Translations under genes and position numbers: made by a program
Assembly: GCA_025458025.1 (NCBI GenBank)
Contig: JALOTF010000001.1
Coordinates: 1 to 64,000 of the forward strand
Direction of reading: 5' to 3'
Length of the DNA stretch: 64,000 nt
Source: Beijerinckiaceae bacterium
Lineage (GTDB): Bacteria > Pseudomonadota > Alphaproteobacteria > Rhizobiales > Beijerinckiaceae
Notes under the pieces: model-generated
Seen by the model: only the letters and a program-made list of their open reading frames with translations
Told to the model about the DNA's origin: nothing
Database searches by the model: none
In this document: in pieces, positions 1-64,000 of the stretch
Layout of the letters: every line of letters starts with the position of its first letter
Numbering within the stretch: position 1 is the first letter of the stretch

Positions 1-984
1 GGCTACACCACGCCAGATGAGTATCGCGCGCTCTTCGAAACCGTGCGCAACCGCGTGCCGAACTCCGACAAGGCGATCTTCTCAGTGCATTGCCACAACG
101 ATCTCGGCATGGCGGTGGCAAATTCCATCGCCGGCGTGATGGGCGGTGCGCGGCAGATCGAGTGCACCATCAACGGCATTGGCGAGCGCGCGGGCAATGC
201 GGCGCTGGAAGAAATCGTGATGGCGCTGAAAACGCGCGGCGATGCCTTCCCGTTCGAGACCGGCATCGAGGCGACGATGCTGAATCGCGCCTCCAAGATC
301 GTCTCGGCGGCCACGTCCTTCCCGGTGCAGTACAACAAGGCGATCGTGGGCCGGAACGCTTTCGCGCATGAGAGCGGCATCCATCAGGATGGTATGCTGA
401 AGAACACCCAGACCTACGAGATCATGACGCCGGAATCGGTCGGCGTGTCGAAACTCAAGCAGTTGGGCTACGAGGTTTCCGAGAACCAGCTCGAAGATGC
501 CTTCGTGCGCTTCAAGGCCTTGGCCGATCGCAAGAAGCACATCTACGACGAGGATATCGAGGCGCTGATCGACGAGAACCTCGCCACGGCGGAGGATCGC
601 GTGAAGGTCGTGGCCCTAACGGTCATCGCCGGCACGATGGGCCCGCAATCCGCGACTCTCACGCTCGATATCGAGGGGCAGCATCGCACGGTGCAGGCCA
701 CCGGCAACGGCCCGGTGGATGCGACCTTCAACGCCATCCAGCAGCTCATTCCGCATGAGGCGAAGCTGGAACTCTATCAGGTTCATGCCGTGACCGAGGG
801 GACGGACGCGCAGGCGGAGGTTTCCGTGCGGCTCGCGGGCAGCGATGGCCGGCTCTGCACGGGCCGCGCGGCGGATCCGGATACGCTCGTTTCCTCCGCC
901 AAGGCCTATATCGTAGCGCTGAACAAGCTCACCCATGCGCGGGGTGCCGCGCGCGGGGCGGTTCGTGTGCATTCCACGCATTGA
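1..984 (+). CDS. leuA: 2-isopropylmalate synthase, C-terminal part (5' end lies outside the window)
   Basis: Frame open from base 1 (GYTTPDEYRALFETVRNRVPNSDKAIFSVHCHNDLGMAVANS...); HCHNDLG and ESGIHQDG motifs plus the C-terminal LeuA regulatory domain. Confidence 0.95.
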   Translation, partial: GYTTPDEYRALFETVRNRVPNSDKAIFSVHCHNDLGMAVANSIAGVMGGARQIECTINGIGERAGNAALEEIVMALKTRGDAFPFETGIEATMLNRASKIVSAATSFPVQYNKAIVGRNAFAHESGIHQDGMLKNTQTYEIMTPESVGVSKLKQLGYEVSENQLEDAFVRFKALADRKKHIYDEDIEALIDENLATAEDRVKVVALTVIAGTMGPQSATLTLDIEGQHRTVQATGNGPVDATFNAIQQLIPHEAKLELYQVHAVTEGTDAQAEVSVRLAGSDGRLCTGRAADPDTLVSSAKAYIVALNKLTHARGAARGAVRVHSTH

Positions 985-990
985 GGCCTG

Positions 991-1908
991 ATGATGCGGA
1001 TCGGGGTGGATCTCGGCGGCACGAAGATTGAAGTCGTCGCGATCGACGATGCGGGTGCGGAACTCTTCCGCCACCGCATCGATACGCCGCGTGGCACCTA
1101 TCAGGGCATCCTCGATGCTCTGGTCGGCATTGTGGGCGAGGCGGAAAACCGCCTCGCTGGCCTCGGCCATGCCGGTCCGCATACGGTGGGCATCGGCATT
1201 CCCGGCTCGATTTCGCCGCGCACGGGTTTTGCTATGAACGCCAACTCCACCGAGATCAACGGGCAGCCGCTCCAGCAGGATCTGGAAGCCGCGCTTCATC
1301 GCGAAGTGCGGCTTGCAAATGATGCGAATTGCCTCGCTGCCTCCGAGGCGGTGGATGGCGCGGCAGCTGGCGCCAAAGTGGTGTTCGCGGCCATTCTCGG
1401 CACGGGCTGTGGCGCTGGTATCGCCCTCAACGGCGCGGCCTGGGAAGGTCCGCATCGCATCGGCGGCGAATGGGGCCACAACCCCTTGCCTTGGCCGAGC
1501 GTGGAGGAATTGACCACCGGCGATACCTGCTGGTGCGGCAAGCCCGGCTGCCTTGAAACCTGGATTTCCGGCACCGGTTTCGAGAACGATTTCCGCCGCG
1601 TGACCGGGCGCTCCTTGCGCGGTCGCGAGATTATCGCGGCGATGGAAGCGGGCGACGCCGAGGCCGCCGCGAATTTCGATCGCTACATCTCGCGCCTCGC
1701 CCGCGCGCTGGCGCATATGGCGAATATCCTCGATCCCGAGGTCATCGTGCTCGGCGGCGGCATGAGCCGCGTGCGGCACATCTATGATCGCCTGCCGGCG
1801 GAGATCGAGCGCTGGGTTTTCTCCGATCATTTCCGCACGCCCATCCGCCCCGCGCTTCACGGTGACAGCTCCGGGGTGCGCGGCGCGGCCTGGCTTTGGG
1901 GGCGATAA
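991..1908 (+). CDS. ROK family sugar kinase (fructokinase / N-acetylglucosamine kinase-like)
   Basis: N-terminal IGVDLGGTKIE; GTGCGAGI; CxCGxxGCLE zinc motif (CWCGKPGCLETWISG). Confidence 0.9.
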   Translation: MMRIGVDLGGTKIEVVAIDDAGAELFRHRIDTPRGTYQGILDALVGIVGEAENRLAGLGHAGPHTVGIGIPGSISPRTGFAMNANSTEINGQPLQQDLEAALHREVRLANDANCLAASEAVDGAAAGAKVVFAAILGTGCGAGIALNGAAWEGPHRIGGEWGHNPLPWPSVEELTTGDTCWCGKPGCLETWISGTGFENDFRRVTGRSLRGREIIAAMEAGDAEAAANFDRYISRLARALAHMANILDPEVIVLGGGMSRVRHIYDRLPAEIERWVFSDHFRTPIRPALHGDSSGVRGAAWLWGR

Positions 1909-1993
1909 AAAACAGCCTGAAAATTCGGGCTGGACAATCGGATTCAAATGCCCTAGCAACCCGGCTCTGGTCGGCGCTCGGCGCATTCCAGAA

Positions 1994-2069
<76 letters not shown>

Positions 2070-2144
2070 AATTCTTCCATTTCCGCTGAATGGACTGACC
2101 GCCCGGGCCTAGTTTGCCCAAGCGTTGTTCTGACTTCTCTGATT

Positions 2145-2886
2145 TCAGGCCTTCTTCATCAGCCAATCATGGGCGGGGTCATTGTGGAAGCGCCACAGGC
2201 GCTTCGGACCGGCCATCACATTGAGATAATAGAGATCATAGCCATGCGCCGCGCCTACGGGGTGGTATCCCTCGGGCACGAGAACCACGTCGCCATCCTC
2301 AACCGTGATGGTCTCGTCGAGCGAGCGATCATCCGTGTAGACCCGCTGCATAGCGTAACCCGTGCCGGGGCGCAGGCGATGGTAATAGGTCTCCTCCAGC
2401 AGGCTTTCTGCCGGGAGATTGTCGCGGTCGTGCTTGTGCGGTGGGTAGCTCGACCAGTGCCCGCCAGGCGTGATGACCTCGACCACCAGCAGGCTTTCCG
2501 CATGGGGGGAGGAATCCGGCAGGATGTTGCGCACATAGCGCGTATTCGTGCCGGTTCCCCGCGTTTCCTGCCCCACTTCGGAGGGCGGAATGATGCGCGC
2601 GGGGAGTTTTCCTTCCGCCGGCGCGGTGCAGATCGCGATTTCGCAGGGCGTTTCAGCCGTGGCACCCCAGAAGGCGCGGGCCGGCACATACAGCGAGGCG
2701 GGCGAACCATCGAAGGGGTTCTCGCGTGACGATGCAGGCCTCGCGATTGCCGGTGGCCGCGCCGATCGCTTCGCCCGGCGCGAGCCGGTGGAGAGTGAAA
2801 CCCACATAGGTCCAGCCCGCATTCTCGGGCGTGATATCGTGGATGGGGTTGGTGGCGGAGGGCCGCCGGAGCAGATGCGATGTCAT
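2145..2886 (-). pseudogene. iolB: 5-deoxy-glucuronate isomerase, disrupted by an internal deletion and frameshift
   Basis: N-terminal IolB homology (MTSHLLRRPSATNPIHDITPENAGWTYVGF...NREACIVT) is in one frame and the rest (RENPFDGSPASLYVPARAF...YYLNVMAGPKRLWRFHN) in another. The family segment expected between them is missing. Confidence 0.8.
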
Positions 2887-3782
2887 GCGAGGCCGGCCTC
2901 CTTCAGCGCCCGCTGGAGATGCGCGACGCCCTTCTTCGCGTAGGTCAGTGGATGTGCCTTCTTCGGGTCCTGCTCGGCCTCGACGATTACCCAGCCGGAA
3001 TAGCCCTTCAATTCCTTGAAGACGCTCACATAATCCACCGCGCCATCGCCCGGAACGGTGTAGGTGCCGAGTTCGGAGCCCATGCCGAGGATGGAATCGA
3101 GGAAGGACCAGTCACCCGCCTTCGATTTCGCGATGATCGCGGGGCGCACATCCTTGCAATGCACATGGGTAATGCGTGGGCGATAGGTGCGCGCAAGCTC
3201 CGCGGGATCTAACCCGCCCCAGGTGGCGTGGCCCGTATCAAGCAGCAGGTTCACGGAAGGCCCACAGGCCTCCATGAAGCGCGCGATATCCTCGCGGCTC
3301 TCGATGATCGTGCCCATATGGTGGTGGTAGCATAGCACGAGGCCCTCATCGGCCAGCATGCTCGCGAGATCGGTCATCCGGGCGGCATAGGGCTTCCATT
3401 CGCCGGCCGCGAGATGCGGGCGCTGCGAGAGCGGCATCGCGCGATTGCCGTGGATGGCGTTGGACGTCTCGGCCACGATGAACACGCTGGTGCCCATGGC
3501 CTTCAGCAGCTCGCGATGCGCTTTGGCGAGGGCGAATTCCTCCTTCGCGTCGCGCTTCAGCAGTTCCACAGAGTGCCAGCCGCCCACGCAGGCCATGTTG
3601 AAGGGCGCCAAGGCGGCCTTCAGAGCGTTGGCTTCACGCGGGAACTTGTTGCCGAGTTCCATACCGACGAAACCGGCTTCCTTCGCTTCCGCAAGGCAGG
3701 TTTCGAGCGGGGTTTCGCCACCGATCTCGAGAAGGTCGTCGTTCGACCAGCCGATGGGGTTGGCGCCGATGCGGATGGTCAT
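2883..3782 (-). CDS. iolE: myo-inosose-2 dehydratase
   Basis: MTIRIGANPIGWSNDDLLEIGGETPLE; YHHHMGT; LLLDTGHATWGG; HCKDVR. Confidence 0.95.
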   Translation of the reverse strand: MTIRIGANPIGWSNDDLLEIGGETPLETCLAEAKEAGFVGMELGNKFPREANALKAALAPFNMACVGGWHSVELLKRDAKEEFALAKAHRELLKAMGTSVFIVAETSNAIHGNRAMPLSQRPHLAAGEWKPYAARMTDLASMLADEGLVLCYHHHMGTIIESREDIARFMEACGPSVNLLLDTGHATWGGLDPAELARTYRPRITHVHCKDVRPAIIAKSKAGDWSFLDSILGMGSELGTYTVPGDGAVDYVSVFKELKGYSGWVIVEAEQDPKKAHPLTYAKKGVAHLQRALKEAGLA

Positions 3783-3785
3783 GTC

Positions 3786-5633
<1,848 letters not shown>

Positions 5634-5836
5634 GATGGGAATTCCCCCTTCGGAATCGGCGCTTCCGCCGTTTGTTTGCCGGCATCGTAAGGCCGGATGA
5701 TGGCCCATTTCAACCGCGAGGTCGGGTCGAATTTTCCGACAATTTGAACGAAACTCGACAATCCGCTTAACAGAATTTCGAAACTTGAAGCGTAAGCAAA
5801 GGGCACATCAAGAGTTTTGCGTTCGGACAGCCCATC

Positions 5837-7312
5837 ATGGCGATCGAGATCGCGGCGGAACCCCGCCGTCAGACCGGATTAGGCTTCTATCTGCGATCGG
5901 CGCTGACCCGCCTGTCGAAGACCAAGCTGATCAGCCTCGTGCTGATGGTGGATCTCGCCTCCCTCTGGGGGCTGGGTCTGCTGGCGCTGATGGCCCGGTC
6001 TCCCGCGACCATGTATGACAGCCTGGTGCCGCCGATCACCATTGCTTTGGTGCCGTTGCTGGCGGTCTACATCATGCAGCGGATCTGGGCCTACACAATC
6101 CCGTCGCTTGGCGCGCTGGTGCGACAGGTGCGGGCGTTGCTGATTGCCATCGGCGGCTCCTTCGTGCTGGTGATGGGTCTGTATTTCGTTATCAATATCA
6201 ACATGATGGCTGAACGACCTTGGCTCATCCTCTGGGCGAGCCTCGTGGTGCTTGTGCTTGTGCCGTTCCGTCTTCTGGTCAGCCGCGTGGTAGCGACGGC
6301 CGAAAAGCGGGGCGAACTCGCGCGGCGCGCGGTGATCGTCGGTGGCGGCAAGGCTTCGGAAGATCTCATCGGCCGGCTGGAAAAGACCGGCGAGCGGGCC
6401 ATTCGCATTCTCGGCCTCTTCGATGATCGGGGCGGCGAGCGTTCGCCGGATGAAGTGGGCCGCTATCGCAAGATCGGCACCTTCGAGGAACTCGAGACCT
6501 ATTGCCGTGAGAATGCGGTGGATCTGCTCATCATCGCGCTGCCGCCCTCGGCGGAGGAGCGCATCCTGCACCTGCTGAAGAAGCTGTGGCAGCTGCCGGT
6601 GGATGTGCGCATCGCGGCCCATAGCTCGAAGCTCAAGCTTTCGAAGCGCGCCTATACCTATATCGGCGATGTGCCTTTCCTTGCGGTGTTCGATCGCCCG
6701 CTTTCGGATTGGAACGCTGCTGTGAAAGCGATTTTCGATCGCGTCGTCGCGGCTCTGGCGTTGGTCTGCCTCTCGCCGCTAATGCTACTCGTGGCTTTGG
6801 CGATCAAGCTCGATTCCAAGGGGCCGATTTTCTTCCGGCAGCAGCGCTTCGGCTTCAACAACAACCTGATCGGGGTCTACAAGTTCCGCTCGATGTATGC
6901 CGATCAGGCAGACATGCACGCCCGCAAGCAGGTGACGAAGGATGATCCGCGCGTCACGCGTGTCGGTCGCTTCATCCGCAAGACCTCGCTTGATGAATTG
7001 CCGCAGCTCATCAATGTTTTGCGGGGCGAGCTGAGCCTTGTTGGCCCCCGCCCGCATGCCACCCAGACCATGGCCGCGAACCAGCTGTATCAGGATGTCG
7101 TGGGTGGTTATTTCGCCCGCCATCGCATGAAGCCGGGCATCACCGGCTGGGCGCAGGTGAATGGCTGGCGCGGCGAGACCGACACGATTGAGAAGATCGA
7201 GCGGCGCGTGGAGCATGACCTCTACTATATCGAGAACTGGTCGCTCGCGCTCGATCTCTACATCCTCACGATGACGCCCTTCGCGCTGCTGAACCTGAAG
7301 AACGCCTATTGA
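5837..7312 (+). CDS. Undecaprenyl-phosphate sugar phosphotransferase (WcaJ/ExoY-type, full length with N-terminal TM domain)
   Basis: C-terminal [31 protein letters not shown]...KFRSMY...[26 protein letters not shown]...[19 protein letters not shown]. Confidence 0.93.
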
Positions 7313-7379
7313 GGCGGGGCGGGGCTTGCCAGCCCTCGCCACCTGCGGCAACTCTGGGAGGCAGTTGCCGGAGGCCCTG

Positions 7380-7700
7380 ATGCAGATCGTTGATCTTGAC
7401 CTTGAAACCGTCCGTGAGGGCCTGGCGGATGGCTCCATCCTGCTGATCGATGTGCGCGAGCCGCATGAATTCGCGATGGGGCATATCCCCGATTCGGTTT
7501 CCATGCCGCTCTCGACCTTCGATCCGGCTGAAATTCCTGAAGCCGGGGGGCGGCGAATCGTCATGTCCTGCGCAGCAGGCGTGCGCTCGCGCCATGCGCT
7601 GATGATGGCGCAGGCAGCGGGGCTGCCGCTGACGGAACATTATGCCGGTGGCTTCAAGGATTGGGTGATGGCCGGCGAGGAAATTGCGCGCGGCGATTGA
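7380..7700 (+). CDS. Rhodanese-like domain protein
   Basis: LLIDVREPHEFAMGHIPDSVSMPL; active-site loop CAAGVRS. Confidence 0.9.
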   Translation: MQIVDLDLETVREGLADGSILLIDVREPHEFAMGHIPDSVSMPLSTFDPAEIPEAGGRRIVMSCAAGVRSRHALMMAQAAGLPLTEHYAGGFKDWVMAGEEIARGD

Positions 7701-7775
7701 TCCGGGCTTGAAGCGCGGCGTTCCCTGCCTATGCTGGGGGCTGTCGGGTATTCACCCTCCTCAGGATCTTCCGCC

Positions 7776-10061
7776 ATGAAATTCGGCATCGGACAGGCGC
7801 TCACTCGCGTCGAGGACCAGCGATTCATCACGGGTGCGGGGCATTATGCCACCGATGCCCGCGCGAAAGGCGAGGCACGCGCCTTCGTGCTGCGTGCGCC
7901 CTTCGCGCATGCCACCTTCCGCATCAAGAATCTGGATGAGGCGCGCGCCATGCCCGGCGTGGCTCTCATCCTCACGGGGGTGGATCTCGGCCATCTCGGC
8001 CCGCTGCCTTGTCAGGCCCCGCAGAAGAACCGCGATGGTCAGCGCATGGCCCTGCCGGATTATCCCGTGCTGCCGCGCGATACTGTGCGTCATGTGGGCG
8101 AGGCGGTGGCTTTCATCGTGGCCGAGACGCTCGACCTCGCGCGCGATGCCGCCGAAGCGCTCGACATCGAATGGAAGAGCCTGCCGGTCGCGGCGGATCT
8201 CGCCACCGCCCGAAAGCCCGGTGCGACGCTGGTGCACCCGGAGGCGCCTGGGAATGTGGCCTTCGAGACCGTGCTCGGCGATATAGAAAAGACCGACGCG
8301 GTTTTCGCCAAAGCGCATCGTGTGGTCGGGCTTGATCTCGTGAACAACCGCATCGTCGCGAATTATATGGAGCCGCGCTCCATTCTCGCGGAGGTGAAGG
8401 GCGAGAACTTCACCATCACGCTGGGCTCGCAGGGCAGCCACGGCTTGCGCGATACGCTGGCGAAGGCCATTTTCCGCATCGATCCGGCCAATGTGCGCGT
8501 GATTACGCCGGATGTCGGTGGTGGTTTCGGCACCAAGACCTTCATGTATCGCGAATATCCGCTGGCCGCCGAGGCCGCGCGGCAACTGGGACGCCCGGTG
8601 CGCTGGGTGTCGGATCGCTCCGAGCATTTCTTCGCCTGCGCGCAGGGCCGCGACAACCTTACCCATGCTGAGATGGCTTTGGACGAGAAGGGGCGCTTCC
8701 TCGCGATGCGCGTGCGGCTTGATGCGAATATGGGTGCCTATCTCTCGCAATATGGGCCGTTCATCCCGTGGGTGGGCTCGACCATGCTCACGGGATGCTA
8801 TGACATTCCCGTGGGCTACACGCTCATCCGTGGTATCTATTCGCATTCTGTGCCGATCGACGCCTATCGCGGCGCGGGGCGTCCCGAGGCGGCCTATACC
8901 GTTGAGCGGCTTGTCGATTTCATCGCCGACGAGATCGGCATGGATCGCATCGCGCTGCGCAAGCTGAATCTCGTGAAGCCGCGCCAGATGCCCTATCGCA
9001 CCCCGACCGGCCGCGTTTATGACACCGGCGAGTTCGCCGAGCACATGAAGGCGGCGATGGAAAAGGCGGATTGGAAGGGCTTCCCCGCCCGCCTGCGCGC
9101 CGCAAAGAAGAAGGGCCTCATCCGGGGCATCGGCCTCGGCGTCTATATCGAGGCCTGTGGTGGCGGCGGGGCCGAGCCCGGCCATGTGACGCTGGAGAAG
9201 GATGGCACGGTGACCGTGCGCATTGGCACGCAATCGAACGGGCAGGGGCATGAAACCGCCTATGCCCAGCTTGTTGCGGAGCATCTCGACCTGCCCCTTA
9301 GCCAGATTCGCGTGAAACAGGGCGACACGAAGGAAATCCCCTCCGGTTCCGGCACGGGCGGTTCGCGCTCCATCCCCGTGGGTGGCGCGGGCGTGGCGCT
9401 CGCGGCGGAGGGGTTGGCGAAAACGCTGAAGAAGCTCGCGAGCCAGGCGCTAGAAGCCGGCGAGGGCGATCTCGAAATCGCCGATGGTGCGGTGCGCATC
9501 GCGGGCACGGATCGCCGCATCAGCTTCACGGACATCGCGGCCCTTCCCGCTGCGAAGAAGGCGATGCTGACCGAGACCGCATCCTTCAAGCCGCCGGAGG
9601 CGACCTACCCCAACGGGACGCATGTCGCCGAGGTGGAAATCGACCCGGATACGGGCGAAATCCGCATCGTGAACTACGTCATCGTCGATGATTTCGGCGT
9701 GACCGTGAACCCGGTGCTGCTGGCCGGGCAGATTCATGGCGGCATCGCGCAGGGCATTGGGCAGGCGCTCGTCGAGAATTTCGTGATGGACGAGCAGGGC
9801 CAGATCCTCACGGCGAGCTTCCTCGATTATGCGATGCCGCGCGCGCATGACATGCCGGAATTCACCTTCGAGACGCGCAATGTGCGCTCGACCACGAACA
9901 TTCTCGGCGTGAAGGGCGCGGGCGAGGCGGGCACGATCGGTGCCGCCCCGGCCGTGATGAACGCCGTGGTCGATGCCCTGCGGCGCGAGAAGGGCATTCG
10001 CCACATCGACATGCCGGCCACCCCGCGCCGGCTGTGGGAGGCCCTCCGGCAGGGCCAATAA
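7776..10061 (+). CDS. Xanthine dehydrogenase family molybdopterin-binding (large) subunit, CoxL form II-like
   Basis: AYRGAGRPEAAY motif; GVKGAGEAGTIGAAPAVMNAVVDAL; GQGHETAYAQLVAEHLD. Confidence 0.92.
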   Translation: MKFGIGQALTRVEDQRFITGAGHYATDARAKGEARAFVLRAPFAHATFRIKNLDEARAMPGVALILTGVDLGHLGPLPCQAPQKNRDGQRMALPDYPVLPRDTVRHVGEAVAFIVAETLDLARDAAEALDIEWKSLPVAADLATARKPGATLVHPEAPGNVAFETVLGDIEKTDAVFAKAHRVVGLDLVNNRIVANYMEPRSILAEVKGENFTITLGSQGSHGLRDTLAKAIFRIDPANVRVITPDVGGGFGTKTFMYREYPLAAEAARQLGRPVRWVSDRSEHFFACAQGRDNLTHAEMALDEKGRFLAMRVRLDANMGAYLSQYGPFIPWVGSTMLTGCYDIPVGYTLIRGIYSHSVPIDAYRGAGRPEAAYTVERLVDFIADEIGMDRIALRKLNLVKPRQMPYRTPTGRVYDTGEFAEHMKAAMEKADWKGFPARLRAAKKKGLIRGIGLGVYIEACGGGGAEPGHVTLEKDGTVTVRIGTQSNGQGHETAYAQLVAEHLDLPLSQIRVKQGDTKEIPSGSGTGGSRSIPVGGAGVALAAEGLAKTLKKLASQALEAGEGDLEIADGAVRIAGTDRRISFTDIAALPAAKKAMLTETASFKPPEATYPNGTHVAEVEIDPDTGEIRIVNYVIVDDFGVTVNPVLLAGQIHGGIAQGIGQALVENFVMDEQGQILTASFLDYAMPRAHDMPEFTFETRNVRSTTNILGVKGAGEAGTIGAAPAVMNAVVDALRREKGIRHIDMPATPRRLWEALRQGQ

Positions 10062-10264
10062 CCCGCAGATCACAACGATGTGAGAACCGCCTCGATTTGC
10101 GCGCCTGCAATCAAAATCCGCTCGACAGTAGGCGCGCATGCAGGAACAGTGAGGCACTGCGTCGCAGGGTTGAAGAATCCCGGCGCATGCGCCTGCGTTG
10201 CAGGTGATTGTTCCCAAACTAGGTTCGCCGGCCCGCGGCGCCCAACACATATGAGGAAACCTCC

Positions 10265-10693
10265 ATGCGTCGTCTCGTCGTTGCCGGAGCTTTGGTCGCC
10301 ATCGGCCTCACCGCAGCTTTTGCCCAGTCCAACCCGATCACCGAGCGCAAGGATGTTTTCAAGACCTTCGGTGGCGCGCTGCGCCCCGTCGGCCCGATGA
10401 TGCGCGGCGAAGCGCCGTTTGAACTCGCCAAGGTTCAGGAAGCGCTGAAGACGATCGCCGATGGCGCCCCCAAGGTGGCGAAGCTGTTCCCGGCCGGTTC
10501 GGGCACGGGCGACACCAAGGCGCTTCCGGCGATCTGGACCGACAATGCCAAGTTCCTCGGCATGTTCACCAAGCTCGAATCCGATGCGAAGGCCGCTGCC
10601 GCCGCCATCAAGGATGAAGCCAGCTTCAAGGCCGAAATGCCGAAGGTGCTGAGCAATTGCGGCACCTGCCACGAAGCGTTCCGCGCGAAGTAA
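10265..10693 (+). CDS. Cytochrome c-prime / c556 family protein
   Basis: Signal peptide, helical bundle, C-terminal CGTCHEAFR heme motif. Confidence 0.9.
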   Translation: MRRLVVAGALVAIGLTAAFAQSNPITERKDVFKTFGGALRPVGPMMRGEAPFELAKVQEALKTIADGAPKVAKLFPAGSGTGDTKALPAIWTDNAKFLGMFTKLESDAKAAAAAIKDEASFKAEMPKVLSNCGTCHEAFRAK

Positions 10694-10726
10694 GTCTCGA
10701 GGCCGGATCGCGACGGAGAGACAGGC

Positions 10727-11662
10727 ATGCGCAGATTTCTCCTGGCGTTGACCGGGCTCGCCTTGATCGGCGCAGCCGGGTTTCTGATCGCCACCGATCC
10801 GGCCTTTTTCCGCCTCTTGCGGGGCTCAAGCCCCGTTGCGCCGGCTGGCGCGGTTGATCTCGCCAATGGGCGAACGATGTTTTTCGCAGGGGGCTGCGCT
10901 TCCTGCCACGCCACGCCGGGCCAGAATGATCGCCTGAAGCTCGGCGGTGGCCTGCCGATGCACACGCCCTTCGGCACCTTCTATGTGCCGAACCTCTCGC
11001 CGCATCCGCGCGACGGCATCGGTAGCTGGACTCCCGATCAGTTCATCATCGCGATGCGCGAGGGCGTTTCGCCCGATGGCAGCCATTACTACCCGGCCTT
11101 CCCCTATACCTCCTTCCAGCGGATGGGCGGCAAGGATCTCGCGGATCTCTTCGGGTACATCAAGTCGCTGGCTCCTGTAGAAGGCCGCACGCCGGCGCAT
11201 GAGATCGGCTTTCCGTTCAACATCCGCCGCAGCCTTGGTGGCTGGAAATTGCTGCATCTCGATGGGCAATTGCAGCAGGCTGTTGCGGGCAGGAGTCCGG
11301 AATGGAATCGCGGAGCCTATCTCGTGGAAGGGCCCGGCCATTGCGCCGAGTGCCATTCACCGCGCAATCCGCTAGGCGGAATCGTCACCGCGAAGCGCTT
11401 CGGCGGCGGGCCTGATCCCGAGGGCAAGGGCACGGTGCCGAACATCTCGCCGCACAAGGATGGCATCGGCACCTGGACCAAGCAGGAGCACGCGCTCTTC
11501 CTGAAGACGGGCGAGACGCCGGGTTTCCTCACCGTGGGTGGTTCAATGGGCTCGGTGATCAAGAACATGGCCGAACTCAGCGACGCCGATCGCCTCGCCA
11601 TGGGCGAGTATCTCGCGACCCTTCCGCCGGTTGCGGGCAAGCCGGTCGCCGCGAAGAAGTGA
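10727..11662 (+). CDS. Diheme cytochrome c
   Basis: Two CxxCH motifs (CASCH, CAECH) with N-terminal TM/signal segment. Confidence 0.9.
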   Translation: MRRFLLALTGLALIGAAGFLIATDPAFFRLLRGSSPVAPAGAVDLANGRTMFFAGGCASCHATPGQNDRLKLGGGLPMHTPFGTFYVPNLSPHPRDGIGSWTPDQFIIAMREGVSPDGSHYYPAFPYTSFQRMGGKDLADLFGYIKSLAPVEGRTPAHEIGFPFNIRRSLGGWKLLHLDGQLQQAVAGRSPEWNRGAYLVEGPGHCAECHSPRNPLGGIVTAKRFGGGPDPEGKGTVPNISPHKDGIGTWTKQEHALFLKTGETPGFLTVGGSMGSVIKNMAELSDADRLAMGEYLATLPPVAGKPVAAKK

Positions 11663-11694
11663 GGGATTAGGCCTCGCGGCCTATTCCATCACCC

Positions 11695-12306
11695 TTATTC
11701 CATCACTGCGGCCTTGAGGATCACCACCATCGTGGCGTGGCCTGCCTCACCTTCGAGGCAGCGGATGATGTGCTGGCGGTCGCAGCGATAGCGCAGGGTT
11801 TCGCCCGCGCGGACGATTTCCTTCTGCCCGCCGACCTCGACCTCGAAGGCGCCCTGGAACACCGAGAGGCACTCGACCGAGCCGCGCTGATGCGCATCGG
11901 AATCGAGCACGCCGCCAGGTTCGGCGTGCACATCATACCATTGCAGCCACTCCACCGTTTTCAGCCAGCCGATGATCGCGAGGCGGATCTTTCCGTCCTC
12001 GGAGAGCAGGATGGGCGTGTCACCCTTCGAGATCTTCTCGATGACCGGCGCATCGTCGCTGTCGACGAGGAAGCGTTCGATGGAGATATCCAGCGCCTGG
12101 CTCAACCGCCAGATGGTGGCGAGCGTTGGGTTGGTCTCGTTGCGCTCGATCTGGCTGATGATGGATTTCGCCACACCCGATTGCTCGGCGAGTTCGGAGA
12201 GCGAAAGATTATAGTTCTTCCGCAGGCGCTGGATGGTCTTGCCAAGCTGGCCGGACAAGGCCGCTGCGCCGTTTTCGAAATCCTTGGGCTTATCCTTTTC
12301 GGCCAT
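11695..12306 (-). CDS. XRE-family transcriptional regulator with C-terminal cupin domain
   Basis: MAEKDKPKDFENG...LGKTIQRLRKNYNLSLSELAEQSGVAKSIISQIERNETNPTLATIWRLSQALDIS followed by cupin residues. Confidence 0.9.
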   Translation of the reverse strand: MAEKDKPKDFENGAAALSGQLGKTIQRLRKNYNLSLSELAEQSGVAKSIISQIERNETNPTLATIWRLSQALDISIERFLVDSDDAPVIEKISKGDTPILLSEDGKIRLAIIGWLKTVEWLQWYDVHAEPGGVLDSDAHQRGSVECLSVFQGAFEVEVGGQKEIVRAGETLRYRCDRQHIIRCLEGEAGHATMVVILKAAVME

Positions 12307-12463
12307 GAGGGGCCCACCTGCCTGCTGTTTGACGTGTCGAACGGACGTTCTGTTCAACGAACCTCTCTCTTGCCCCAGCGCAAGGCATGAGGCAAGGGTG
12401 GCATGCAAGGAAGTCGGGGTTGGTCGGGGATGGCCGGCCCGGACCGCGAAGAGGTATCGCGAT

Positions 12464-12850
12464 ATGCTCGACCTGGGGAAGAATGCGGAAGCCGAGGCTT
12501 CCGTTGCGGAAGAATTCGATCCGGCGCTGGCGGATGGTGCCTTCCATGTGCTGGATCGCGCTGGTGTTCGCCATTTGCTTCCCGGTCTCAATGGCTTCCG
12601 GCTCATGGAAATCATGCGCGAATGCGGTGTGGAGATGCCGGAAAACTGCGGCGGTTCGCTCGCCTGCGGCACCTGCCATGTCCATGTCGATCCCGAATGG
12701 TTCGCCCGCCTCGTGCCCGCGCGGATCGAGGAGGAGGCGATGCTCGATCAACTCCTCCACACGCAGCCGAATTCGCGTCTCTCCTGCCAGATCCTGTGGG
12801 ATGCGACGCTTGATGGCCTGCGGCTGACGCTTGCGCCGCCCGAGGGCTGA
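12464..12850 (+). CDS. 2Fe-2S ferredoxin (adrenodoxin-like)
   Basis: CGGSLACGTCHVHV...NSRLSCQI cluster ligands. Confidence 0.87.
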   Translation: MLDLGKNAEAEASVAEEFDPALADGAFHVLDRAGVRHLLPGLNGFRLMEIMRECGVEMPENCGGSLACGTCHVHVDPEWFARLVPARIEEEAMLDQLLHTQPNSRLSCQILWDATLDGLRLTLAPPEG

Positions 12851-12867
12851 TCGTCGATCGAACAGGT

Positions 12868-13887
12868 TCAGATCGAACGCTGCGGCGAGGCTTCCGATTG
12901 CCGCTTGCGGTCGATGCCGAGCTGGCGCTCGCGCAGGATGACATAGATGCCCGCCCCGCAGACGATGCAGGCGCCTATGAGCACCAGCTGGTGAGGCAAT
13001 TCCCCGAACAGGAAATAGCCCCAGGCCATCGCGAAGATCATGCCGGTATAGTCGAACGGGGCAACCGTGGAAGCGGGGGCGCGGCGATAGCTTTCCGTGA
13101 GGAAGATCTGCCCGAAGCCGCCCATCGTGCCGACCAGCACGAGGAAGATCGCCTGCTTCAGGTTGGGCGTGCGCCAGGCCCAGTCGGGGTCGATGCCACC
13201 GCCGATCACCGTGAGCATGCCGAAGGTGGTGGTCATCAGCGAGAAGAAGATCACGATGGCCGAGGTGCTCTCGGTGGCAGTTAACCGGCGCACCTCGATC
13301 ATCGCAAAGGCCGAGCAGGCAGCACCAAGGAAGCCGAACAGCGCGCCGACGGCGAGCGTTGTATCCGCCTGGCGGCTGATGGCATCGGCCGAGATATAGG
13401 GCCAGAGCATCACGATCACGCCGCAGAAGCCCACGAGAACGGCTGTCCAGCGATAAAGCCGCACCACCTCGCCGAGCACGAAGGCGGCGAGCACCACCGA
13501 GATCAGCGGCGCGGTGAAGGAGATCGCCGTCGCGTCGGTCAGCGGCAGCATGGTCAGCGCGTTGAAGCCGAAGAACATGCCCAGCGATCCGATGAGCCCG
13601 CGCTTCAGGTGTCCCTTGTGGTTGTTGGTCTGGAAGGCTGTGTTCAGCTTGCCGATCAGGGCCATCCAGGCGAAAACCGGGATGAGCGCAAAGAACGATC
13701 GGCAGAACACGATCTGCCCGACCGGAAAGGCCTGATCGGCTGGCGTAATTGAGCCTACCACCTTCACCGCCGCGCCCATGCAGGAAAAGGCGAAGGCGGA
13801 CGCCACCTTGAACATGATGCCGATGAGCGGACGATTCTGCGGCGGCACCGCCGGCGGCGCGGCGGAGGAGGACGATTCAACGGGCAT
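12868..13887 (-). CDS. DMT (EamA) family transporter
   Basis: Ten-TM pattern; LPLTDATAISFTAPLISVVLAAFVLGE and FDYTGMIFAMAWGYFLFGELP motifs. Confidence 0.9.
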   Translation of the reverse strand: MPVESSSSAAPPAVPPQNRPLIGIMFKVASAFAFSCMGAAVKVVGSITPADQAFPVGQIVFCRSFFALIPVFAWMALIGKLNTAFQTNNHKGHLKRGLIGSLGMFFGFNALTMLPLTDATAISFTAPLISVVLAAFVLGEVVRLYRWTAVLVGFCGVIVMLWPYISADAISRQADTTLAVGALFGFLGAACSAFAMIEVRRLTATESTSAIVIFFSLMTTTFGMLTVIGGGIDPDWAWRTPNLKQAIFLVLVGTMGGFGQIFLTESYRRAPASTVAPFDYTGMIFAMAWGYFLFGELPHQLVLIGACIVCGAGIYVILRERQLGIDRKRQSEASPQRSI

Positions 13888-13959
13888 GAAAATCGCAATC
13901 CGAAGCGGTCAAAGGCCAAGTCTAGGGAGGCCAGCCCGCTTTCACAACCCGTGAAACGA

Positions 13960-14967
13960 TCAGCGGAAGGCGCGCAGGCGATCGCGGGCCGAAAGCTCGT
14001 CGAGGCTTTCGAGCGGGGAGGGGCCGCTGGCCGCTTCTGGTTCCGGCTCGGCGAGAATTTCGGCCATGCCATCGAACAGCGCTTCATCCTCGGTATGGGC
14101 GACGACCGGCTGCGCCGTCATGGCCATGACGGGTGCCTGCGCGGCGGCTGCCTCGGAGGTCAACTTGGCGTTGGCGGGAATCGCCGGCATGTCGTCTTCG
14201 AGTTCCAGCAGATCCGCGCCGACCATTGTGGGTTCTGCCTTTTCGGCCGGCACGAAGAAATCAAAGGTCTCGTCGATCTCGGCCTGGTTGGCCTCGCTCA
14301 TCCAGATGTCGGGCTCGGTTCGCGCCGTCTCCATTTCCATGGCGATGGTCGCGTCGATATCCTCGATCTCCTCGGAGATTTCGTCGGAAAGGCCTGCAGC
14401 CTCAACGAGCGAGCGGATGCGCGAATCGAGGAATTTCAGTGTCTCAACGGCTTTGGCGATGCGCTGGGCCGTGAGATCCTGGAAGCCGCAGGCAGTGTAG
14501 ATTTCGGTCGCGGAGCGGTCGAGTTCGTCGCAGACGGCGGCGTCGATCCCGAGTTCGCGCAGGGTCCAGGCCTGCTCCTGCATGCGCTCGGCGGCAGAGA
14601 GGATGGCCGAGGTGGCCTTTTCGGTGGTTTCCACCACCGCATCGAGGGTTTCGGAGGCCGCCGCGAACTGGATGCCGCGGCTGTCGCGCGCGTGCATCGC
14701 GCGGATTTCCTTCTCGGCACGCAGGATGGCGCGCGCCATATCAAGGATCTGCTTGTGCAGCACATCCGAGCCGATGAGCACGGGACGGACATTGACCGCG
14801 CGGCCAAGCTTGTCGATCGCTTCGAGCAGCGTTTCGGTATCCGCATGGCGGTTGCGCTTGGCGTATTCGGCAAGGAACCAGCGCCCGCGCTCCGTTTCCA
14901 TCACGGCCGCAGCGATCTGCTCATAGGCCGCGTCATCATACGCCGGCGGTTTGATCAACGACGTCAT
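13960..14967 (-). CDS. cheZ: CheZ-like protein phosphatase
   Basis: MTSLIKPPAYDDAAYEQIAAAVMETERGRWFLAEYAKRNR start; EIYTACGFQDLTAQRIAKAVETL resembles the CheZ FQDLTGQ catalytic helix. Confidence 0.65.
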   Translation of the reverse strand: MTSLIKPPAYDDAAYEQIAAAVMETERGRWFLAEYAKRNRHADTETLLEAIDKLGRAVNVRPVLIGSDVLHKQILDMARAILRAEKEIRAMHARDSRGIQFAAASETLDAVVETTEKATSAILSAAERMQEQAWTLRELGIDAAVCDELDRSATEIYTACGFQDLTAQRIAKAVETLKFLDSRIRSLVEAAGLSDEISEEIEDIDATIAMEMETARTEPDIWMSEANQAEIDETFDFFVPAEKAEPTMVGADLLELEDDMPAIPANAKLTSEAAAAQAPVMAMTAQPVVAHTEDEALFDGMAEILAEPEPEAASGPSPLESLDELSARDRLRAFR

Positions 14968-15155
14968 TTCGGTGAGCCGCTCTTCCCGGGGAATTGGCCA
15001 TTTCAGGTTTGCCACAACCCTGCCGTGGGAATGGTTAACGAATGCTTTCGGAACGCGGCTTGCAGCCTCCTTTCCGGCGATGATACGAGAGAATTTGTTC
15101 GCAGTGGCTTTTGAGTCAGCGCGATCTCCGGCGTGAATGAGGTTCAGGATCAGGC

Positions 15156-16295
15156 ATGGCGCGGCCTTCCGCGATCTGGGGTGATGGGTTGCGCGGCGGC
15201 GGCGTGCTGCGGCTCTCCGGAGCATGGACCGCCGATCACGCGGCAGAACTCGAATCCGCGCTCGCCACGGCGATGAAAAGCCTGCAGGCCGGCGCGGAAG
15301 ATGCGCACTTCCGCATCGATTGCGCGGGGCTTCTGTCGCTCGATACGGTTGGTGCCTGGCTCATCCATCGCGCGCGCCTGACGCTTGGCGAAAAGGGCGA
15401 GGTGACGCTGGTTGGCCTGAAGCGCGACCAGACCCACCTGATCGCCGAGGTTGCGCAAGCGGAAATCCCGCCCGAGGGGCCGCCGAGGCCTACCGGTGCC
15501 TATCCGCTGCTGGTCGATATCGGCGAGGCCGTCGTCAATGCCGGCAAGGATGTCTCCAACGGTGTGACGTTCTTCGGCTCGGTGATGGCCGCACTGGCGC
15601 GTCTCGCGCTTGGGCGCGCCAAGCTGCGCCCGGCGGCGGTGGTGACGCAACTCGAACGCGTCGCGATGCGCGGCGTGCCCATCATCGTGCTGATCTCGTT
15701 CCTTGTCGGCGCGATCATCGCGCAACAGAGCATCTTCCAGCTCCAGCGTTTCGGGCAGCCGCATCTCGTGGCTGATCTCGTGGGCGTGCTCGTGCTGCGT
15801 GAACTCGCCGTGCTGCTCACGGCCATCATGGTCGCGGGCCGCTCCGGCTCGGCTTTCACGGCCGAACTCGGTTCCATGAAGATGCGCGAGGAGGTGGATG
15901 CGCTGCAGACCATGGGGCTCGACCCCGTGGAGGTGTTGGTTCTGCCGCGAATCATCGCGTTGCTGATCGGGCTACCGCTGCTGACCTTTGTTTCCTCGAT
16001 GGCGGCCATGGCTGGAGCGGCGCTGGTGGCTGACATTTATGGCGGCATCAGCTTCGAGATCTTCTTCGCCCGCATCCAGAACATCATCGGCATGAACACC
16101 TTCATGGTGGGCATGTACAAGGCGCCTTTCATGGCGCTGGTGATTGGCCTCATCGCCTGCATCGAAGGCTTCGCGGTGCGCGGCAGCGCTGAATCGCTCG
16201 GCAGCCACACCACGGCTTCGGTGGTGAAGTCGATTTTCGTGGTCATCGTGGTCGATGGCCTGTTCGCCATGTTCTTCGCATCGATCCGGTATTGA
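15156..16295 (+). CDS. MlaE-family ABC transporter permease with N-terminal STAS-like domain
   Basis: MlaE fold: FLVGAIIAQQSIFQLQRFGQ...LRELAVLLTAIMVAGRSGSAFTAELGSMKMREEVDALQTMGLDP. Confidence 0.93.
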   Translation: MARPSAIWGDGLRGGGVLRLSGAWTADHAAELESALATAMKSLQAGAEDAHFRIDCAGLLSLDTVGAWLIHRARLTLGEKGEVTLVGLKRDQTHLIAEVAQAEIPPEGPPRPTGAYPLLVDIGEAVVNAGKDVSNGVTFFGSVMAALARLALGRAKLRPAAVVTQLERVAMRGVPIIVLISFLVGAIIAQQSIFQLQRFGQPHLVADLVGVLVLRELAVLLTAIMVAGRSGSAFTAELGSMKMREEVDALQTMGLDPVEVLVLPRIIALLIGLPLLTFVSSMAAMAGAALVADIYGGISFEIFFARIQNIIGMNTFMVGMYKAPFMALVIGLIACIEGFAVRGSAESLGSHTTASVVKSIFVVIVVDGLFAMFFASIRY

Positions 16296-16296
16296 G

Positions 16297-17109
16297 ATGG
16301 CCTCCGAGAACGCGTCCCACATCGGCCACGGCGTCCAGTCCGAGATTGTCATCTCGGTGGAGAACCTCGCCGTCGGTTTCGGTGAGCGCCTCGTGATCGA
16401 CGGCCTCGCGCTCGATGTGCACCGGGGGGAAATTCTCGGCGTGGTCGGCGCCTCCGGCACGGGCAAATCGGTGCTTTTGCGCACGATCATCGGGCTGGTG
16501 GCGAAAAAGCGCGGCACCGTGCAGGTGTTCGGCCATGACATGGACCGGCTGAACGCGCAGCGCCGTCGCCTCATCGAGCGGCGCTGGGGTATCCTCTTCC
16601 AGCACGGTGCGCTGTTTTCCTCGCTCACGGTGAAGCAGAACATCCAGTTCCCGATGCGGGAATATCTCGATCTTTCGCCGCGCCTGCTCGACGAGATGGC
16701 GATGCTGAAGCTGCAACTCGTGGGCCTGAAGCCGGAAGCGGCGAATCGCATGCCTTCGGAGCTGTCCGGCGGCATGATCAAACGTGCGGCGCTCGCCCGT
16801 GCGCTGGCGCTTGACCCCGAGATCGTCTTCCTCGACGAACCGACATCCGGCCTCGATCCCATCGGGGCAGGCGATTTTGATGAATTGATCGCCACATTGC
16901 GGAACACATTGGGCCTCACCGTCTTCATGGTGACGCATGATCTCGACAGTCTTGCCGGAATTTGCGATCGCATCGCAGCGCTTGGCGATGGTCGCGTTCT
17001 GTCGCAAGGTCCGCTGGAGCAATTGAAGGCTGAACCGCATCCCTGGTTGCAGGCGTATTTCAATGGTCCACGGGCCCGCGCGAGCCACGTGCACAGCAAG
17101 CCGGCGTAA
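16297..17109 (+). CDS. MlaF-like ABC transporter ATP-binding protein
   Basis: Walker A GASGTGKSV; signature LSGGMIKRAALARAL; Walker B EIVFLDEPTSGLDP. Confidence 0.95.
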   Translation: MASENASHIGHGVQSEIVISVENLAVGFGERLVIDGLALDVHRGEILGVVGASGTGKSVLLRTIIGLVAKKRGTVQVFGHDMDRLNAQRRRLIERRWGILFQHGALFSSLTVKQNIQFPMREYLDLSPRLLDEMAMLKLQLVGLKPEAANRMPSELSGGMIKRAALARALALDPEIVFLDEPTSGLDPIGAGDFDELIATLRNTLGLTVFMVTHDLDSLAGICDRIAALGDGRVLSQGPLEQLKAEPHPWLQAYFNGPRARASHVHSKPA

Positions 17110-17124
17110 CGGAAGGTTCGACGG

Positions 17125-18447
17125 ATGGAGAACAAGGCCAATTACGCGATTGTCGGGCTTTTCACCATTGCGGTGATCGCCGGCATTTTCGGCTTCGTGT
17201 TCTGGTTCACGCGCGCTTCGGAAAACTCCGATCGCAAGCCTTATCGCGTGGTATTCGTGGGGTCTGTCTCAGGCCTGTCGCCCGGCGCCGCGGTGCGTTT
17301 CAATGGCTTGCGCGTGGGTGAGGTAACGGCGGTGAACATCCTTCCCTCCGATCCGAGCCGTGTTGTGGCGCAGATCGCGGTTAGCCCCTCCACGCCGATC
17401 AAGACCGACACCAAGGCCCGGCTCGAGACGCAGGGCCTGACGGGCGTTGCCAATATCCAGCTCACCGGCGTCGCGGGCAACACGCCCGATCTTGTTTCGC
17501 TCGATCCTAGCGCGCCACCCACGATCTTTGCCGATCGCTCGGATTATCAGGATATCGTCGAGACCATCCAGCGCGTCTCCGGCAAGCTTGATTCGGTGCT
17601 CACGCGCGCAGATGCCATTATGGCGCAGGGCGAAGGCTCGATGATCGCGACCTTGCGCAATGTGGAAGCCTTCTCCCGTGCCTTGGGCGAGAATTCCTCC
17701 GGCGTCGCGGCGTTTCTGTCGAATGTCGGCGAGATGAGCCAGAAGATCGGCTCGCTCGCGGGGCGCATCGAGCGCTTCGTGGATGAAGCCGAAAACCTCA
17801 CGCGCGGCATTGATGCCAAGGGCATCAATCAGGCCGTGAAGAACGTGACCGAATTCACCGAAACGCTGGCGCAGAACCGCAACAATGTCGCGACCCTGCT
17901 GGCGGATGCCGGCCAGCTCGCGCGCCTGCTTCAGGGCAGTGCCGGCAAGCTCGATACGGCTCTGGACGAGGTCGGCCGGCTCGCGCGCGGCATCGACCCC
18001 GACAAGATCAACCGCACGCTGGATGGCGCGGAGAAATTCGCCTCCATGCTCGGCCGGAATGCCGAGGACGTCGACCGCGCGATCCGCGACATCACGGCCA
18101 AGGCCGGCACCATCACCCGCGCGATCGACCGGCTGGATAACGTCATGGCTGGCGCGGAGGGCTTCTTCGGGGGCGGGCAGGATGGCGCGACGGCGGGCCT
18201 TATCAAGGAGCTCACCGACGCGGCGAAATCCATCCAGACGCTCGCGGGCAATCTCGATGTCCGCACGCGCGAGCTGACCAGTGGTCTCTCGCGCTTCACT
18301 GGGCCTGGTCTACGCGATTTCGAGGCGCTGGCGGCGGATAGCCGGAAGGCCGTGAATGACCTTTCCCGCGCCGTGCGCGCGTTGGAACGCAACCCTTCGC
18401 AATTGCTCTTCGGCGGGCAATCCAATATTCCCGAATATCGTCGATAG
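17125..18447 (+). CDS. MlaD/MCE-domain substrate-binding protein
   Basis: N-terminal TM then MCE domain (YRVVFVGSVSGLSPGAAVRFNGLRVGEVTAV), long helical C-terminus. Confidence 0.93.
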   Translation: MENKANYAIVGLFTIAVIAGIFGFVFWFTRASENSDRKPYRVVFVGSVSGLSPGAAVRFNGLRVGEVTAVNILPSDPSRVVAQIAVSPSTPIKTDTKARLETQGLTGVANIQLTGVAGNTPDLVSLDPSAPPTIFADRSDYQDIVETIQRVSGKLDSVLTRADAIMAQGEGSMIATLRNVEAFSRALGENSSGVAAFLSNVGEMSQKIGSLAGRIERFVDEAENLTRGIDAKGINQAVKNVTEFTETLAQNRNNVATLLADAGQLARLLQGSAGKLDTALDEVGRLARGIDPDKINRTLDGAEKFASMLGRNAEDVDRAIRDITAKAGTITRAIDRLDNVMAGAEGFFGGGQDGATAGLIKELTDAAKSIQTLAGNLDVRTRELTSGLSRFTGPGLRDFEALAADSRKAVNDLSRAVRALERNPSQLLFGGQSNIPEYRR

Positions 18448-18459
18448 AAGCGAGGGCGC

Positions 18460-19095
18460 GTGGGCGATTCCGGGATGTCGGTGGCGTGGGTGAATCGGCA
18501 GGGGCGTAGGCGCCGGGCTGTCGTGTCGTCGCGGCTTCTCGCGTTGGCTCTCGCCGGTTTTCTCGCGGGGTGCGGGGGCGCTGCGCCGCCGCCGACCTTC
18601 GATCTAGCAGCACCGCGTGACAATCTCGGCGCGCGCCCCGGTCAGGGCCTCATCGTCGTCGCTGAGCCTTCCGCACTGGCCGCGATCGATACCAACCGCC
18701 TCATCGTGATGACGCGTGGCGGCGGGCTCGCCTATCTCGGCGATGCGCAATGGTCGGATCGCCTGCCGAAGCTCGTTCAGGTCCGGCTGATCCAGACTTT
18801 CGAGAATGCGAAGCGCCTCACGGCTGTGGGCCGCCCGGGCGATCGCCTCCTGCCGGTGGCGCAACTCAATTCGGAAATCCGCCGCTTCGGCATTGATGAG
18901 GCCACCGGCGAGGCCGTAATCGAGATGAGCGTGAAGATCGTTCAGGATCGCACGGGGCGTATTCTGGCCGGCAACATCTTCACGCGCTCTGTTCCGGCCG
19001 GTGGTTCAGGCGGGCCGCTTGCTGCGGCTGCCCTTGATCTCGCGATGCAGGAGATGCTGCGCGATATCGTGCGCTGGACCTCCTCGCGCATCTGA
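18460..19095 (+). CDS. ABC-type transport auxiliary lipoprotein
   Basis: Lipobox-like LAGFLAGCGG; position directly after MCE protein; PqiC/YmbA-like fold pattern. Confidence 0.8.
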   Translation: MGDSGMSVAWVNRQGRRRRAVVSSRLLALALAGFLAGCGGAAPPPTFDLAAPRDNLGARPGQGLIVVAEPSALAAIDTNRLIVMTRGGGLAYLGDAQWSDRLPKLVQVRLIQTFENAKRLTAVGRPGDRLLPVAQLNSEIRRFGIDEATGEAVIEMSVKIVQDRTGRILAGNIFTRSVPAGGSGGPLAAAALDLAMQEMLRDIVRWTSSRI

Positions 19096-19112
19096 TCCAT
19101 CCCACAGCGCAT

Positions 19113-19140
19113 GAAAAAGGCGGCCCGAGAGCCGCCTTTT
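19113..19140. terminator. Bidirectional rho-independent terminator
   Basis: aaaaaGGCGGCccgagaGCCGCCtttt between convergent genes. Confidence 0.85.
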
Positions 19141-19165
19141 GGTGTTTCAGCGCTGTCGCCGCCGC

Positions 19166-22100
19166 TCAGTCGAAGCGGCCGGCGGCATGCGCGAGCATGG
19201 TGTAGACCTTGCCCGTATCCGAGGTGAGGTAGGTGCGCGCGACCAGCGAATCCCGGTCATCGCCAGCGACTTCCGCGAGCAGGCGCTCGAACTGGTCGAC
19301 ATAGGTATCGACCGTGCGCTTGAACTCGGCATCCCGGCGATAGCGGCGGCGGATGTCGTCATACGCCTCCTGCCCCTGCAGGGTGTAGAGCTTGCGCGTG
19401 AAGACGTTGCGCTCACCCCGGCGATAGCGATCCCAAAGTTCGATCGCAGCCTCGTGGTCGATCATCCGGGCGATATCGACCGAGAGACTGTCGAGCGATT
19501 CGATCCGGCGGGCCGAATTGGCTTCCGGCACGCGCGGGCTGCGCTGGGGTGCCACGGGCTCGTCGTCACCCGCCCGTTCCAAAAGACCGGAGAGCCAGGA
19601 GCCGCCTCCAGCCGGGTTGCGCGGCGGCGGAGGTGTCACGGGGCGCTGCACCGGCGGAGCCGGGCGCGGCGCGGGCTCATAGGCCGGGCGAGCGGGCGCG
19701 CGTGGAGCATCCGGCTCGGCGCGGCGCGGTTCGCTCACGTCGAGCGCCGGGCCCGAACGAGAGACGATATCGTTCAGTTCCGACAGGGCGCGCAACTGGT
19801 CGCCCACCACGCGCTTCAGGTTCTGGCTGGCCTCGCGTGCCTCGCGCGGAATTTCTAGCCCGCCCGCCGTCAGGGCGGCGCGCGTGGCCTCGAGATCCGC
19901 GAGAATGTCGCGGGTCGCCTGCCGCAGGTCGCCGGCGGTGGCGAGGAAGCCCTGCACGCCATCCTGCAGCAGCGAGGTCATCTCGCTGTTCGCCTGATCA
20001 TAGGCCTGCCGCAGGGCAGCGGCTGTGCGCTCGCGCTCCTTCCCCGTTTCAAGGCGGATGCGCTCGTACTGCGAACCGATGGCCTGGGTCGCAGCCTCTG
20101 CGCTCTGGTGCACGAGTGTCGAGGCCTCGCGGGCCCGCGCCTCCGCGCTGGAGAGCTGGTCATCCACGAGGCTCGAGAACGAGCGGAGCATGGCATCCAC
20201 ATCCTCGATGCGGCTGCTGAGGGCGCCGACAAGGCCCTCGAACACGCGCTGGCGCTCGCCCAACAGGTTGGCGAGGCTCGCCTGATTGGTGGTGAGTTCG
20301 CCCGAAAGCGCGCGCATGGCGCTGGTACGCTCGTCGAGCACGCTGACGGTGTTCTGGCTGGTGGAGAGCAGGTCGCCCGAGGCCGAACGGATGGCCTCCA
20401 CGCGCGCCGCCAGCGCATCCGAGCCCTGATTGGCCGCCGAGAGAATGGCGGCGAGGGTGGCTTCCAGCCCCCGCACGCGCTCGCCGAGGCGGCCCTCGAT
20501 ATCCGATAGGCCCTTCGCCGTGGAGCCGACGATCGTGTTGAGCACGCGATTGGCTTCACCGAGCTTGTCGAGCAGGCCAGCGACCTCGCCGCGCAGCTTG
20601 TCGTTGGCTTCCACGAGATTGTGCAGCGATTTGGCCGAACCGCTCTCGATGGCCGCATTGAGTTCTGCCAGCGAGGCCGTGACGCGCTCGCCGATTTCGG
20701 TGGAGGCGCTTTCGAGGCCGCGCACCATGGCGAGGCCATGCTGTTCGAAGCTCGTGACGAAATGCGCGCCCTTCTCGTCGATCAGCGCGGAGATCTGCTC
20801 GGCGCGGTTCATCAATTCGCTGCCCACCTCACGCGACAGGGTGGTGAGGCTCCGCTCCACCTCGCCTGCGCGCAGAACGATGGAATCCGCGCTCTGGTCG
20901 AGGCGGCCCACGATGGCCTCGGTCGCCGCGTGGGTCTTCTGTTCGAGGATGTCGCGGATTTCCTGCGCGCGACGGCTGATCGTCTCGTTGGCTTCCTGCG
21001 TCGATTTCTCGAACACAGCGCTGAGTTCCTGCGTGCGGCGTCCGAGAATCTCGCTCGCGGCTTGCGCCTTCTGGTCGAGCACCTCGATCTGCTGGCTGAA
21101 CGGGTTGACGACCCGCGCACCGAAGACCTCGACCTTCTGCTCGAAGCTCTGCACCTTCTCGTCGAGATTGCCGAGCAGCGAGCCGCCGGTTTCCTGCACG
21201 GCGCGGGTGAATTCCAGCGTCCGCAGGGCCACCATGTCGCCGAGCGCCTTGGCGCGCTCATCCACGCCGGTTTCGACGCGTGCGAGCAGGCTCTCGATAT
21301 TGGCCGTGACCTGCTGCGTGCGATCTGCGATGCGCGAACCCAGCACATCGCTCTGCGCCACGATGGTGTGCTCCAGCTTGTCGGCGGTCGAGACGAAGGT
21401 CTTCTCGAATTCCTCGAAGCGTTCGCCAAGGCCGGCGGTGCGCGCGGTGACCGTTTCAGCAAGGCGCGAGGCATTGGCGGCAAGCGCCTCGTTCACGCGC
21501 TGGCCATGCTGGTTCATCGCCTGCAACACATCCCGACCGGTATGCGCGAGGCGCTCCGTGGCTTCCGTCGCCTGGCGGGCCAGAGCGAGGCCGAGATCGT
21601 CGATTTCGCTCTTGAGGCCCGTCGAGGCCTCGCGGGTGCGCTCGCTGATGAGTGAGCCGAGGCTTTCGCCCGCGATCGTGAAGGCCTCGTTGGCCTGCGA
21701 TACCCGGTTGGCGATGAGATCGACCAGAGCCGCTCCCTGATTGGCGAGCGCAGTTTCCAGTCCGCCACGCGTGCCTTCCAGCGCATTCTCGAAAACGCGG
21801 GCATTGGAGGCCAGCGTATCCTCGATGCGGGTGATGGAGCGCTGGAGGGTGGCCTCGATCTGCAGACCATTCGCGCCGAAAGTATCGGCCAGGCGCTGGG
21901 CATTGCCGCTCAGGAGTACTTCCATGTCGCGCGCGCCCTGGCTCATCGATGTCTCGATGCGGCGCGAGGTTTCCTCCAGCACGCCGGTGACGGCGCGCGA
22001 GGTGGTGCCGAGCGTGTCTTCGATCCGGCTCGCGGTGCCGACCATACGGTCAGCCAGCTCATCCGAACGGGCGGTGAGGGCATCCACGACGCCGGCACCC

Positions 22101-24289
22101 TTCTCCTCGATGAGCCTCGCGGTGTCGATGCCACGGCTTTCCATCGCGGTGATGAAATCCTGGCTCGCGGAGCGCATCGTCTCGTTGATCTCGATGGCGC
22201 GGGCGCCGATGGTCTCGATGATATCGCGGCTGTTGGTCTGGAAGGCGGAATTCACCACCTCGGCGGTTTCGGTCATCTCGGTCTTCAGCGCCGCGCCGGT
22301 GTCGCGGATGAGGCGGCTGGAGTTCTCGCTGACCTCGCTGAGGCGCTCGGCGGCGGAACGGGTCACGTTTTCCCATTCGCCGGTGAGGCTGGTGCTGGTC
22401 TCGCGGATGAGGCGGGCCGAGTTTTCGCTCAGTTCGCCAAGGCGTTCCGCCGAAGCGCGGGTGACGTTCTCCCATTCGCCTGTGAGGCCGGTGCTGGTTT
22501 CGCGGATGAGGCGGGCGGAGATCTCGCTGACCTCGCCAAGACGATCCGCCGAGGCGCGGGCCACGCTATCCCATTCGTTGGTGAGGTTTGCGCTGGTCTC
22601 GCGGATGAGGCGGGTCGAAGTCTCGCTCACCTCGCTAAGGCGCTCGGCCGAAGCACGGGTCACGTTCTCCCATTCGCCGGTGAGGCTGGCGCTGGTCTCA
22701 CGGATGAGGCGGGTGGACGCTGCGCTCACCTCGCCCAGGCGCTCGGCCGAAGCGCGGGTGACAGTCTCCCATTCACCCGTGAGGCTGGTGCTGGTGTCGC
22801 GGAGGGTCTGGGCCGCGGTTTCGCTCAGCTCGATGAACTGGCGGGAGGCGGCATTGGTGGCGTTTTCCCACTCGGCAGAGAGCGCGCTGCCGGACAGGCG
22901 CATGGCTTCCGCCGCGTTCTGGCTGTTGGCCATAATTTCGCGCTGGATGATGCTGGCCTGCTCGGACAGACGATCGACCAGCAGGCGGCTTGCTTCGTCG
23001 AGGCCGCCGGTCGCGCCGTTCGTTACCTGCTCGATTTCCTGAAGCAGGGCGGCGCGTGTGGTGTTGAGCTGGGTGATAATCGCGGCGGAGGTCGCTTCCA
23101 GCACGCCATTGGTTTCGGCGGCGGCACCCGAGAGCGTTTCGCCGAGTTCACCTGTGCGGGCGCGAATAAGGTCGCTCGCGTGGTTGGCCGTCTGGTCGAG
23201 GGTTGCGACCAACTCATCCTGCTTTCCGGCAATGAGGAAGGTCACGCGTTCGCCGGCGTCGTCGATGGCCTTGGCGATGCTGTCGCCAGCCTTGCCGATA
23301 TCGGCCGAAAAGCCCTGATGGGCAGCGTCGATGGTGTTCCGGATGCGATCGGCGGTCGCCATGATCGCTTCGCGCTCGGCGGCGAGTTCGGCCACAAGCT
23401 GGCGCATCTTGTATTCGTTGTCGGCGTAGGAGCGCTCCAGCGCGCTCACCTCGCCATGCACGATGGTTTCGAGTTCCGTCGCGCGGGAGAGGGCGCGTTC
23501 GACGCCATCGCCAATCGAGGCGACCTCGCGGCGCACGGCCTGCCCGAGCGTGAAGACCGCATCGGCGCCGACGGATTCCGGTTCCGCGAGGCGCGCGGCC
23601 ACCTCTGCCATCACGCGCGCGGAATTCCGCAGATCGCGTGAGCGACGATGCAGGGCGGCCAAAGCAAAGACGAAGAGGATGGGCAGCACGACGCCAATGC
23701 TGGCCAGCGCCATCGGCAGCTCGATACCCGAGCGCAAGGCGCCATCCGCTGTCAGGAACAGTCCGTCACGCTTCGAGAGCAGCATCCATGCCGCAATCAG
23801 CCAGAGCCCGGAAAAGGCTGCGGCGAGCCAGTAGGGCGTGCGCGAGCTGCTCTGCCGCAACGGCTCTAGCAGCTCCTGCACCGAGGCACGGCGATCATCA
23901 TTCGCCGGCAGGATCGGGTTACGGCGCGGCTCCGGCGCGCTCAGCGTGGCTGCGGGCGCGGGTTCAGCCGGCGACGGGGTGAGGGGTTCGATGCGCGGCT
24001 CGGGCGCGGAGTTGAGATCGGACGCCTTCCCGTCAGCGGATTTCCCGCGATGTTGCGGCGGCTTGATCTCGAGGCGTGCTTCAGCCGGCGGTTCCTTGGA
24101 GAGATCAGGCTTGAAGAGCTCGATATCCTCCACGCGCGGCAAGCGCGGATCGGCTTCGCCGGACTTGGCCTCTCCGGTGGAAGCGCCCTCGGGCTTCACG
24201 GTTGCATCCTTGCCGCCGAGACCCAAAGCTTCCTCGATGGCCGAGAGGGCGGCCTCGGAAGCGTCGGGGTTTTTCTTCTGCGTGGCCAT
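19166..24289 (-). CDS. Giant membrane-anchored coiled-coil protein, candidate GPR (growth pole ring)/apolipoprotein-type polar protein
   Basis: About 1,707 aa: disordered N-terminus, two TM segments, very long heptad/hendecad helical region, Pro-rich linker, conserved C-terminus (LYTLQGQEAYDDIRRRYRRDAEFKRTVDTYVDQFERLLAE...YLTSDTGKVYTMLAHAAGRFD). Confidence 0.75.
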   Translation of the reverse strand: MATQKKNPDASEAALSAIEEALGLGGKDATVKPEGASTGEAKSGEADPRLPRVEDIELFKPDLSKEPPAEARLEIKPPQHRGKSADGKASDLNSAPEPRIEPLTPSPAEPAPAATLSAPEPRRNPILPANDDRRASVQELLEPLRQSSSRTPYWLAAAFSGLWLIAAWMLLSKRDGLFLTADGALRSGIELPMALASIGVVLPILFVFALAALHRRSRDLRNSARVMAEVAARLAEPESVGADAVFTLGQAVRREVASIGDGVERALSRATELETIVHGEVSALERSYADNEYKMRQLVAELAAEREAIMATADRIRNTIDAAHQGFSADIGKAGDSIAKAIDDAGERVTFLIAGKQDELVATLDQTANHASDLIRARTGELGETLSGAAAETNGVLEATSAAIITQLNTTRAALLQEIEQVTNGATGGLDEASRLLVDRLSEQASIIQREIMANSQNAAEAMRLSGSALSAEWENATNAASRQFIELSETAAQTLRDTSTSLTGEWETVTRASAERLGEVSAASTRLIRETSASLTGEWENVTRASAERLSEVSETSTRLIRETSANLTNEWDSVARASADRLGEVSEISARLIRETSTGLTGEWENVTRASAERLGELSENSARLIRETSTSLTGEWENVTRSAAERLSEVSENSSRLIRDTGAALKTEMTETAEVVNSAFQTNSRDIIETIGARAIEINETMRSASQDFITAMESRGIDTARLIEEKGAGVVDALTARSDELADRMVGTASRIEDTLGTTSRAVTGVLEETSRRIETSMSQGARDMEVLLSGNAQRLADTFGANGLQIEATLQRSITRIEDTLASNARVFENALEGTRGGLETALANQGAALVDLIANRVSQANEAFTIAGESLGSLISERTREASTGLKSEIDDLGLALARQATEATERLAHTGRDVLQAMNQHGQRVNEALAANASRLAETVTARTAGLGERFEEFEKTFVSTADKLEHTIVAQSDVLGSRIADRTQQVTANIESLLARVETGVDERAKALGDMVALRTLEFTRAVQETGGSLLGNLDEKVQSFEQKVEVFGARVVNPFSQQIEVLDQKAQAASEILGRRTQELSAVFEKSTQEANETISRRAQEIRDILEQKTHAATEAIVGRLDQSADSIVLRAGEVERSLTTLSREVGSELMNRAEQISALIDEKGAHFVTSFEQHGLAMVRGLESASTEIGERVTASLAELNAAIESGSAKSLHNLVEANDKLRGEVAGLLDKLGEANRVLNTIVGSTAKGLSDIEGRLGERVRGLEATLAAILSAANQGSDALAARVEAIRSASGDLLSTSQNTVSVLDERTSAMRALSGELTTNQASLANLLGERQRVFEGLVGALSSRIEDVDAMLRSFSSLVDDQLSSAEARAREASTLVHQSAEAATQAIGSQYERIRLETGKERERTAAALRQAYDQANSEMTSLLQDGVQGFLATAGDLRQATRDILADLEATRAALTAGGLEIPREAREASQNLKRVVGDQLRALSELNDIVSRSGPALDVSEPRRAEPDAPRAPARPAYEPAPRPAPPVQRPVTPPPPRNPAGGGSWLSGLLERAGDDEPVAPQRSPRVPEANSARRIESLDSLSVDIARMIDHEAAIELWDRYRRGERNVFTRKLYTLQGQEAYDDIRRRYRRDAEFKRTVDTYVDQFERLLAEVAGDDRDSLVARTYLTSDTGKVYTMLAHAAGRFD
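22273..22900 (-). repeat. 99-bp (33-aa) tandem coding repeats inside the coiled-coil gene
   Basis: cccattcg-type landmark recurs at 22372, 22471, 22570, 22669, 22768 and (degenerate) 22867, exactly 99 bp apart; encodes RLIRETSxSLTGEWENVTRASAERLxEVSExS. Confidence 0.95.
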
Positions 24290-24556
24290 CAGCATCCCAC
24301 CTTGTTCGAACCGTCAGACAAGGCCGGGCTCTCCCCTATGGCAGGGCAGGAAAGCGCCGGTTCTCCGACCGAAGTTTAACCTTTATTTTACGGATCACGG
24401 GCGGGAAGGGAAACAGGCAACGTTAACGATGTGGAATCGTCGTTAACGACGCCGGAACCATGCGAAGCGATCAACCCGGACCTCTTACCTCCCTGTTTAC
24501 GGCCCCGGAGGCAGATTGTCTCCCCAATCCAGACGGCAAGGAGCCCGTTTCCACCG

Positions 24557-24943
24557 ATGTCCGCCACCGCGATCTCCGCAAACGCGAATTCCAGCCCGGC
24601 CTTCATGGTCACAGACAGCGCCCCCTCCTTCGAGCGGCCTGTCGATCTCGTGCATCTCGCTCGCCAGACCCTTGGCGATCGCGCGCTGGAGCGTGAGGTG
24701 CTGGAGCTGTTCAAGGTGCAGGCCCGCGCGATCTTCGCGCAGCTCGAAACCGTGAGCGAAACTCATCTCCGGCATGATCTCGCCCATACGCTCAAGGGTT
24801 CGGCCCGCGCGGTCGGCGCTTGGAAGGTGGCCGAGGCCGCGGAGGCATGTGAGCAGGCACAGGACTGGAACGCTGCGCTCGGTGACCTCTCCAGCCGGAT
24901 CGAGATCGCGCTTCAGGCGATCGAGGAACTCATCCGCCATTAA
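24557..24943 (+). CDS. Hpt (histidine phosphotransfer) domain protein
   Basis: HDLAHTLKGSARAVGAWKVAEAAEACE Hpt motif. Confidence 0.82.
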   Translation: MSATAISANANSSPAFMVTDSAPSFERPVDLVHLARQTLGDRALEREVLELFKVQARAIFAQLETVSETHLRHDLAHTLKGSARAVGAWKVAEAAEACEQAQDWNAALGDLSSRIEIALQAIEELIRH

Positions 24944-25046
24944 GTGCTTCGGCTTGCGCGTGAAGCCACTCGCCAAATGGCGCGGGAAACGCTAGTTCCC
25001 GCGCAACGGCACCAGCCGGACCGCGACGCGCCGAGAGAGATTGCCC

Positions 25047-25367
25047 ATGCCCCGCATCACCTTCATCGAACACAATGGAACCGCCCGCACGGTTGAGGGC
25101 GAGGCCGGTTCCACCGTGATGGAAACCGCCATCCGCAATGCCGTTCCGGGCATCGAGGCGGAATGTGGCGGGGCCTGCGCCTGCGCCACCTGTCACGTTT
25201 ATGTGGGCGATGAATGGCTCGCGACCGTGGGCAAGCCTGCGCCCATGGAAGAGGACATGCTGGATTTCGCCTTCGATGTACGGCCGAATTCGCGCCTTTC
25301 CTGCCAGATCAAGATCACGGCCGCGATGGATGGCCTGACTGTGACCACCCCGGCGCGGCAGGCCTGA
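25047..25367 (+). CDS. 2Fe-2S ferredoxin (adrenodoxin-like)
   Basis: MPRITFIEHNGTARTVEGEAGSTVMETA...AECGGACACATCHVYV...RPNSRLSCQI. Confidence 0.95.
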   Translation: MPRITFIEHNGTARTVEGEAGSTVMETAIRNAVPGIEAECGGACACATCHVYVGDEWLATVGKPAPMEEDMLDFAFDVRPNSRLSCQIKITAAMDGLTVTTPARQA

Positions 25368-25456
25368 TCACGCCAGGCCTCACCGCCCCGTGACTTGCCG
25401 GTGACGCTCTTTCCCCGCGAGGAGGGAGCGCGCATGATGGCGCGGGGGAGGGGTTC

Positions 25457-26179
25457 ATGTCGGTTCTGGTTCTGGCTTTCATCGCTGGTGCGCTCACAAC
25501 GCTGAACCCTTGTGTTCTGCCGATGGTGCCTTTCGTGCTGGCGACTGCCTTGCGCGAAGGGCGCTGGGGTCCGCTCGCGCTCATGGGCGGCATGAGCCTT
25601 ACCTTCACGGTGCTGGGCACGCTCGTGGCCTCGGTTGGGCCGGCCATCGGGCTTTCGACCGAGAACATCCGCGTGACCGGTGCGGTCATCATGATTGCGC
25701 TGGGCCTTGCGATGCTGATGCCGGCGACGCAGCGCGTCTTCGCAACCGGCCTCGGACCGGTGGCAGATCAGGCCTCGGGCTTTCTCGACCGGATGTCCCT
25801 GGGCGGGCTTTCCGGTCAATTCCTGACCGGCATGCTGCTCGGCGCGATCTGGAGCCCCTGCGCCGGACCGTCGCTCTTCGCGGCCATCGGGTTGGCGAGC
25901 CAGACCGGTACGGTGGCGCAGGCGGCGACGGCCATGTTCGCCTTCTCGCTGGGCGCTTCGAGCGTGCTGCTGGCCCTGGCTTATGGCGCGCGCGAGGTGT
26001 TGGCCAAGCGCAAGGCGGCGCTGATGGGCTTTGCGACCTCCGGCCGGGCGAAGCTTGTCTTCGCGGCGCTATTCATCGGCATGGGCGCGATGATCCTCTC
26101 CGGACTCGACAAGGCGATGGAGGCAGCACTCGTTCGCGCCATGCCGGATTGGCTGGTGGATATCACCACCCGGTTCTAA
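25457..26179 (+). CDS. CcdA-family cytochrome c biogenesis / thiol-disulfide transport protein
   Basis: Multi-TM; LTTLNPCVLPMVPF and GAIWSPCAGPSLFAAI redox motifs. Confidence 0.9.
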   Translation: MSVLVLAFIAGALTTLNPCVLPMVPFVLATALREGRWGPLALMGGMSLTFTVLGTLVASVGPAIGLSTENIRVTGAVIMIALGLAMLMPATQRVFATGLGPVADQASGFLDRMSLGGLSGQFLTGMLLGAIWSPCAGPSLFAAIGLASQTGTVAQAATAMFAFSLGASSVLLALAYGAREVLAKRKAALMGFATSGRAKLVFAALFIGMGAMILSGLDKAMEAALVRAMPDWLVDITTRF

Positions 26180-26185
26180 AACCGG

Positions 26186-27409
26186 TCACGTCACATCCAA
26201 AGCCGCGCGTTCCTTGAACACCGTCTCGTTGCCGGGACCGGGATGGCGCGGCACGAGGAAGGAGAGCGTGAGCGAGGTCGTGGCGATGGCCGCACCGAGA
26301 TAGAACACGATGCTCGGCTCCTTAAGCCAGAGCATGCCGAAAAACACCGGAATGAACACCGCCGCGATATGGTTGATGGTAAAGGCGCAGGCCGCTGTGG
26401 GGGCCATATCGGCTGCATCGCCGATCTTCTGGATGTAGCTGCGCTGGGCGATCACGAGGATCGAGAACACCCCATCGATGATGAAGAGCAGGGCCGCCAC
26501 GGTCGCATTCGTCGTCACCGCATAGCCGATGAAGACAAGGATCAGCACCACATTCTCCATGGCGATGGTGCGCCGCTCGCCCCAAAGACCTACCAAAGCT
26601 CCGAGGCGCGGCGCGAGGAAGGTGTTGAGGCCGGATGTCACCAGCAGCAGCATTGCCATCTGCGGCACGGTGTAGCCAAACTTCTCGACCAGCAGGAAGC
26701 CCGCGAAGGCTGTGAAGATCTGCCGGCGCGCGCCATTCATCAGGGTCAGCGCGTAATAGAGCCAGTAGCGCGGGCGCAGCACGATTTTCTTTCTCTGCGG
26801 CACGGGCCCGTCGAATTTCGGAAAGAGCAGGAAGGCCGCGATGGTGATGCCGATGCAGGCAAAACCGATGATCGCGAAGAGCAGGTCATAGCGCTGCATG
26901 CCGCCCCACCACAGCAGAGCAAGGCCACCATAGGTAATGAACTGCGCAGTGGCTGCAGCCCCGGCGACGCGCCCCATGAGTCGCGGCGCATCCTTTTTCG
27001 GGAAGAGTTGCAGCGAGAGCGACTGGTTCACGGTCTCGAAATAGTGGAACCCCACCGACATGATGAAGGTGGTGATGAGAAGCCCCGTCAGCGTGGGAAA
27101 GCCACCGGTGAGCGCAACGCCTGCGGCCAGGATAAGCAGTGCGATATAGGCCACGGTCTGCTCGCGCATGACCAGGAACCAGTAGATGGCGGTGAAGGCG
27201 AGAAAGCCGGGAATTTCGCGCACGCTTTGCGCAAGGCCGATATCGGCTCCGGTGAATTTCGCGGCATCCTTCGCGAAATTGTTGAAGAGCGTCCCCCAGC
27301 CGGCATAGCCCAGCATGTTCACGAAGGCGAGGACCATCAGGAAGGTCACGGGTTCCTGCAGGGCTCGCCGGAAACGCGAGCGCGGCACCTCAACGGCGGG
27401 GATCGTCAT
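26186..27409 (-). CDS. MFS transporter
   Basis: Twelve-TM pattern, hydrophobic throughout. Confidence 0.85.
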   Translation of the reverse strand: MTIPAVEVPRSRFRRALQEPVTFLMVLAFVNMLGYAGWGTLFNNFAKDAAKFTGADIGLAQSVREIPGFLAFTAIYWFLVMREQTVAYIALLILAAGVALTGGFPTLTGLLITTFIMSVGFHYFETVNQSLSLQLFPKKDAPRLMGRVAGAAATAQFITYGGLALLWWGGMQRYDLLFAIIGFACIGITIAAFLLFPKFDGPVPQRKKIVLRPRYWLYYALTLMNGARRQIFTAFAGFLLVEKFGYTVPQMAMLLLVTSGLNTFLAPRLGALVGLWGERRTIAMENVVLILVFIGYAVTTNATVAALLFIIDGVFSILVIAQRSYIQKIGDAADMAPTAACAFTINHIAAVFIPVFFGMLWLKEPSIVFYLGAAIATTSLTLSFLVPRHPGPGNETVFKERAALDVT

Positions 27410-27619
27410 CCGTTACTCTCCCGGTAAAGATGGAGCGATGACCCTTTGTCCTTGTTCCGTCAATTGATTTCTCTCGAAGGACCGATTTCAGGCGCATGTG
27501 CCCCCTGTCGCGCTTGTCCGACATCAAGGACGGAACTGGCAGGCCATGGCAGATGGACGCCACGGCTCGCGGGCGAAACCCTCGCCGGCGGCCTGTTTCA
27601 GGCGCTGCTGGAGGATGCC

Positions 27620-28045
27620 ATGTTCAAGAAGTTGCTGGTTCCGGTTGATATCGGGGATGAAGCGATGGCCAAGGCTTCGCTGGTTGCCGCGAAAGCCCTT
27701 GCCGAGCCTTGGGGTGCCGAAGTGCGACTGCTTCATGTGCGGCCCATTCTGCCATCGACCTATCTCGAATATGTGCCGGCGGATTTCGAAGGCTTGGAGA
27801 AGAAGCGTGCGGCGGAGGACCTTGCGGCCCTCGCGTCAAAGATCGGCCTGCCGGCTGGCAAGGTGAGCACAGCGGTACGCACCGGCGGCGTCTACCACGA
27901 GGTTCTCGCGGAAGCGGATGAATGCAAGGCCGATCTCATTGTCGTGTCCTCGCATTGGCCAACGCTCGCGACCTATCTCGTCGGCAGCCACGCGACGAAC
28001 ATTGTCCGCCATGCGCATTGCTCGGTGCTGGTGGTGCGCGGCTGA
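27620..28045 (+). CDS. Universal stress protein (UspA family)
   Basis: MFKKLLVPVDIGDEAMAKASLVAAKALA...DLIVVSSHWPT...GSHATNIVRHAHCSVLVVR. Confidence 0.93.
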   Translation: MFKKLLVPVDIGDEAMAKASLVAAKALAEPWGAEVRLLHVRPILPSTYLEYVPADFEGLEKKRAAEDLAALASKIGLPAGKVSTAVRTGGVYHEVLAEADECKADLIVVSSHWPTLATYLVGSHATNIVRHAHCSVLVVRG

Positions 28046-28633
28046 TCAGGGCAGAACAAGCGACGGCATCGCCCCGGACCGGAAGCGGGCGGGGCGATTG
28101 CGCGTGAGGTAATCGCGCATCCAGAAGCCAAGATAGCCGAATAGGGCCACGGCAAGGCCTGCCGCGAACCAGCTCTTGTCGCTGACGGAATAGCCCGCAA
28201 TGGCCAGAAGGCCGGCCAGTGTGCCAATTCCCGCAACCAGCATGCCCCAGAACTTCCAGGGCGGCACACCAGCCACCAGCTCTACCTCGGCGCGCGCGCG
28301 TTCGGCGCGTTCGCAGAGGGTTGTGACGAAGCGGGCGTAGCTGTCGTTCTGCTTTTCCGTCTCGATCAGTGATTTCCATGAAAGACTGTCGAAGGTCACG
28401 CTCTTGCCATCGGTGGCGCGCACCGTGCAGGCGAAGGCGCGATGCGCGGTGTTGCGCGGCGAAAAGCGCAGCACGACCCGTTCGATTGCTGTCAGGGGAA
28501 AGCGCTGGATGGAGCGGCCGCGCGTGGCGATCAGCTCATGTGCCGTCAGTTCCAGCTCCAGCTCCGCCGCAAAAGGCTTCGGGCGATGGCTGTAGAGGAT
28601 TGTGGGCGCCTTCGGTGACATCTCGGTCGGCAT
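28046..28633 (-). CDS. Hypothetical membrane protein
   Basis: Soluble N-terminal domain (YSHRPKPFAAELELELTAHELIATRGRSIQRFPLTAIERV) then two TM helices near the C-terminus. Confidence 0.75.
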   Translation of the reverse strand: MPTEMSPKAPTILYSHRPKPFAAELELELTAHELIATRGRSIQRFPLTAIERVVLRFSPRNTAHRAFACTVRATDGKSVTFDSLSWKSLIETEKQNDSYARFVTTLCERAERARAEVELVAGVPPWKFWGMLVAGIGTLAGLLAIAGYSVSDKSWFAAGLAVALFGYLGFWMRDYLTRNRPARFRSGAMPSLVLP

Positions 28634-28732
28634 GGGCCAGCTTGTTCCTTCGTCGCAATGCAATGCTCCTTGCCTCAGGAAGCCGGGCGCGTCAAAGGTC
28701 GACGCAAGGGAGACGAGGCGAGGGAGTTCGGG

Positions 28733-29263
28733 ATGCCGGTTCGGCTGATCCTTATGCGGCACGCGAAATCGGCATGGCCGGAGGGCGTTGCGGATTTCGA
28801 CCGGCCGCTGGCACTGCGCGGGCAGGAAGCGGCGCCCCTGATGGGGCGTTGGCTCGCCAAGCAGGGGATGACGCCCGATCAGGTACTGGTTTCGGCTGCC
28901 CGGCGCACGCGCGAAACATGGGCTTTGGCTGGAGCTTTCTTCCCCGGCCTTGCCCATGAAGCGACGCCCGCAATCTACGGCGCGAGCGCGGGTGACCTGC
29001 TGGATGTCGTGCATGATGCCGAGCCGCTTGCCCGAACCCTGATGCTCGTGGGCCATAATCCGGGCATGCAGGAACTTGGCTATGCGCTCGCCAATCCGGC
29101 GACGAGCGAGACCGAGCCCCTGCGCCGCCTCTCGCAGAAATATCCCACTGCTGGCCTCGCCATTCTCGAACAGGATGGCGGCTGGCGGGATATCGCATGG
29201 GGTTCCATGCGCCTTGTCACCTTCATCACGCCCCGCGCGCTGGGTGGCGTCGACGAGGATTGA
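28733..29263 (+). CDS. SixA-like histidine phosphatase
   Basis: LILMRHAKSAWPEGVADFDRPLALRGQEAAPLMG; VGHNPGMQEL. Confidence 0.92.
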   Translation: MPVRLILMRHAKSAWPEGVADFDRPLALRGQEAAPLMGRWLAKQGMTPDQVLVSAARRTRETWALAGAFFPGLAHEATPAIYGASAGDLLDVVHDAEPLARTLMLVGHNPGMQELGYALANPATSETEPLRRLSQKYPTAGLAILEQDGGWRDIAWGSMRLVTFITPRALGGVDED

Positions 29264-29337
29264 GCCACAGCAAGGAAACGGGGGATTGGTGAAGCCCGCC
29301 CTTGCATGCGCCCGGTGCAATTGCCAAATCTCAGCGT

Positions 29338-30804
29338 ATGGCGGGGCAATCTTCCGTGCCTCCGGGCACTGTTCTTGAAACTCTGGGGCACGGCCTTTCT
29401 GGCCTTGGCGGGCTGTTCGGCGCGCCCTCCTTGCGCATCGGCGTCACGGGGCTCAGCCGTGCGGGGAAGACGGTGTTTATCACTGGCCTCGTGCATGCCC
29501 TCGTTTCCGGCGCGCGCATGCCCGGTTTCGCCCCGCGCGCGGAAGGACGAATCCGCGAGGCGCGCCTTGTGCCACACCCGGATGATGCCCTGCCGCGTTT
29601 CGCCTATGAAGATCACCTCGCGACGCTGACCGGCCCGGAACGCGATTGGCCGAACTCCACGCGACAGATCTCCGCATTGTCGGTCGAACTTGCCTATCAA
29701 TCGCGGAAAGCGTGGCTTGGCGGGCTCATCGGCCCGGCGGGGGTGATCAGCACCGGTGCTTCCACCCTGCGGCTCGATATCGTGGATTATCCCGGCGAAT
29801 GGCTGCTCGATCTGCCGCTGCTCGGGCAGGATTACTGGAAATGGTCGGCGGAGACGCTTTCCAAGGCGCGGAAGGGCGTGCGCGAGCCGCTTTTCGCAGG
29901 CTATCGCGCGGCGTTGGCCGAGGTTGATCCGCTCGCGGAAGCGAACGAGACCACGGCCCGCAAGCTCGCATCGATCTTCACGGAAGCGTTGCGCGCCTGC
30001 CGCGCCGAGGGGCGGGGGCTTTCGGCTCTCGCACCCGGTCGTTTCCTCATGCCCGGTGATCTCGAAGGCGCGCCGGCGCTGACTTTCGCGCCACTGGAGG
30101 CGCTTGAAGGGGAACCGCCCTCCGGCTCGCTCGCCGGGCTGATGATCCGCCGCTTCGAGGCCTACAAGGCGAAGGTGGTGCGGCCCTTCTTCGTCGATCA
30201 TTTCGCCCGGCTCGACCGACAGGTGGTACTGGTGGATGTGCTTGGCGCGCTGAATGGCGGGCCGGAGGCGGTGGCCGATCTCGAGGCCGCACTTTCCGAT
30301 GTGCTCGCGGCGTTTCGCGTGGGTGGAAATTCGCTGCTGTCGAGCCTGTTTTCGCCGCGCGCCAGCCGGGTAATCTTTGCCGCCACCAAGGCTGATCACC
30401 TGCATCACACCAGCCATGACCGGCTGGAAGCAATCCTCCGCATGATCGTGCGCCGCGCCTGGCATCGCGCTGAGGCAGCGGGCGCGGAGGTCGATGTCGC
30501 GGCCATCGCGGCCATCCGCGCGACGCGTGAGGTGCAGGTGGAGCGGCGCGGCGAGAGCCTTCCGGCCATTGCCGGCATCCCCATGCGCGGCGAGAAACTC
30601 GGCGGCGAGGTGTTCGATGGGGCCCGCGAGGTCGCGTGCTTCCCCGGTGATCTTCCTGCCGAGCCGGAGCGGGTGTTCTCGGGTGATCCGGTGCCGTTGA
30701 AATTCCTGGCCTTCCGACCGCCGGTTTTCCGGGCCGGGGAGAGCCTGCCCAGCATCCGCCTCGATTCCGCGCTTCAAAAGCTCATCGGGGAGGATCTCGC
30801 ATGA
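29338..30804 (+). CDS. YcjX family P-loop protein
   Basis: IGVTGLSRAGKTVFITGLVHAL; DYPGEWLLDLPLLG; FAATKADH. Confidence 0.93.
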   Translation: MAGQSSVPPGTVLETLGHGLSGLGGLFGAPSLRIGVTGLSRAGKTVFITGLVHALVSGARMPGFAPRAEGRIREARLVPHPDDALPRFAYEDHLATLTGPERDWPNSTRQISALSVELAYQSRKAWLGGLIGPAGVISTGASTLRLDIVDYPGEWLLDLPLLGQDYWKWSAETLSKARKGVREPLFAGYRAALAEVDPLAEANETTARKLASIFTEALRACRAEGRGLSALAPGRFLMPGDLEGAPALTFAPLEALEGEPPSGSLAGLMIRRFEAYKAKVVRPFFVDHFARLDRQVVLVDVLGALNGGPEAVADLEAALSDVLAAFRVGGNSLLSSLFSPRASRVIFAATKADHLHHTSHDRLEAILRMIVRRAWHRAEAAGAEVDVAAIAAIRATREVQVERRGESLPAIAGIPMRGEKLGGEVFDGAREVACFPGDLPAEPERVFSGDPVPLKFLAFRPPVFRAGESLPSIRLDSALQKLIGEDLA

Positions 30805-31793
30805 CGGCGAAACCGCGCGGCCCGGAAATTTTTGCCCTCGAGGATGACAGGCGGGCCATCGCCATCCGCGAGGAGGCTGATTTCACGGCCTTGCCCGAGG
30901 CCTCGCCCGAGCCGGTCGTGGCCCAGCGCGGAAGCTGGCTGACCCGCGCCTTCTGGAGTGCGCTGACGCTTCTCGTCTCCCTGTTCCTGTTCGATGCGGT
31001 CTGGTCGCTGATCATCAGCTTGCAGCAGAAGAGCGTGCTCGCGGGGCAGATGGGCCTCGCGCTCATCGGCATCATCGGATTTGTCGTTCTCGTCTGGCTG
31101 ATGCGGGAAGCCTTCGCGTTGCTGCGCCTGCGCGCGGTGACCGGATTGCGTGAAGAAGCGCGGGCTGTGGCGCTGAAACCGGCTGATGCCCCGGTGCGGT
31201 CGCTGACCGCGAAGCTTGTGGCGTTCTACGCCAAGGATGCGACCACGGCTGCCGGGCGCGCGGAAATCGAGCGCAGCGCGAGTGAAATCCACGATCCCGA
31301 GACGCGCCTCGCCATTGCCGAGCGTGCCTTGCTGACAGCCAAGGATGACGCCGCCCGCGCAATGATCGCCAGTGCCGCGCAACGCGTTTCGGTGGTGACC
31401 GCCGTTTCGCCGCGTGCGCTGGTGGATATCGCCTTCGTCTTCGCGCAGGCGGTTCTGCTCATCCGCAAGCTTTCCGCGCTCTATGGCGGGCGAGCCAGCG
31501 GGCTCGCGCTTCTCGGTCTCGTGCGGCGTGTCGCGGGGCATCTGCTCATCACCGGTGGCATGGCCGCGGCCGAGCAGGTTCTGGGGCAGGTGATGGGTGC
31601 CGGGCTTGCCGCGCGCCTCTCGGCGAAGCTGGGGGAGGGGCTGCTGAACGGCATCCTCACGGCGCGGATCGGCATTGCGGCGCTCGAGGCTTGCCGTCCC
31701 ATGGATTTCCATGCGCTACCGCCCGTTTTGCTATCTGAAGTTGTAAAACAGATCATTGCACAAGAAAAAGTTGCGGAAAAACCTGCCGCGTGA
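30801..31793 (+). CDS. YcjF / TIGR01620 family membrane protein
   Basis: Overlaps ycjX by 4 nt; two TM helices followed by YcjF-like C-terminal domain. Confidence 0.87.
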   Translation: MTAKPRGPEIFALEDDRRAIAIREEADFTALPEASPEPVVAQRGSWLTRAFWSALTLLVSLFLFDAVWSLIISLQQKSVLAGQMGLALIGIIGFVVLVWLMREAFALLRLRAVTGLREEARAVALKPADAPVRSLTAKLVAFYAKDATTAAGRAEIERSASEIHDPETRLAIAERALLTAKDDAARAMIASAAQRVSVVTAVSPRALVDIAFVFAQAVLLIRKLSALYGGRASGLALLGLVRRVAGHLLITGGMAAAEQVLGQVMGAGLAARLSAKLGEGLLNGILTARIGIAALEACRPMDFHALPPVLLSEVVKQIIAQEKVAEKPAA

Positions 31794-31873
31794 CAGCAAC
31801 ATCCGGCCAATTGTTCCAGCAACTATAAGTTGTATTTCAATCTAACTCTTTGAAAAATATTGCGCCAATCTTC

Positions 31874-31889
31874 TGGCACGACCCTTGCC
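31874..31889 (+). promoter_or_regulatory. Sigma-54 promoter upstream of flgE1
   Basis: TGGCACGACCCTTGCC: exact TGGCACG-N4-TTGC with GG-N10-GC spacing, 90 bp before the flgE1 ATG. Confidence 0.9.
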
Positions 31890-31978
31890 AACATGGTCGG
31901 CAGGCTGGGGTCTGGTCAGGTTGTGCGTCGTGACCCTCGCCGCCAGTTTTTTCTTGTGAGCGATCGAGGTTCGCGTCC

Positions 31979-33328
31979 ATGGGTATCTTCGGTGCAATGA
32001 CCACGGCGATCTCGGGCCTGACGGCCCAGAGCTTCGCCCTTGAAAACATCTCGGGCAATATTGCGAACTCGCGCACGACCGGCTTCAAGCGGGTTGATAC
32101 GTCTTTCGCGGACATGATCCCGGATCTCCCGCCCCGCCGTGAGCTTTCGGGCTCCGTCGGTGCGTATAGCCGCAACACGGCCACCGTTCAGGGCGACATC
32201 CAGTCGAGCCAGATCGGCACGCATATGGCGATCTCCGGCGAGGGCTACTTCGCGGTTCGCGAGCGGACCGGCGAAGCCGCCGGCCAGCCGATCTTTGCCG
32301 GCTCGCAGCTCTATACCCGCCGCGGCGATTTCGAACTCGACCGCAACGGCTACATGGTGAACGGCACGGGCTACTTCCTGATGGGGTACCCGGTGAACCC
32401 GCAGACCGGCGCCGTCACCGGCTCCTCGACACAGGTTCTGCGCATCTCGTCGAACAACCTGCCGGCGCGCGCGACGAGCGAGATCGAGTACAATGTCAAC
32501 CTGCCGAAATACCCGCTCACCAACAATGCCGACCCGGTGGTTGCCGGCTCGGAGCTGTTGACTGGCGCGCTCTACACCGGCGCGACCGTGAACGCGGCGG
32601 ATGAGAACGGCTTCCTCGATCGCACGATCGCGGGTCAGTCGGTCACGGTGTATGATTCCGCCGGCTCGCCGGTGAACGTCCAGATCCGCTGGGGCAAGAC
32701 CACCAACGCTGCTCCGGAAACCTGGAGCGCCTATTACATGAGCGATTCCGCAGCTGCCGGCGCTACGCCGAAATGGACGCGGATCTCCAACAACGTCCAG
32801 TTCAACGCCTCGGGCCAGCTCATCACCCCGGCGAGCGGCATGATCCCCGGTTTTGCCTTCACCGTGGATGGCGTGACGACCCCGGCGATCGACCTCAACT
32901 TCGGTACGAATGGCCTGACGCAGTTCGCCGATCCGAATGGCCAGCTGGTGCCGAACCGCATCAGCCAGGATGGCTACCCGACCGGCACGCTCCAGCGTGT
33001 GCAGGTGGGTGAGGGTGGCCGCGTGATGGGTTCCTACTCGAACGGTCAGACCGTGGCCCTCGCGCAGATCCCCCTCGCGCAGTTCCCGGCCGATAACCTG
33101 CTGAAGCGCCGCGATGGCGGCGTGTTCGAGGAAACCCTCGAGAGCGGCCAGGAGCTGCTCGTCGATGGTGGCCGGAACATCCTCGGCGGTTCGCTCGAGA
33201 ATTCGAACACCGATATCGCGGACGAGTTCTCGAAGATGATCGTCACCCAGCAGGCCTACTCGGCCAATACCCGCGTGGTCACCACCGCGCAGACCATGCT
33301 GCAGGACGTCATCAACATCATTCGTTGA
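31979..33328 (+). CDS. flgE: Flagellar hook protein FlgE, copy 1
   Basis: MGIFGAMTTAISGLTAQSFALENISGNIANSRTTGFKRVDT; C-terminal SNTDIADEFSKMIVTQQAYSANTRVVTTAQTMLQDVINIIR. Confidence 0.93.
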   Translation: MGIFGAMTTAISGLTAQSFALENISGNIANSRTTGFKRVDTSFADMIPDLPPRRELSGSVGAYSRNTATVQGDIQSSQIGTHMAISGEGYFAVRERTGEAAGQPIFAGSQLYTRRGDFELDRNGYMVNGTGYFLMGYPVNPQTGAVTGSSTQVLRISSNNLPARATSEIEYNVNLPKYPLTNNADPVVAGSELLTGALYTGATVNAADENGFLDRTIAGQSVTVYDSAGSPVNVQIRWGKTTNAAPETWSAYYMSDSAAAGATPKWTRISNNVQFNASGQLITPASGMIPGFAFTVDGVTTPAIDLNFGTNGLTQFADPNGQLVPNRISQDGYPTGTLQRVQVGEGGRVMGSYSNGQTVALAQIPLAQFPADNLLKRRDGGVFEETLESGQELLVDGGRNILGGSLENSNTDIADEFSKMIVTQQAYSANTRVVTTAQTMLQDVINIIR

Positions 33329-33553
33329 GCCAGAAGGCTGGCGCGTTTCGCCAGAGTGTTCCTCCATGATCCCTGTTCGGGACAGACATGAGACCCACGA
33401 GACCGACGAGGCGGCCCCCCGCTTCGCTGGCCTCGCGGCGCGTCTGTCCCGGCGCGGCAGAATTTGCCGCCTGCCCGGCAGAAGGGTTCGCCTTCGCGGA
33501 AGAGACTTAGCCTTGCGCAACCAAAAGTTGTGTAAAATCAACAATCACAATCT

Positions 33554-33569
33554 TGGCATGAAATCTGCG
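33554..33569 (+). promoter_or_regulatory. Sigma-54-type promoter upstream of flgE2
   Basis: TTGGCATGAAATCTGCG with GG-N10-GC spacing; about 85 bp before the flgE2 ATG. Confidence 0.7.
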
Positions 33570-33653
33570 TTCGAACTGGCAGCGCCCGGTTCGCTTGCAG
33601 AAGGCTTCGTCGACCGGGGGCATGTCCTGTCCCTGAATGACGAGGTTTCTGCC

Positions 33654-35003
33654 ATGGGTATCTTCGGAGCGATGACGACGGCCGTTTCCGGCCTCACCTC
33701 GCAGAGTTTTGCGCTCGAGAACATCTCGGGCAACATTGCCAATTCCCGCACCACCGGCTTCAAGCGGGTGGATACGGCCTTTGCCACGCTGGTGCCGGAT
33801 TTGCCGAGCGGTCGCGAGGTTGCCGGTTCGGTTGGCGCTTACAGCCGGAATGCCATTGCCAAACAGGGTGATGTGCTCTCGAGCGACGTCAACACCAACA
33901 TGGCGATTTCCGGCCGCGGTATGTTCACCGTCAAGCAGCGCACGTCGGTTTCCGATGGCGTTCCGGTGTTCGGTGGCCAGAACTATTTCACCCGTCGTGG
34001 CGATTTCGACGTGGATCGCAATGGCTATCTCGCGAATGGCTCAGGCTTCTATCTCATGGGTTATCCGGTGGACCCCGGAACCGGTTCGCCGACCGGCTCG
34101 GCCCTTCAGGTGATCCGTGTCTCGAATGACAATCTCCCGGCGCGTGCGACGACCGAGATCGCCTATCGCGGCAACCTTCCGCGCTACCCGCAGACGGCTC
34201 TGGCCGATCCGAGTGCGGCGGGCTCCGAACTCCTGACGGGCGCAGCCTATACCGGCGCGACCATCGCTGCGAGCGACGAGACCGGCTTCCTCAACCGCAC
34301 GATCGCCGGCCAGGCGGTGACGGTCTACAATGCGGTCGGCACGCCGATCGATGCGCAGATCCGGTGGGGCAAGACCTCCAACGCGGCGGGTGCAGAAACC
34401 TGGTCGGCCTATTACCTTAGCGACTCCGCCGCGACGGGTGCCGCCGCCAAGTGGACGCGCTTTGCCTCGGGCGTGACCTTCGACAGCAATGGCCGGATGA
34501 CCGCTCCGGCTTCCGGCTCGGTCTCGACCACCTTCACGGTGGATGGCTCCACCAGCGGCGCGCTCGATTTCGTGTTCGGGCCCACGGGTCTCACCCAGTT
34601 CGCGGATGCGAACGGCACGCTCAACATCAATACGCTGTCACAGGATGGCTACCCCTCCGGCACGCGCAGCGGCGTGGAGATCGGTGAGGGTGGCCGCGTG
34701 ATGGGCATCTATTCCAACGGGCAGACGGTTGCGCTCGCGCAGATCCCGTTGGCCCAGTTCGCCTCCGACAACCTGCTCAAGCGCAAGGATGGCGGGGCGT
34801 TCGAGGAGACGCTGGAGAGCGGCGAGCCGATCTATGTCGATGCGGGTCGCAATCTCATCGGCGGGTCTCTCGAAGGCTCGAACGCGGATATCGCGGATGA
34901 ATTCTCGAAGATGATCGTCACGCAGCAGGCCTATTCGGCCAACACGCGGATCATCACCACGGCGCAACAGATGCTGCAGGACACGATCAACATCGTCCGG
35001 TAG
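33654..35003 (+). CDS. flgE: Flagellar hook protein FlgE, copy 2
   Basis: Near-identical N- and C-terminal motifs to copy 1 (MGIFGAMTTAVSGLTSQSFALENISGNIANSRTTGFKRVDTAFA). Confidence 0.93.
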   Translation: MGIFGAMTTAVSGLTSQSFALENISGNIANSRTTGFKRVDTAFATLVPDLPSGREVAGSVGAYSRNAIAKQGDVLSSDVNTNMAISGRGMFTVKQRTSVSDGVPVFGGQNYFTRRGDFDVDRNGYLANGSGFYLMGYPVDPGTGSPTGSALQVIRVSNDNLPARATTEIAYRGNLPRYPQTALADPSAAGSELLTGAAYTGATIAASDETGFLNRTIAGQAVTVYNAVGTPIDAQIRWGKTSNAAGAETWSAYYLSDSAATGAAAKWTRFASGVTFDSNGRMTAPASGSVSTTFTVDGSTSGALDFVFGPTGLTQFADANGTLNINTLSQDGYPSGTRSGVEIGEGGRVMGIYSNGQTVALAQIPLAQFASDNLLKRKDGGAFEETLESGEPIYVDAGRNLIGGSLEGSNADIADEFSKMIVTQQAYSANTRIITTAQQMLQDTINIVR

Positions 35004-35045
35004 CGGCTTCAGCCCCGGCCAGGCGGCCGGGCACAGGAGGGTCAC

Positions 35046-36929
35046 ATGGGTCTGCTTTCCGCGCTCAGCAATGCGGTGTCGGGACTGACAGTCAACCAGT
35101 CCCAGATGGAAATCATCTCGCGCAACGTCGCGAACAAGAACACGGTTGGCTACAACCGGCGGATCCTGCGCACGCAGGAGACGAGCGCCACCGGCATCAC
35201 CGCCGGCGCGGTTCGCGAGATCAGCGTCGATCGCATGCTCGACACCCTGATCCAGAAGCAGTTGCGCACCGAGGCGTCGGGCGGCGGTTATTCCGCGACC
35301 CGTGCCGATTATCTCTCGCGTGTTGACTCGATGTTCGGCCAGCCCGGCAGCTCCATCGGCATCAACCAGATCTTTGCCGATTTCTCGACCGCGATGCAGC
35401 AGCTCGCGGCCGATCCGGCTTCGCCCACCACGCGGCAGGAGGTTCTCGCCAAGGCGCAGAGCCTCGCGGCCGGCATCAGCTCGCTCTCGGGCAATGTGCA
35501 GGCCATGCGCGCCGAGATCGAGGCGCGGATCGCCAATGATGCGCAGAAGGCGAACGGCTTGCTCGATGGAATCGAGAGGACCACCAAGCGCCTCAATGAA
35601 GTGTTCGACGATGCGACCCGCCAGGGCCTGCTCGATGAGCGCGACCGTTACATCGACGAATTGTCGAATTACTTCGACCTGCGGACCTTCGACAACGGCA
35701 CCGGCAACTTCAACATCTACACCACCTCGGGTGGCCCGCTCTTCATCGAGGGGCGCAGCCTGCGCATCCAGTTCGACGGGCGCTTCGCCGTCAATGCGAA
35801 CAGCACTTACGATCCGAACCCTGCGGTTTCGACGCTTGGCCGTCTCGTGATGGCCGACCCGATCGGCAGCCAGATCGACCTCTCCCGCAACGGGTTGGTG
35901 AAGTCCGGCAGCATGGCCGCCCTGTTCGACCTGCGCGATCGCATTCTGGTGGAAACTCAGGCGCATCTCGACGAGTTCGCCGCGGCGATCACCACCTCGC
36001 TAGGCGACCGGACCATTGCCGGCACGGCAGTGACCGTGGGCCCGCAGCAGGGCTTCAACCTCGATCTTAATGCGCTGCAGAGCGGCAACGTCGCCACGCT
36101 GGAATACACCATCCAGCCGGCTGGCACGCGCCAGAAGGTATCGTTCATCGCGGTGAACAACCCCGGCGCCTTGCCCCTGCCGGCGGGTGCTACGGCGGAC
36201 CCGAATGACCTCGAATTCGGCATCGATTTCTCCGGTGGCATGGCGGCGGCAATCACCGCTATCGGAACGGCTCTGGGCGCGCCCTTCACCGTCAACAACC
36301 TTGGCGCCGGTGTGGTGCAGATCCTTGATGACGGTGCGGGTAACACGCGCGACATCAACGGGCTCTCGGCCCGCGCGACCGTGACCGGCCTCACCGATCA
36401 GGGCATGGCGCTGCCGTTCTTCGTGGACGGCAATGCCGGCTCACAGCTCTACACGGGTTCCTTCGATAGCGGCTCCCAGAAGCGCGGCTACTCCACCGGC
36501 ATCCGCGTGAACCCGGCCCTGCTGGCCGATCCCAGCCGCCTTGTGGTCTACGACACCATCCTGCCGGGCACCACTGCTGCGGGTGATCCGGCCCGCCCGA
36601 GCTTCCTGCGTGACCAGCTCCAGAGCTGGGAGACGGACTTCACTCCGGCCATCGCGCTCACCGGCTCCACCGCCATCTATCGCGGCACGGCGAGCCAGTT
36701 CCTGGACCGCGTGATCGCAGCCCAGACGCAGGCCTCGAGCAATGCCGAGGCGCTCTCCGAGGGGCAGGAGGTCATTCTCTCCACCCTGCGTGAGCGCGCC
36801 TCTGCGGTTTCCGGCGTCAACACCGATCAGGAACTCGCCGATCTGGTCGAGATTCAGAACATTTACGCCGCCAATGCGCGCATCATCTCTTCCGTGAAAG
36901 ACATGTTCGACGCCCTGATGAGGATCTGA
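35046..36929 (+). CDS. flgK: Flagellar hook-associated protein 1
   Basis: MGLLSALSNAVSGLTVNQSQMEIISRNVANKNTVGYNRR; C-terminal DQELADLVEIQNIYAANARIISSVKDMFDALMRI. Confidence 0.95.
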   Translation: MGLLSALSNAVSGLTVNQSQMEIISRNVANKNTVGYNRRILRTQETSATGITAGAVREISVDRMLDTLIQKQLRTEASGGGYSATRADYLSRVDSMFGQPGSSIGINQIFADFSTAMQQLAADPASPTTRQEVLAKAQSLAAGISSLSGNVQAMRAEIEARIANDAQKANGLLDGIERTTKRLNEVFDDATRQGLLDERDRYIDELSNYFDLRTFDNGTGNFNIYTTSGGPLFIEGRSLRIQFDGRFAVNANSTYDPNPAVSTLGRLVMADPIGSQIDLSRNGLVKSGSMAALFDLRDRILVETQAHLDEFAAAITTSLGDRTIAGTAVTVGPQQGFNLDLNALQSGNVATLEYTIQPAGTRQKVSFIAVNNPGALPLPAGATADPNDLEFGIDFSGGMAAAITAIGTALGAPFTVNNLGAGVVQILDDGAGNTRDINGLSARATVTGLTDQGMALPFFVDGNAGSQLYTGSFDSGSQKRGYSTGIRVNPALLADPSRLVVYDTILPGTTAAGDPARPSFLRDQLQSWETDFTPAIALTGSTAIYRGTASQFLDRVIAAQTQASSNAEALSEGQEVILSTLRERASAVSGVNTDQELADLVEIQNIYAANARIISSVKDMFDALMRI

Positions 36930-36931
36930 CC

Positions 36932-38464
36932 ATGACTGTTTCCAATTCCATGTTCCCCTTCTCCAGCGGCACCATCAAGACCCAGCAATATGCGCGTCTG
37001 CTGTTGCAGATGCGCGGCCAGATGGACGATCTCCAGCTCCAGATCGCGAGCGGGAAGAAATCCCAGACCTTCGGTGGCCTCGGCGACATGCGGGTTAGCT
37101 CTCTCACGTTCCGGAACCAGACCGGCGTGAACGATGGCTACTCGAGCGTGCTCGAAATGACCGATATCCGCCTCAAGATCATGGACCAGAGCACCAACGA
37201 GTTGCGCACGCTGGTCGATGGCGCCCGCGCCTCCATGCTCCAGACGCGCGGTACCGGCGGTTTTCCGGAAATCACCGCCTCGGTGAAGCAGGTTCAGGCG
37301 CAGTTCGAGCAGATGGTCACCTCGCTCAACGCGCAGCATGAAGGCCTGTTCCTCTATTCCGGTCGCACCCGCGACACGCGCCCCGTGGTGGATGCCAACA
37401 CGATCATGTGGGGCGATGGCACCAATGCCGGCCTGCGGCAGGTGATTGACGAGCGCCGCCAGGCGGATCTCGGCGTCACCGGGCTTGGTCGCATGGTCAC
37501 GAACCTCGTCGGCAGCAACGTGACGCTGGCAGAGGATGCCGTGGGCAACCCGTTCGGCATCAAGCTCGTGGCTGGTTCGGTGGGCGGTGGCATGTCGAAC
37601 GTCACGGTCACCGGCCCGGCTGGCGCGCCGATGACCATTGGCTTCAATTTCACGGGCTTGCCGCTTGCGGGTGAGCGCATCAGCTTCTCGGTGACGCTGC
37701 CGGATGGCAAGACGGTCAATCTCGGCTTTGCGGCTGATCAGGCTGGCACCTCTGATGATACTGTCTTCGCCATTGGCGCAACGGCCGCAGCGACGGCTGC
37801 GAACCTTCAGGCCGCGATCAACTCGCGACTGACGGATATCGGCCAGGGTGAACTGCGTGCAGCCTCTGGCCTTATGGCAGCCCGTCAGTTCTTTGATGGC
37901 TCGGTGAACAACCCGCCGCAGCGTGTGGCCGGCCCGCCCTTCAACACCTCTGTTGCCTATGCGCCTGTGGGCACCCGGCCGACGGTGATCTGGTATCGGG
38001 GCGACGACGATGCGCTCGTCAATGCCCGCGATACCCAGCGTGCGGAAATCGATACCGGCACCACCATCAGCCTCGGCGCGCGCGCCAGCGAAACCGCGCT
38101 CAAGGATTCCATGGTGGCGCTTGGCCTGTTCCTAGCGGAGGATTATCCGCCGGGCCTCGCTTCGACACAGGACCGCTATGACGCTGCCTCGGGCCGCGCC
38201 ATCGAGGTGATGAACTCGACCGGCGGGCCGAATGCCATCCTCGAGATGAACGGTGATTTCGGCCGCGCCGGCGCGCAGGTGCGGACGACCAAGACGCGGC
38301 AGGAAGACCGCAAGGTGTTTCTCAGCTCCGTGCTCGCGGGCATCGAAAACACCAACAAGGAAGAGGCGATCCTGCAACTGACCTCGCTGCAGACGACGCT
38401 GGAGGCGAGCTACACCGTGACCTCACGGCTCTCGCAGCTCTCGCTGGTGAACTTCCTGCGCTGA
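36932..38464 (+). CDS. flgL: Flagellar hook-associated protein 3 (flagellin-like)
   Basis: Flagellin-like N-terminus, directly follows flgK, C-terminal LSQLSLVNFLR. Confidence 0.88.
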   Translation: MTVSNSMFPFSSGTIKTQQYARLLLQMRGQMDDLQLQIASGKKSQTFGGLGDMRVSSLTFRNQTGVNDGYSSVLEMTDIRLKIMDQSTNELRTLVDGARASMLQTRGTGGFPEITASVKQVQAQFEQMVTSLNAQHEGLFLYSGRTRDTRPVVDANTIMWGDGTNAGLRQVIDERRQADLGVTGLGRMVTNLVGSNVTLAEDAVGNPFGIKLVAGSVGGGMSNVTVTGPAGAPMTIGFNFTGLPLAGERISFSVTLPDGKTVNLGFAADQAGTSDDTVFAIGATAAATAANLQAAINSRLTDIGQGELRAASGLMAARQFFDGSVNNPPQRVAGPPFNTSVAYAPVGTRPTVIWYRGDDDALVNARDTQRAEIDTGTTISLGARASETALKDSMVALGLFLAEDYPPGLASTQDRYDAASGRAIEVMNSTGGPNAILEMNGDFGRAGAQVRTTKTRQEDRKVFLSSVLAGIENTNKEEAILQLTSLQTTLEASYTVTSRLSQLSLVNFLR

Positions 38465-38490
38465 TCGCGGGCTGATCAGGTTCTGACAGA

Positions 38491-38515
38491 AAGGCGCCTC
38501 CGGGCGCCTTTTTTT
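38491..38515 (+). terminator. Rho-independent terminator after flgL
   Basis: aaGGCGCctccgGGCGCCttttttt. Confidence 0.9.
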
Positions 38516-38587
38516 GCTGGCTCGCGGGTTGCGCCTTCTGCCTTGGCTTCCCGTGCGCCTCGGCCTGCCATGCGCGCGAAGGCGCAT

Positions 38588-38614
38588 GAAAAACGCCCCG
38601 GAAACGGGGCGTTG
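38588..38614 (-). terminator. Rho-independent terminator after flaF
   Basis: aaaaACGCCCCggaaaCGGGGCGTtgt. Confidence 0.75.
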
Positions 38615-38658
38615 TGACATATCATGGAAGGGAAGTGGGGTAGCGCCCCGATCCGGGC

Positions 38659-39084
38659 TCAGCTGGCTGCGGCAACCGCTTCCGACGCGCGCGTCCCATT
38701 GGCCGTGTGGAGATCCGAGCCTTCGCGGCCGCGCAGGCCTGCCGCGATATGCTGGTTGATCTCGATCATCAGGTCGAGCTTCTGCGGATCAGGCTCGAAC
38801 AGCATGCGCATGCACTGGTTGATCACGAACCGGCACAGGCCAATCATGTTGGTGCGCATTTCGGCGGGCATGGGGCTCTGAGGATCGGTCGCCGCATCGA
38901 GGAAGATAGTCCACACCTGACGGTTGTGAGTCAGCGGGTCTTCCATCGTCGCGATGGTCGGCTCCCAGTTCTCCTTCAACCATTGCAGCTTGCTCGCCGC
39001 CTTGAGGAGCGCACGGGCCTCAAGCTCGCGCTGACTGAGCGCGAGTGTCTGTGTCTTGTTGTACGCTTGAATCGCGGGCTGCAT
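38659..39084 (-). CDS. flaF: Flagellar biosynthesis regulator FlaF
   Basis: MQPAIQAYNKTQTLALSQRELEARALLKAASKLQWLKENW...NRQVWTIFLDAATD. Confidence 0.93.
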   Translation of the reverse strand: MQPAIQAYNKTQTLALSQRELEARALLKAASKLQWLKENWEPTIATMEDPLTHNRQVWTIFLDAATDPQSPMPAEMRTNMIGLCRFVINQCMRMLFEPDPQKLDLMIEINQHIAAGLRGREGSDLHTANGTRASEAVAAAS

Positions 39085-39460
39085 GCTCGAACAGTTTCCT
39101 CTCATACGCCAGAAGCTGTTTCGCTTCCTTGAGGGCTTTATAGAACTCGCCGTCCAAAATATGGTTGTGAATGTTCATCAGTAGTTTCGTGGAGCTGGGA
39201 ACAGCTTTCTGAAAATCTGTGACGAACTTGTTGTAGAGACCGATATTTTCAGAAACCTTCCCGTCGATATACATCAACTGGATGGTCATATAGATCAACT
39301 TCGCCGGAGTGTCCGCCGACTTCGGGCTGAGAATGTCCTTCTCGCGCAGGATCGGCGCATTCCCCTCGATGATGAGGCTCGTGCGCTGGTCGCAGTTTCG
39401 GACAACTGCGGTGCCGATGATGATGCGTTCGTTGGGCTTCAGCTCAACTTTCAGGGCCAC
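39020..39460 (-). CDS. flbT: Flagellar biosynthesis repressor FlbT
   Basis: MALKVELKPNERIIIGTAVVRNCDQRTSLIIEGNAPILREKDIL. Confidence 0.95.
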   Translation of the reverse strand: MALKVELKPNERIIIGTAVVRNCDQRTSLIIEGNAPILREKDILSPKSADTPAKLIYMTIQLMYIDGKVSENIGLYNKFVTDFQKAVPSSTKLLMNIHNHILDGEFYKALKEAKQLLAYERKLFEHAARDSSVQQDTDTRAQSARA

Positions 39461-39604
39461 GTTCGGCCTCCTTCGTGCGAGAGAACTTCACCACAGCGGT
39501 GTAAACAACTCGTTGTAGACGATTTTGATTCTCGCTGAATCGTGCGTTTTTTGCAACCCAAAGTAGCATATTTCTTTGAGGCTGCCTCAAGGGCTGCAGT
39601 GGCT

Positions 39605-40384
39605 TCAACCCACGCGTTTCAGGAAGCCATCGGCTGCAACCGTGACCATCAGCTTGCCTTCCACGGCCTTGTCGATCACGAATTCCGGGTGGCTCCTCAG
39701 GTATTCGTGGAGTGCGGTTTTCGGGTTGTCGCCCGGCGACCAGGGACGGTCCGGGAAGAGGTCGGCCGGCATGTCTTCCACGAAGCTGTCGAACACCACG
39801 CAATAGCTGCCCTTTGTCACCATGGGGGCATAGGCCTCCAGCTCGGCGAGCACATGGGCGTGGGTATGCATGGAATCGAGGAAGACCAGCACGGTCTTGT
39901 GGCCCTTCGCGGCCTCCTTTACCTTCGCAACCGTCTCGGCAGCGACGCTGGAGCCTTCCACGAGATGCAGCAGCGGGCGCAGGGGATGCGCATCGAGCGC
40001 CGCGCGGTTATGCGGACGGATGTCGATGTCGATGCCGATCACCTTGCGCTGGCTGGCGCGCGGATCGAGTGTCTTTCCGGCGGCCATGGCGTCGCAATAA
40101 TCGAGCATGGCGAGCAGGCTGGCCGAGAGGATCAGCGAGCCGCCATGGGCAATGCCGGTTTCGATCACGAGATCCGGCTTCACCTGCCAGATCAGCTCCT
40201 GCACGGCCCACATATCCTGCGGATATTGGATGATCGGGCGACCGAGCCAATCGAAATTGTAGACGTATTTCTTGCGCATCGAGGCTTCGAGCCAGCGTTG
40301 CGATAGCGCACGGAACTCCGCGTCTTTCGCGTAGGCCTCGAGATGCTGGCGGCGTTCCTCGGCAAAGGCGGCGATCGGATCCAT
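39605..40384 (-). CDS. CmcI-like (cephalosporin hydroxylase / rhamnosyl O-methyltransferase family) methyltransferase
   Basis: YNFDWLGRPIIQYPQDMWAVQELIWQVKPDLVIETGIAHGGSLILSAS...VFLDSMHTHAHV. Confidence 0.88.
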   Translation of the reverse strand: MDPIAAFAEERRQHLEAYAKDAEFRALSQRWLEASMRKKYVYNFDWLGRPIIQYPQDMWAVQELIWQVKPDLVIETGIAHGGSLILSASLLAMLDYCDAMAAGKTLDPRASQRKVIGIDIDIRPHNRAALDAHPLRPLLHLVEGSSVAAETVAKVKEAAKGHKTVLVFLDSMHTHAHVLAELEAYAPMVTKGSYCVVFDSFVEDMPADLFPDRPWSPGDNPKTALHEYLRSHPEFVIDKAVEGKLMVTVAADGFLKRVG

Positions 40385-40395
40385 GGGAATCTCCT

Positions 40396-41232
40396 TCAGG
40401 CGGATTTCTGGGTGCGGGACGGAGCCCGACGAAAATCAGGGAAAATGCTCTCGACGGCCCCGCGCGGGGCGGCGCCGAATTCGGTGCGGATGCGGGTGAT
40501 GTCGATGGGCGGAAACAGGATCAGCGGCGCGTTCGGCTCCACGCTCACGCGGGCGCCCGTGGCTGCCGTGATGGCCTCGATCCATTCGGAATGCGCGGTG
40601 CGCATGCCGCTCGCGACATTGTAGATGCCCCTTGTTGGGCCTTTCGCCAGGGCGGTCAGCACGGACACGGCATCGTCGATGTGGATGTAATCCTTCGCGG
40701 ATTCCAGTGCGGAACGCAGGTGGATCTGCCCGCTTTTCGCGTCGCGCATCAGCGAAGGCAGAAAGTTCTCGCTATCCTCATCCGCGCCGCCGACGACATT
40801 TGACAAACGCGCGACGCAGGCCCGGCCCCGGCTGCCATGCAGGCACAGGCTTTCGCCCATGAGCTTCGAGAGGTTGTAGAGATCCGAGCCCGAATGCGGA
40901 TCGACCATCAGCGCGTGATCCTCCCGCGCGGGCGTGTCGGCCGCATCCGCCGCGCCATAGACGCGGGTGGAGGACAGATAGACCAGCCGCTCGAAACGCG
41001 CTTCCGCCAGCACGCGCCGCAAAACGGTGACATGTGCCTCGATCGTTTCCAACGGGCGCGTGCGGAAATCGGCGGTGACGCCGATGCAATAGATCACTCG
41101 GCCGAGATCTTCGCGCCAGATCGCGTCGTCCCCGCGCTGAGGCGCGAACACATCCTCACCGGCGGCACGCAGATGCGCGGCAAGCGCCCGCCCCACCGTT
41201 CCGCTCGCGCCGAGGATGGTGATGCGGCTCAT
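40396..41232 (-). CDS. NAD-dependent epimerase/dehydratase (candidate 4-ketoreductase)
   Basis: ITILGASGTVGRALAAHLRAAG Rossmann motif; YLSSTRVYG...YNLSKLMGE. Confidence 0.88.
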   Translation of the reverse strand: MSRITILGASGTVGRALAAHLRAAGEDVFAPQRGDDAIWREDLGRVIYCIGVTADFRTRPLETIEAHVTVLRRVLAEARFERLVYLSSTRVYGAADAADTPAREDHALMVDPHSGSDLYNLSKLMGESLCLHGSRGRACVARLSNVVGGADEDSENFLPSLMRDAKSGQIHLRSALESAKDYIHIDDAVSVLTALAKGPTRGIYNVASGMRTAHSEWIEAITAATGARVSVEPNAPLILFPPIDITRIRTEFGAAPRGAVESIFPDFRRAPSRTQKSA

Positions 41233-41717
41233 GTGCGCTTGCCGATCGCTTTCGCGGGGTTGCCGGCATAGACCGTGTAGGCCTCGCATTCGCCCTTCAC
41301 GAGCGTGCCGGCGGCGATGACGCAGCCTTTCCGCAGGATTGCGCCATCGAGCAGCACGCAATTCGCGCCGATCCACACGTCATCCTCGATCACGATGCCG
41401 CCCTTGCCGGGCAGGAATCCCTGCTCACGGATGAGGCGCGAGGCATCCTTGTAGGCGTGGTTCACCGGCGCGAAAGTGCAGTTCGCGGCCACCGCTACCG
41501 AATTGCCGATGCGGATGCCCTGGCCCGTGTAGAGCACGCAGCCGGAATTGAGATAAACGTATTCGCCAACGATCAAATCACCCGAGCCACCCGCCGGCTT
41601 GATCTTCACGAAGCTGTCGACCACCGAATGCGCGCCGATCTCGATCCGCGTGCCGCGCGTCGAGTCCTCGATATCCGCGAGTTTGGAAACGCGCGCGGTG
41701 GGGTGGATGACAATCAT
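41229..41717 (-). CDS. Left-handed beta-helix (hexapeptide) acyltransferase
   Basis: Hexapeptide repeats, GGIVIEDDVWIGANCVLLDGAILRKGCVIAAGTLVKGE. Confidence 0.9.
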   Translation of the reverse strand: MIVIHPTARVSKLADIEDSTRGTRIEIGAHSVVDSFVKIKPAGGSGDLIVGEYVYLNSGCVLYTGQGIRIGNSVAVAANCTFAPVNHAYKDASRLIREQGFLPGKGGIVIEDDVWIGANCVLLDGAILRKGCVIAAGTLVKGECEAYTVYAGNPAKAIGKRT

Positions 41718-42940
41718 GTCACCTCCAGCTTTGGCACCGCGACGACGAATTTGCCGCCCCAGGCGCGGATGCCTGCGAGCTGCTCCATCACTTCCGTGCG
41801 GATGTTCCAGGGGAGGATCAGCACGAGATCGGGCTTATCCGCCCAGAGATGTGCCTCCGCCACGATGGGAATGCGGCTGCCGGGCATGAAGCGGCCCTGT
41901 TTCGCGGCGGCACGATCGACCACATAGGGCACGAGATCGGGGCGAATGCCCGCGAAGTTCATCAGGGTGTTGCCCTTGGCTGCCGCGCCATAGGCGCCAA
42001 CGCGCAGGCCCTTCTTCTTCGCATCGATCAGGAAGGCGACGATGTCGTCCTTCACCTGCTCGGCCTGCCGCTGGAAGGGCGAGTAATATTCGAGGCGCTT
42101 CATGCCACCGGCCTGCTCGCGCGCGAGCATCGTGCCGACCGCTTCGGTCACCAGGTGCTCACCCGTATCGCTGCGCTGCGCGAAGACGCGCAGGCTGCCG
42201 CCATGCGTCGGGATTTCCTCGACATCGAACACGGTGAGCCCGTTCGCGGCGAAGATGCGATGCACTGCCGTGAGCGAGAGATAGGAATAATGCTCGTGAT
42301 AGACCGTATCGAACTGGTTCAAAGCCACGAGGTTCAACAGGTGCGGGAATTCAAAGGTTGAAACGCCCTGCGGTTTCAGAAGCTTCGCAAAGCCGCCGAC
42401 GAAATCGTTGATATCCGGCACATGCGCGAGCACGTTGTTCGCGGCCGTGAGATCCGCCGCCTTGCCCTCGCGCGAGAGTTTTTCTCCCAACGCCACACCG
42501 AAGAATTCCTCGATGATCGCGATGCCCTTTGCGCGCGCGGCCTGTGCGGTGCTGCGCGTCGGCTCGATGCCGGTGCAGGGAATGCCTGCCGCCTTCACAT
42601 ATTGCAGGAGATAGCCATCATTCGCGGCGATCTCCACGATATGGCTCTGGGGGCCGAGGCTGAAGCGCGTGCGCATCGCCTCGACATAGCCTTGCGAATG
42701 CTTCAGCCAGCTCGAGGAGGTGGAGCTGAAATAGGCGTATTCCTCGGTAAACAGCGCCTCGCGACCGGCATAATCCTCGGTCTGCACCAGCCAGCAGCCA
42801 TCGCACACCATTACGCGCAGCGGAAACCAAGTCTCCGGCGCCTTCAGGGCGTCGGCCGTGAGATAGGCGTTCGAGGGCGGGGACGCGCCGAGATCAAGGA
42901 AGGTGTGACGGAGCGGCGTGCCGCAATGCCGGCATTTCAC
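41714..42940 (-). CDS. NDP-sugar C-methyltransferase (TylC3/NovU type)
   Basis: Zn-binding CRHCGTPL...CDGCWLVQ; SAM motif HIVEIAANDGYLLQY; EFPHLLNLVALNQFDTVYHEHYSYLSLTAV. Confidence 0.92.
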   Translation of the reverse strand: MKCRHCGTPLRHTFLDLGASPPSNAYLTADALKAPETWFPLRVMVCDGCWLVQTEDYAGREALFTEEYAYFSSTSSSWLKHSQGYVEAMRTRFSLGPQSHIVEIAANDGYLLQYVKAAGIPCTGIEPTRSTAQAARAKGIAIIEEFFGVALGEKLSREGKAADLTAANNVLAHVPDINDFVGGFAKLLKPQGVSTFEFPHLLNLVALNQFDTVYHEHYSYLSLTAVHRIFAANGLTVFDVEEIPTHGGSLRVFAQRSDTGEHLVTEAVGTMLAREQAGGMKRLEYYSPFQRQAEQVKDDIVAFLIDAKKKGLRVGAYGAAAKGNTLMNFAGIRPDLVPYVVDRAAAKQGRFMPGSRIPIVAEAHLWADKPDLVLILPWNIRTEVMEQLAGIRAWGGKFVVAVPKLEVT

Positions 42941-43497
42941 AGGATAATCCCCTTGAAGCTGTCGTCAATCATGGGATGGCCCTTGTCGCGCCCGGACATC
43001 ACCGAGACGGGCAGGGGCCAGGTGATCCCGAAAGCGGGATCGAGTGCATTCACCGCGCCTTCCGCCTCGGGCGCATAGGCAGCGGAGTGGCAGTAGAGAA
43101 TTTCGACATCATCGGTCAGCGCCTGAAAGCCATGCGCGAAGCCCTCGGGGATGAGCATCGCGCGGCCATTTTCGGCCGAGAGTGTTTCGGCGTGCCAGCG
43201 CTTGAAGCTGGGCGAGTTGGCGCGAAGATCCAGCGCGACATCGAGGATTTCGCCGCGGATGCAGGTCACCAGCTTCATCTCGGCATGCGGTGCGTGCTGG
43301 AAATGCATGCCGCGCAACGTGCCCTTGAGGGCCGAATAGGTGTGGTTGATGGCGGCAATCGGCTTCACCCAGCCCGCCTGTTTCAGCGTTTCCGCGCAGA
43401 AGAGCCGAGCGAGAAAGCCGCGTTCATCGCCGCGTTTCGCGCGATCCACGGCCATCAGGCCAGCCAGCGGCAAAGGGGAAACGGTGAGCGCGCTCAT
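42937..43497 (-). CDS. dTDP-4-dehydrorhamnose 3,5-epimerase family protein (RfbC-like)
   Basis: RGFLARLFCAETL...INHTYSALKGTLRGMHFQ...VTCIRGEILDVALDLR...IPEGFAHGFQALTDDVEILYCHS. Confidence 0.93.
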   Translation of the reverse strand: MSALTVSPLPLAGLMAVDRAKRGDERGFLARLFCAETLKQAGWVKPIAAINHTYSALKGTLRGMHFQHAPHAEMKLVTCIRGEILDVALDLRANSPSFKRWHAETLSAENGRAMLIPEGFAHGFQALTDDVEILYCHSAAYAPEAEGAVNALDPAFGITWPLPVSVMSGRDKGHPMIDDSFKGIIL

Positions 43498-44567
43498 GCC
43501 GCCTCCGTGAAGGCCTGGATGTCGGCATCACAGAGCGCGAGCGCGGATTGCCCCTCGGCTTCGGCGCGATACCACGCCATGGTGCGCGACACGCTCTCCG
43601 CGATGCCCCAGCGCGGGAGAATGCCGAGTTTTGTGCGGGCCAAAGCCGTTTCGAGCGCGAGCCAGCCGGCCTCATGCGGGCCGGCGGTGCCATCGCCATA
43701 AATGACTTCCGCCTTGGGGAAGCTTTCGCGTGCGCGCTCGATCACGTCGCGGACGGTTGCAGCTTCCTGCGTATGCGGGCCGATATTGTAGGCGCCCGCG
43801 AGGCCCGCATCGCTGAAAAGCCGTTCCGCCAGAACGAGATAGGCATTCACCGGTTCGAGAACATGCTGCCAGGGGCGGATCGCCTGTGGGCGGCGGATTT
43901 CCAGCGGTTTTCCCGATAGCCATGCGCGCACGGCATCCGGAACAAGGCGATCCTCGGACCAGTCTCCACCGCCAATCACATTGCCGGCGCGGGCCGAGGC
44001 GATGGCCTTGCCCTCTGCCCGCAGGAAGCTGTCGCGATAGCTCGCGATGACGATCTCGCTCGCACCCTTGCTCGCGCTGTAGGGATCGTACCCGCCCAGC
44101 GCATCATCCTCGCGATAGGGGTAGGGGCGTTCGAGGTTGTGATAGACCTTGTCGGTGGTGACCATCACAATCGCGCGGGGCTCAGCCATGCCCCGCAGGG
44201 CATCCAGCAGATGCGCCGTGCCCATGATGTTTGTCGCGAAGGTTTCGACCGGCTCGCGATAGCTCGCACGCACCAGCGGCTGCGCGGCCATGTGGATCAC
44301 GATCTCGGGTTTCGCGGCCCGGATGAGTTGCGTGAAGGCCTCGCGCTCGCGGATATCACAGAGATGGCTTTCGATGAGCGTCGCGAGGCCCAGCTTCTGG
44401 AAGAGGCTCGGCGAGGTATTGGGTTCCAGCGCAATGCCGGTGACCTGTGCGCCCATGCGGGCGAGCCAGAGCGCCGCCCAACCGCCCTTGAAGCCGGTAT
44501 GGCCGGTGAGGAGAACGCGCTTGCCGCGCCAGAATTCTGGCGAGGCCGTGGCTACCATTTTTTCCAC
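43494..44567 (-). CDS. rfbG: CDP-glucose 4,6-dehydratase
   Basis: [65 protein letters not shown]. Confidence 0.95.
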
Positions 44568-45322
44568 GGCGCTTTGCCGGAGGCCCAGAGATCCTCGAGC
44601 AGGTTCTTTTCGCGCAGCGTGTCCATCGGCTGCCAGAAGCCGTCATGCTGGAAGGCGCGGAGTTCATCCTGCGCGGCCAGCGCGCGCATGGGTTCCTGTT
44701 CCCAGCTGATGGAATCGCCGTCGATCAGGTCGATAACCTTGGGCGAGAGCACGAAGAAGCCGCCATTGATCCAGCCGGCCTCGCCGCGCGGCTTCTCGAT
44801 GAAGCCGGTGACGCGATCGCCTTCGAGGCCCAGCGAGCCGAACCGGCCCGGCGGCAGCACGGCAGTCACGGTCGCCTTCTTGCCATGCGCCTTATGGAAT
44901 TCGATCGTGGCCGCGATATCTAGGCTCGATACGCCGTCGCCGTAGGTGAAGCAGAAGGCTTCCTCGTCGCGCAGGTAGCGCGCCACGCGCTTCAGGCGCC
45001 CGCCGGTCATCGTGTCCTCGCCGGTGTCGACGAGGGTCACGCGCCAGGGTTCGGCCTGCTCGCGATGTACTTCCATGCGGTTCTTGCCCATATCGAAGGT
45101 TACGTCCGACATGTGCAGGAAGTAGTTCTGGAAATATTCCTTGATGATGTAGCCCTTGTAGCCGCAACAGATCACGAATTCATTCACGCCCTGGGCGGAA
45201 TACATCTTCAGGATATGCCAGAGGATCGGTTTGCCACCGATCTCGATCATGGGCTTGGGGCGCAGATGCGTTTCCTCGGAAATGCGCGTGCCGAGGCCGC
45301 CGGCGAGGATGACCGCTTTCAT
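44552..45322 (-). CDS. rfbF: Glucose-1-phosphate cytidylyltransferase
   Basis: [64 protein letters not shown]. Confidence 0.96.
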
Positions 45323-47280
45323 CTGTTCTTCTCCTCGAAGCGCAGGATCATATCGCGGAAGGCGTTCTCGAGATTCCGGGTGCGGGTCCGGAAATCCATG
45401 AACGGGCTGTTGCGGATGCGGTCGCGCAGGGTGGCTCGCATCTCGGCGAGGGCGTCGATGTCGGATGCGGCCAGAACCGCGCGCTCGACGAACTCGTCCT
45501 CGCTATCCACGATCCAGTCGCCGAGGCCCAGCGGCTCGAGCACCATCTGGCTGAGGCGGCCGACCGAGACACGGTCGCGCTTGGAGACCACCGGCACACC
45601 GAGATAGAGCGATTCGAAGGTGGTCGTGCCGGCATTGTGCGGCCAGCAATCGAGCGCGATATCCATCTGGTGGTAGCCGTGCCAGTGCGGCCGCGTGCTC
45701 ACCAGGTCCACCTGTTCGCGACTGATGCCGAGCTTCTCGAGGCGGCTATAGAAGCGCTCGATCGTTTCGAAATCCTCGAACGGTTTCTGGTCGAGGCGAA
45801 GGCGGCTATTCGGCACGCGGTCGAGAATGCGCTTCCAGACCTTGAGCAGGCGGTCATTGAAGCGCACGATGCGCGACATCGAACCGAAAGTGACGTAGCC
45901 GTTCTTTTTCGCGGGTAGTTCCGCCACTTCGGGAATGACGTGAACCGGTGGCTGATAGGCATAGAGCGGCGAGGGGACGCGATAGATCTGCTCGCTGAAA
46001 TAGGGCTCCGACCCTGCCGGCGTGAGGTTGTCGTCGCCGATGAAGTAATCGATCTCGTTCATGCCGGTGGTGTAGCCGTAGCCGAGATAGGTGCATTGCA
46101 CGGGCGCGGGGCGCTGCGCGAAAGCACCGAGGCGGCTGTCTGAAGTATGGCCGGCAAGGTCGATCAGCACATCGATCTTGTCGTCGTAGATGCGCTGCGC
46201 AACGTCGTCATGCGTCATGTTCGTCACGTCGACCCAGTGATCGAACGAGTTTTTCATGCGCTCGGTCACTGCATCCGGGCGATGCGTGTTCGAATAGGCG
46301 AAGAGTTCGAACTGCGAGCGATCGTGCTCCGCGAAGATCGGCGCGATGAAGTAGGCCACGACGTGGGCGTAGAGGTCCGCGGAGGAATAGCCGATCCGGA
46401 TGCGCCGTCCCTTCACCGGGGGATGGTTCGTGTGGTCGAATTTCCGCGGGAACTGGCGGCTGAAGCGCGTGCCGAAGGATTTGTATTCCTCGAACACCTC
46501 TTCGGCGCTCTTCCGGTCATCGTAGTTGAGCGAGAACAGGAAGGTGGTGCCGATTTCGGCATTCATCTCGTCGAGCTTCAGCACGTCTTCGTAGATCTTG
46601 AGTGCTTCCTCGAACTCGCCGAGCACCACGAGAGCGTTGGCATAGGCGATGATGTAGTCGTTCTTCTTTTCCAGCTCCCAGGCCTTCCAGAGGCAATCCA
46701 CGGAGCGGACGAAGCGCATTTTGTCTTGATAGGCCTGCGCGAGGTAGAACAGCACATCCGCGTTGTCCGGTTGCTTGGAGCGCAGATCCTCGAGTGTGGT
46801 CACCACCTCGTCGACGAAGACCTTCTGCAGGCGATAGGCGTTGGCGAGGTTGAGCTTCGCGGGAATCGATTTCGGATCGAGATGCAGCGCGCGATGGAAG
46901 GTCGCGGTGCCGCTTTGCATCTGGTTGCGGTGGATCTGGACGATGCCCCAGTTCACCAGCGATTCGACGTGGTTCGGGTTGATTGCCAGCGCGATCTGCG
47001 AGAGGCGCCCGGCTTCGGCGTAATCGCGTTCGGAAATCCGGATGTTGGACAGCGTCGCGATCGCAGAAATGTTGTTCGGGTTGGCGCGCAGGGCCCGCAT
47101 GAGCAGGTCCTCGGCGGCCTTGAACTTGCCCTCGTGCTTCACGATGGCGGCAAGGTTGCCCAGCAACTCCGAATTGTTCGGGTACTTCTTCATCAGCCGC
47201 TGGTAGGCAGCCTTCGCCTTGGCGTACTCGCCGGCAACATGCTGCGTAGCGGCTTCTTCGAAAATCTTCTCCGCGTTCAT
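45319..47280 (-). CDS. TPR + SPINDLY/OGT-type (GT41) glycosyltransferase, candidate flagellin glycosyltransferase (FlmG-like)
   Basis: N-terminal TPRs; [89 protein letters not shown]. Confidence 0.92.
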
Positions 47281-47465
47281 CCGGCGCTCCAGAACTTCTG
47301 TCGGCTACCCATCCGGCCGCGGTTCTGCGCCCGGTCGCGGGACAATCGGCGCGGCAAAATGCCGGGAAGCCGACGAAACCCTTAACCAGACTTAAAAGGA
47401 GATGATTAACAAAGCGCCAACGCGTGGCCCGCCTGATGAAAAGAACGCCTTGCGCGACAGCCCAA

Positions 47466-47497
47466 ACGAAAAGGGCGGCAGGTTTCCCTGCCGCCCC
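47466..47497 (-). terminator. Rho-independent terminator after flagellin 1
   Basis: minus strand GGGCGGCAGGgaaaCCTGCCGCCCttttcg. Confidence 0.9.
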
Positions 47498-47521
47498 GAT
47501 TGCTGGTTCGTGGGTCCGTAA

Positions 47522-49099
47522 TCAGCCGAGGAGGCGGAGCAGGGACTGCGCATTCGCCGAGCCGGCCGAGAAGGCCTGAACCGCGAACTGCTGCTGGGTC
47601 TGCAGCGCCGTCAGCTTCGCCGATTCCTCGGCGACATCGGCCGCCACGAGATCATCGCCGAGCGTCTTCATGTTCGAAGAGAACTCGCGGTTGATGTCGT
47701 AACGCTCCTTCACGAAGGTCGAGTAGTTGCCGAACTGGCCGGCCACGTCATCAACCTGAGCCTGCGCACCCTGAACCTGGCCCAGCGAGGCCTGGATCAA
47801 CGCGTCGGTCGTCCAGCCCGTGCCCACACCGGTGAGGCCGAGGCTGCCGGTCGTCATCGTCACGCCCGAGATCGCGATCGGGTTCGAAGCGAACTCGTTC
47901 AGGATGATGTTCATGCCCTGGCCGGCGAGCAGGTTACGACCGTTCTGAACCACGTTGTTGTTGATGACAGCCGTGATTTCGAGCTTGTAGGCTTCGTACT
48001 GCTGGCCGAGGCGCAGACGCTCGGCGTTGCTGATCGCACCGGTGATCGGCGCACCCATCTGGTAGGGCTGGGTCGCGATCGAGTTGAGACGGCCGTTACC
48101 CGACGGGTTGTAGGAACCCGAACCGTTGAGGACGACCATCGCCGTGCCATCGAGCTTGCGCAGGCGGAGGAAGCCACCGGCACCCAGCTCGGCGCGCACG
48201 CCGGCGTTCATCGCGTTGATTTCAGCAATCACCGCATCCTGGTTCTTCGCCGTCGCGGTCGACCAGGTGCGCGCAACGCCATCGGCGCCGACGAACGAGA
48301 TCGAGGAGTTGGCCGAAGCCGACGGCATCGAGGACGGAGCCTGGATGAAGCCGCCCGCACCGAAGGCCATGCCATAAGGCGTGGTCGCGGCGAAGCCGGT
48401 CGGCATGGCCGAACCGTTGGCGAATTTCGACGACGCATAGGTGCCGTCATAGCTCGAGTTGATACCCACGAGGTCGTCAACGACCTGCGCCGAGGACGCG
48501 CCGTCAATCTTGAAGCCGGTCGAACGGTCGGTCGACTCGAGAACGAGGCGGCTGCCCGTGCCGTTCGGCTCGAAGCGGATCTGCACGCCGATATTCGCGG
48601 CGTTCAGCGCCTGCGCCACCTGGCCCCAGGTCACGTTGGCCGAAGAGCCCGTGCCCGCTGCGGAGTTGGCGAAGGTGTAGGTGAAGTTGTCACCGGCGTC
48701 GGACGTGATCGACAGGCGCATGCCGGCCGAATAGCCCACCACATAGGTGTTCTCGCTGATGTTGGCCGTCGGGTTGGCCGAGATCGTGCTGGTCGAGCCG
48801 GCCGCGAGAGCCTGGGTGGCCATGTCGTTCATCTGCTGGAGCAGCGAACGGACCTGCTTGAGGGCGATGTCGGTCGATTCGAGGGTCTTGAGGGCCGTCG
48901 AAATGTTGTTGTTGACCGCATTGATATTGCGCGAACGCGACAGCATCGTCTGCGACATGCTGTAACGGGTGGCATCGTCAGCCGCGCCGAAGATGCTCTT
49001 GCCGGTGGCGACGCGCTTCTGCGACACCTGGAAAAGCTCGTTGGTCGTGCGGAGAATGTTGACGTTGGCCGCAGTGGCGGCATTGAACACAACGCTCAT
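47522..49099 (-). CDS. Flagellin 1 (525 aa)
   Basis: MSVVFNAATAANVNILRTTNELFQVSQKRVATGKSIFGAADDATRYSMSQTMLSRSRNINAVNNNISTALKTLESTD; C-terminal LTALQTQQQFAVQAFSAGSANAQSLLRLLG. Confidence 0.9.
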   Translation of the reverse strand: MSVVFNAATAANVNILRTTNELFQVSQKRVATGKSIFGAADDATRYSMSQTMLSRSRNINAVNNNISTALKTLESTDIALKQVRSLLQQMNDMATQALAAGSTSTISANPTANISENTYVVGYSAGMRLSITSDAGDNFTYTFANSAAGTGSSANVTWGQVAQALNAANIGVQIRFEPNGTGSRLVLESTDRSTGFKIDGASSAQVVDDLVGINSSYDGTYASSKFANGSAMPTGFAATTPYGMAFGAGGFIQAPSSMPSASANSSISFVGADGVARTWSTATAKNQDAVIAEINAMNAGVRAELGAGGFLRLRKLDGTAMVVLNGSGSYNPSGNGRLNSIATQPYQMGAPITGAISNAERLRLGQQYEAYKLEITAVINNNVVQNGRNLLAGQGMNIILNEFASNPIAISGVTMTTGSLGLTGVGTGWTTDALIQASLGQVQGAQAQVDDVAGQFGNYSTFVKERYDINREFSSNMKTLGDDLVAADVAEESAKLTALQTQQQFAVQAFSAGSANAQSLLRLLG

Positions 49100-49201
49100 C
49101 GTTTTGCACCTTCTGTTGCAAATGGAATGGCCATCCTGGCCAAATTCGACGAAGGCTCAGACTTGCTGTCCCTCGACGTGCAGAAGGTGGGGGAGACGGT
49201 T

Positions 49202-49216
49202 CTAAATCAGTCTTAA
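49202..49216. promoter_or_regulatory. CtrA-like box upstream of flagellin 1
   Basis: CTAA-N7-TTAA (one mismatch from TTAA-N7-TTAA), about 105 bp upstream of the flagellin 1 start. Confidence 0.35.
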
Positions 49217-49301
49217 ATCGATCGCCTGAAATAAAGCCAAGCTGGTTTATAGTAAACGTTTGACTTCTTGTTAATCTTAACAGGGCGTAAAACGCGGCGG
49301 C

Positions 49302-49324
49302 AAAAAAGGGGCCCGGAGGCCCCT
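49302..49324 (-). terminator. Rho-independent terminator after flagellin 2
   Basis: minus strand GGGGCCtccgGGCCCCtttttt. Confidence 0.9.
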
Positions 49325-49358
49325 TGTTCAGGATCATCAGACGGATAGGGCGCGTGGG

Positions 49359-50927
49359 TCAGCCCAGAAGTCTCAGCAGGGATTGCTGCGCCTGGTTGCC
49401 GATCGAGACGGCCTGCACCGCGAATTGCTGGCGTGTCTGCAGCGCGAGAAGGGCCGCACTTTCCTCGGAGGTGTCCGCCGCCACGATCTCGTCGCCAAGC
49501 GTCTTGGCATCGCTGGTGTAGGTGCGATTGAGGTCAAACCGGGCGCGGACATAGTTGTTGAAGGTCGCGAACTGCGCCTGGAGCTGCAACAGCAGCGTCT
49601 CTGCCTGTCGGGCCTGGGTTGCGGAACTCTGCAGGTTGCCGTCATTCGCCCAGGTTGCGCCGGCCTGCGACATGGTGAGGTAGCCGGCTGCCGTGAGCTG
49701 CACGCCCGCGATGCGAATGGGATTGCTCGAGAACTCGTCGAGCATCACCGAGATGGTCTCGGCCTGAAGCAGGTTGCGGCCATCCGGCACCGGGTTGTTC
49801 TGCGCCAGCGAATCGATGTTCTGCAGAATCGCGTCATATTGCTGGCCATAGGCGAGGCGCAGCGCGTAATTCTGCGAGAGTGTCGCGGCAAAGCCTGTGG
49901 TGACGCCCGGGAATCCGACCACGCCGGCCGCAGCGAACCCGCCCGCAGCTGCCACGATGTTCATGTTCCCGCCATTCATGTTGCGCAGGCGCAACTGCAA
50001 CGGGCCACCCGCGCCGCCGGACTGGTTGACCAGTTCGGCCTTGATGCCCGCGCCGAGCGCCGTCACATCGGTGATGAACTGGCCGACCGTGGTCGCTGCG
50101 CCATAGTTGATGGTGCGATACTGGCCGTTGCCATCCTCTAATACGATGCTGGAGCCTGCGGGGATCGCCGTTGCCAGCGTCACGCCGCCACCGGATGTGC
50201 CCGTCACATGGCCGCCATAGGCCAATGTGAAGCCGCGCTCGCTGGCGGTGGGGGCGGCAATGCCATTCGCGAAGAGGTTCGCCGCGTTGAAGACCTGCCC
50301 CGTGGGCGTGGTCAGGCCCGCAAGGTCATCCATCACGTTCTGGTCGGTGATGCCGTCGAACGAGAAATCCTTGTCGTTGATTGAGCGGAAGCGGATATTG
50401 GTGGTGCCCACCACGGCGCCGGGAATGAAATCGGCCACCACGCCGATATTCGAGACGTTCAGCGCATTAGCAATCTCGCCCCAGGTCACGGCGGTCGAGT
50501 TGAAATTGTAGGTGAAGGTGCGCCCGCTATCCGAGGTGATCGAGAAGATCGAGCCGACGCTCACGCCGGTCACCACAGAATTCTGGTCGATCGAGGCAGT
50601 GCTGGTCACCGCGCGCACGCCGTTGCTGCCTTCGTTCTGCGCTTTCGTGATGAGCGTCAGCGCCGACTGCACGAGGCCCAGCATCTGCTTCAGCGTGTTA
50701 TCCGTGGTCTCGAGTGTCGCGAGGCCCAGCGAGATATTGTTGTTGATGCTGGTGAGCTGGCCGCTGCGGCCCAGAAGATTCTCGCTCAGGCGATAACGCG
50801 CGACATCATCGGTCGAGGAAAAGACTTCCTTGCCGGATGCCACGCGCTTCTGGGTGAGGTCGAAGAGCTCATTCGTCCGCTTGAGGATCGAGAGGCTCGA
50901 ACTCATGGAAGCGTTGATCGGAATCAT
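49359..50927 (-). CDS. Flagellin 2 (522 aa)
   Basis: MIPINASMSSSLSILKRTNELFDLTQKRVASGKEVFSSTDDVARYRLSENLLGRSGQLTSINNNISLGLATLETTDNTLKQ; C-terminal LLALQTRQQFAVQAVSIGNQAQQSLLRLLG. Confidence 0.9.
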   Translation of the reverse strand: MIPINASMSSSLSILKRTNELFDLTQKRVASGKEVFSSTDDVARYRLSENLLGRSGQLTSINNNISLGLATLETTDNTLKQMLGLVQSALTLITKAQNEGSNGVRAVTSTASIDQNSVVTGVSVGSIFSITSDSGRTFTYNFNSTAVTWGEIANALNVSNIGVVADFIPGAVVGTTNIRFRSINDKDFSFDGITDQNVMDDLAGLTTPTGQVFNAANLFANGIAAPTASERGFTLAYGGHVTGTSGGGVTLATAIPAGSSIVLEDGNGQYRTINYGAATTVGQFITDVTALGAGIKAELVNQSGGAGGPLQLRLRNMNGGNMNIVAAAGGFAAAGVVGFPGVTTGFAATLSQNYALRLAYGQQYDAILQNIDSLAQNNPVPDGRNLLQAETISVMLDEFSSNPIRIAGVQLTAAGYLTMSQAGATWANDGNLQSSATQARQAETLLLQLQAQFATFNNYVRARFDLNRTYTSDAKTLGDEIVAADTSEESAALLALQTRQQFAVQAVSIGNQAQQSLLRLLG

Positions 50928-51153
50928 CGGCGTCACCTTCTGTGAAACACCGGCTGGCCCGTTTCTCGGAGGGCTCCCGCGCCCATCAGGCGGGCAGGGG
51001 AGGCCAGTCGCGGTGGCATTTCTCGGCAGAGAATGCACGCCCAGCGCCTAAAGCTTGGTTAAATTTGGTAACCTTAACAAAAAAGAACTTGCTAACCATA
51101 AGTTCGGAAGCAATCGGAGGCCGGCCGGGCAAAGTGCCGCAGCCGGCGGCGAG

Positions 51154-51501
51154 TTACTCCTTGCCTTCCGACGATTTGATGTAGGCGCGGAGCTTCAGAA
51201 GCCCCTCATAGGGATATTGCGCCAGCACGCTCTGCGTATTCTGGTCGATCACCTTGTAGATGAGTTCGCCCGTCTCGCGGTCCACATCGAAGGACGAGCT
51301 GGTCTGCTTCGTACCAGGAGCACTGGCATCGCGCCGGTCGCGGTGTTGGCGGGCCTGTTCGGCGCCAGCCTGCGCTGCAACAGCCTTCGGAGGGGGAAGA
51401 TCTGTCCGTATGGCATTGCGAACGGGTGCCGATTCGACGCGCACCGGGGCAATAGCCGCAGCGCCGACCGTCTGGGTCAAACGCGTTTCCATGGAAGCCA
51501 T
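51154..51501 (-). CDS. FlaG-like flagellar protein
   Basis: C-terminal SFDVDRETGELIYKVIDQNTQSVLAQYPYEGLLKLRAY resembles FlaG; located beside flagellins. Confidence 0.75.
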   Translation of the reverse strand: MASMETRLTQTVGAAAIAPVRVESAPVRNAIRTDLPPPKAVAAQAGAEQARQHRDRRDASAPGTKQTSSSFDVDRETGELIYKVIDQNTQSVLAQYPYEGLLKLRAYIKSSEGKE

Positions 51502-51645
51502 CCTCGCTTCGTGATGGGCCGGGCAACATACCCGACCTCAGCACTGGTTTACCGGATGGCGTTTTACGTTTCGTTCAGGAATTTGGTTACGAGGCCCTGA
51601 ATCTGCTCACTTCAAATTAACGATTTCCGTGGCAGCCGGCGGAAC

Positions 51646-52131
51646 TCAGACCGCCTTCGACAACGCCAATGGCGTAGTACCCGCCTTGCGATGCGTGATT
51701 CCGCCCCTGAGGTAGGTTTTCGGGCTCGCATTCTGGCCGAGTGTATCCGCAAGATCGCGCATCAGCCCTTCGGAAACCGTGCGCGCAGTTGAAACCACGG
51801 CCATGTTGAGGCTCATGAGCCGGGCGAAGGCTTCGTGCCTTTCCCTCAGGCTCGTGAGGCTCGCGGGCTGGAAGCGGCCAATCGCGATTGCATTCGATTT
51901 CAGCACCTCAAGGCAGCGCGTGTAACTTTGCGCAGCCTCGTTCTTGGCCATGGCCAGGGCGAGCGCCTCGCGCACGCGGCCGGCACGGAAGAACTCTGTT
52001 TCCTGAGCAATCAGCGGTTCCAGCGCATCCAGCGCGGTGAGCGCGGAGGAGACGAGCGTTTCCGCTTCATCCGGCCGGGTGACCTTGGGGCGCAGATCGG
52101 GGCGTTCAGCGGCCGGACCTTTGGGACGCAT
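51646..52131 (-). CDS. FlgN-like flagellar chaperone
   Basis: Helical protein ALTALDALEPLIAQETEFFRAGRVREALALAMAKNEAAQSYTRCLEVLK; overlaps rod-binding gene. Confidence 0.6.
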   Translation of the reverse strand: MRPKGPAAERPDLRPKVTRPDEAETLVSSALTALDALEPLIAQETEFFRAGRVREALALAMAKNEAAQSYTRCLEVLKSNAIAIGRFQPASLTSLRERHEAFARLMSLNMAVVSTARTVSEGLMRDLADTLGQNASPKTYLRGGITHRKAGTTPLALSKAV

Positions 52132-52456
52132 GGGCAGACAACTCCTGGTGACGCAACATTTCACGATAGATCTGCGGGGCGAGGCCGACGCCGCCTTTCG
52201 CGGCAATCGTCTCACCGTACTTTTCGATCAGCATCCCGCGCCAGGCATCCTGGCCTGGGCCGGCACCCATCGGGCCTTCGCCCTCCACGCCCTCGAACAT
52301 CGCGCCGAGCATGGTCTGGAAGAAGTTCGCCTCAAGGCCCTGGGCGGTTTCCCATGCCTTGCGGTTAACGGGGCCGCCCTTGGGCAGAAGACCGGCGGAC
52401 TGGGCCTGCTGGATCTGGATGGCGTAATCGGGGTTCGAGCGCAGAGCGGTCATCAC
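52106..52456 (-). CDS. Rod-binding protein (FlgJ N-terminal domain-like)
   Basis: AQGLEANFFQTMLGAMFEGVEGEGPMGAGPGQDAWRGMLIEKYGETIAAKGGVGLAPQIYREML. Confidence 0.88.
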   Translation of the reverse strand: MMTALRSNPDYAIQIQQAQSAGLLPKGGPVNRKAWETAQGLEANFFQTMLGAMFEGVEGEGPMGAGPGQDAWRGMLIEKYGETIAAKGGVGLAPQIYREMLRHQELSAHASQRSGR

Positions 52457-53607
52457 ATCACCTCGATATCGGCCTGGAGGGCACCTGCCGCCTTGATGGC
52501 CTGCAGGATCGAGATCAGGTCACGCGGGCCCACACCGAGTGCGTTGAGGCCATCGACCAGTTCGCGGAGCGAGACGGAGTCCCGGACGATCGCGAGCTTC
52601 TTCTTGTCATCCGTATCCACCCGCACGCCGGTGCGCGGCACCACCACGGTCTGCCCGCGGGAGAAGGGCTCGGGCTGCGAGACTTCCGGCTGTTCGGTGA
52701 TGGTCACGGTCAGGTTGCCCTGCGCCACCGCCACCTGGCTCACGCGCACATCCTTGCCCATGACGATGATGCCCGAACGCTCGTCGATCATCACGCGAGC
52801 CTTCTGGTCGGGCTCGACGCGCAGCTGCTCGACCTCGGTCAGCAGGCGCACCATGTTGCCCGGAAACGCGCGCGGAACCTGCACGACCACCGTCGAGGGG
52901 TCGGTCGGCTCGGCCGTATCCGCGCCGAGGAAATCATTGATCGCCGCCGCAATGCGCCGGGCCGTGGTGAGATCCGGATTGCGTAGGGCGAGACGCAGGT
53001 TCTGCAGCTTGTTGAGCTGGAAATCGACTTCGCGTTCGATCAGCGCGCCATTGGCGATGCGACCCACGGTCGGCACACCGCGCGTGATGCGGGCAGCCTC
53101 GCCCTCGGCAGCGAAGCCGGAAATGGCGAGCGAGCCCTGCGCGACCGCATAGACCTCGCCATCCGCACCCAGAAGCGGGGTCGCGAGCAGCGTCGCGCCC
53201 TGCAAGGATTTCGCATCGCAGAGCGCGGAAACCGTCACATCGAGGCGCGTGCCCTGCGTGGAAAAGGCGGGAAGGTTCGCCGTCACCATCACGGCCGCAA
53301 TGTTCGCGGTGCGGATGTTCGCGCCGCGCGTGTTGACGCCCAAACGCTCCATCATCGCCTGCATGGATTGGCGGGTCATCGGGCAGTTGTTGAGCGTGTC
53401 GCCCGTGCCATTGAGACCGGTGACAAGACCGTATCCCACAAGCTGGTTCTCGCGCACGCCCTCAATGGCGGCGAGATCCTTGATGCGCGACATGGCCTTC
53501 GCATCGGGGGTGGCGGCGAGGGCGATACCGATGGCGGCAAGGCTCGCTGCCAGAACGATGTCGCGCAAGCCTCCCAGCCGCTCGATCAGTCCAGAGTTCA
53601 TCCGCAT
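52453..53607 (-). CDS. flgI: Flagellar P-ring protein
   Basis: SRIKDLAAIEGVRENQLVGYGLVTGLNGTGDTLNNCPMTRQSMQAMMERLGVN; ISFDEL-equivalent C-terminal LISILQAIKAAGALQADIEVM. Confidence 0.96.
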   Translation of the reverse strand: MRMNSGLIERLGGLRDIVLAASLAAIGIALAATPDAKAMSRIKDLAAIEGVRENQLVGYGLVTGLNGTGDTLNNCPMTRQSMQAMMERLGVNTRGANIRTANIAAVMVTANLPAFSTQGTRLDVTVSALCDAKSLQGATLLATPLLGADGEVYAVAQGSLAISGFAAEGEAARITRGVPTVGRIANGALIEREVDFQLNKLQNLRLALRNPDLTTARRIAAAINDFLGADTAEPTDPSTVVVQVPRAFPGNMVRLLTEVEQLRVEPDQKARVMIDERSGIIVMGKDVRVSQVAVAQGNLTVTITEQPEVSQPEPFSRGQTVVVPRTGVRVDTDDKKKLAIVRDSVSLRELVDGLNALGVGPRDLISILQAIKAAGALQADIEVM

Positions 53608-53717
53608 GCCACTTGCTCCTCGTCGTGGCGGACTCCCGCTTCTTGCAGGTTCGGCCGTCACTCGTTCTCGAAATCGGGTGAACGCACGCGGGACATGAGA
53701 CGTTCTGGTTCCTCACC

Positions 53718-53733
53718 TGCGAGTGGCGTGCCA
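53718..53733 (-). promoter_or_regulatory. Sigma-54 promoter upstream of flgI
   Basis: minus strand TGGCACGCCACTCGCA: one mismatch to TGGCACG-N4-TTGCA, GG-N10-GC spacing, 111 bp before the flgI start. Confidence 0.8.
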
Positions 53734-53938
53734 AAGCAAAATATTGGCTAAGTCTTTTGAAATAATCATGAAAATATTTTCACTTTTCCGGAGTTCTTCC
53801 GCCTTTGCCCGGCATTTTTCGCCCCATGCGGCAGATTTTTCCCCTCTCGGTTACCCTCGCTTAACCACCTTTCCCGCACAGTTCGTAAACCGACGAGGCC
53901 CGGGGGGAATCGGGGCTCGAAAAAGGGTTGGAAAGCCG

Positions 53939-54361
53939 ATGCGCATTGTCGACCAGAGGAATGTGAACGCGGTGTCATCCTCGCGCTCCGCTCGTGCGGG
54001 CGGGGGCGTGGGCGCACGATTCACCCTCGATTCCGGCGCGGCCACCACGAAGGCGGAGGGTGCTGCGCCTGCCGCAATTCTCGGCGGTCTCGAAGCGCTG
54101 ATCGCCATCCAGTCCGAGGACACAACGAAGGAGCGTCGCCGGCGTGGCGTGCGCCGCGGGCAGAGCCTTCTTGATCTGCTCGACGAACTGAAGATCGCCT
54201 TGCTGTCCGGTTCGCTGACCCCCGAACTGCAGAATCGTCTCGCGATCGCGATGCGCGATGAAAGCTTCAGCGGCGACCCGCGACTCGACAGCATCCTTGA
54301 AAGCATCGACCTGCGCGCTGCCGTCGAACTCGCCAAATTGCGCAAAGCGCAGCGCGGCTGA
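53939..54361 (+). CDS. fliX: Flagellar assembly regulator FliX
   Basis: MRIVDQRNVNAVSSSRSARAGGGVGARFTLDSG...RRGQSLLDLLDELKIALLSGSLTPELQNRLAIAM; divergent from flgI. Confidence 0.87.
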   Translation: MRIVDQRNVNAVSSSRSARAGGGVGARFTLDSGAATTKAEGAAPAAILGGLEALIAIQSEDTTKERRRRGVRRGQSLLDLLDELKIALLSGSLTPELQNRLAIAMRDESFSGDPRLDSILESIDLRAAVELAKLRKAQRG

Positions 54362-54526
54362 TCGTTCCGTTTGCAACAAGTTGCGGCGTGCTGTCGCAGA
54401 TTATCGCGCATGTAAGCGCTTTTCGCATGTTTCTGTGATATCGGGCTGCGTCGTCATTGTTTCGTTGCGGCAGCCGCGTTATGTGCGGGCCCAAGTCGTC
54501 GCGTAGCTTGAGGGGAGACAATCGAG

Positions 54527-55012
54527 ATGGCGCGCAGGGTGGAAGAATCGACCGAAGCAGGCATCAGGAAGACCGGCGCCCAGATCCCGCCAGGCAAGAT
54601 CGTCACGCTTGAGCATGGCTATCGCCCGTCTGATGACGAGCCTTTCATGAATGACCGGCAGCGCGAATATTTTCGCCGCAAGCTGATCGCCTGGAAGGAC
54701 GAGATCATCCGTGACGCAGAACTGACGCTCACCGCCATGCAATCCGACACGGATGCGCATCCCGATCTCGTGGATCGTGCCTCCTCGGAAGGCGACCGCG
54801 CCATCGAACTCCGCGCGCGGGATCGTCAGCGCAAGCTCATCGCCAAGATCGACGCGGCACTCGCTCGAATCGAGGACGGCTCCTACGGCTATTGCGAGGA
54901 AACCGGCGAGCCCATCACGCTTGCCCGCCTCGATGCCCGCCCCATCGCCACGCTCTCGATCGAGGCGCAGGAGCGCCATGAGCGGCGCGAGAAAATCTAT
55001 CGGGACGATTGA
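54527..55012 (+). CDS. dksA: DksA-family RNA polymerase-binding protein (incomplete zinc ligands)
   Basis: REYFRRKLIAWKDEIIRDAELTLTAMQ...DRASSEGDRAIELRARDRQRKLIAKIDAALARIEDGSYGYCEETGEPITLARLDARPIATLSIEAQERHE. Confidence 0.92.
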   Translation: MARRVEESTEAGIRKTGAQIPPGKIVTLEHGYRPSDDEPFMNDRQREYFRRKLIAWKDEIIRDAELTLTAMQSDTDAHPDLVDRASSEGDRAIELRARDRQRKLIAKIDAALARIEDGSYGYCEETGEPITLARLDARPIATLSIEAQERHERREKIYRDD

Positions 55013-55042
55013 TCATCGGGTTTTCCTGTCAAACATCATGCA

Positions 55043-55068
55043 CCCGCTCCCTCGCCGGAGCGGGTTTT
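55043..55068 (+). terminator. Rho-independent terminator after dksA
   Basis: CCCGCTCcctcgccgGAGCGGGttttt. Confidence 0.88.
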
Positions 55069-55974
55069 TCATGTCCGGCAGCCGCCAGCTTCGCATTCAA
55101 ACAAAGCCCGGCTTGCCTGCACCTCCGCCACGATGAAATCCGCCACCGTGCGGATCCGCAGGCTCGCCTGCGTGTCGAGATGCGTCGCGAGCCAATAGGT
55201 GCGTCGGAAGGACAATTCCGGCAGAACCATCTTCAGAGCGGGGTTCTTCGCGGCGTGGTAATCATGCAGGATGCCGATGCCTGCACCGGCCTCCACTGCC
55301 GCATCCTGCCCCACGGCGCTGACGCATTCGAGGCGGCGATAATCCGGCCCGAAGAGATCGGGCATGAAATTCAGTGCCGGGGAAAACAGCTGGTCCTGCA
55401 CGTAAGTCACGAGTTGATGCGCCTTCAGTGCCTCGCGGCTCTCCGGTTCGCCATGTTCCGCGAGATATTCACGCGCGGCATAGAGGTGGAGGGTGTAATC
55501 CGTGAGTTTGCGGATCGCGAGCCGCCCGGCTTCCGGCCGATCGATGGTGATCGCGATATCCGCCTCGCGCTTCGAAAGGGAAACCGCGCGCGGCACCGGC
55601 ACGAGCTGGATCGTGAGGCCGGGATGGGCGCTGGCGAGTTTGCCGAGGCGCGGCGAAAGAAACAGCGTGCCAAAGCCATCGGGCGCGCCGATGCGCACCG
55701 TGCCGGAAACATCGAGCCCGGTTGCTGCGAGATCGGCTTGCGCCGAGAGCATCTCGGCTTCGATGCGTTCAGCCGAAGCAAGGAACCGTTCGCCCGCCGG
55801 GGTGGGCACGCAACCCGTGGTGCGCCGCTCGAACAGCGGCGAGCCCAGCGCCTTTTCCAGCGCACTCACGCGGCGCGCCACGGTCGCATGGTCGAGGCCC
55901 AATTGGCGCGCCGCTGCGAGAAACTGGCCGGAGCGCGCTACGGCGAGGAAGATGCGCGCATTGTCCCAATCCAT
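55069..55974 (-). CDS. LysR-family transcriptional regulator
   Basis: MDWDNARIFLAVARSGQFLAAARQLGLDHATVARRVSALEKALGSPLFERRTTG. Confidence 0.94.
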   Translation of the reverse strand: MDWDNARIFLAVARSGQFLAAARQLGLDHATVARRVSALEKALGSPLFERRTTGCVPTPAGERFLASAERIEAEMLSAQADLAATGLDVSGTVRIGAPDGFGTLFLSPRLGKLASAHPGLTIQLVPVPRAVSLSKREADIAITIDRPEAGRLAIRKLTDYTLHLYAAREYLAEHGEPESREALKAHQLVTYVQDQLFSPALNFMPDLFGPDYRRLECVSAVGQDAAVEAGAGIGILHDYHAAKNPALKMVLPELSFRRTYWLATHLDTQASLRIRTVADFIVAEVQASRALFECEAGGCRT

Positions 55975-56082
55975 GTGATGAGCCCAGAAATGCGGAACGC
56001 TTGCGCCTTTCTGCGCCTTGTTATGCGTGGATGCAAGTCGTAGGCTTCTCATCATAAGGCCGAAAAACGTGCCACGGGAGGG

Positions 56083-57162
56083 ATGCCGATGGTTTTGCAA
56101 TCGCTCGCCATGCCCATCATTCAAGCGCCGATGCTGGGTGCTGCCGGCGAAGCGCTGACCCTCGCGGTGTCGCGCGCGGGCGGGCTTGGTTCGCTGGCGG
56201 CAGCCTCGATGACGCCCGCCACGCTAGCCGCAACGGTCGCGAAGCTGCGTAGCGAAACCGACAAGCCCTTCGCGATCAATCTCTTCGTCCTGCCGCCCAC
56301 CGAGGCTGACCCTGCCGAGGTGCGCGATGCCATGGCGCGCCTCGCCCCGTGGCGCGAGCGCTATGGTCTGCCGACGCAGACCATCCCCAACCAATGGGCC
56401 GAACCGTTCGAGCCGCAATTCGCGGCGCTCGTGGAAGCCGCACCGCCGGCTGCATCCTTCACCTTCGGCATCCTCACGCGCGAGCAGGTTTCGGCGTTGA
56501 AATCGCGCGGAACTTTTGTTGTCGGCACCGCGACCACCGTGGGCGAGGCGAAAGCGTGGGAATCGGTTGGTGCGGATGCGATCTGTGCGCAGGGCTTCGA
56601 AGCTGGCGGGCATCGTGGCACCTTCCTGAAGGATGTCGGCGAGAGCCAGATCGGCACGCTCGCGCTGCTCTCGACCGTTCGCGAGGCCGTGAGCTTGCCC
56701 GTCATTGCGGCAGGCGGAATCACCGATGGCAAGGCCATCGCGGCAGCCCTCGCCATGGGGGCTGCTGCCGTGCAGATCGGTACGGCTTATCTCCTCTCGG
56801 AGGAGGCGAACACGACCGCGCCGTGGCGACGGGCCATTGCGGAGGTCGCGGATGATGCGACGCATCTCACGCGTGTGTTTTCCGGGCGTTATGCGCGCGG
56901 CATCGAGAACGATTTCATGCGGGAAATGCAATACCTCTCCGACGAAATCCCGGCTTATCCCATTCAAAACGCCCTGACGCAGGAATTGCGCGCGTCGGCT
57001 GCGAAAGCCGGCGATGCGCAGGCTCTCTCCCTCTGGGCGGGGCAGAGCGTGAAGCTCGCGCGTCCCGGTGCGGCAGCGGACATCACGCGTCAACTCTGGG
57101 CAGAATCGCAGAACGCCTTGCGCGAAACAGCACGTCGCTATGCGGGAGAAGGATCAGCATGA
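56083..57162 (+). CDS. Nitronate monooxygenase
   Basis: MPIIQAPMLGAAGEALTLAVSRAGGLGSLAAASM; CAQGFEAGGHRGTF; PVIAAGGITDGKAIAAALAMGAAAVQIGTAYL. Confidence 0.94.
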   Translation: MPMVLQSLAMPIIQAPMLGAAGEALTLAVSRAGGLGSLAAASMTPATLAATVAKLRSETDKPFAINLFVLPPTEADPAEVRDAMARLAPWRERYGLPTQTIPNQWAEPFEPQFAALVEAAPPAASFTFGILTREQVSALKSRGTFVVGTATTVGEAKAWESVGADAICAQGFEAGGHRGTFLKDVGESQIGTLALLSTVREAVSLPVIAAGGITDGKAIAAALAMGAAAVQIGTAYLLSEEANTTAPWRRAIAEVADDATHLTRVFSGRYARGIENDFMREMQYLSDEIPAYPIQNALTQELRASAAKAGDAQALSLWAGQSVKLARPGAAADITRQLWAESQNALRETARRYAGEGSA

Positions 57163-57785
57163 CGCTCAAGCTTTATTACGCCCCCGGAACCGTTGCGCTC
57201 GCCTGCCATATCGCGTTGGCCGAAGCCGGTGCGGATTATCAGGCGATCGCGCTGGATTTCAGCAAGCACGAGCAGCGCGGGGAGGCTTTCCTCGCGATCA
57301 ACCCCAAGGGGCGCGTCCCGGCGCTGATCACGGATCGCGGGGTTCTCACCGAAACGCCGGCGATTCTCGCCTTCATCGCGCAGAGCTACCCCGCCGCGCG
57401 CCTCGCTCCGCTGGAAGACGTCTTTGCTTTCGCAGAGTTGCAATCCTTCACGGCCTATCTCTCCTCGACCGTGCATGTCGCGACTGCGCATGATCGTCGC
57501 GCCTCGCGCTGGGCGGATCAGGAGAGCTCCTTCGCCGACATGCGCGCGAAGGTGCCGCAGAATGCCCGCGATTGCTGCCAGCTGATCAATGCCGAGTATT
57601 TCGACGGGCCGTGGGTGATGGGCGCGGATTATACCATCGCCGACCCCTATCTCTTCACCATCGTCGGCTGGCTCGGGCGCTATGGCATCGAGCTCAACGA
57701 ATTCCCGAAAATCGCCGCGCATTGGCAGGCCATGCAGGCGCGCCCTGCTGTGCGCCGCGCGCTGGCCGAGCAGGCCCCGGCCTAA
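57159..57785 (+). CDS. Glutathione S-transferase family protein
   Basis: MTLKLYYAPGTVALACHIALAEAGADYQAIALDF; NPKGRVPALI; TETPAILAFIA. Confidence 0.93.
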   Translation: MTLKLYYAPGTVALACHIALAEAGADYQAIALDFSKHEQRGEAFLAINPKGRVPALITDRGVLTETPAILAFIAQSYPAARLAPLEDVFAFAELQSFTAYLSSTVHVATAHDRRASRWADQESSFADMRAKVPQNARDCCQLINAEYFDGPWVMGADYTIADPYLFTIVGWLGRYGIELNEFPKIAAHWQAMQARPAVRRALAEQAPA

Positions 57786-57805
57786 ACTTCAAACAGGAGC
57801 AGACC

Positions 57806-59302
57806 ATGATCACCTACGGACATTTCATCGGGGGCAAGCATGTCCCCGGCACCTCTGGCCGCTTCGCCGATGTCTACCAGCCGATGGATGGCTCGGTGCG
57901 CGGCAAGGTGGCGCTCGCCTCGAAGGCGGAACTGCGCGCGGCGGTGGAAAACGCGATGGCCGCTCAGCCGGCCTGGGCCGCCACCAACCCGCAGCGGCGC
58001 ATGCGCGTGATGATGAAGTTCATCGATCTGGTGGCGAAGTATAACGATGAACTCGCCGATATTCTCGCGCGCGAGCATGGCAAGACCATCCCGGACGCCA
58101 AGGGCGACATCCAGCGCGGTGTGGAAGTGATCGAGGTCTGCCTCGGCGCGCCGCATATGCTCAAGGGCGAATACACCGATGGCGCCGGCCCGGGCATCGA
58201 CATCTATTCCATGCGCCAGCCGCTCGGCGTGGTCGCGGGCATCACCCCGTTCAACTTTCCGGCAATGATCCCGATGTGGAAGCTCGGCCCGGCTATTGTC
58301 TGCGGCAACGCGTTCATCCTGAAACCCTCCGAGCGTGACCCCGGCGTGCCGATGCGCCTCGCGGAAATTCTCATCGAGGCCGGCCTGCCGCCGGGCATCT
58401 GCAATGTCGTCAACGGCGACAAGGAGAGCGTGGACGCGATCATCGATGATCCGGATATCAAGGCCATCGGCTTTGTGGGCTCGACCCCGATTGGCGAATA
58501 CATCTATGGGCGCGGCTGCGCGAACGGCAAGCGCGTGCAGGCCTTCGGTGGTGCGAAGAACCACATGATCATCATGCCGGATGCCGACATGGATCAGGCG
58601 GTCGATGCGCTGATCGGCGCGGGCTATGGTGCGGCGGGCGAGCGATGCATGGCGATCTCGGTGGCCGTGCCTGTGGGCCAGAAGACGGCGGATGAACTCG
58701 TGAAGCGGCTCATTCCGCGCGTCGAGAACCTCAAGGTCGGCCCTTCCACCGATGGCACGGCTGATTTCGGCCCGCTGGTGACGCGCCAGCATCTCGAGCG
58801 CGTGAAGGGCTATGTCGATCTCGGCGTAACGGAAGGCGCGAAGCTCGTGGTCGATGGCCGCGGCTTCAAGATGCAGGGCTACGAGAACGGCTTTTATATG
58901 GGCGGCTGCCTTTTCGACCATGTGACGCCCGATATGCGCATCTACAAGGAAGAGATCTTCGGCCCCGTGCTCTCAGTCGTGCGCGCGCAGGATTACGAGG
59001 CGGGCTTGAAGCTTGCGAACGACCATGAATACGGCAACGGCGTCGCAATCTTCACGCGCGATGGCGATGCGGCTCGGGATTTCGCGAGCCGCGTCAATGT
59101 CGGCATGGTCGGCGTGAACGTACCGATCCCGGTTCCGCTGGCCTATTACACCTTCGGCGGCTGGAAGCGTTCGGGCTTCGGCGATCTCAACCAGCACGGG
59201 CCGGATGCCTTCCGCTTCTACACCAAGACGAAGACCGTCACCGGGCGCTGGCCTTCGGGCATCAAGCAGGGCGCGGATTTCGTGATCCCCACGATGCGCT
59301 GA
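57806..59302 (+). CDS. mmsA: CoA-acylating methylmalonate-semialdehyde dehydrogenase
   Basis: VAGITPFNFPAMIPMWKLGPAIVCGNAFILKPSERDP; YGAAGERCMAIS catalytic Cys; SGFGDLNQHGPDAFRFYTKTKTVT. Confidence 0.95.
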   Translation: MITYGHFIGGKHVPGTSGRFADVYQPMDGSVRGKVALASKAELRAAVENAMAAQPAWAATNPQRRMRVMMKFIDLVAKYNDELADILAREHGKTIPDAKGDIQRGVEVIEVCLGAPHMLKGEYTDGAGPGIDIYSMRQPLGVVAGITPFNFPAMIPMWKLGPAIVCGNAFILKPSERDPGVPMRLAEILIEAGLPPGICNVVNGDKESVDAIIDDPDIKAIGFVGSTPIGEYIYGRGCANGKRVQAFGGAKNHMIIMPDADMDQAVDALIGAGYGAAGERCMAISVAVPVGQKTADELVKRLIPRVENLKVGPSTDGTADFGPLVTRQHLERVKGYVDLGVTEGAKLVVDGRGFKMQGYENGFYMGGCLFDHVTPDMRIYKEEIFGPVLSVVRAQDYEAGLKLANDHEYGNGVAIFTRDGDAARDFASRVNVGMVGVNVPIPVPLAYYTFGGWKRSGFGDLNQHGPDAFRFYTKTKTVTGRWPSGIKQGADFVIPTMR

Positions 59303-59336
59303 GCCCGAATAAGCCGCATCGACAGGCGGGGCGAAG

Positions 59337-60206
59337 ATGTGCCAGTCTTCGCCTCGCATGCGGGGGCATCGGTTTTTTCTCTTTCTGGCGGCGCTGTTTC
59401 TGGTGGTGGGAACTGCCGGGGCAGCACCGCTTTGCGAAGGCGATGCCGGCCGCTGCACCCTCGCCAATGGCTTCTATTTCGCGGAAACGCCGGCGAACTG
59501 GAATGGCCGTGACAGGCTGCCCGTGCTGATCCATTTCCATGGGTTTCGTGAGGTCGCGGCGGATGTGATCGCGCGCGAGGATATGCGCGAGATCGCGGGC
59601 AAGCTGGGCTTCGTGCTCGTCGTGCCGCAGGGCGAGGGGCAAACCTGGTCGCATCCCGGCTCACCCTCGCAATTGCGCGACGATCTCGCCTTCACGGAGA
59701 GCCTGCTGGCCGATCTGCGCCAGCGCCTGCCGGTGGACGAGAGCCGCCTCTGGGCCTCGGGTTTCAGCCAGGGGGCCTCGATAGTCTGGGCGATTGCCTG
59801 CGCGCGGCCCGGCCTTTTCCGCTTCCACCTGCCGATTTCCGGTGCCTTCTGGAAGCCCGAGCCGGAAAACTGCCCCGCCGGTGCGCGCGCCATCCGGCAT
59901 ATCCATGGCATCAATGATGTTACCTTCCCGCTGGAGGGGCGCCCCGTGCGTGGCGGCAAGTTCCATCAGGGGCGCATCCGGCATGCCCTTGATCTCGCGC
60001 GGAAACTCGATGCCTGCCGCCCGGCTGAGGAGGATGTCTCCAGCACCATTGGCGCACTCACCTGCCGTCGCGCCACGGGCTGCGAGCGCGGGGCCTATCT
60101 CGAATTCTGCCTGCATGCAGGTGGGCATGATTTCGATCCGAGCTGGCTGGAGGATGCTTTCCGTCTCGTTTCCGAGATGGGCGTGGAAAGCGCCCAAAGG
60201 CGTTAA
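59337..60206 (+). CDS. Secreted alpha/beta hydrolase, PHB depolymerase (LpqC)-like
   Basis: Signal peptide; LPVLIHFHGFREVAADV; nucleophile elbow ASGFSQGASIVW; HDFDPSW. Confidence 0.87.
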   Translation: MCQSSPRMRGHRFFLFLAALFLVVGTAGAAPLCEGDAGRCTLANGFYFAETPANWNGRDRLPVLIHFHGFREVAADVIAREDMREIAGKLGFVLVVPQGEGQTWSHPGSPSQLRDDLAFTESLLADLRQRLPVDESRLWASGFSQGASIVWAIACARPGLFRFHLPISGAFWKPEPENCPAGARAIRHIHGINDVTFPLEGRPVRGGKFHQGRIRHALDLARKLDACRPAEEDVSSTIGALTCRRATGCERGAYLEFCLHAGGHDFDPSWLEDAFRLVSEMGVESAQRR

Positions 60207-60330
60207 CGCCGCTTAACTTTTTTGCTGGTATGATCGTTCTCGCTGTCGTATCCTTTCTGCGCGGGACGACGAGCAGCTATGCATGCAACGAAAACCTGCA
60301 GCCGCTGATCGCGAACCGGGAGTGGGGAAC

Positions 60331-61104
60331 GTGCGGAAAACGGGTGTGACAACCTTGGCGCTGGCAGGGCTCGGCCTTGCTTTGGCGCTTTCGGTTCCGG
60401 CCTTCGCCAATGAGCCGCGCTGCAACAAGGCGCGGCACGTCGCTGGCATTGAAAAGCCGCTGCCGACGCTGGAAACCCGTCTCGATGCGGGTGAGCCCAT
60501 CCGCATCGTGGCGCTGGGTTCTTCCTCGACCGAGGGCACACCAAACCTTTCGAAGAAAGAGATCTACCCCGCCGTGCTAGAGCGTGTGCTCGCCCGCGAG
60601 GTGTTGAACCCGGTCGAGATCCTCAATCGCGGCAAGGGTGGCGAGACCATTGCCCATATGCTCGCGCGGCTGGATCGTGACGTGATCGCCGAGAAGCCGG
60701 ATCTCGTGATCTGGCAGCTTGGCGTCAACGATGTGCTCTCGATGGATGGCGTGGAAAGCGCCATCGCCGATATGCGCATCGCGCTGCAACGCCTTCGGGA
60801 TCGCCGCATTCCTGTCGTGCTGATGGACCTGCAGGTCGCGCCCATGGTCGATTCCGACAAGGATACGCCGGTGATGCAGGCCGCGATTGCCGAGGCGGCT
60901 CGCGCCGAGGGCGTGCTGCATTTCCACCGCTACGAGATCATGAAGAACCTGGTTTCGACGCAAACCGCCGCGATGGACGATCTCGTGATGGGTGACGGCC
61001 TGCACATGACGGCGTTCGGGCATCTCTGCACGGGCACGTTGCTCGCCCAGCAGATCGCAAAATCGAGCCTCATGCGGCTCGCGGCCACGCGGCCCCGCGA
61101 ATAA
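60331..61104 (+). CDS. SGNH/GDSL hydrolase (GTG start proposed)
   Basis: Signal peptide VRKTGVTTLALAGLGLALALSVPAFA; IVALGSSSTEGTP; VIWQLGVNDVL; DGLHMTAFGH. Confidence 0.88.
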   Translation: MRKTGVTTLALAGLGLALALSVPAFANEPRCNKARHVAGIEKPLPTLETRLDAGEPIRIVALGSSSTEGTPNLSKKEIYPAVLERVLAREVLNPVEILNRGKGGETIAHMLARLDRDVIAEKPDLVIWQLGVNDVLSMDGVESAIADMRIALQRLRDRRIPVVLMDLQVAPMVDSDKDTPVMQAAIAEAARAEGVLHFHRYEIMKNLVSTQTAAMDDLVMGDGLHMTAFGHLCTGTLLAQQIAKSSLMRLAATRPRE

Positions 61105-61113
61105 GCCTGAAAA

Positions 61114-62181
61114 TCAGTTCTCGGCGGGGCGTCGGTCCGGCACGAAGCGGATGTCATCGCCACCGGAATCGGCATAGGCGATGCCATTGCGTGTCTCGAT
61201 CATCGCGCGGATCAGGCCGCCTTCGCCAAGTGCTGCGATTTCCTCGAACACGTTGGTTTGCGGGCGATAGCGCAGCAGCATGCGCCGCCCGCCATCGGCG
61301 ACGATCACCGTGCCATCACTGCGGGCGAGCAGGGCCTGCGGCTGGCTGTCAGGCCAAGGCAGGGTGATGATGCGCCATGCGCCGCGCCCGGTCGAGCGAG
61401 CAATCGCGTTCGATTTCGCGGAGGAAACCCAGATTTCCCCCTGCGGCCCTGTGGAAAGTCCGCGCGCACCCCGGAAACTCTCGGGCAGGGCCGTGGAATC
61501 AAAGCGCCCGCGCGTCGGATCAAGGCGGATCATCCGGCCGGCCTTCCATGCGCTGAACCAGATCGCTCCGCCCTCGCCGGGGGCGTTCAGGCCGAGACCC
61601 TGCAGGTCATCATGCGAGGAGACCTCGACCGCGCCGCTCTGTGAATCATACTTGCCGAGCCAGCCCGCCGAGCCGGCGAACCAGATCCGCCCGAGGCCAT
61701 CGGCGCGCAGGCCGGAGAGGTCCATCATCGGGAGGTCGGAGGGCATGGCGATGCGCGTGAGTTCACCCGTGGTGCCATCGATCCGATGGAGCACATTCAA
61801 GGTCTTGTCCGTAGCGTAGAGCGCGCCATCGGGTCCGAAGGCGAGGCCGAAGGGTTTCGCGCGCTTGCCGAGATAGAGATAGGTGATCTTCTGCGTCTCG
61901 CTGTCGATGCGCCCCAGCGCGCCGAGCGGCGGGGCCGCGAACCAGATGGCACCATCTCGTGCATCGAGCGCGAGGGCGCTGGGCTGGCTGTTGGTCATCA
62001 ATTCGATTTCGGTGACCGGAAGGGGATCAGCCTTCTTCGATGTGCTTGCCACCACGACTGACGCGGATGAGTTGGGCGAAGCAGTCTGCGCGAGCGTGGC
62101 CGAAAAGGAGAAAAGGCTCACGCCGCCCGCAAGTAAGACGGACAGGAGTTTCGACGGGCTCAGGCGACGTGTTTTCACCAT
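61114..62181 (-). CDS. Virginiamycin B lyase-like beta-propeller protein, exported
   Basis: Signal peptide and repeated G-x-I/L-W-F/V-A/S blades (DGAIWFAAPPLGALGRID, LGRIWFAGSAGWLGKYD, EGGAIWFSAWKAGRMIRLDP). Confidence 0.82.
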   Translation of the reverse strand: MVKTRRLSPSKLLSVLLAGGVSLFSFSATLAQTASPNSSASVVVASTSKKADPLPVTEIELMTNSQPSALALDARDGAIWFAAPPLGALGRIDSETQKITYLYLGKRAKPFGLAFGPDGALYATDKTLNVLHRIDGTTGELTRIAMPSDLPMMDLSGLRADGLGRIWFAGSAGWLGKYDSQSGAVEVSSHDDLQGLGLNAPGEGGAIWFSAWKAGRMIRLDPTRGRFDSTALPESFRGARGLSTGPQGEIWVSSAKSNAIARSTGRGAWRIITLPWPDSQPQALLARSDGTVIVADGGRRMLLRYRPQTNVFEEIAALGEGGLIRAMIETRNGIAYADSGGDDIRFVPDRRPAEN

Positions 62182-62198
62182 ATCAGGCCCGGAGCGTC

Positions 62199-63452
62199 TC
62201 ACACACGCGGGTCGAGTGCAAGCAACGTCGAGCGGGAGGAGGCGGGTTCGACCCGGCGCTCCGGCGTGGGTGCCATCGGCGTTTCGGACGGGACAGGCGC
62301 CTCCGCCTTTGCTTTGCGAGCCGGTGCCAGTGCACCGCTGCGCCATTCCATGAAGGCGCCCATCACCAGCATCAACGCCGTGCCGACGATGACGGCGGCG
62401 GCAATGACCGCTGGATGGTAGCCATTGACGATGATGATGATGCCGCCGGCGATGCTGCCAATGGTGCCCAGCGCGAAGACTTCAAGCGAGTGCTTGCCCA
62501 TCAGCGCGGTTGCCCGCGCCGGTGCGGTGCCAAGCCAGGCCGCATCGGGTCGGATGAGCACCATCACAAGCCAGAATTTCGCGAGCACATCCACGAGGCG
62601 GATGATGGAGAGATCGGTCTTCGAGATCGCTCCGATGCGCAGAGGGTCCACAAGCCATACGTTCTCGTAGCCGGGAATTTCGCGCCACGGGGCGCTGATC
62701 AGGAAGGCCGCAGCCGTGAAGAGTGCTGCCAGAATGGTGATGCTCCGCGCCACCAGCGGGCGGCCTAGCAGGCCGAGCCCGAGGCCGTGGCGCATGCGCA
62801 GGCCGATCACGAAGCCGATCGTGAAGAGCAATTGCCAGGCGAAGGGATTGAAGGTCCATTCGCGTGCTGTGCGGCTATTGGGGATGTTGAAGCCGAGGGT
62901 CTGCACTGCGATCCACAGCGCGGCACTCACCACCAGCGGTGCGGTCCAGTGCAGGCGATGCAGCAGGAACAGCACCGGCACCATCGCCAGCAGCAGAACA
63001 TAAAGCGGCAGGATATCGAGATAGCCCGGCAGGAAACGCAGCGTCACTACATGGCCGAGAAAGGCCGCTGGGTTCTGCAGGAAGGTGTCGAAGCCCAAAG
63101 CCTCGAGATGGCTGGTTTCGTTGAAGCGTTCCGCGCCGATCACGCAGAGCGTGCCAACCATCAGGAACAGGAACAGATGCGTGCGATAGAGCTTCCAGAC
63201 CCGCGCGAACACCGTCGCGAGGCCCACGCTGGTGGTGCCTTCAGCGAAATAGCGATGGTAGGCGAGGGCCGCCGCAAGGCCAGCGAGCAGCACGAACACC
63301 TCGGCCGCATCCGAAAAGCCCCAGGCGCGCGAGGTGAACAGGCTCCAGGGCGTCGCCGGCATGTGATTGATGAAGATCATCACAAGTGCGATGCCGCGGA
63401 ACAGGTCGATCCGGCGGTCTCGATCGGGCTTCAGGGTCGGCATGGCGCTCAT
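62199..63452 (-). CDS. OpgC-domain membrane acyltransferase
   Basis: RRIDLFRGIALVMIFINHMPATPWSLFTSRAWGFSDAAEVFVLLAGLAAALAY and multi-TM topology. Confidence 0.9.
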   Translation of the reverse strand: MSAMPTLKPDRDRRIDLFRGIALVMIFINHMPATPWSLFTSRAWGFSDAAEVFVLLAGLAAALAYHRYFAEGTTSVGLATVFARVWKLYRTHLFLFLMVGTLCVIGAERFNETSHLEALGFDTFLQNPAAFLGHVVTLRFLPGYLDILPLYVLLLAMVPVLFLLHRLHWTAPLVVSAALWIAVQTLGFNIPNSRTAREWTFNPFAWQLLFTIGFVIGLRMRHGLGLGLLGRPLVARSITILAALFTAAAFLISAPWREIPGYENVWLVDPLRIGAISKTDLSIIRLVDVLAKFWLVMVLIRPDAAWLGTAPARATALMGKHSLEVFALGTIGSIAGGIIIIVNGYHPAVIAAAVIVGTALMLVMGAFMEWRSGALAPARKAKAEAPVPSETPMAPTPERRVEPASSRSTLLALDPRV

Positions 63453-63694
63453 GGCCTGTGATCTGCTCCTTCTGGGAGAACGGGCGGAGAAGTTTGCGCT
63501 TCACCGCTTCGATGCTCTCTCGTCGTCGGGGATGGTTCTGGCGAGCGAAAAGTCATGCGAACTTCTCACCTCTATCTCACCACTACGCCGCCCGATTGCG
63601 GCCAGTTTGCGACGATCCCGTCCGCTCACGCCAAGTTGATCGTTTCGAAAGGTCGGGGAGCCGTTCGCAAGCCCAACCTAGTGGGTCCACACCC

Positions 63695-63709
63695 TTAATG
63701 AAGCCTTAA
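63695..63709. promoter_or_regulatory. CtrA-like binding site
   Basis: Perfect TTAA-TGAAGCC-TTAA (TTAA-N7-TTAA) about 45 bp upstream of the partial sensor/MCP gene. Confidence 0.55.
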
Positions 63710-63754
63710 GCCCGGTTTGCGAAACTCACGCCGATTTCATGGTTCGCGGACCCG

Positions 63755-64000
63755 ATGATGTTTAATCCTTTCCGCTCGATCACCACCCGCATGACGCTCC
63801 TGCTGGTTGCGTTGGTGGCGATGAGCATTCTTGTCATGGCTGGCCTCGGCTACACCACGGTGGACCGGGTGACCGAGGAAAGTGCCAAAAATCGCATCGA
63901 CCATGCGGCGCGCACGGCGGCGGCCCTTGTGAAGGCCTCGAACCCGCATCGCTTCACAATCCGCTATGACAACGAGGAGCGTCCGCTCGCCTTCCAGCTC
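63755..64000 (+). CDS. N-terminus of a membrane sensor, likely a methyl-accepting chemotaxis protein (truncated by the window end)
   Basis: Open from ATG to window end: MMFNPFRSITTRMTLLLVALVAMSILVMAGLGYTTVDRVTEESAKNRIDHAARTAAALVKASNPHRFTIRYDNEERPLAFQL; TM followed by periplasmic sensory segment. Confidence 0.6.
   Translation, partial: MMFNPFRSITTRMTLLLVALVAMSILVMAGLGYTTVDRVTEESAKNRIDHAARTAAALVKASNPHRFTIRYDNEERPLAFQL

Follow-up and report, generated by a model that had tools for sequence, protein, structure and literature searches.

An internal frame break in iolB of a Beijerinckiaceae draft genome probably reflects an assembly error

The iolB gene in the inositol operon of contig C142 has no full-length single reading frame: it is spread over two frames, and 59 bp are absent between them. 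Has this bacterium lost IolB, or does the gap belong to the draft sequence? The window, i.e. the whole stretch of DNA analysed here, covers bases 1-64000 of contig C142 (64,000 nucleotides). The draft consists of 153 contigs with 3.29 Mb and is 97.2% complete; among named genomes, the nearest to it are metagenome-assembled ones of Methylobacterium sp./Beijerinckiaceae. The inositol genes of the window and the parts of iolB are as follows.

2886-2145, minus strand: iolB, whole gene, two reading frames meeting at about 2727.
2728-2886, minus strand: iolB 5' part, in frame with the ATG at 2886 (PF04962 match and open reading frame).
2726-2728, minus strand: iolB junction, ...ATCGTCA followed by CGCGAGAACCCC..., from alignment with the intact iolB of the congeners G007 and G010.
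2145-2726, minus strand: iolB 3' part, in the other frame, RENPFDGSPASLYV...KKA, 193 aa (PF04962 match, dN/dS and motifs).
2883-3782, minus strand: iolE, intact, 299 aa (open reading frame, TIGR04379 over cut-off).
3786-5633, minus strand: iolD, intact, 615 aa from MASLRL (open reading frame, TIGR04377 over cut-off).
57806-59302, plus strand: MMSDH/IolA-like dehydrogenase gene, intact (open reading frame, TIGR01722 over cut-off at 57821-59251).

The PF04962 (KduI/IolB) profile was matched in different frames on the two sides of the junction, with profile positions of about 12-54 at 2853-2725 and 72-262 at 2732-2160. Both parts scored over the cut-off of 23.9 bits, one with 299.8 and the other with 36.4 bits. 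The 5' part contributes 53 codons up to the junction, MTSHLLRR...REACIV, after which its frame continues out of frame to a stop at 2653, giving an open reading frame of 77 aa (2886-2653). The 3' frame yields a product of 193 aa, RENPFDG...KKA, which scored 287.9 bits with TIGR04378 (cut-off 205). The last base of the left flank is the A of GTCA (2727), and CGCGAGAACCCC follows directly; this placement is uncertain by about one base. When aligned with the intact iolB of G007 and G010 (loci L003 and L010, on which the gap comparison rests, of the plus-strand loci L003, L005, L010, L013, L017 and L020; G004 and G005 were also aligned), the coding sequence showed about 81% nucleotide identity and the 59-bp gap as its sole indel. 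Since 59 leaves a remainder of 2 when divided by three, about 20 residues (59/3 = 19.7) are lost in the N-terminal half of IolB and the frame is shifted. The C-terminal cupin motifs PPHKHD, EETYYHR and GYHPV are all kept and lie in the 3' part; their HKH, EETYYH and HP residues are presumably the metal ligands.

An earlier note on this DNA had described iolB as interrupted by an internal deletion with frameshift, of a size not divisible by three, with some 20 residues absent and both frames meeting at about 2730, and the profile matches and the alignment agreed with this description, placing the meeting point at about 2727. The note was also right about the surroundings: the iolB ATG (2886-2884) overlaps the iolE stop (2885-2883) in an ATGA, and iolD and iolE are otherwise intact, with full open reading frames and scores over their family cut-offs. 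Furthermore, intact iolC and iolG were found, both on contig C146, and the MMSDH/IolA-like dehydrogenase represents the final pathway step. A second iolB copy, for which the note had proposed to look, was not found, as the profile search of the 97.2%-complete draft returned no other KduI/IolB match. Beyond the 3' end of iolB, a tRNA-Lys (CTT) gene lies at window 1994-2069 on the plus strand, between iolB and a glucokinase-like (ROK) gene. At a distance of about 2 kb from iolB, the contig starts within leuA (2-isopropylmalate synthase; window 1-984).

The selective constraint on iolB was then estimated from the 192 codons of the 3' part compared with G007, G004 and G010, and dN/dS was about 0.10, similar to the values of iolD and iolE. 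The remnant thus showed no relaxation of selection, which would be expected only in an old pseudogene, and such normal constraint agrees with a gene that is unmutated or was mutated very recently.

Frame breaks elsewhere in the draft were screened in a sample of 654 kb, taken in stretches of which some were picked for containing iol or dehydrogenase genes. A reference-free frame-break scan, which picked up 29 of 30 planted deletions of 38 bp, raised 15 flags in this sample, compared with one in 371 kb of G007, none in 140 kb of G004 and four in 140 kb of G003. Looked at one by one, the flag in G007 and one of those in G003 seem to mark gene boundaries, and the three that remain in G003 fall within large proteins of an unusual kind, perhaps of a prophage; the sister genomes G007 and G004 thus have almost no breaks in comparable samples. 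Six of the draft flags also look like gene boundaries (C142:39071, C142:69373, C95:16301, two on C65 and one on C10), and the remaining nine are mid-gene breaks, in iolB, a glyoxalase/dioxygenase-like gene, atpA, putA (two flags), an aminotransferase gene, an aldehyde dehydrogenase gene, phnE and xdhA. Besides iolB, eight genes were broken mid-gene in the 654 kb, including a 347-aa gene on contig C95 with a 2-bp loss. The other broken genes are listed below.

C95:337-1825 (L226/L227, L156): atpA (ATP synthase alpha), 38-bp out-of-frame deletion near C95:1190.
C95:5936-9082 (L156): putA, 1-bp loss plus exact tandem duplications of 17 and 35 bp, each of these lesions out of frame.
C78:63825 and C78:70546 (L157), C78:23741 (L189) and C73:8371 (L162): aminotransferase, aldehyde dehydrogenase, phnE and xdhA genes, out-of-frame breaks.
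C142:84074 (L134): glyoxalase/dioxygenase-like gene, frame break at a G run (GGCGGGGGCGGGGGGGC).

The deletions were very roughly 140 bp in the aminotransferase gene, 100 bp in phnE and 70 bp in xdhA, these sizes being hand estimates from profile positions. The break at C142:84074 is probably a homopolymer error, and some of the breaks elsewhere in the draft may be real pseudogenes. Short tandem duplications showed no overall excess in the draft, despite the two out-of-frame ones in putA.

An aerobe of such kind could hardly live without its sole ATP synthase alpha subunit, and a family search of the draft yielded no second full atpA. A gene that must be intact therefore carries a lesion like that of iolB, and the assembly must hold false deletions of tens of bases. 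Because such deletions exist in the draft, the best reading of the iolB gap is that it is another one. We therefore consider that the 59-bp gap is probably an error of the draft assembly and that the organism has an ordinary intact iolB. The normal constraint on the 3' part, the scarcity of breaks in G007 and G004 and the lack of a repeat at the ends of the gap are likewise in favor of an artefact. A possible course would be that two sequence pieces were joined with wrong spacing: sequence lost at such a join would leave out-of-frame deletions of tens of bases, overlapping ends would leave short exact tandem duplications, and the iolB gap would be one of these wrong-join lesions.

The main alternative is that the deletion is genuine and recent, i.e. 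that iolB was knocked out in this strain or population by an out-of-frame deletion of 59 bp. Inositol breakdown would then halt at 5-deoxy-glucuronate, the point reached after IolD, with the other iol genes still free of decay. Several results are in favor of it: the gene is otherwise normal apart from one clean lesion, a second iolB is absent from the draft, and contig C142 is otherwise nearly free of breaks. In the homology screen of this contig against parts of G007 and G004, iolB was the sole frame-broken gene among about 55, and the scan found only one other true break on C142, that at the G run, which indicates a low error rate near iolB. Moreover, 6 of 16 congeners have no full-length IolB match; the pathway therefore appears dispensable in the genus, and such patchy loss of iolB makes a real loss plausible beforehand. 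However, the like lesions in the sole atpA and in other genes show that the assembly contains false deletions, and a real mutation would have to be very recent, as neither the 3' part of iolB nor iolD and iolE show decay. Taken together, we regard a genuine null mutation as unlikely, though it deserves serious consideration; if real, the deletion would mean that a single catabolic step was lost recently, which is a routine event. The claim of the earlier note that IolB is lost and inositol catabolism blocked after IolD was not supported, given the like lesions, including that in the sole atpA, and the lack of relaxed constraint. An assembly error, which the same note had named as the way in which its claim could fail, is the likeliest explanation of the iolB gap.

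Two further readings would keep the broken gene at work. In one, the C-terminal cupin would be translated by itself, with the GTG at 2687 or the ATG at 2822 as possible starts, and would retain its isomerase activity on 5-deoxy-glucuronate; this would agree with the conserved motifs all lying in the 3' part and with dN/dS of about 0.10 there. An artefact or a recent event explains this constraint equally well, however, and all complete IolB over the cut-off in 149 family genomes span the whole profile, the sole shorter one lying at a contig end; we find such a functional split gene scarcely credible. In the other, programmed frameshifting would fuse both frames into a single IolB, as might be thought from their meeting at a single spot, but the DNA lacks the codons for roughly 20 residues that every intact relative has, and recoding cannot restore them, so that we give this reading practically no credence. 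It is also highly improbable that iolB is truly lost or split and inositol is used nevertheless, the step being done either by the C-terminal cupin on its own or by some unrelated isomerase.

Two mechanisms of deletion at the junction were examined and rejected. Slippage between direct repeats does not apply, as both CGCGAG copies beside the iolB junction are kept and the gap has no flanking repeat. Neither does a strong hairpin, as the predicted folding energy of the deleted segment was unremarkable, ranking 28 of 81 sequence windows for iolB and 62 of 147 for atpA.

Clusters with no iolB were also observed among relatives. Six genomes (G075, G082, G107, G112, G147 and G165; loci L172, L173, L176, L177, L178 and L179) have iolD and iolE over cut-off, and an IolB-family gene over the TIGR04378 cut-off was not found in them in the family sample. 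G075 and G147 carry a distant KduI-family gene only, G147 has iolC over cut-off as well, the iol cluster of G107 reaches the contig end, and in G082 and G165 a xylose-isomerase-like TIM-barrel gene adjoins iolG. A non-homologous isomerase is possible in relatives with iolD and iolE in which iolB is missing. In four other genomes (G019, G021, G084 and G086; loci L170, L171, L174 and L175), the cluster has no iolB and its iolD is divergent, about 50% identical to that of C142; these clusters perhaps belong to a different inositol-related pathway.

The presence of false frame breaks in this draft, including that in atpA, means that claims of pseudogenes or pathway loss drawn from it need read support first. 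Spurious pseudogenes caused by assembly have been documented (PMC11017572), and the present draft resembles those cases in having several frame breaks in otherwise well-conserved genes, the sole atpA among them. Unlike in those cases, deletions of tens of bases make up most of the lesions here, together with short duplications, and wrong joins are a putative cause of both. As for the gene itself, both parts of iolB belong to the same family as IolB, 5-deoxy-glucuronate isomerase (TIGR04378; PF04962; solved relative 2QJV), but differ from it by the absent 59 bp (about 20 residues) and by lying in different frames. The order BEDC is the commonest iol order in Alphaproteobacteria (PMC9430895), and likewise iolB here directly follows iolE, with overlapping start. 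According to the same survey of inositol clusters, a fourth core gene may seem to be missing because of incomplete sequence, an assembly error or a frameshift (PMC9430895). The present operon is like those clusters in having one core gene, iolB, seemingly missing or broken, and unlike them in that its fourth gene does lie next to iolE, split over two frames.
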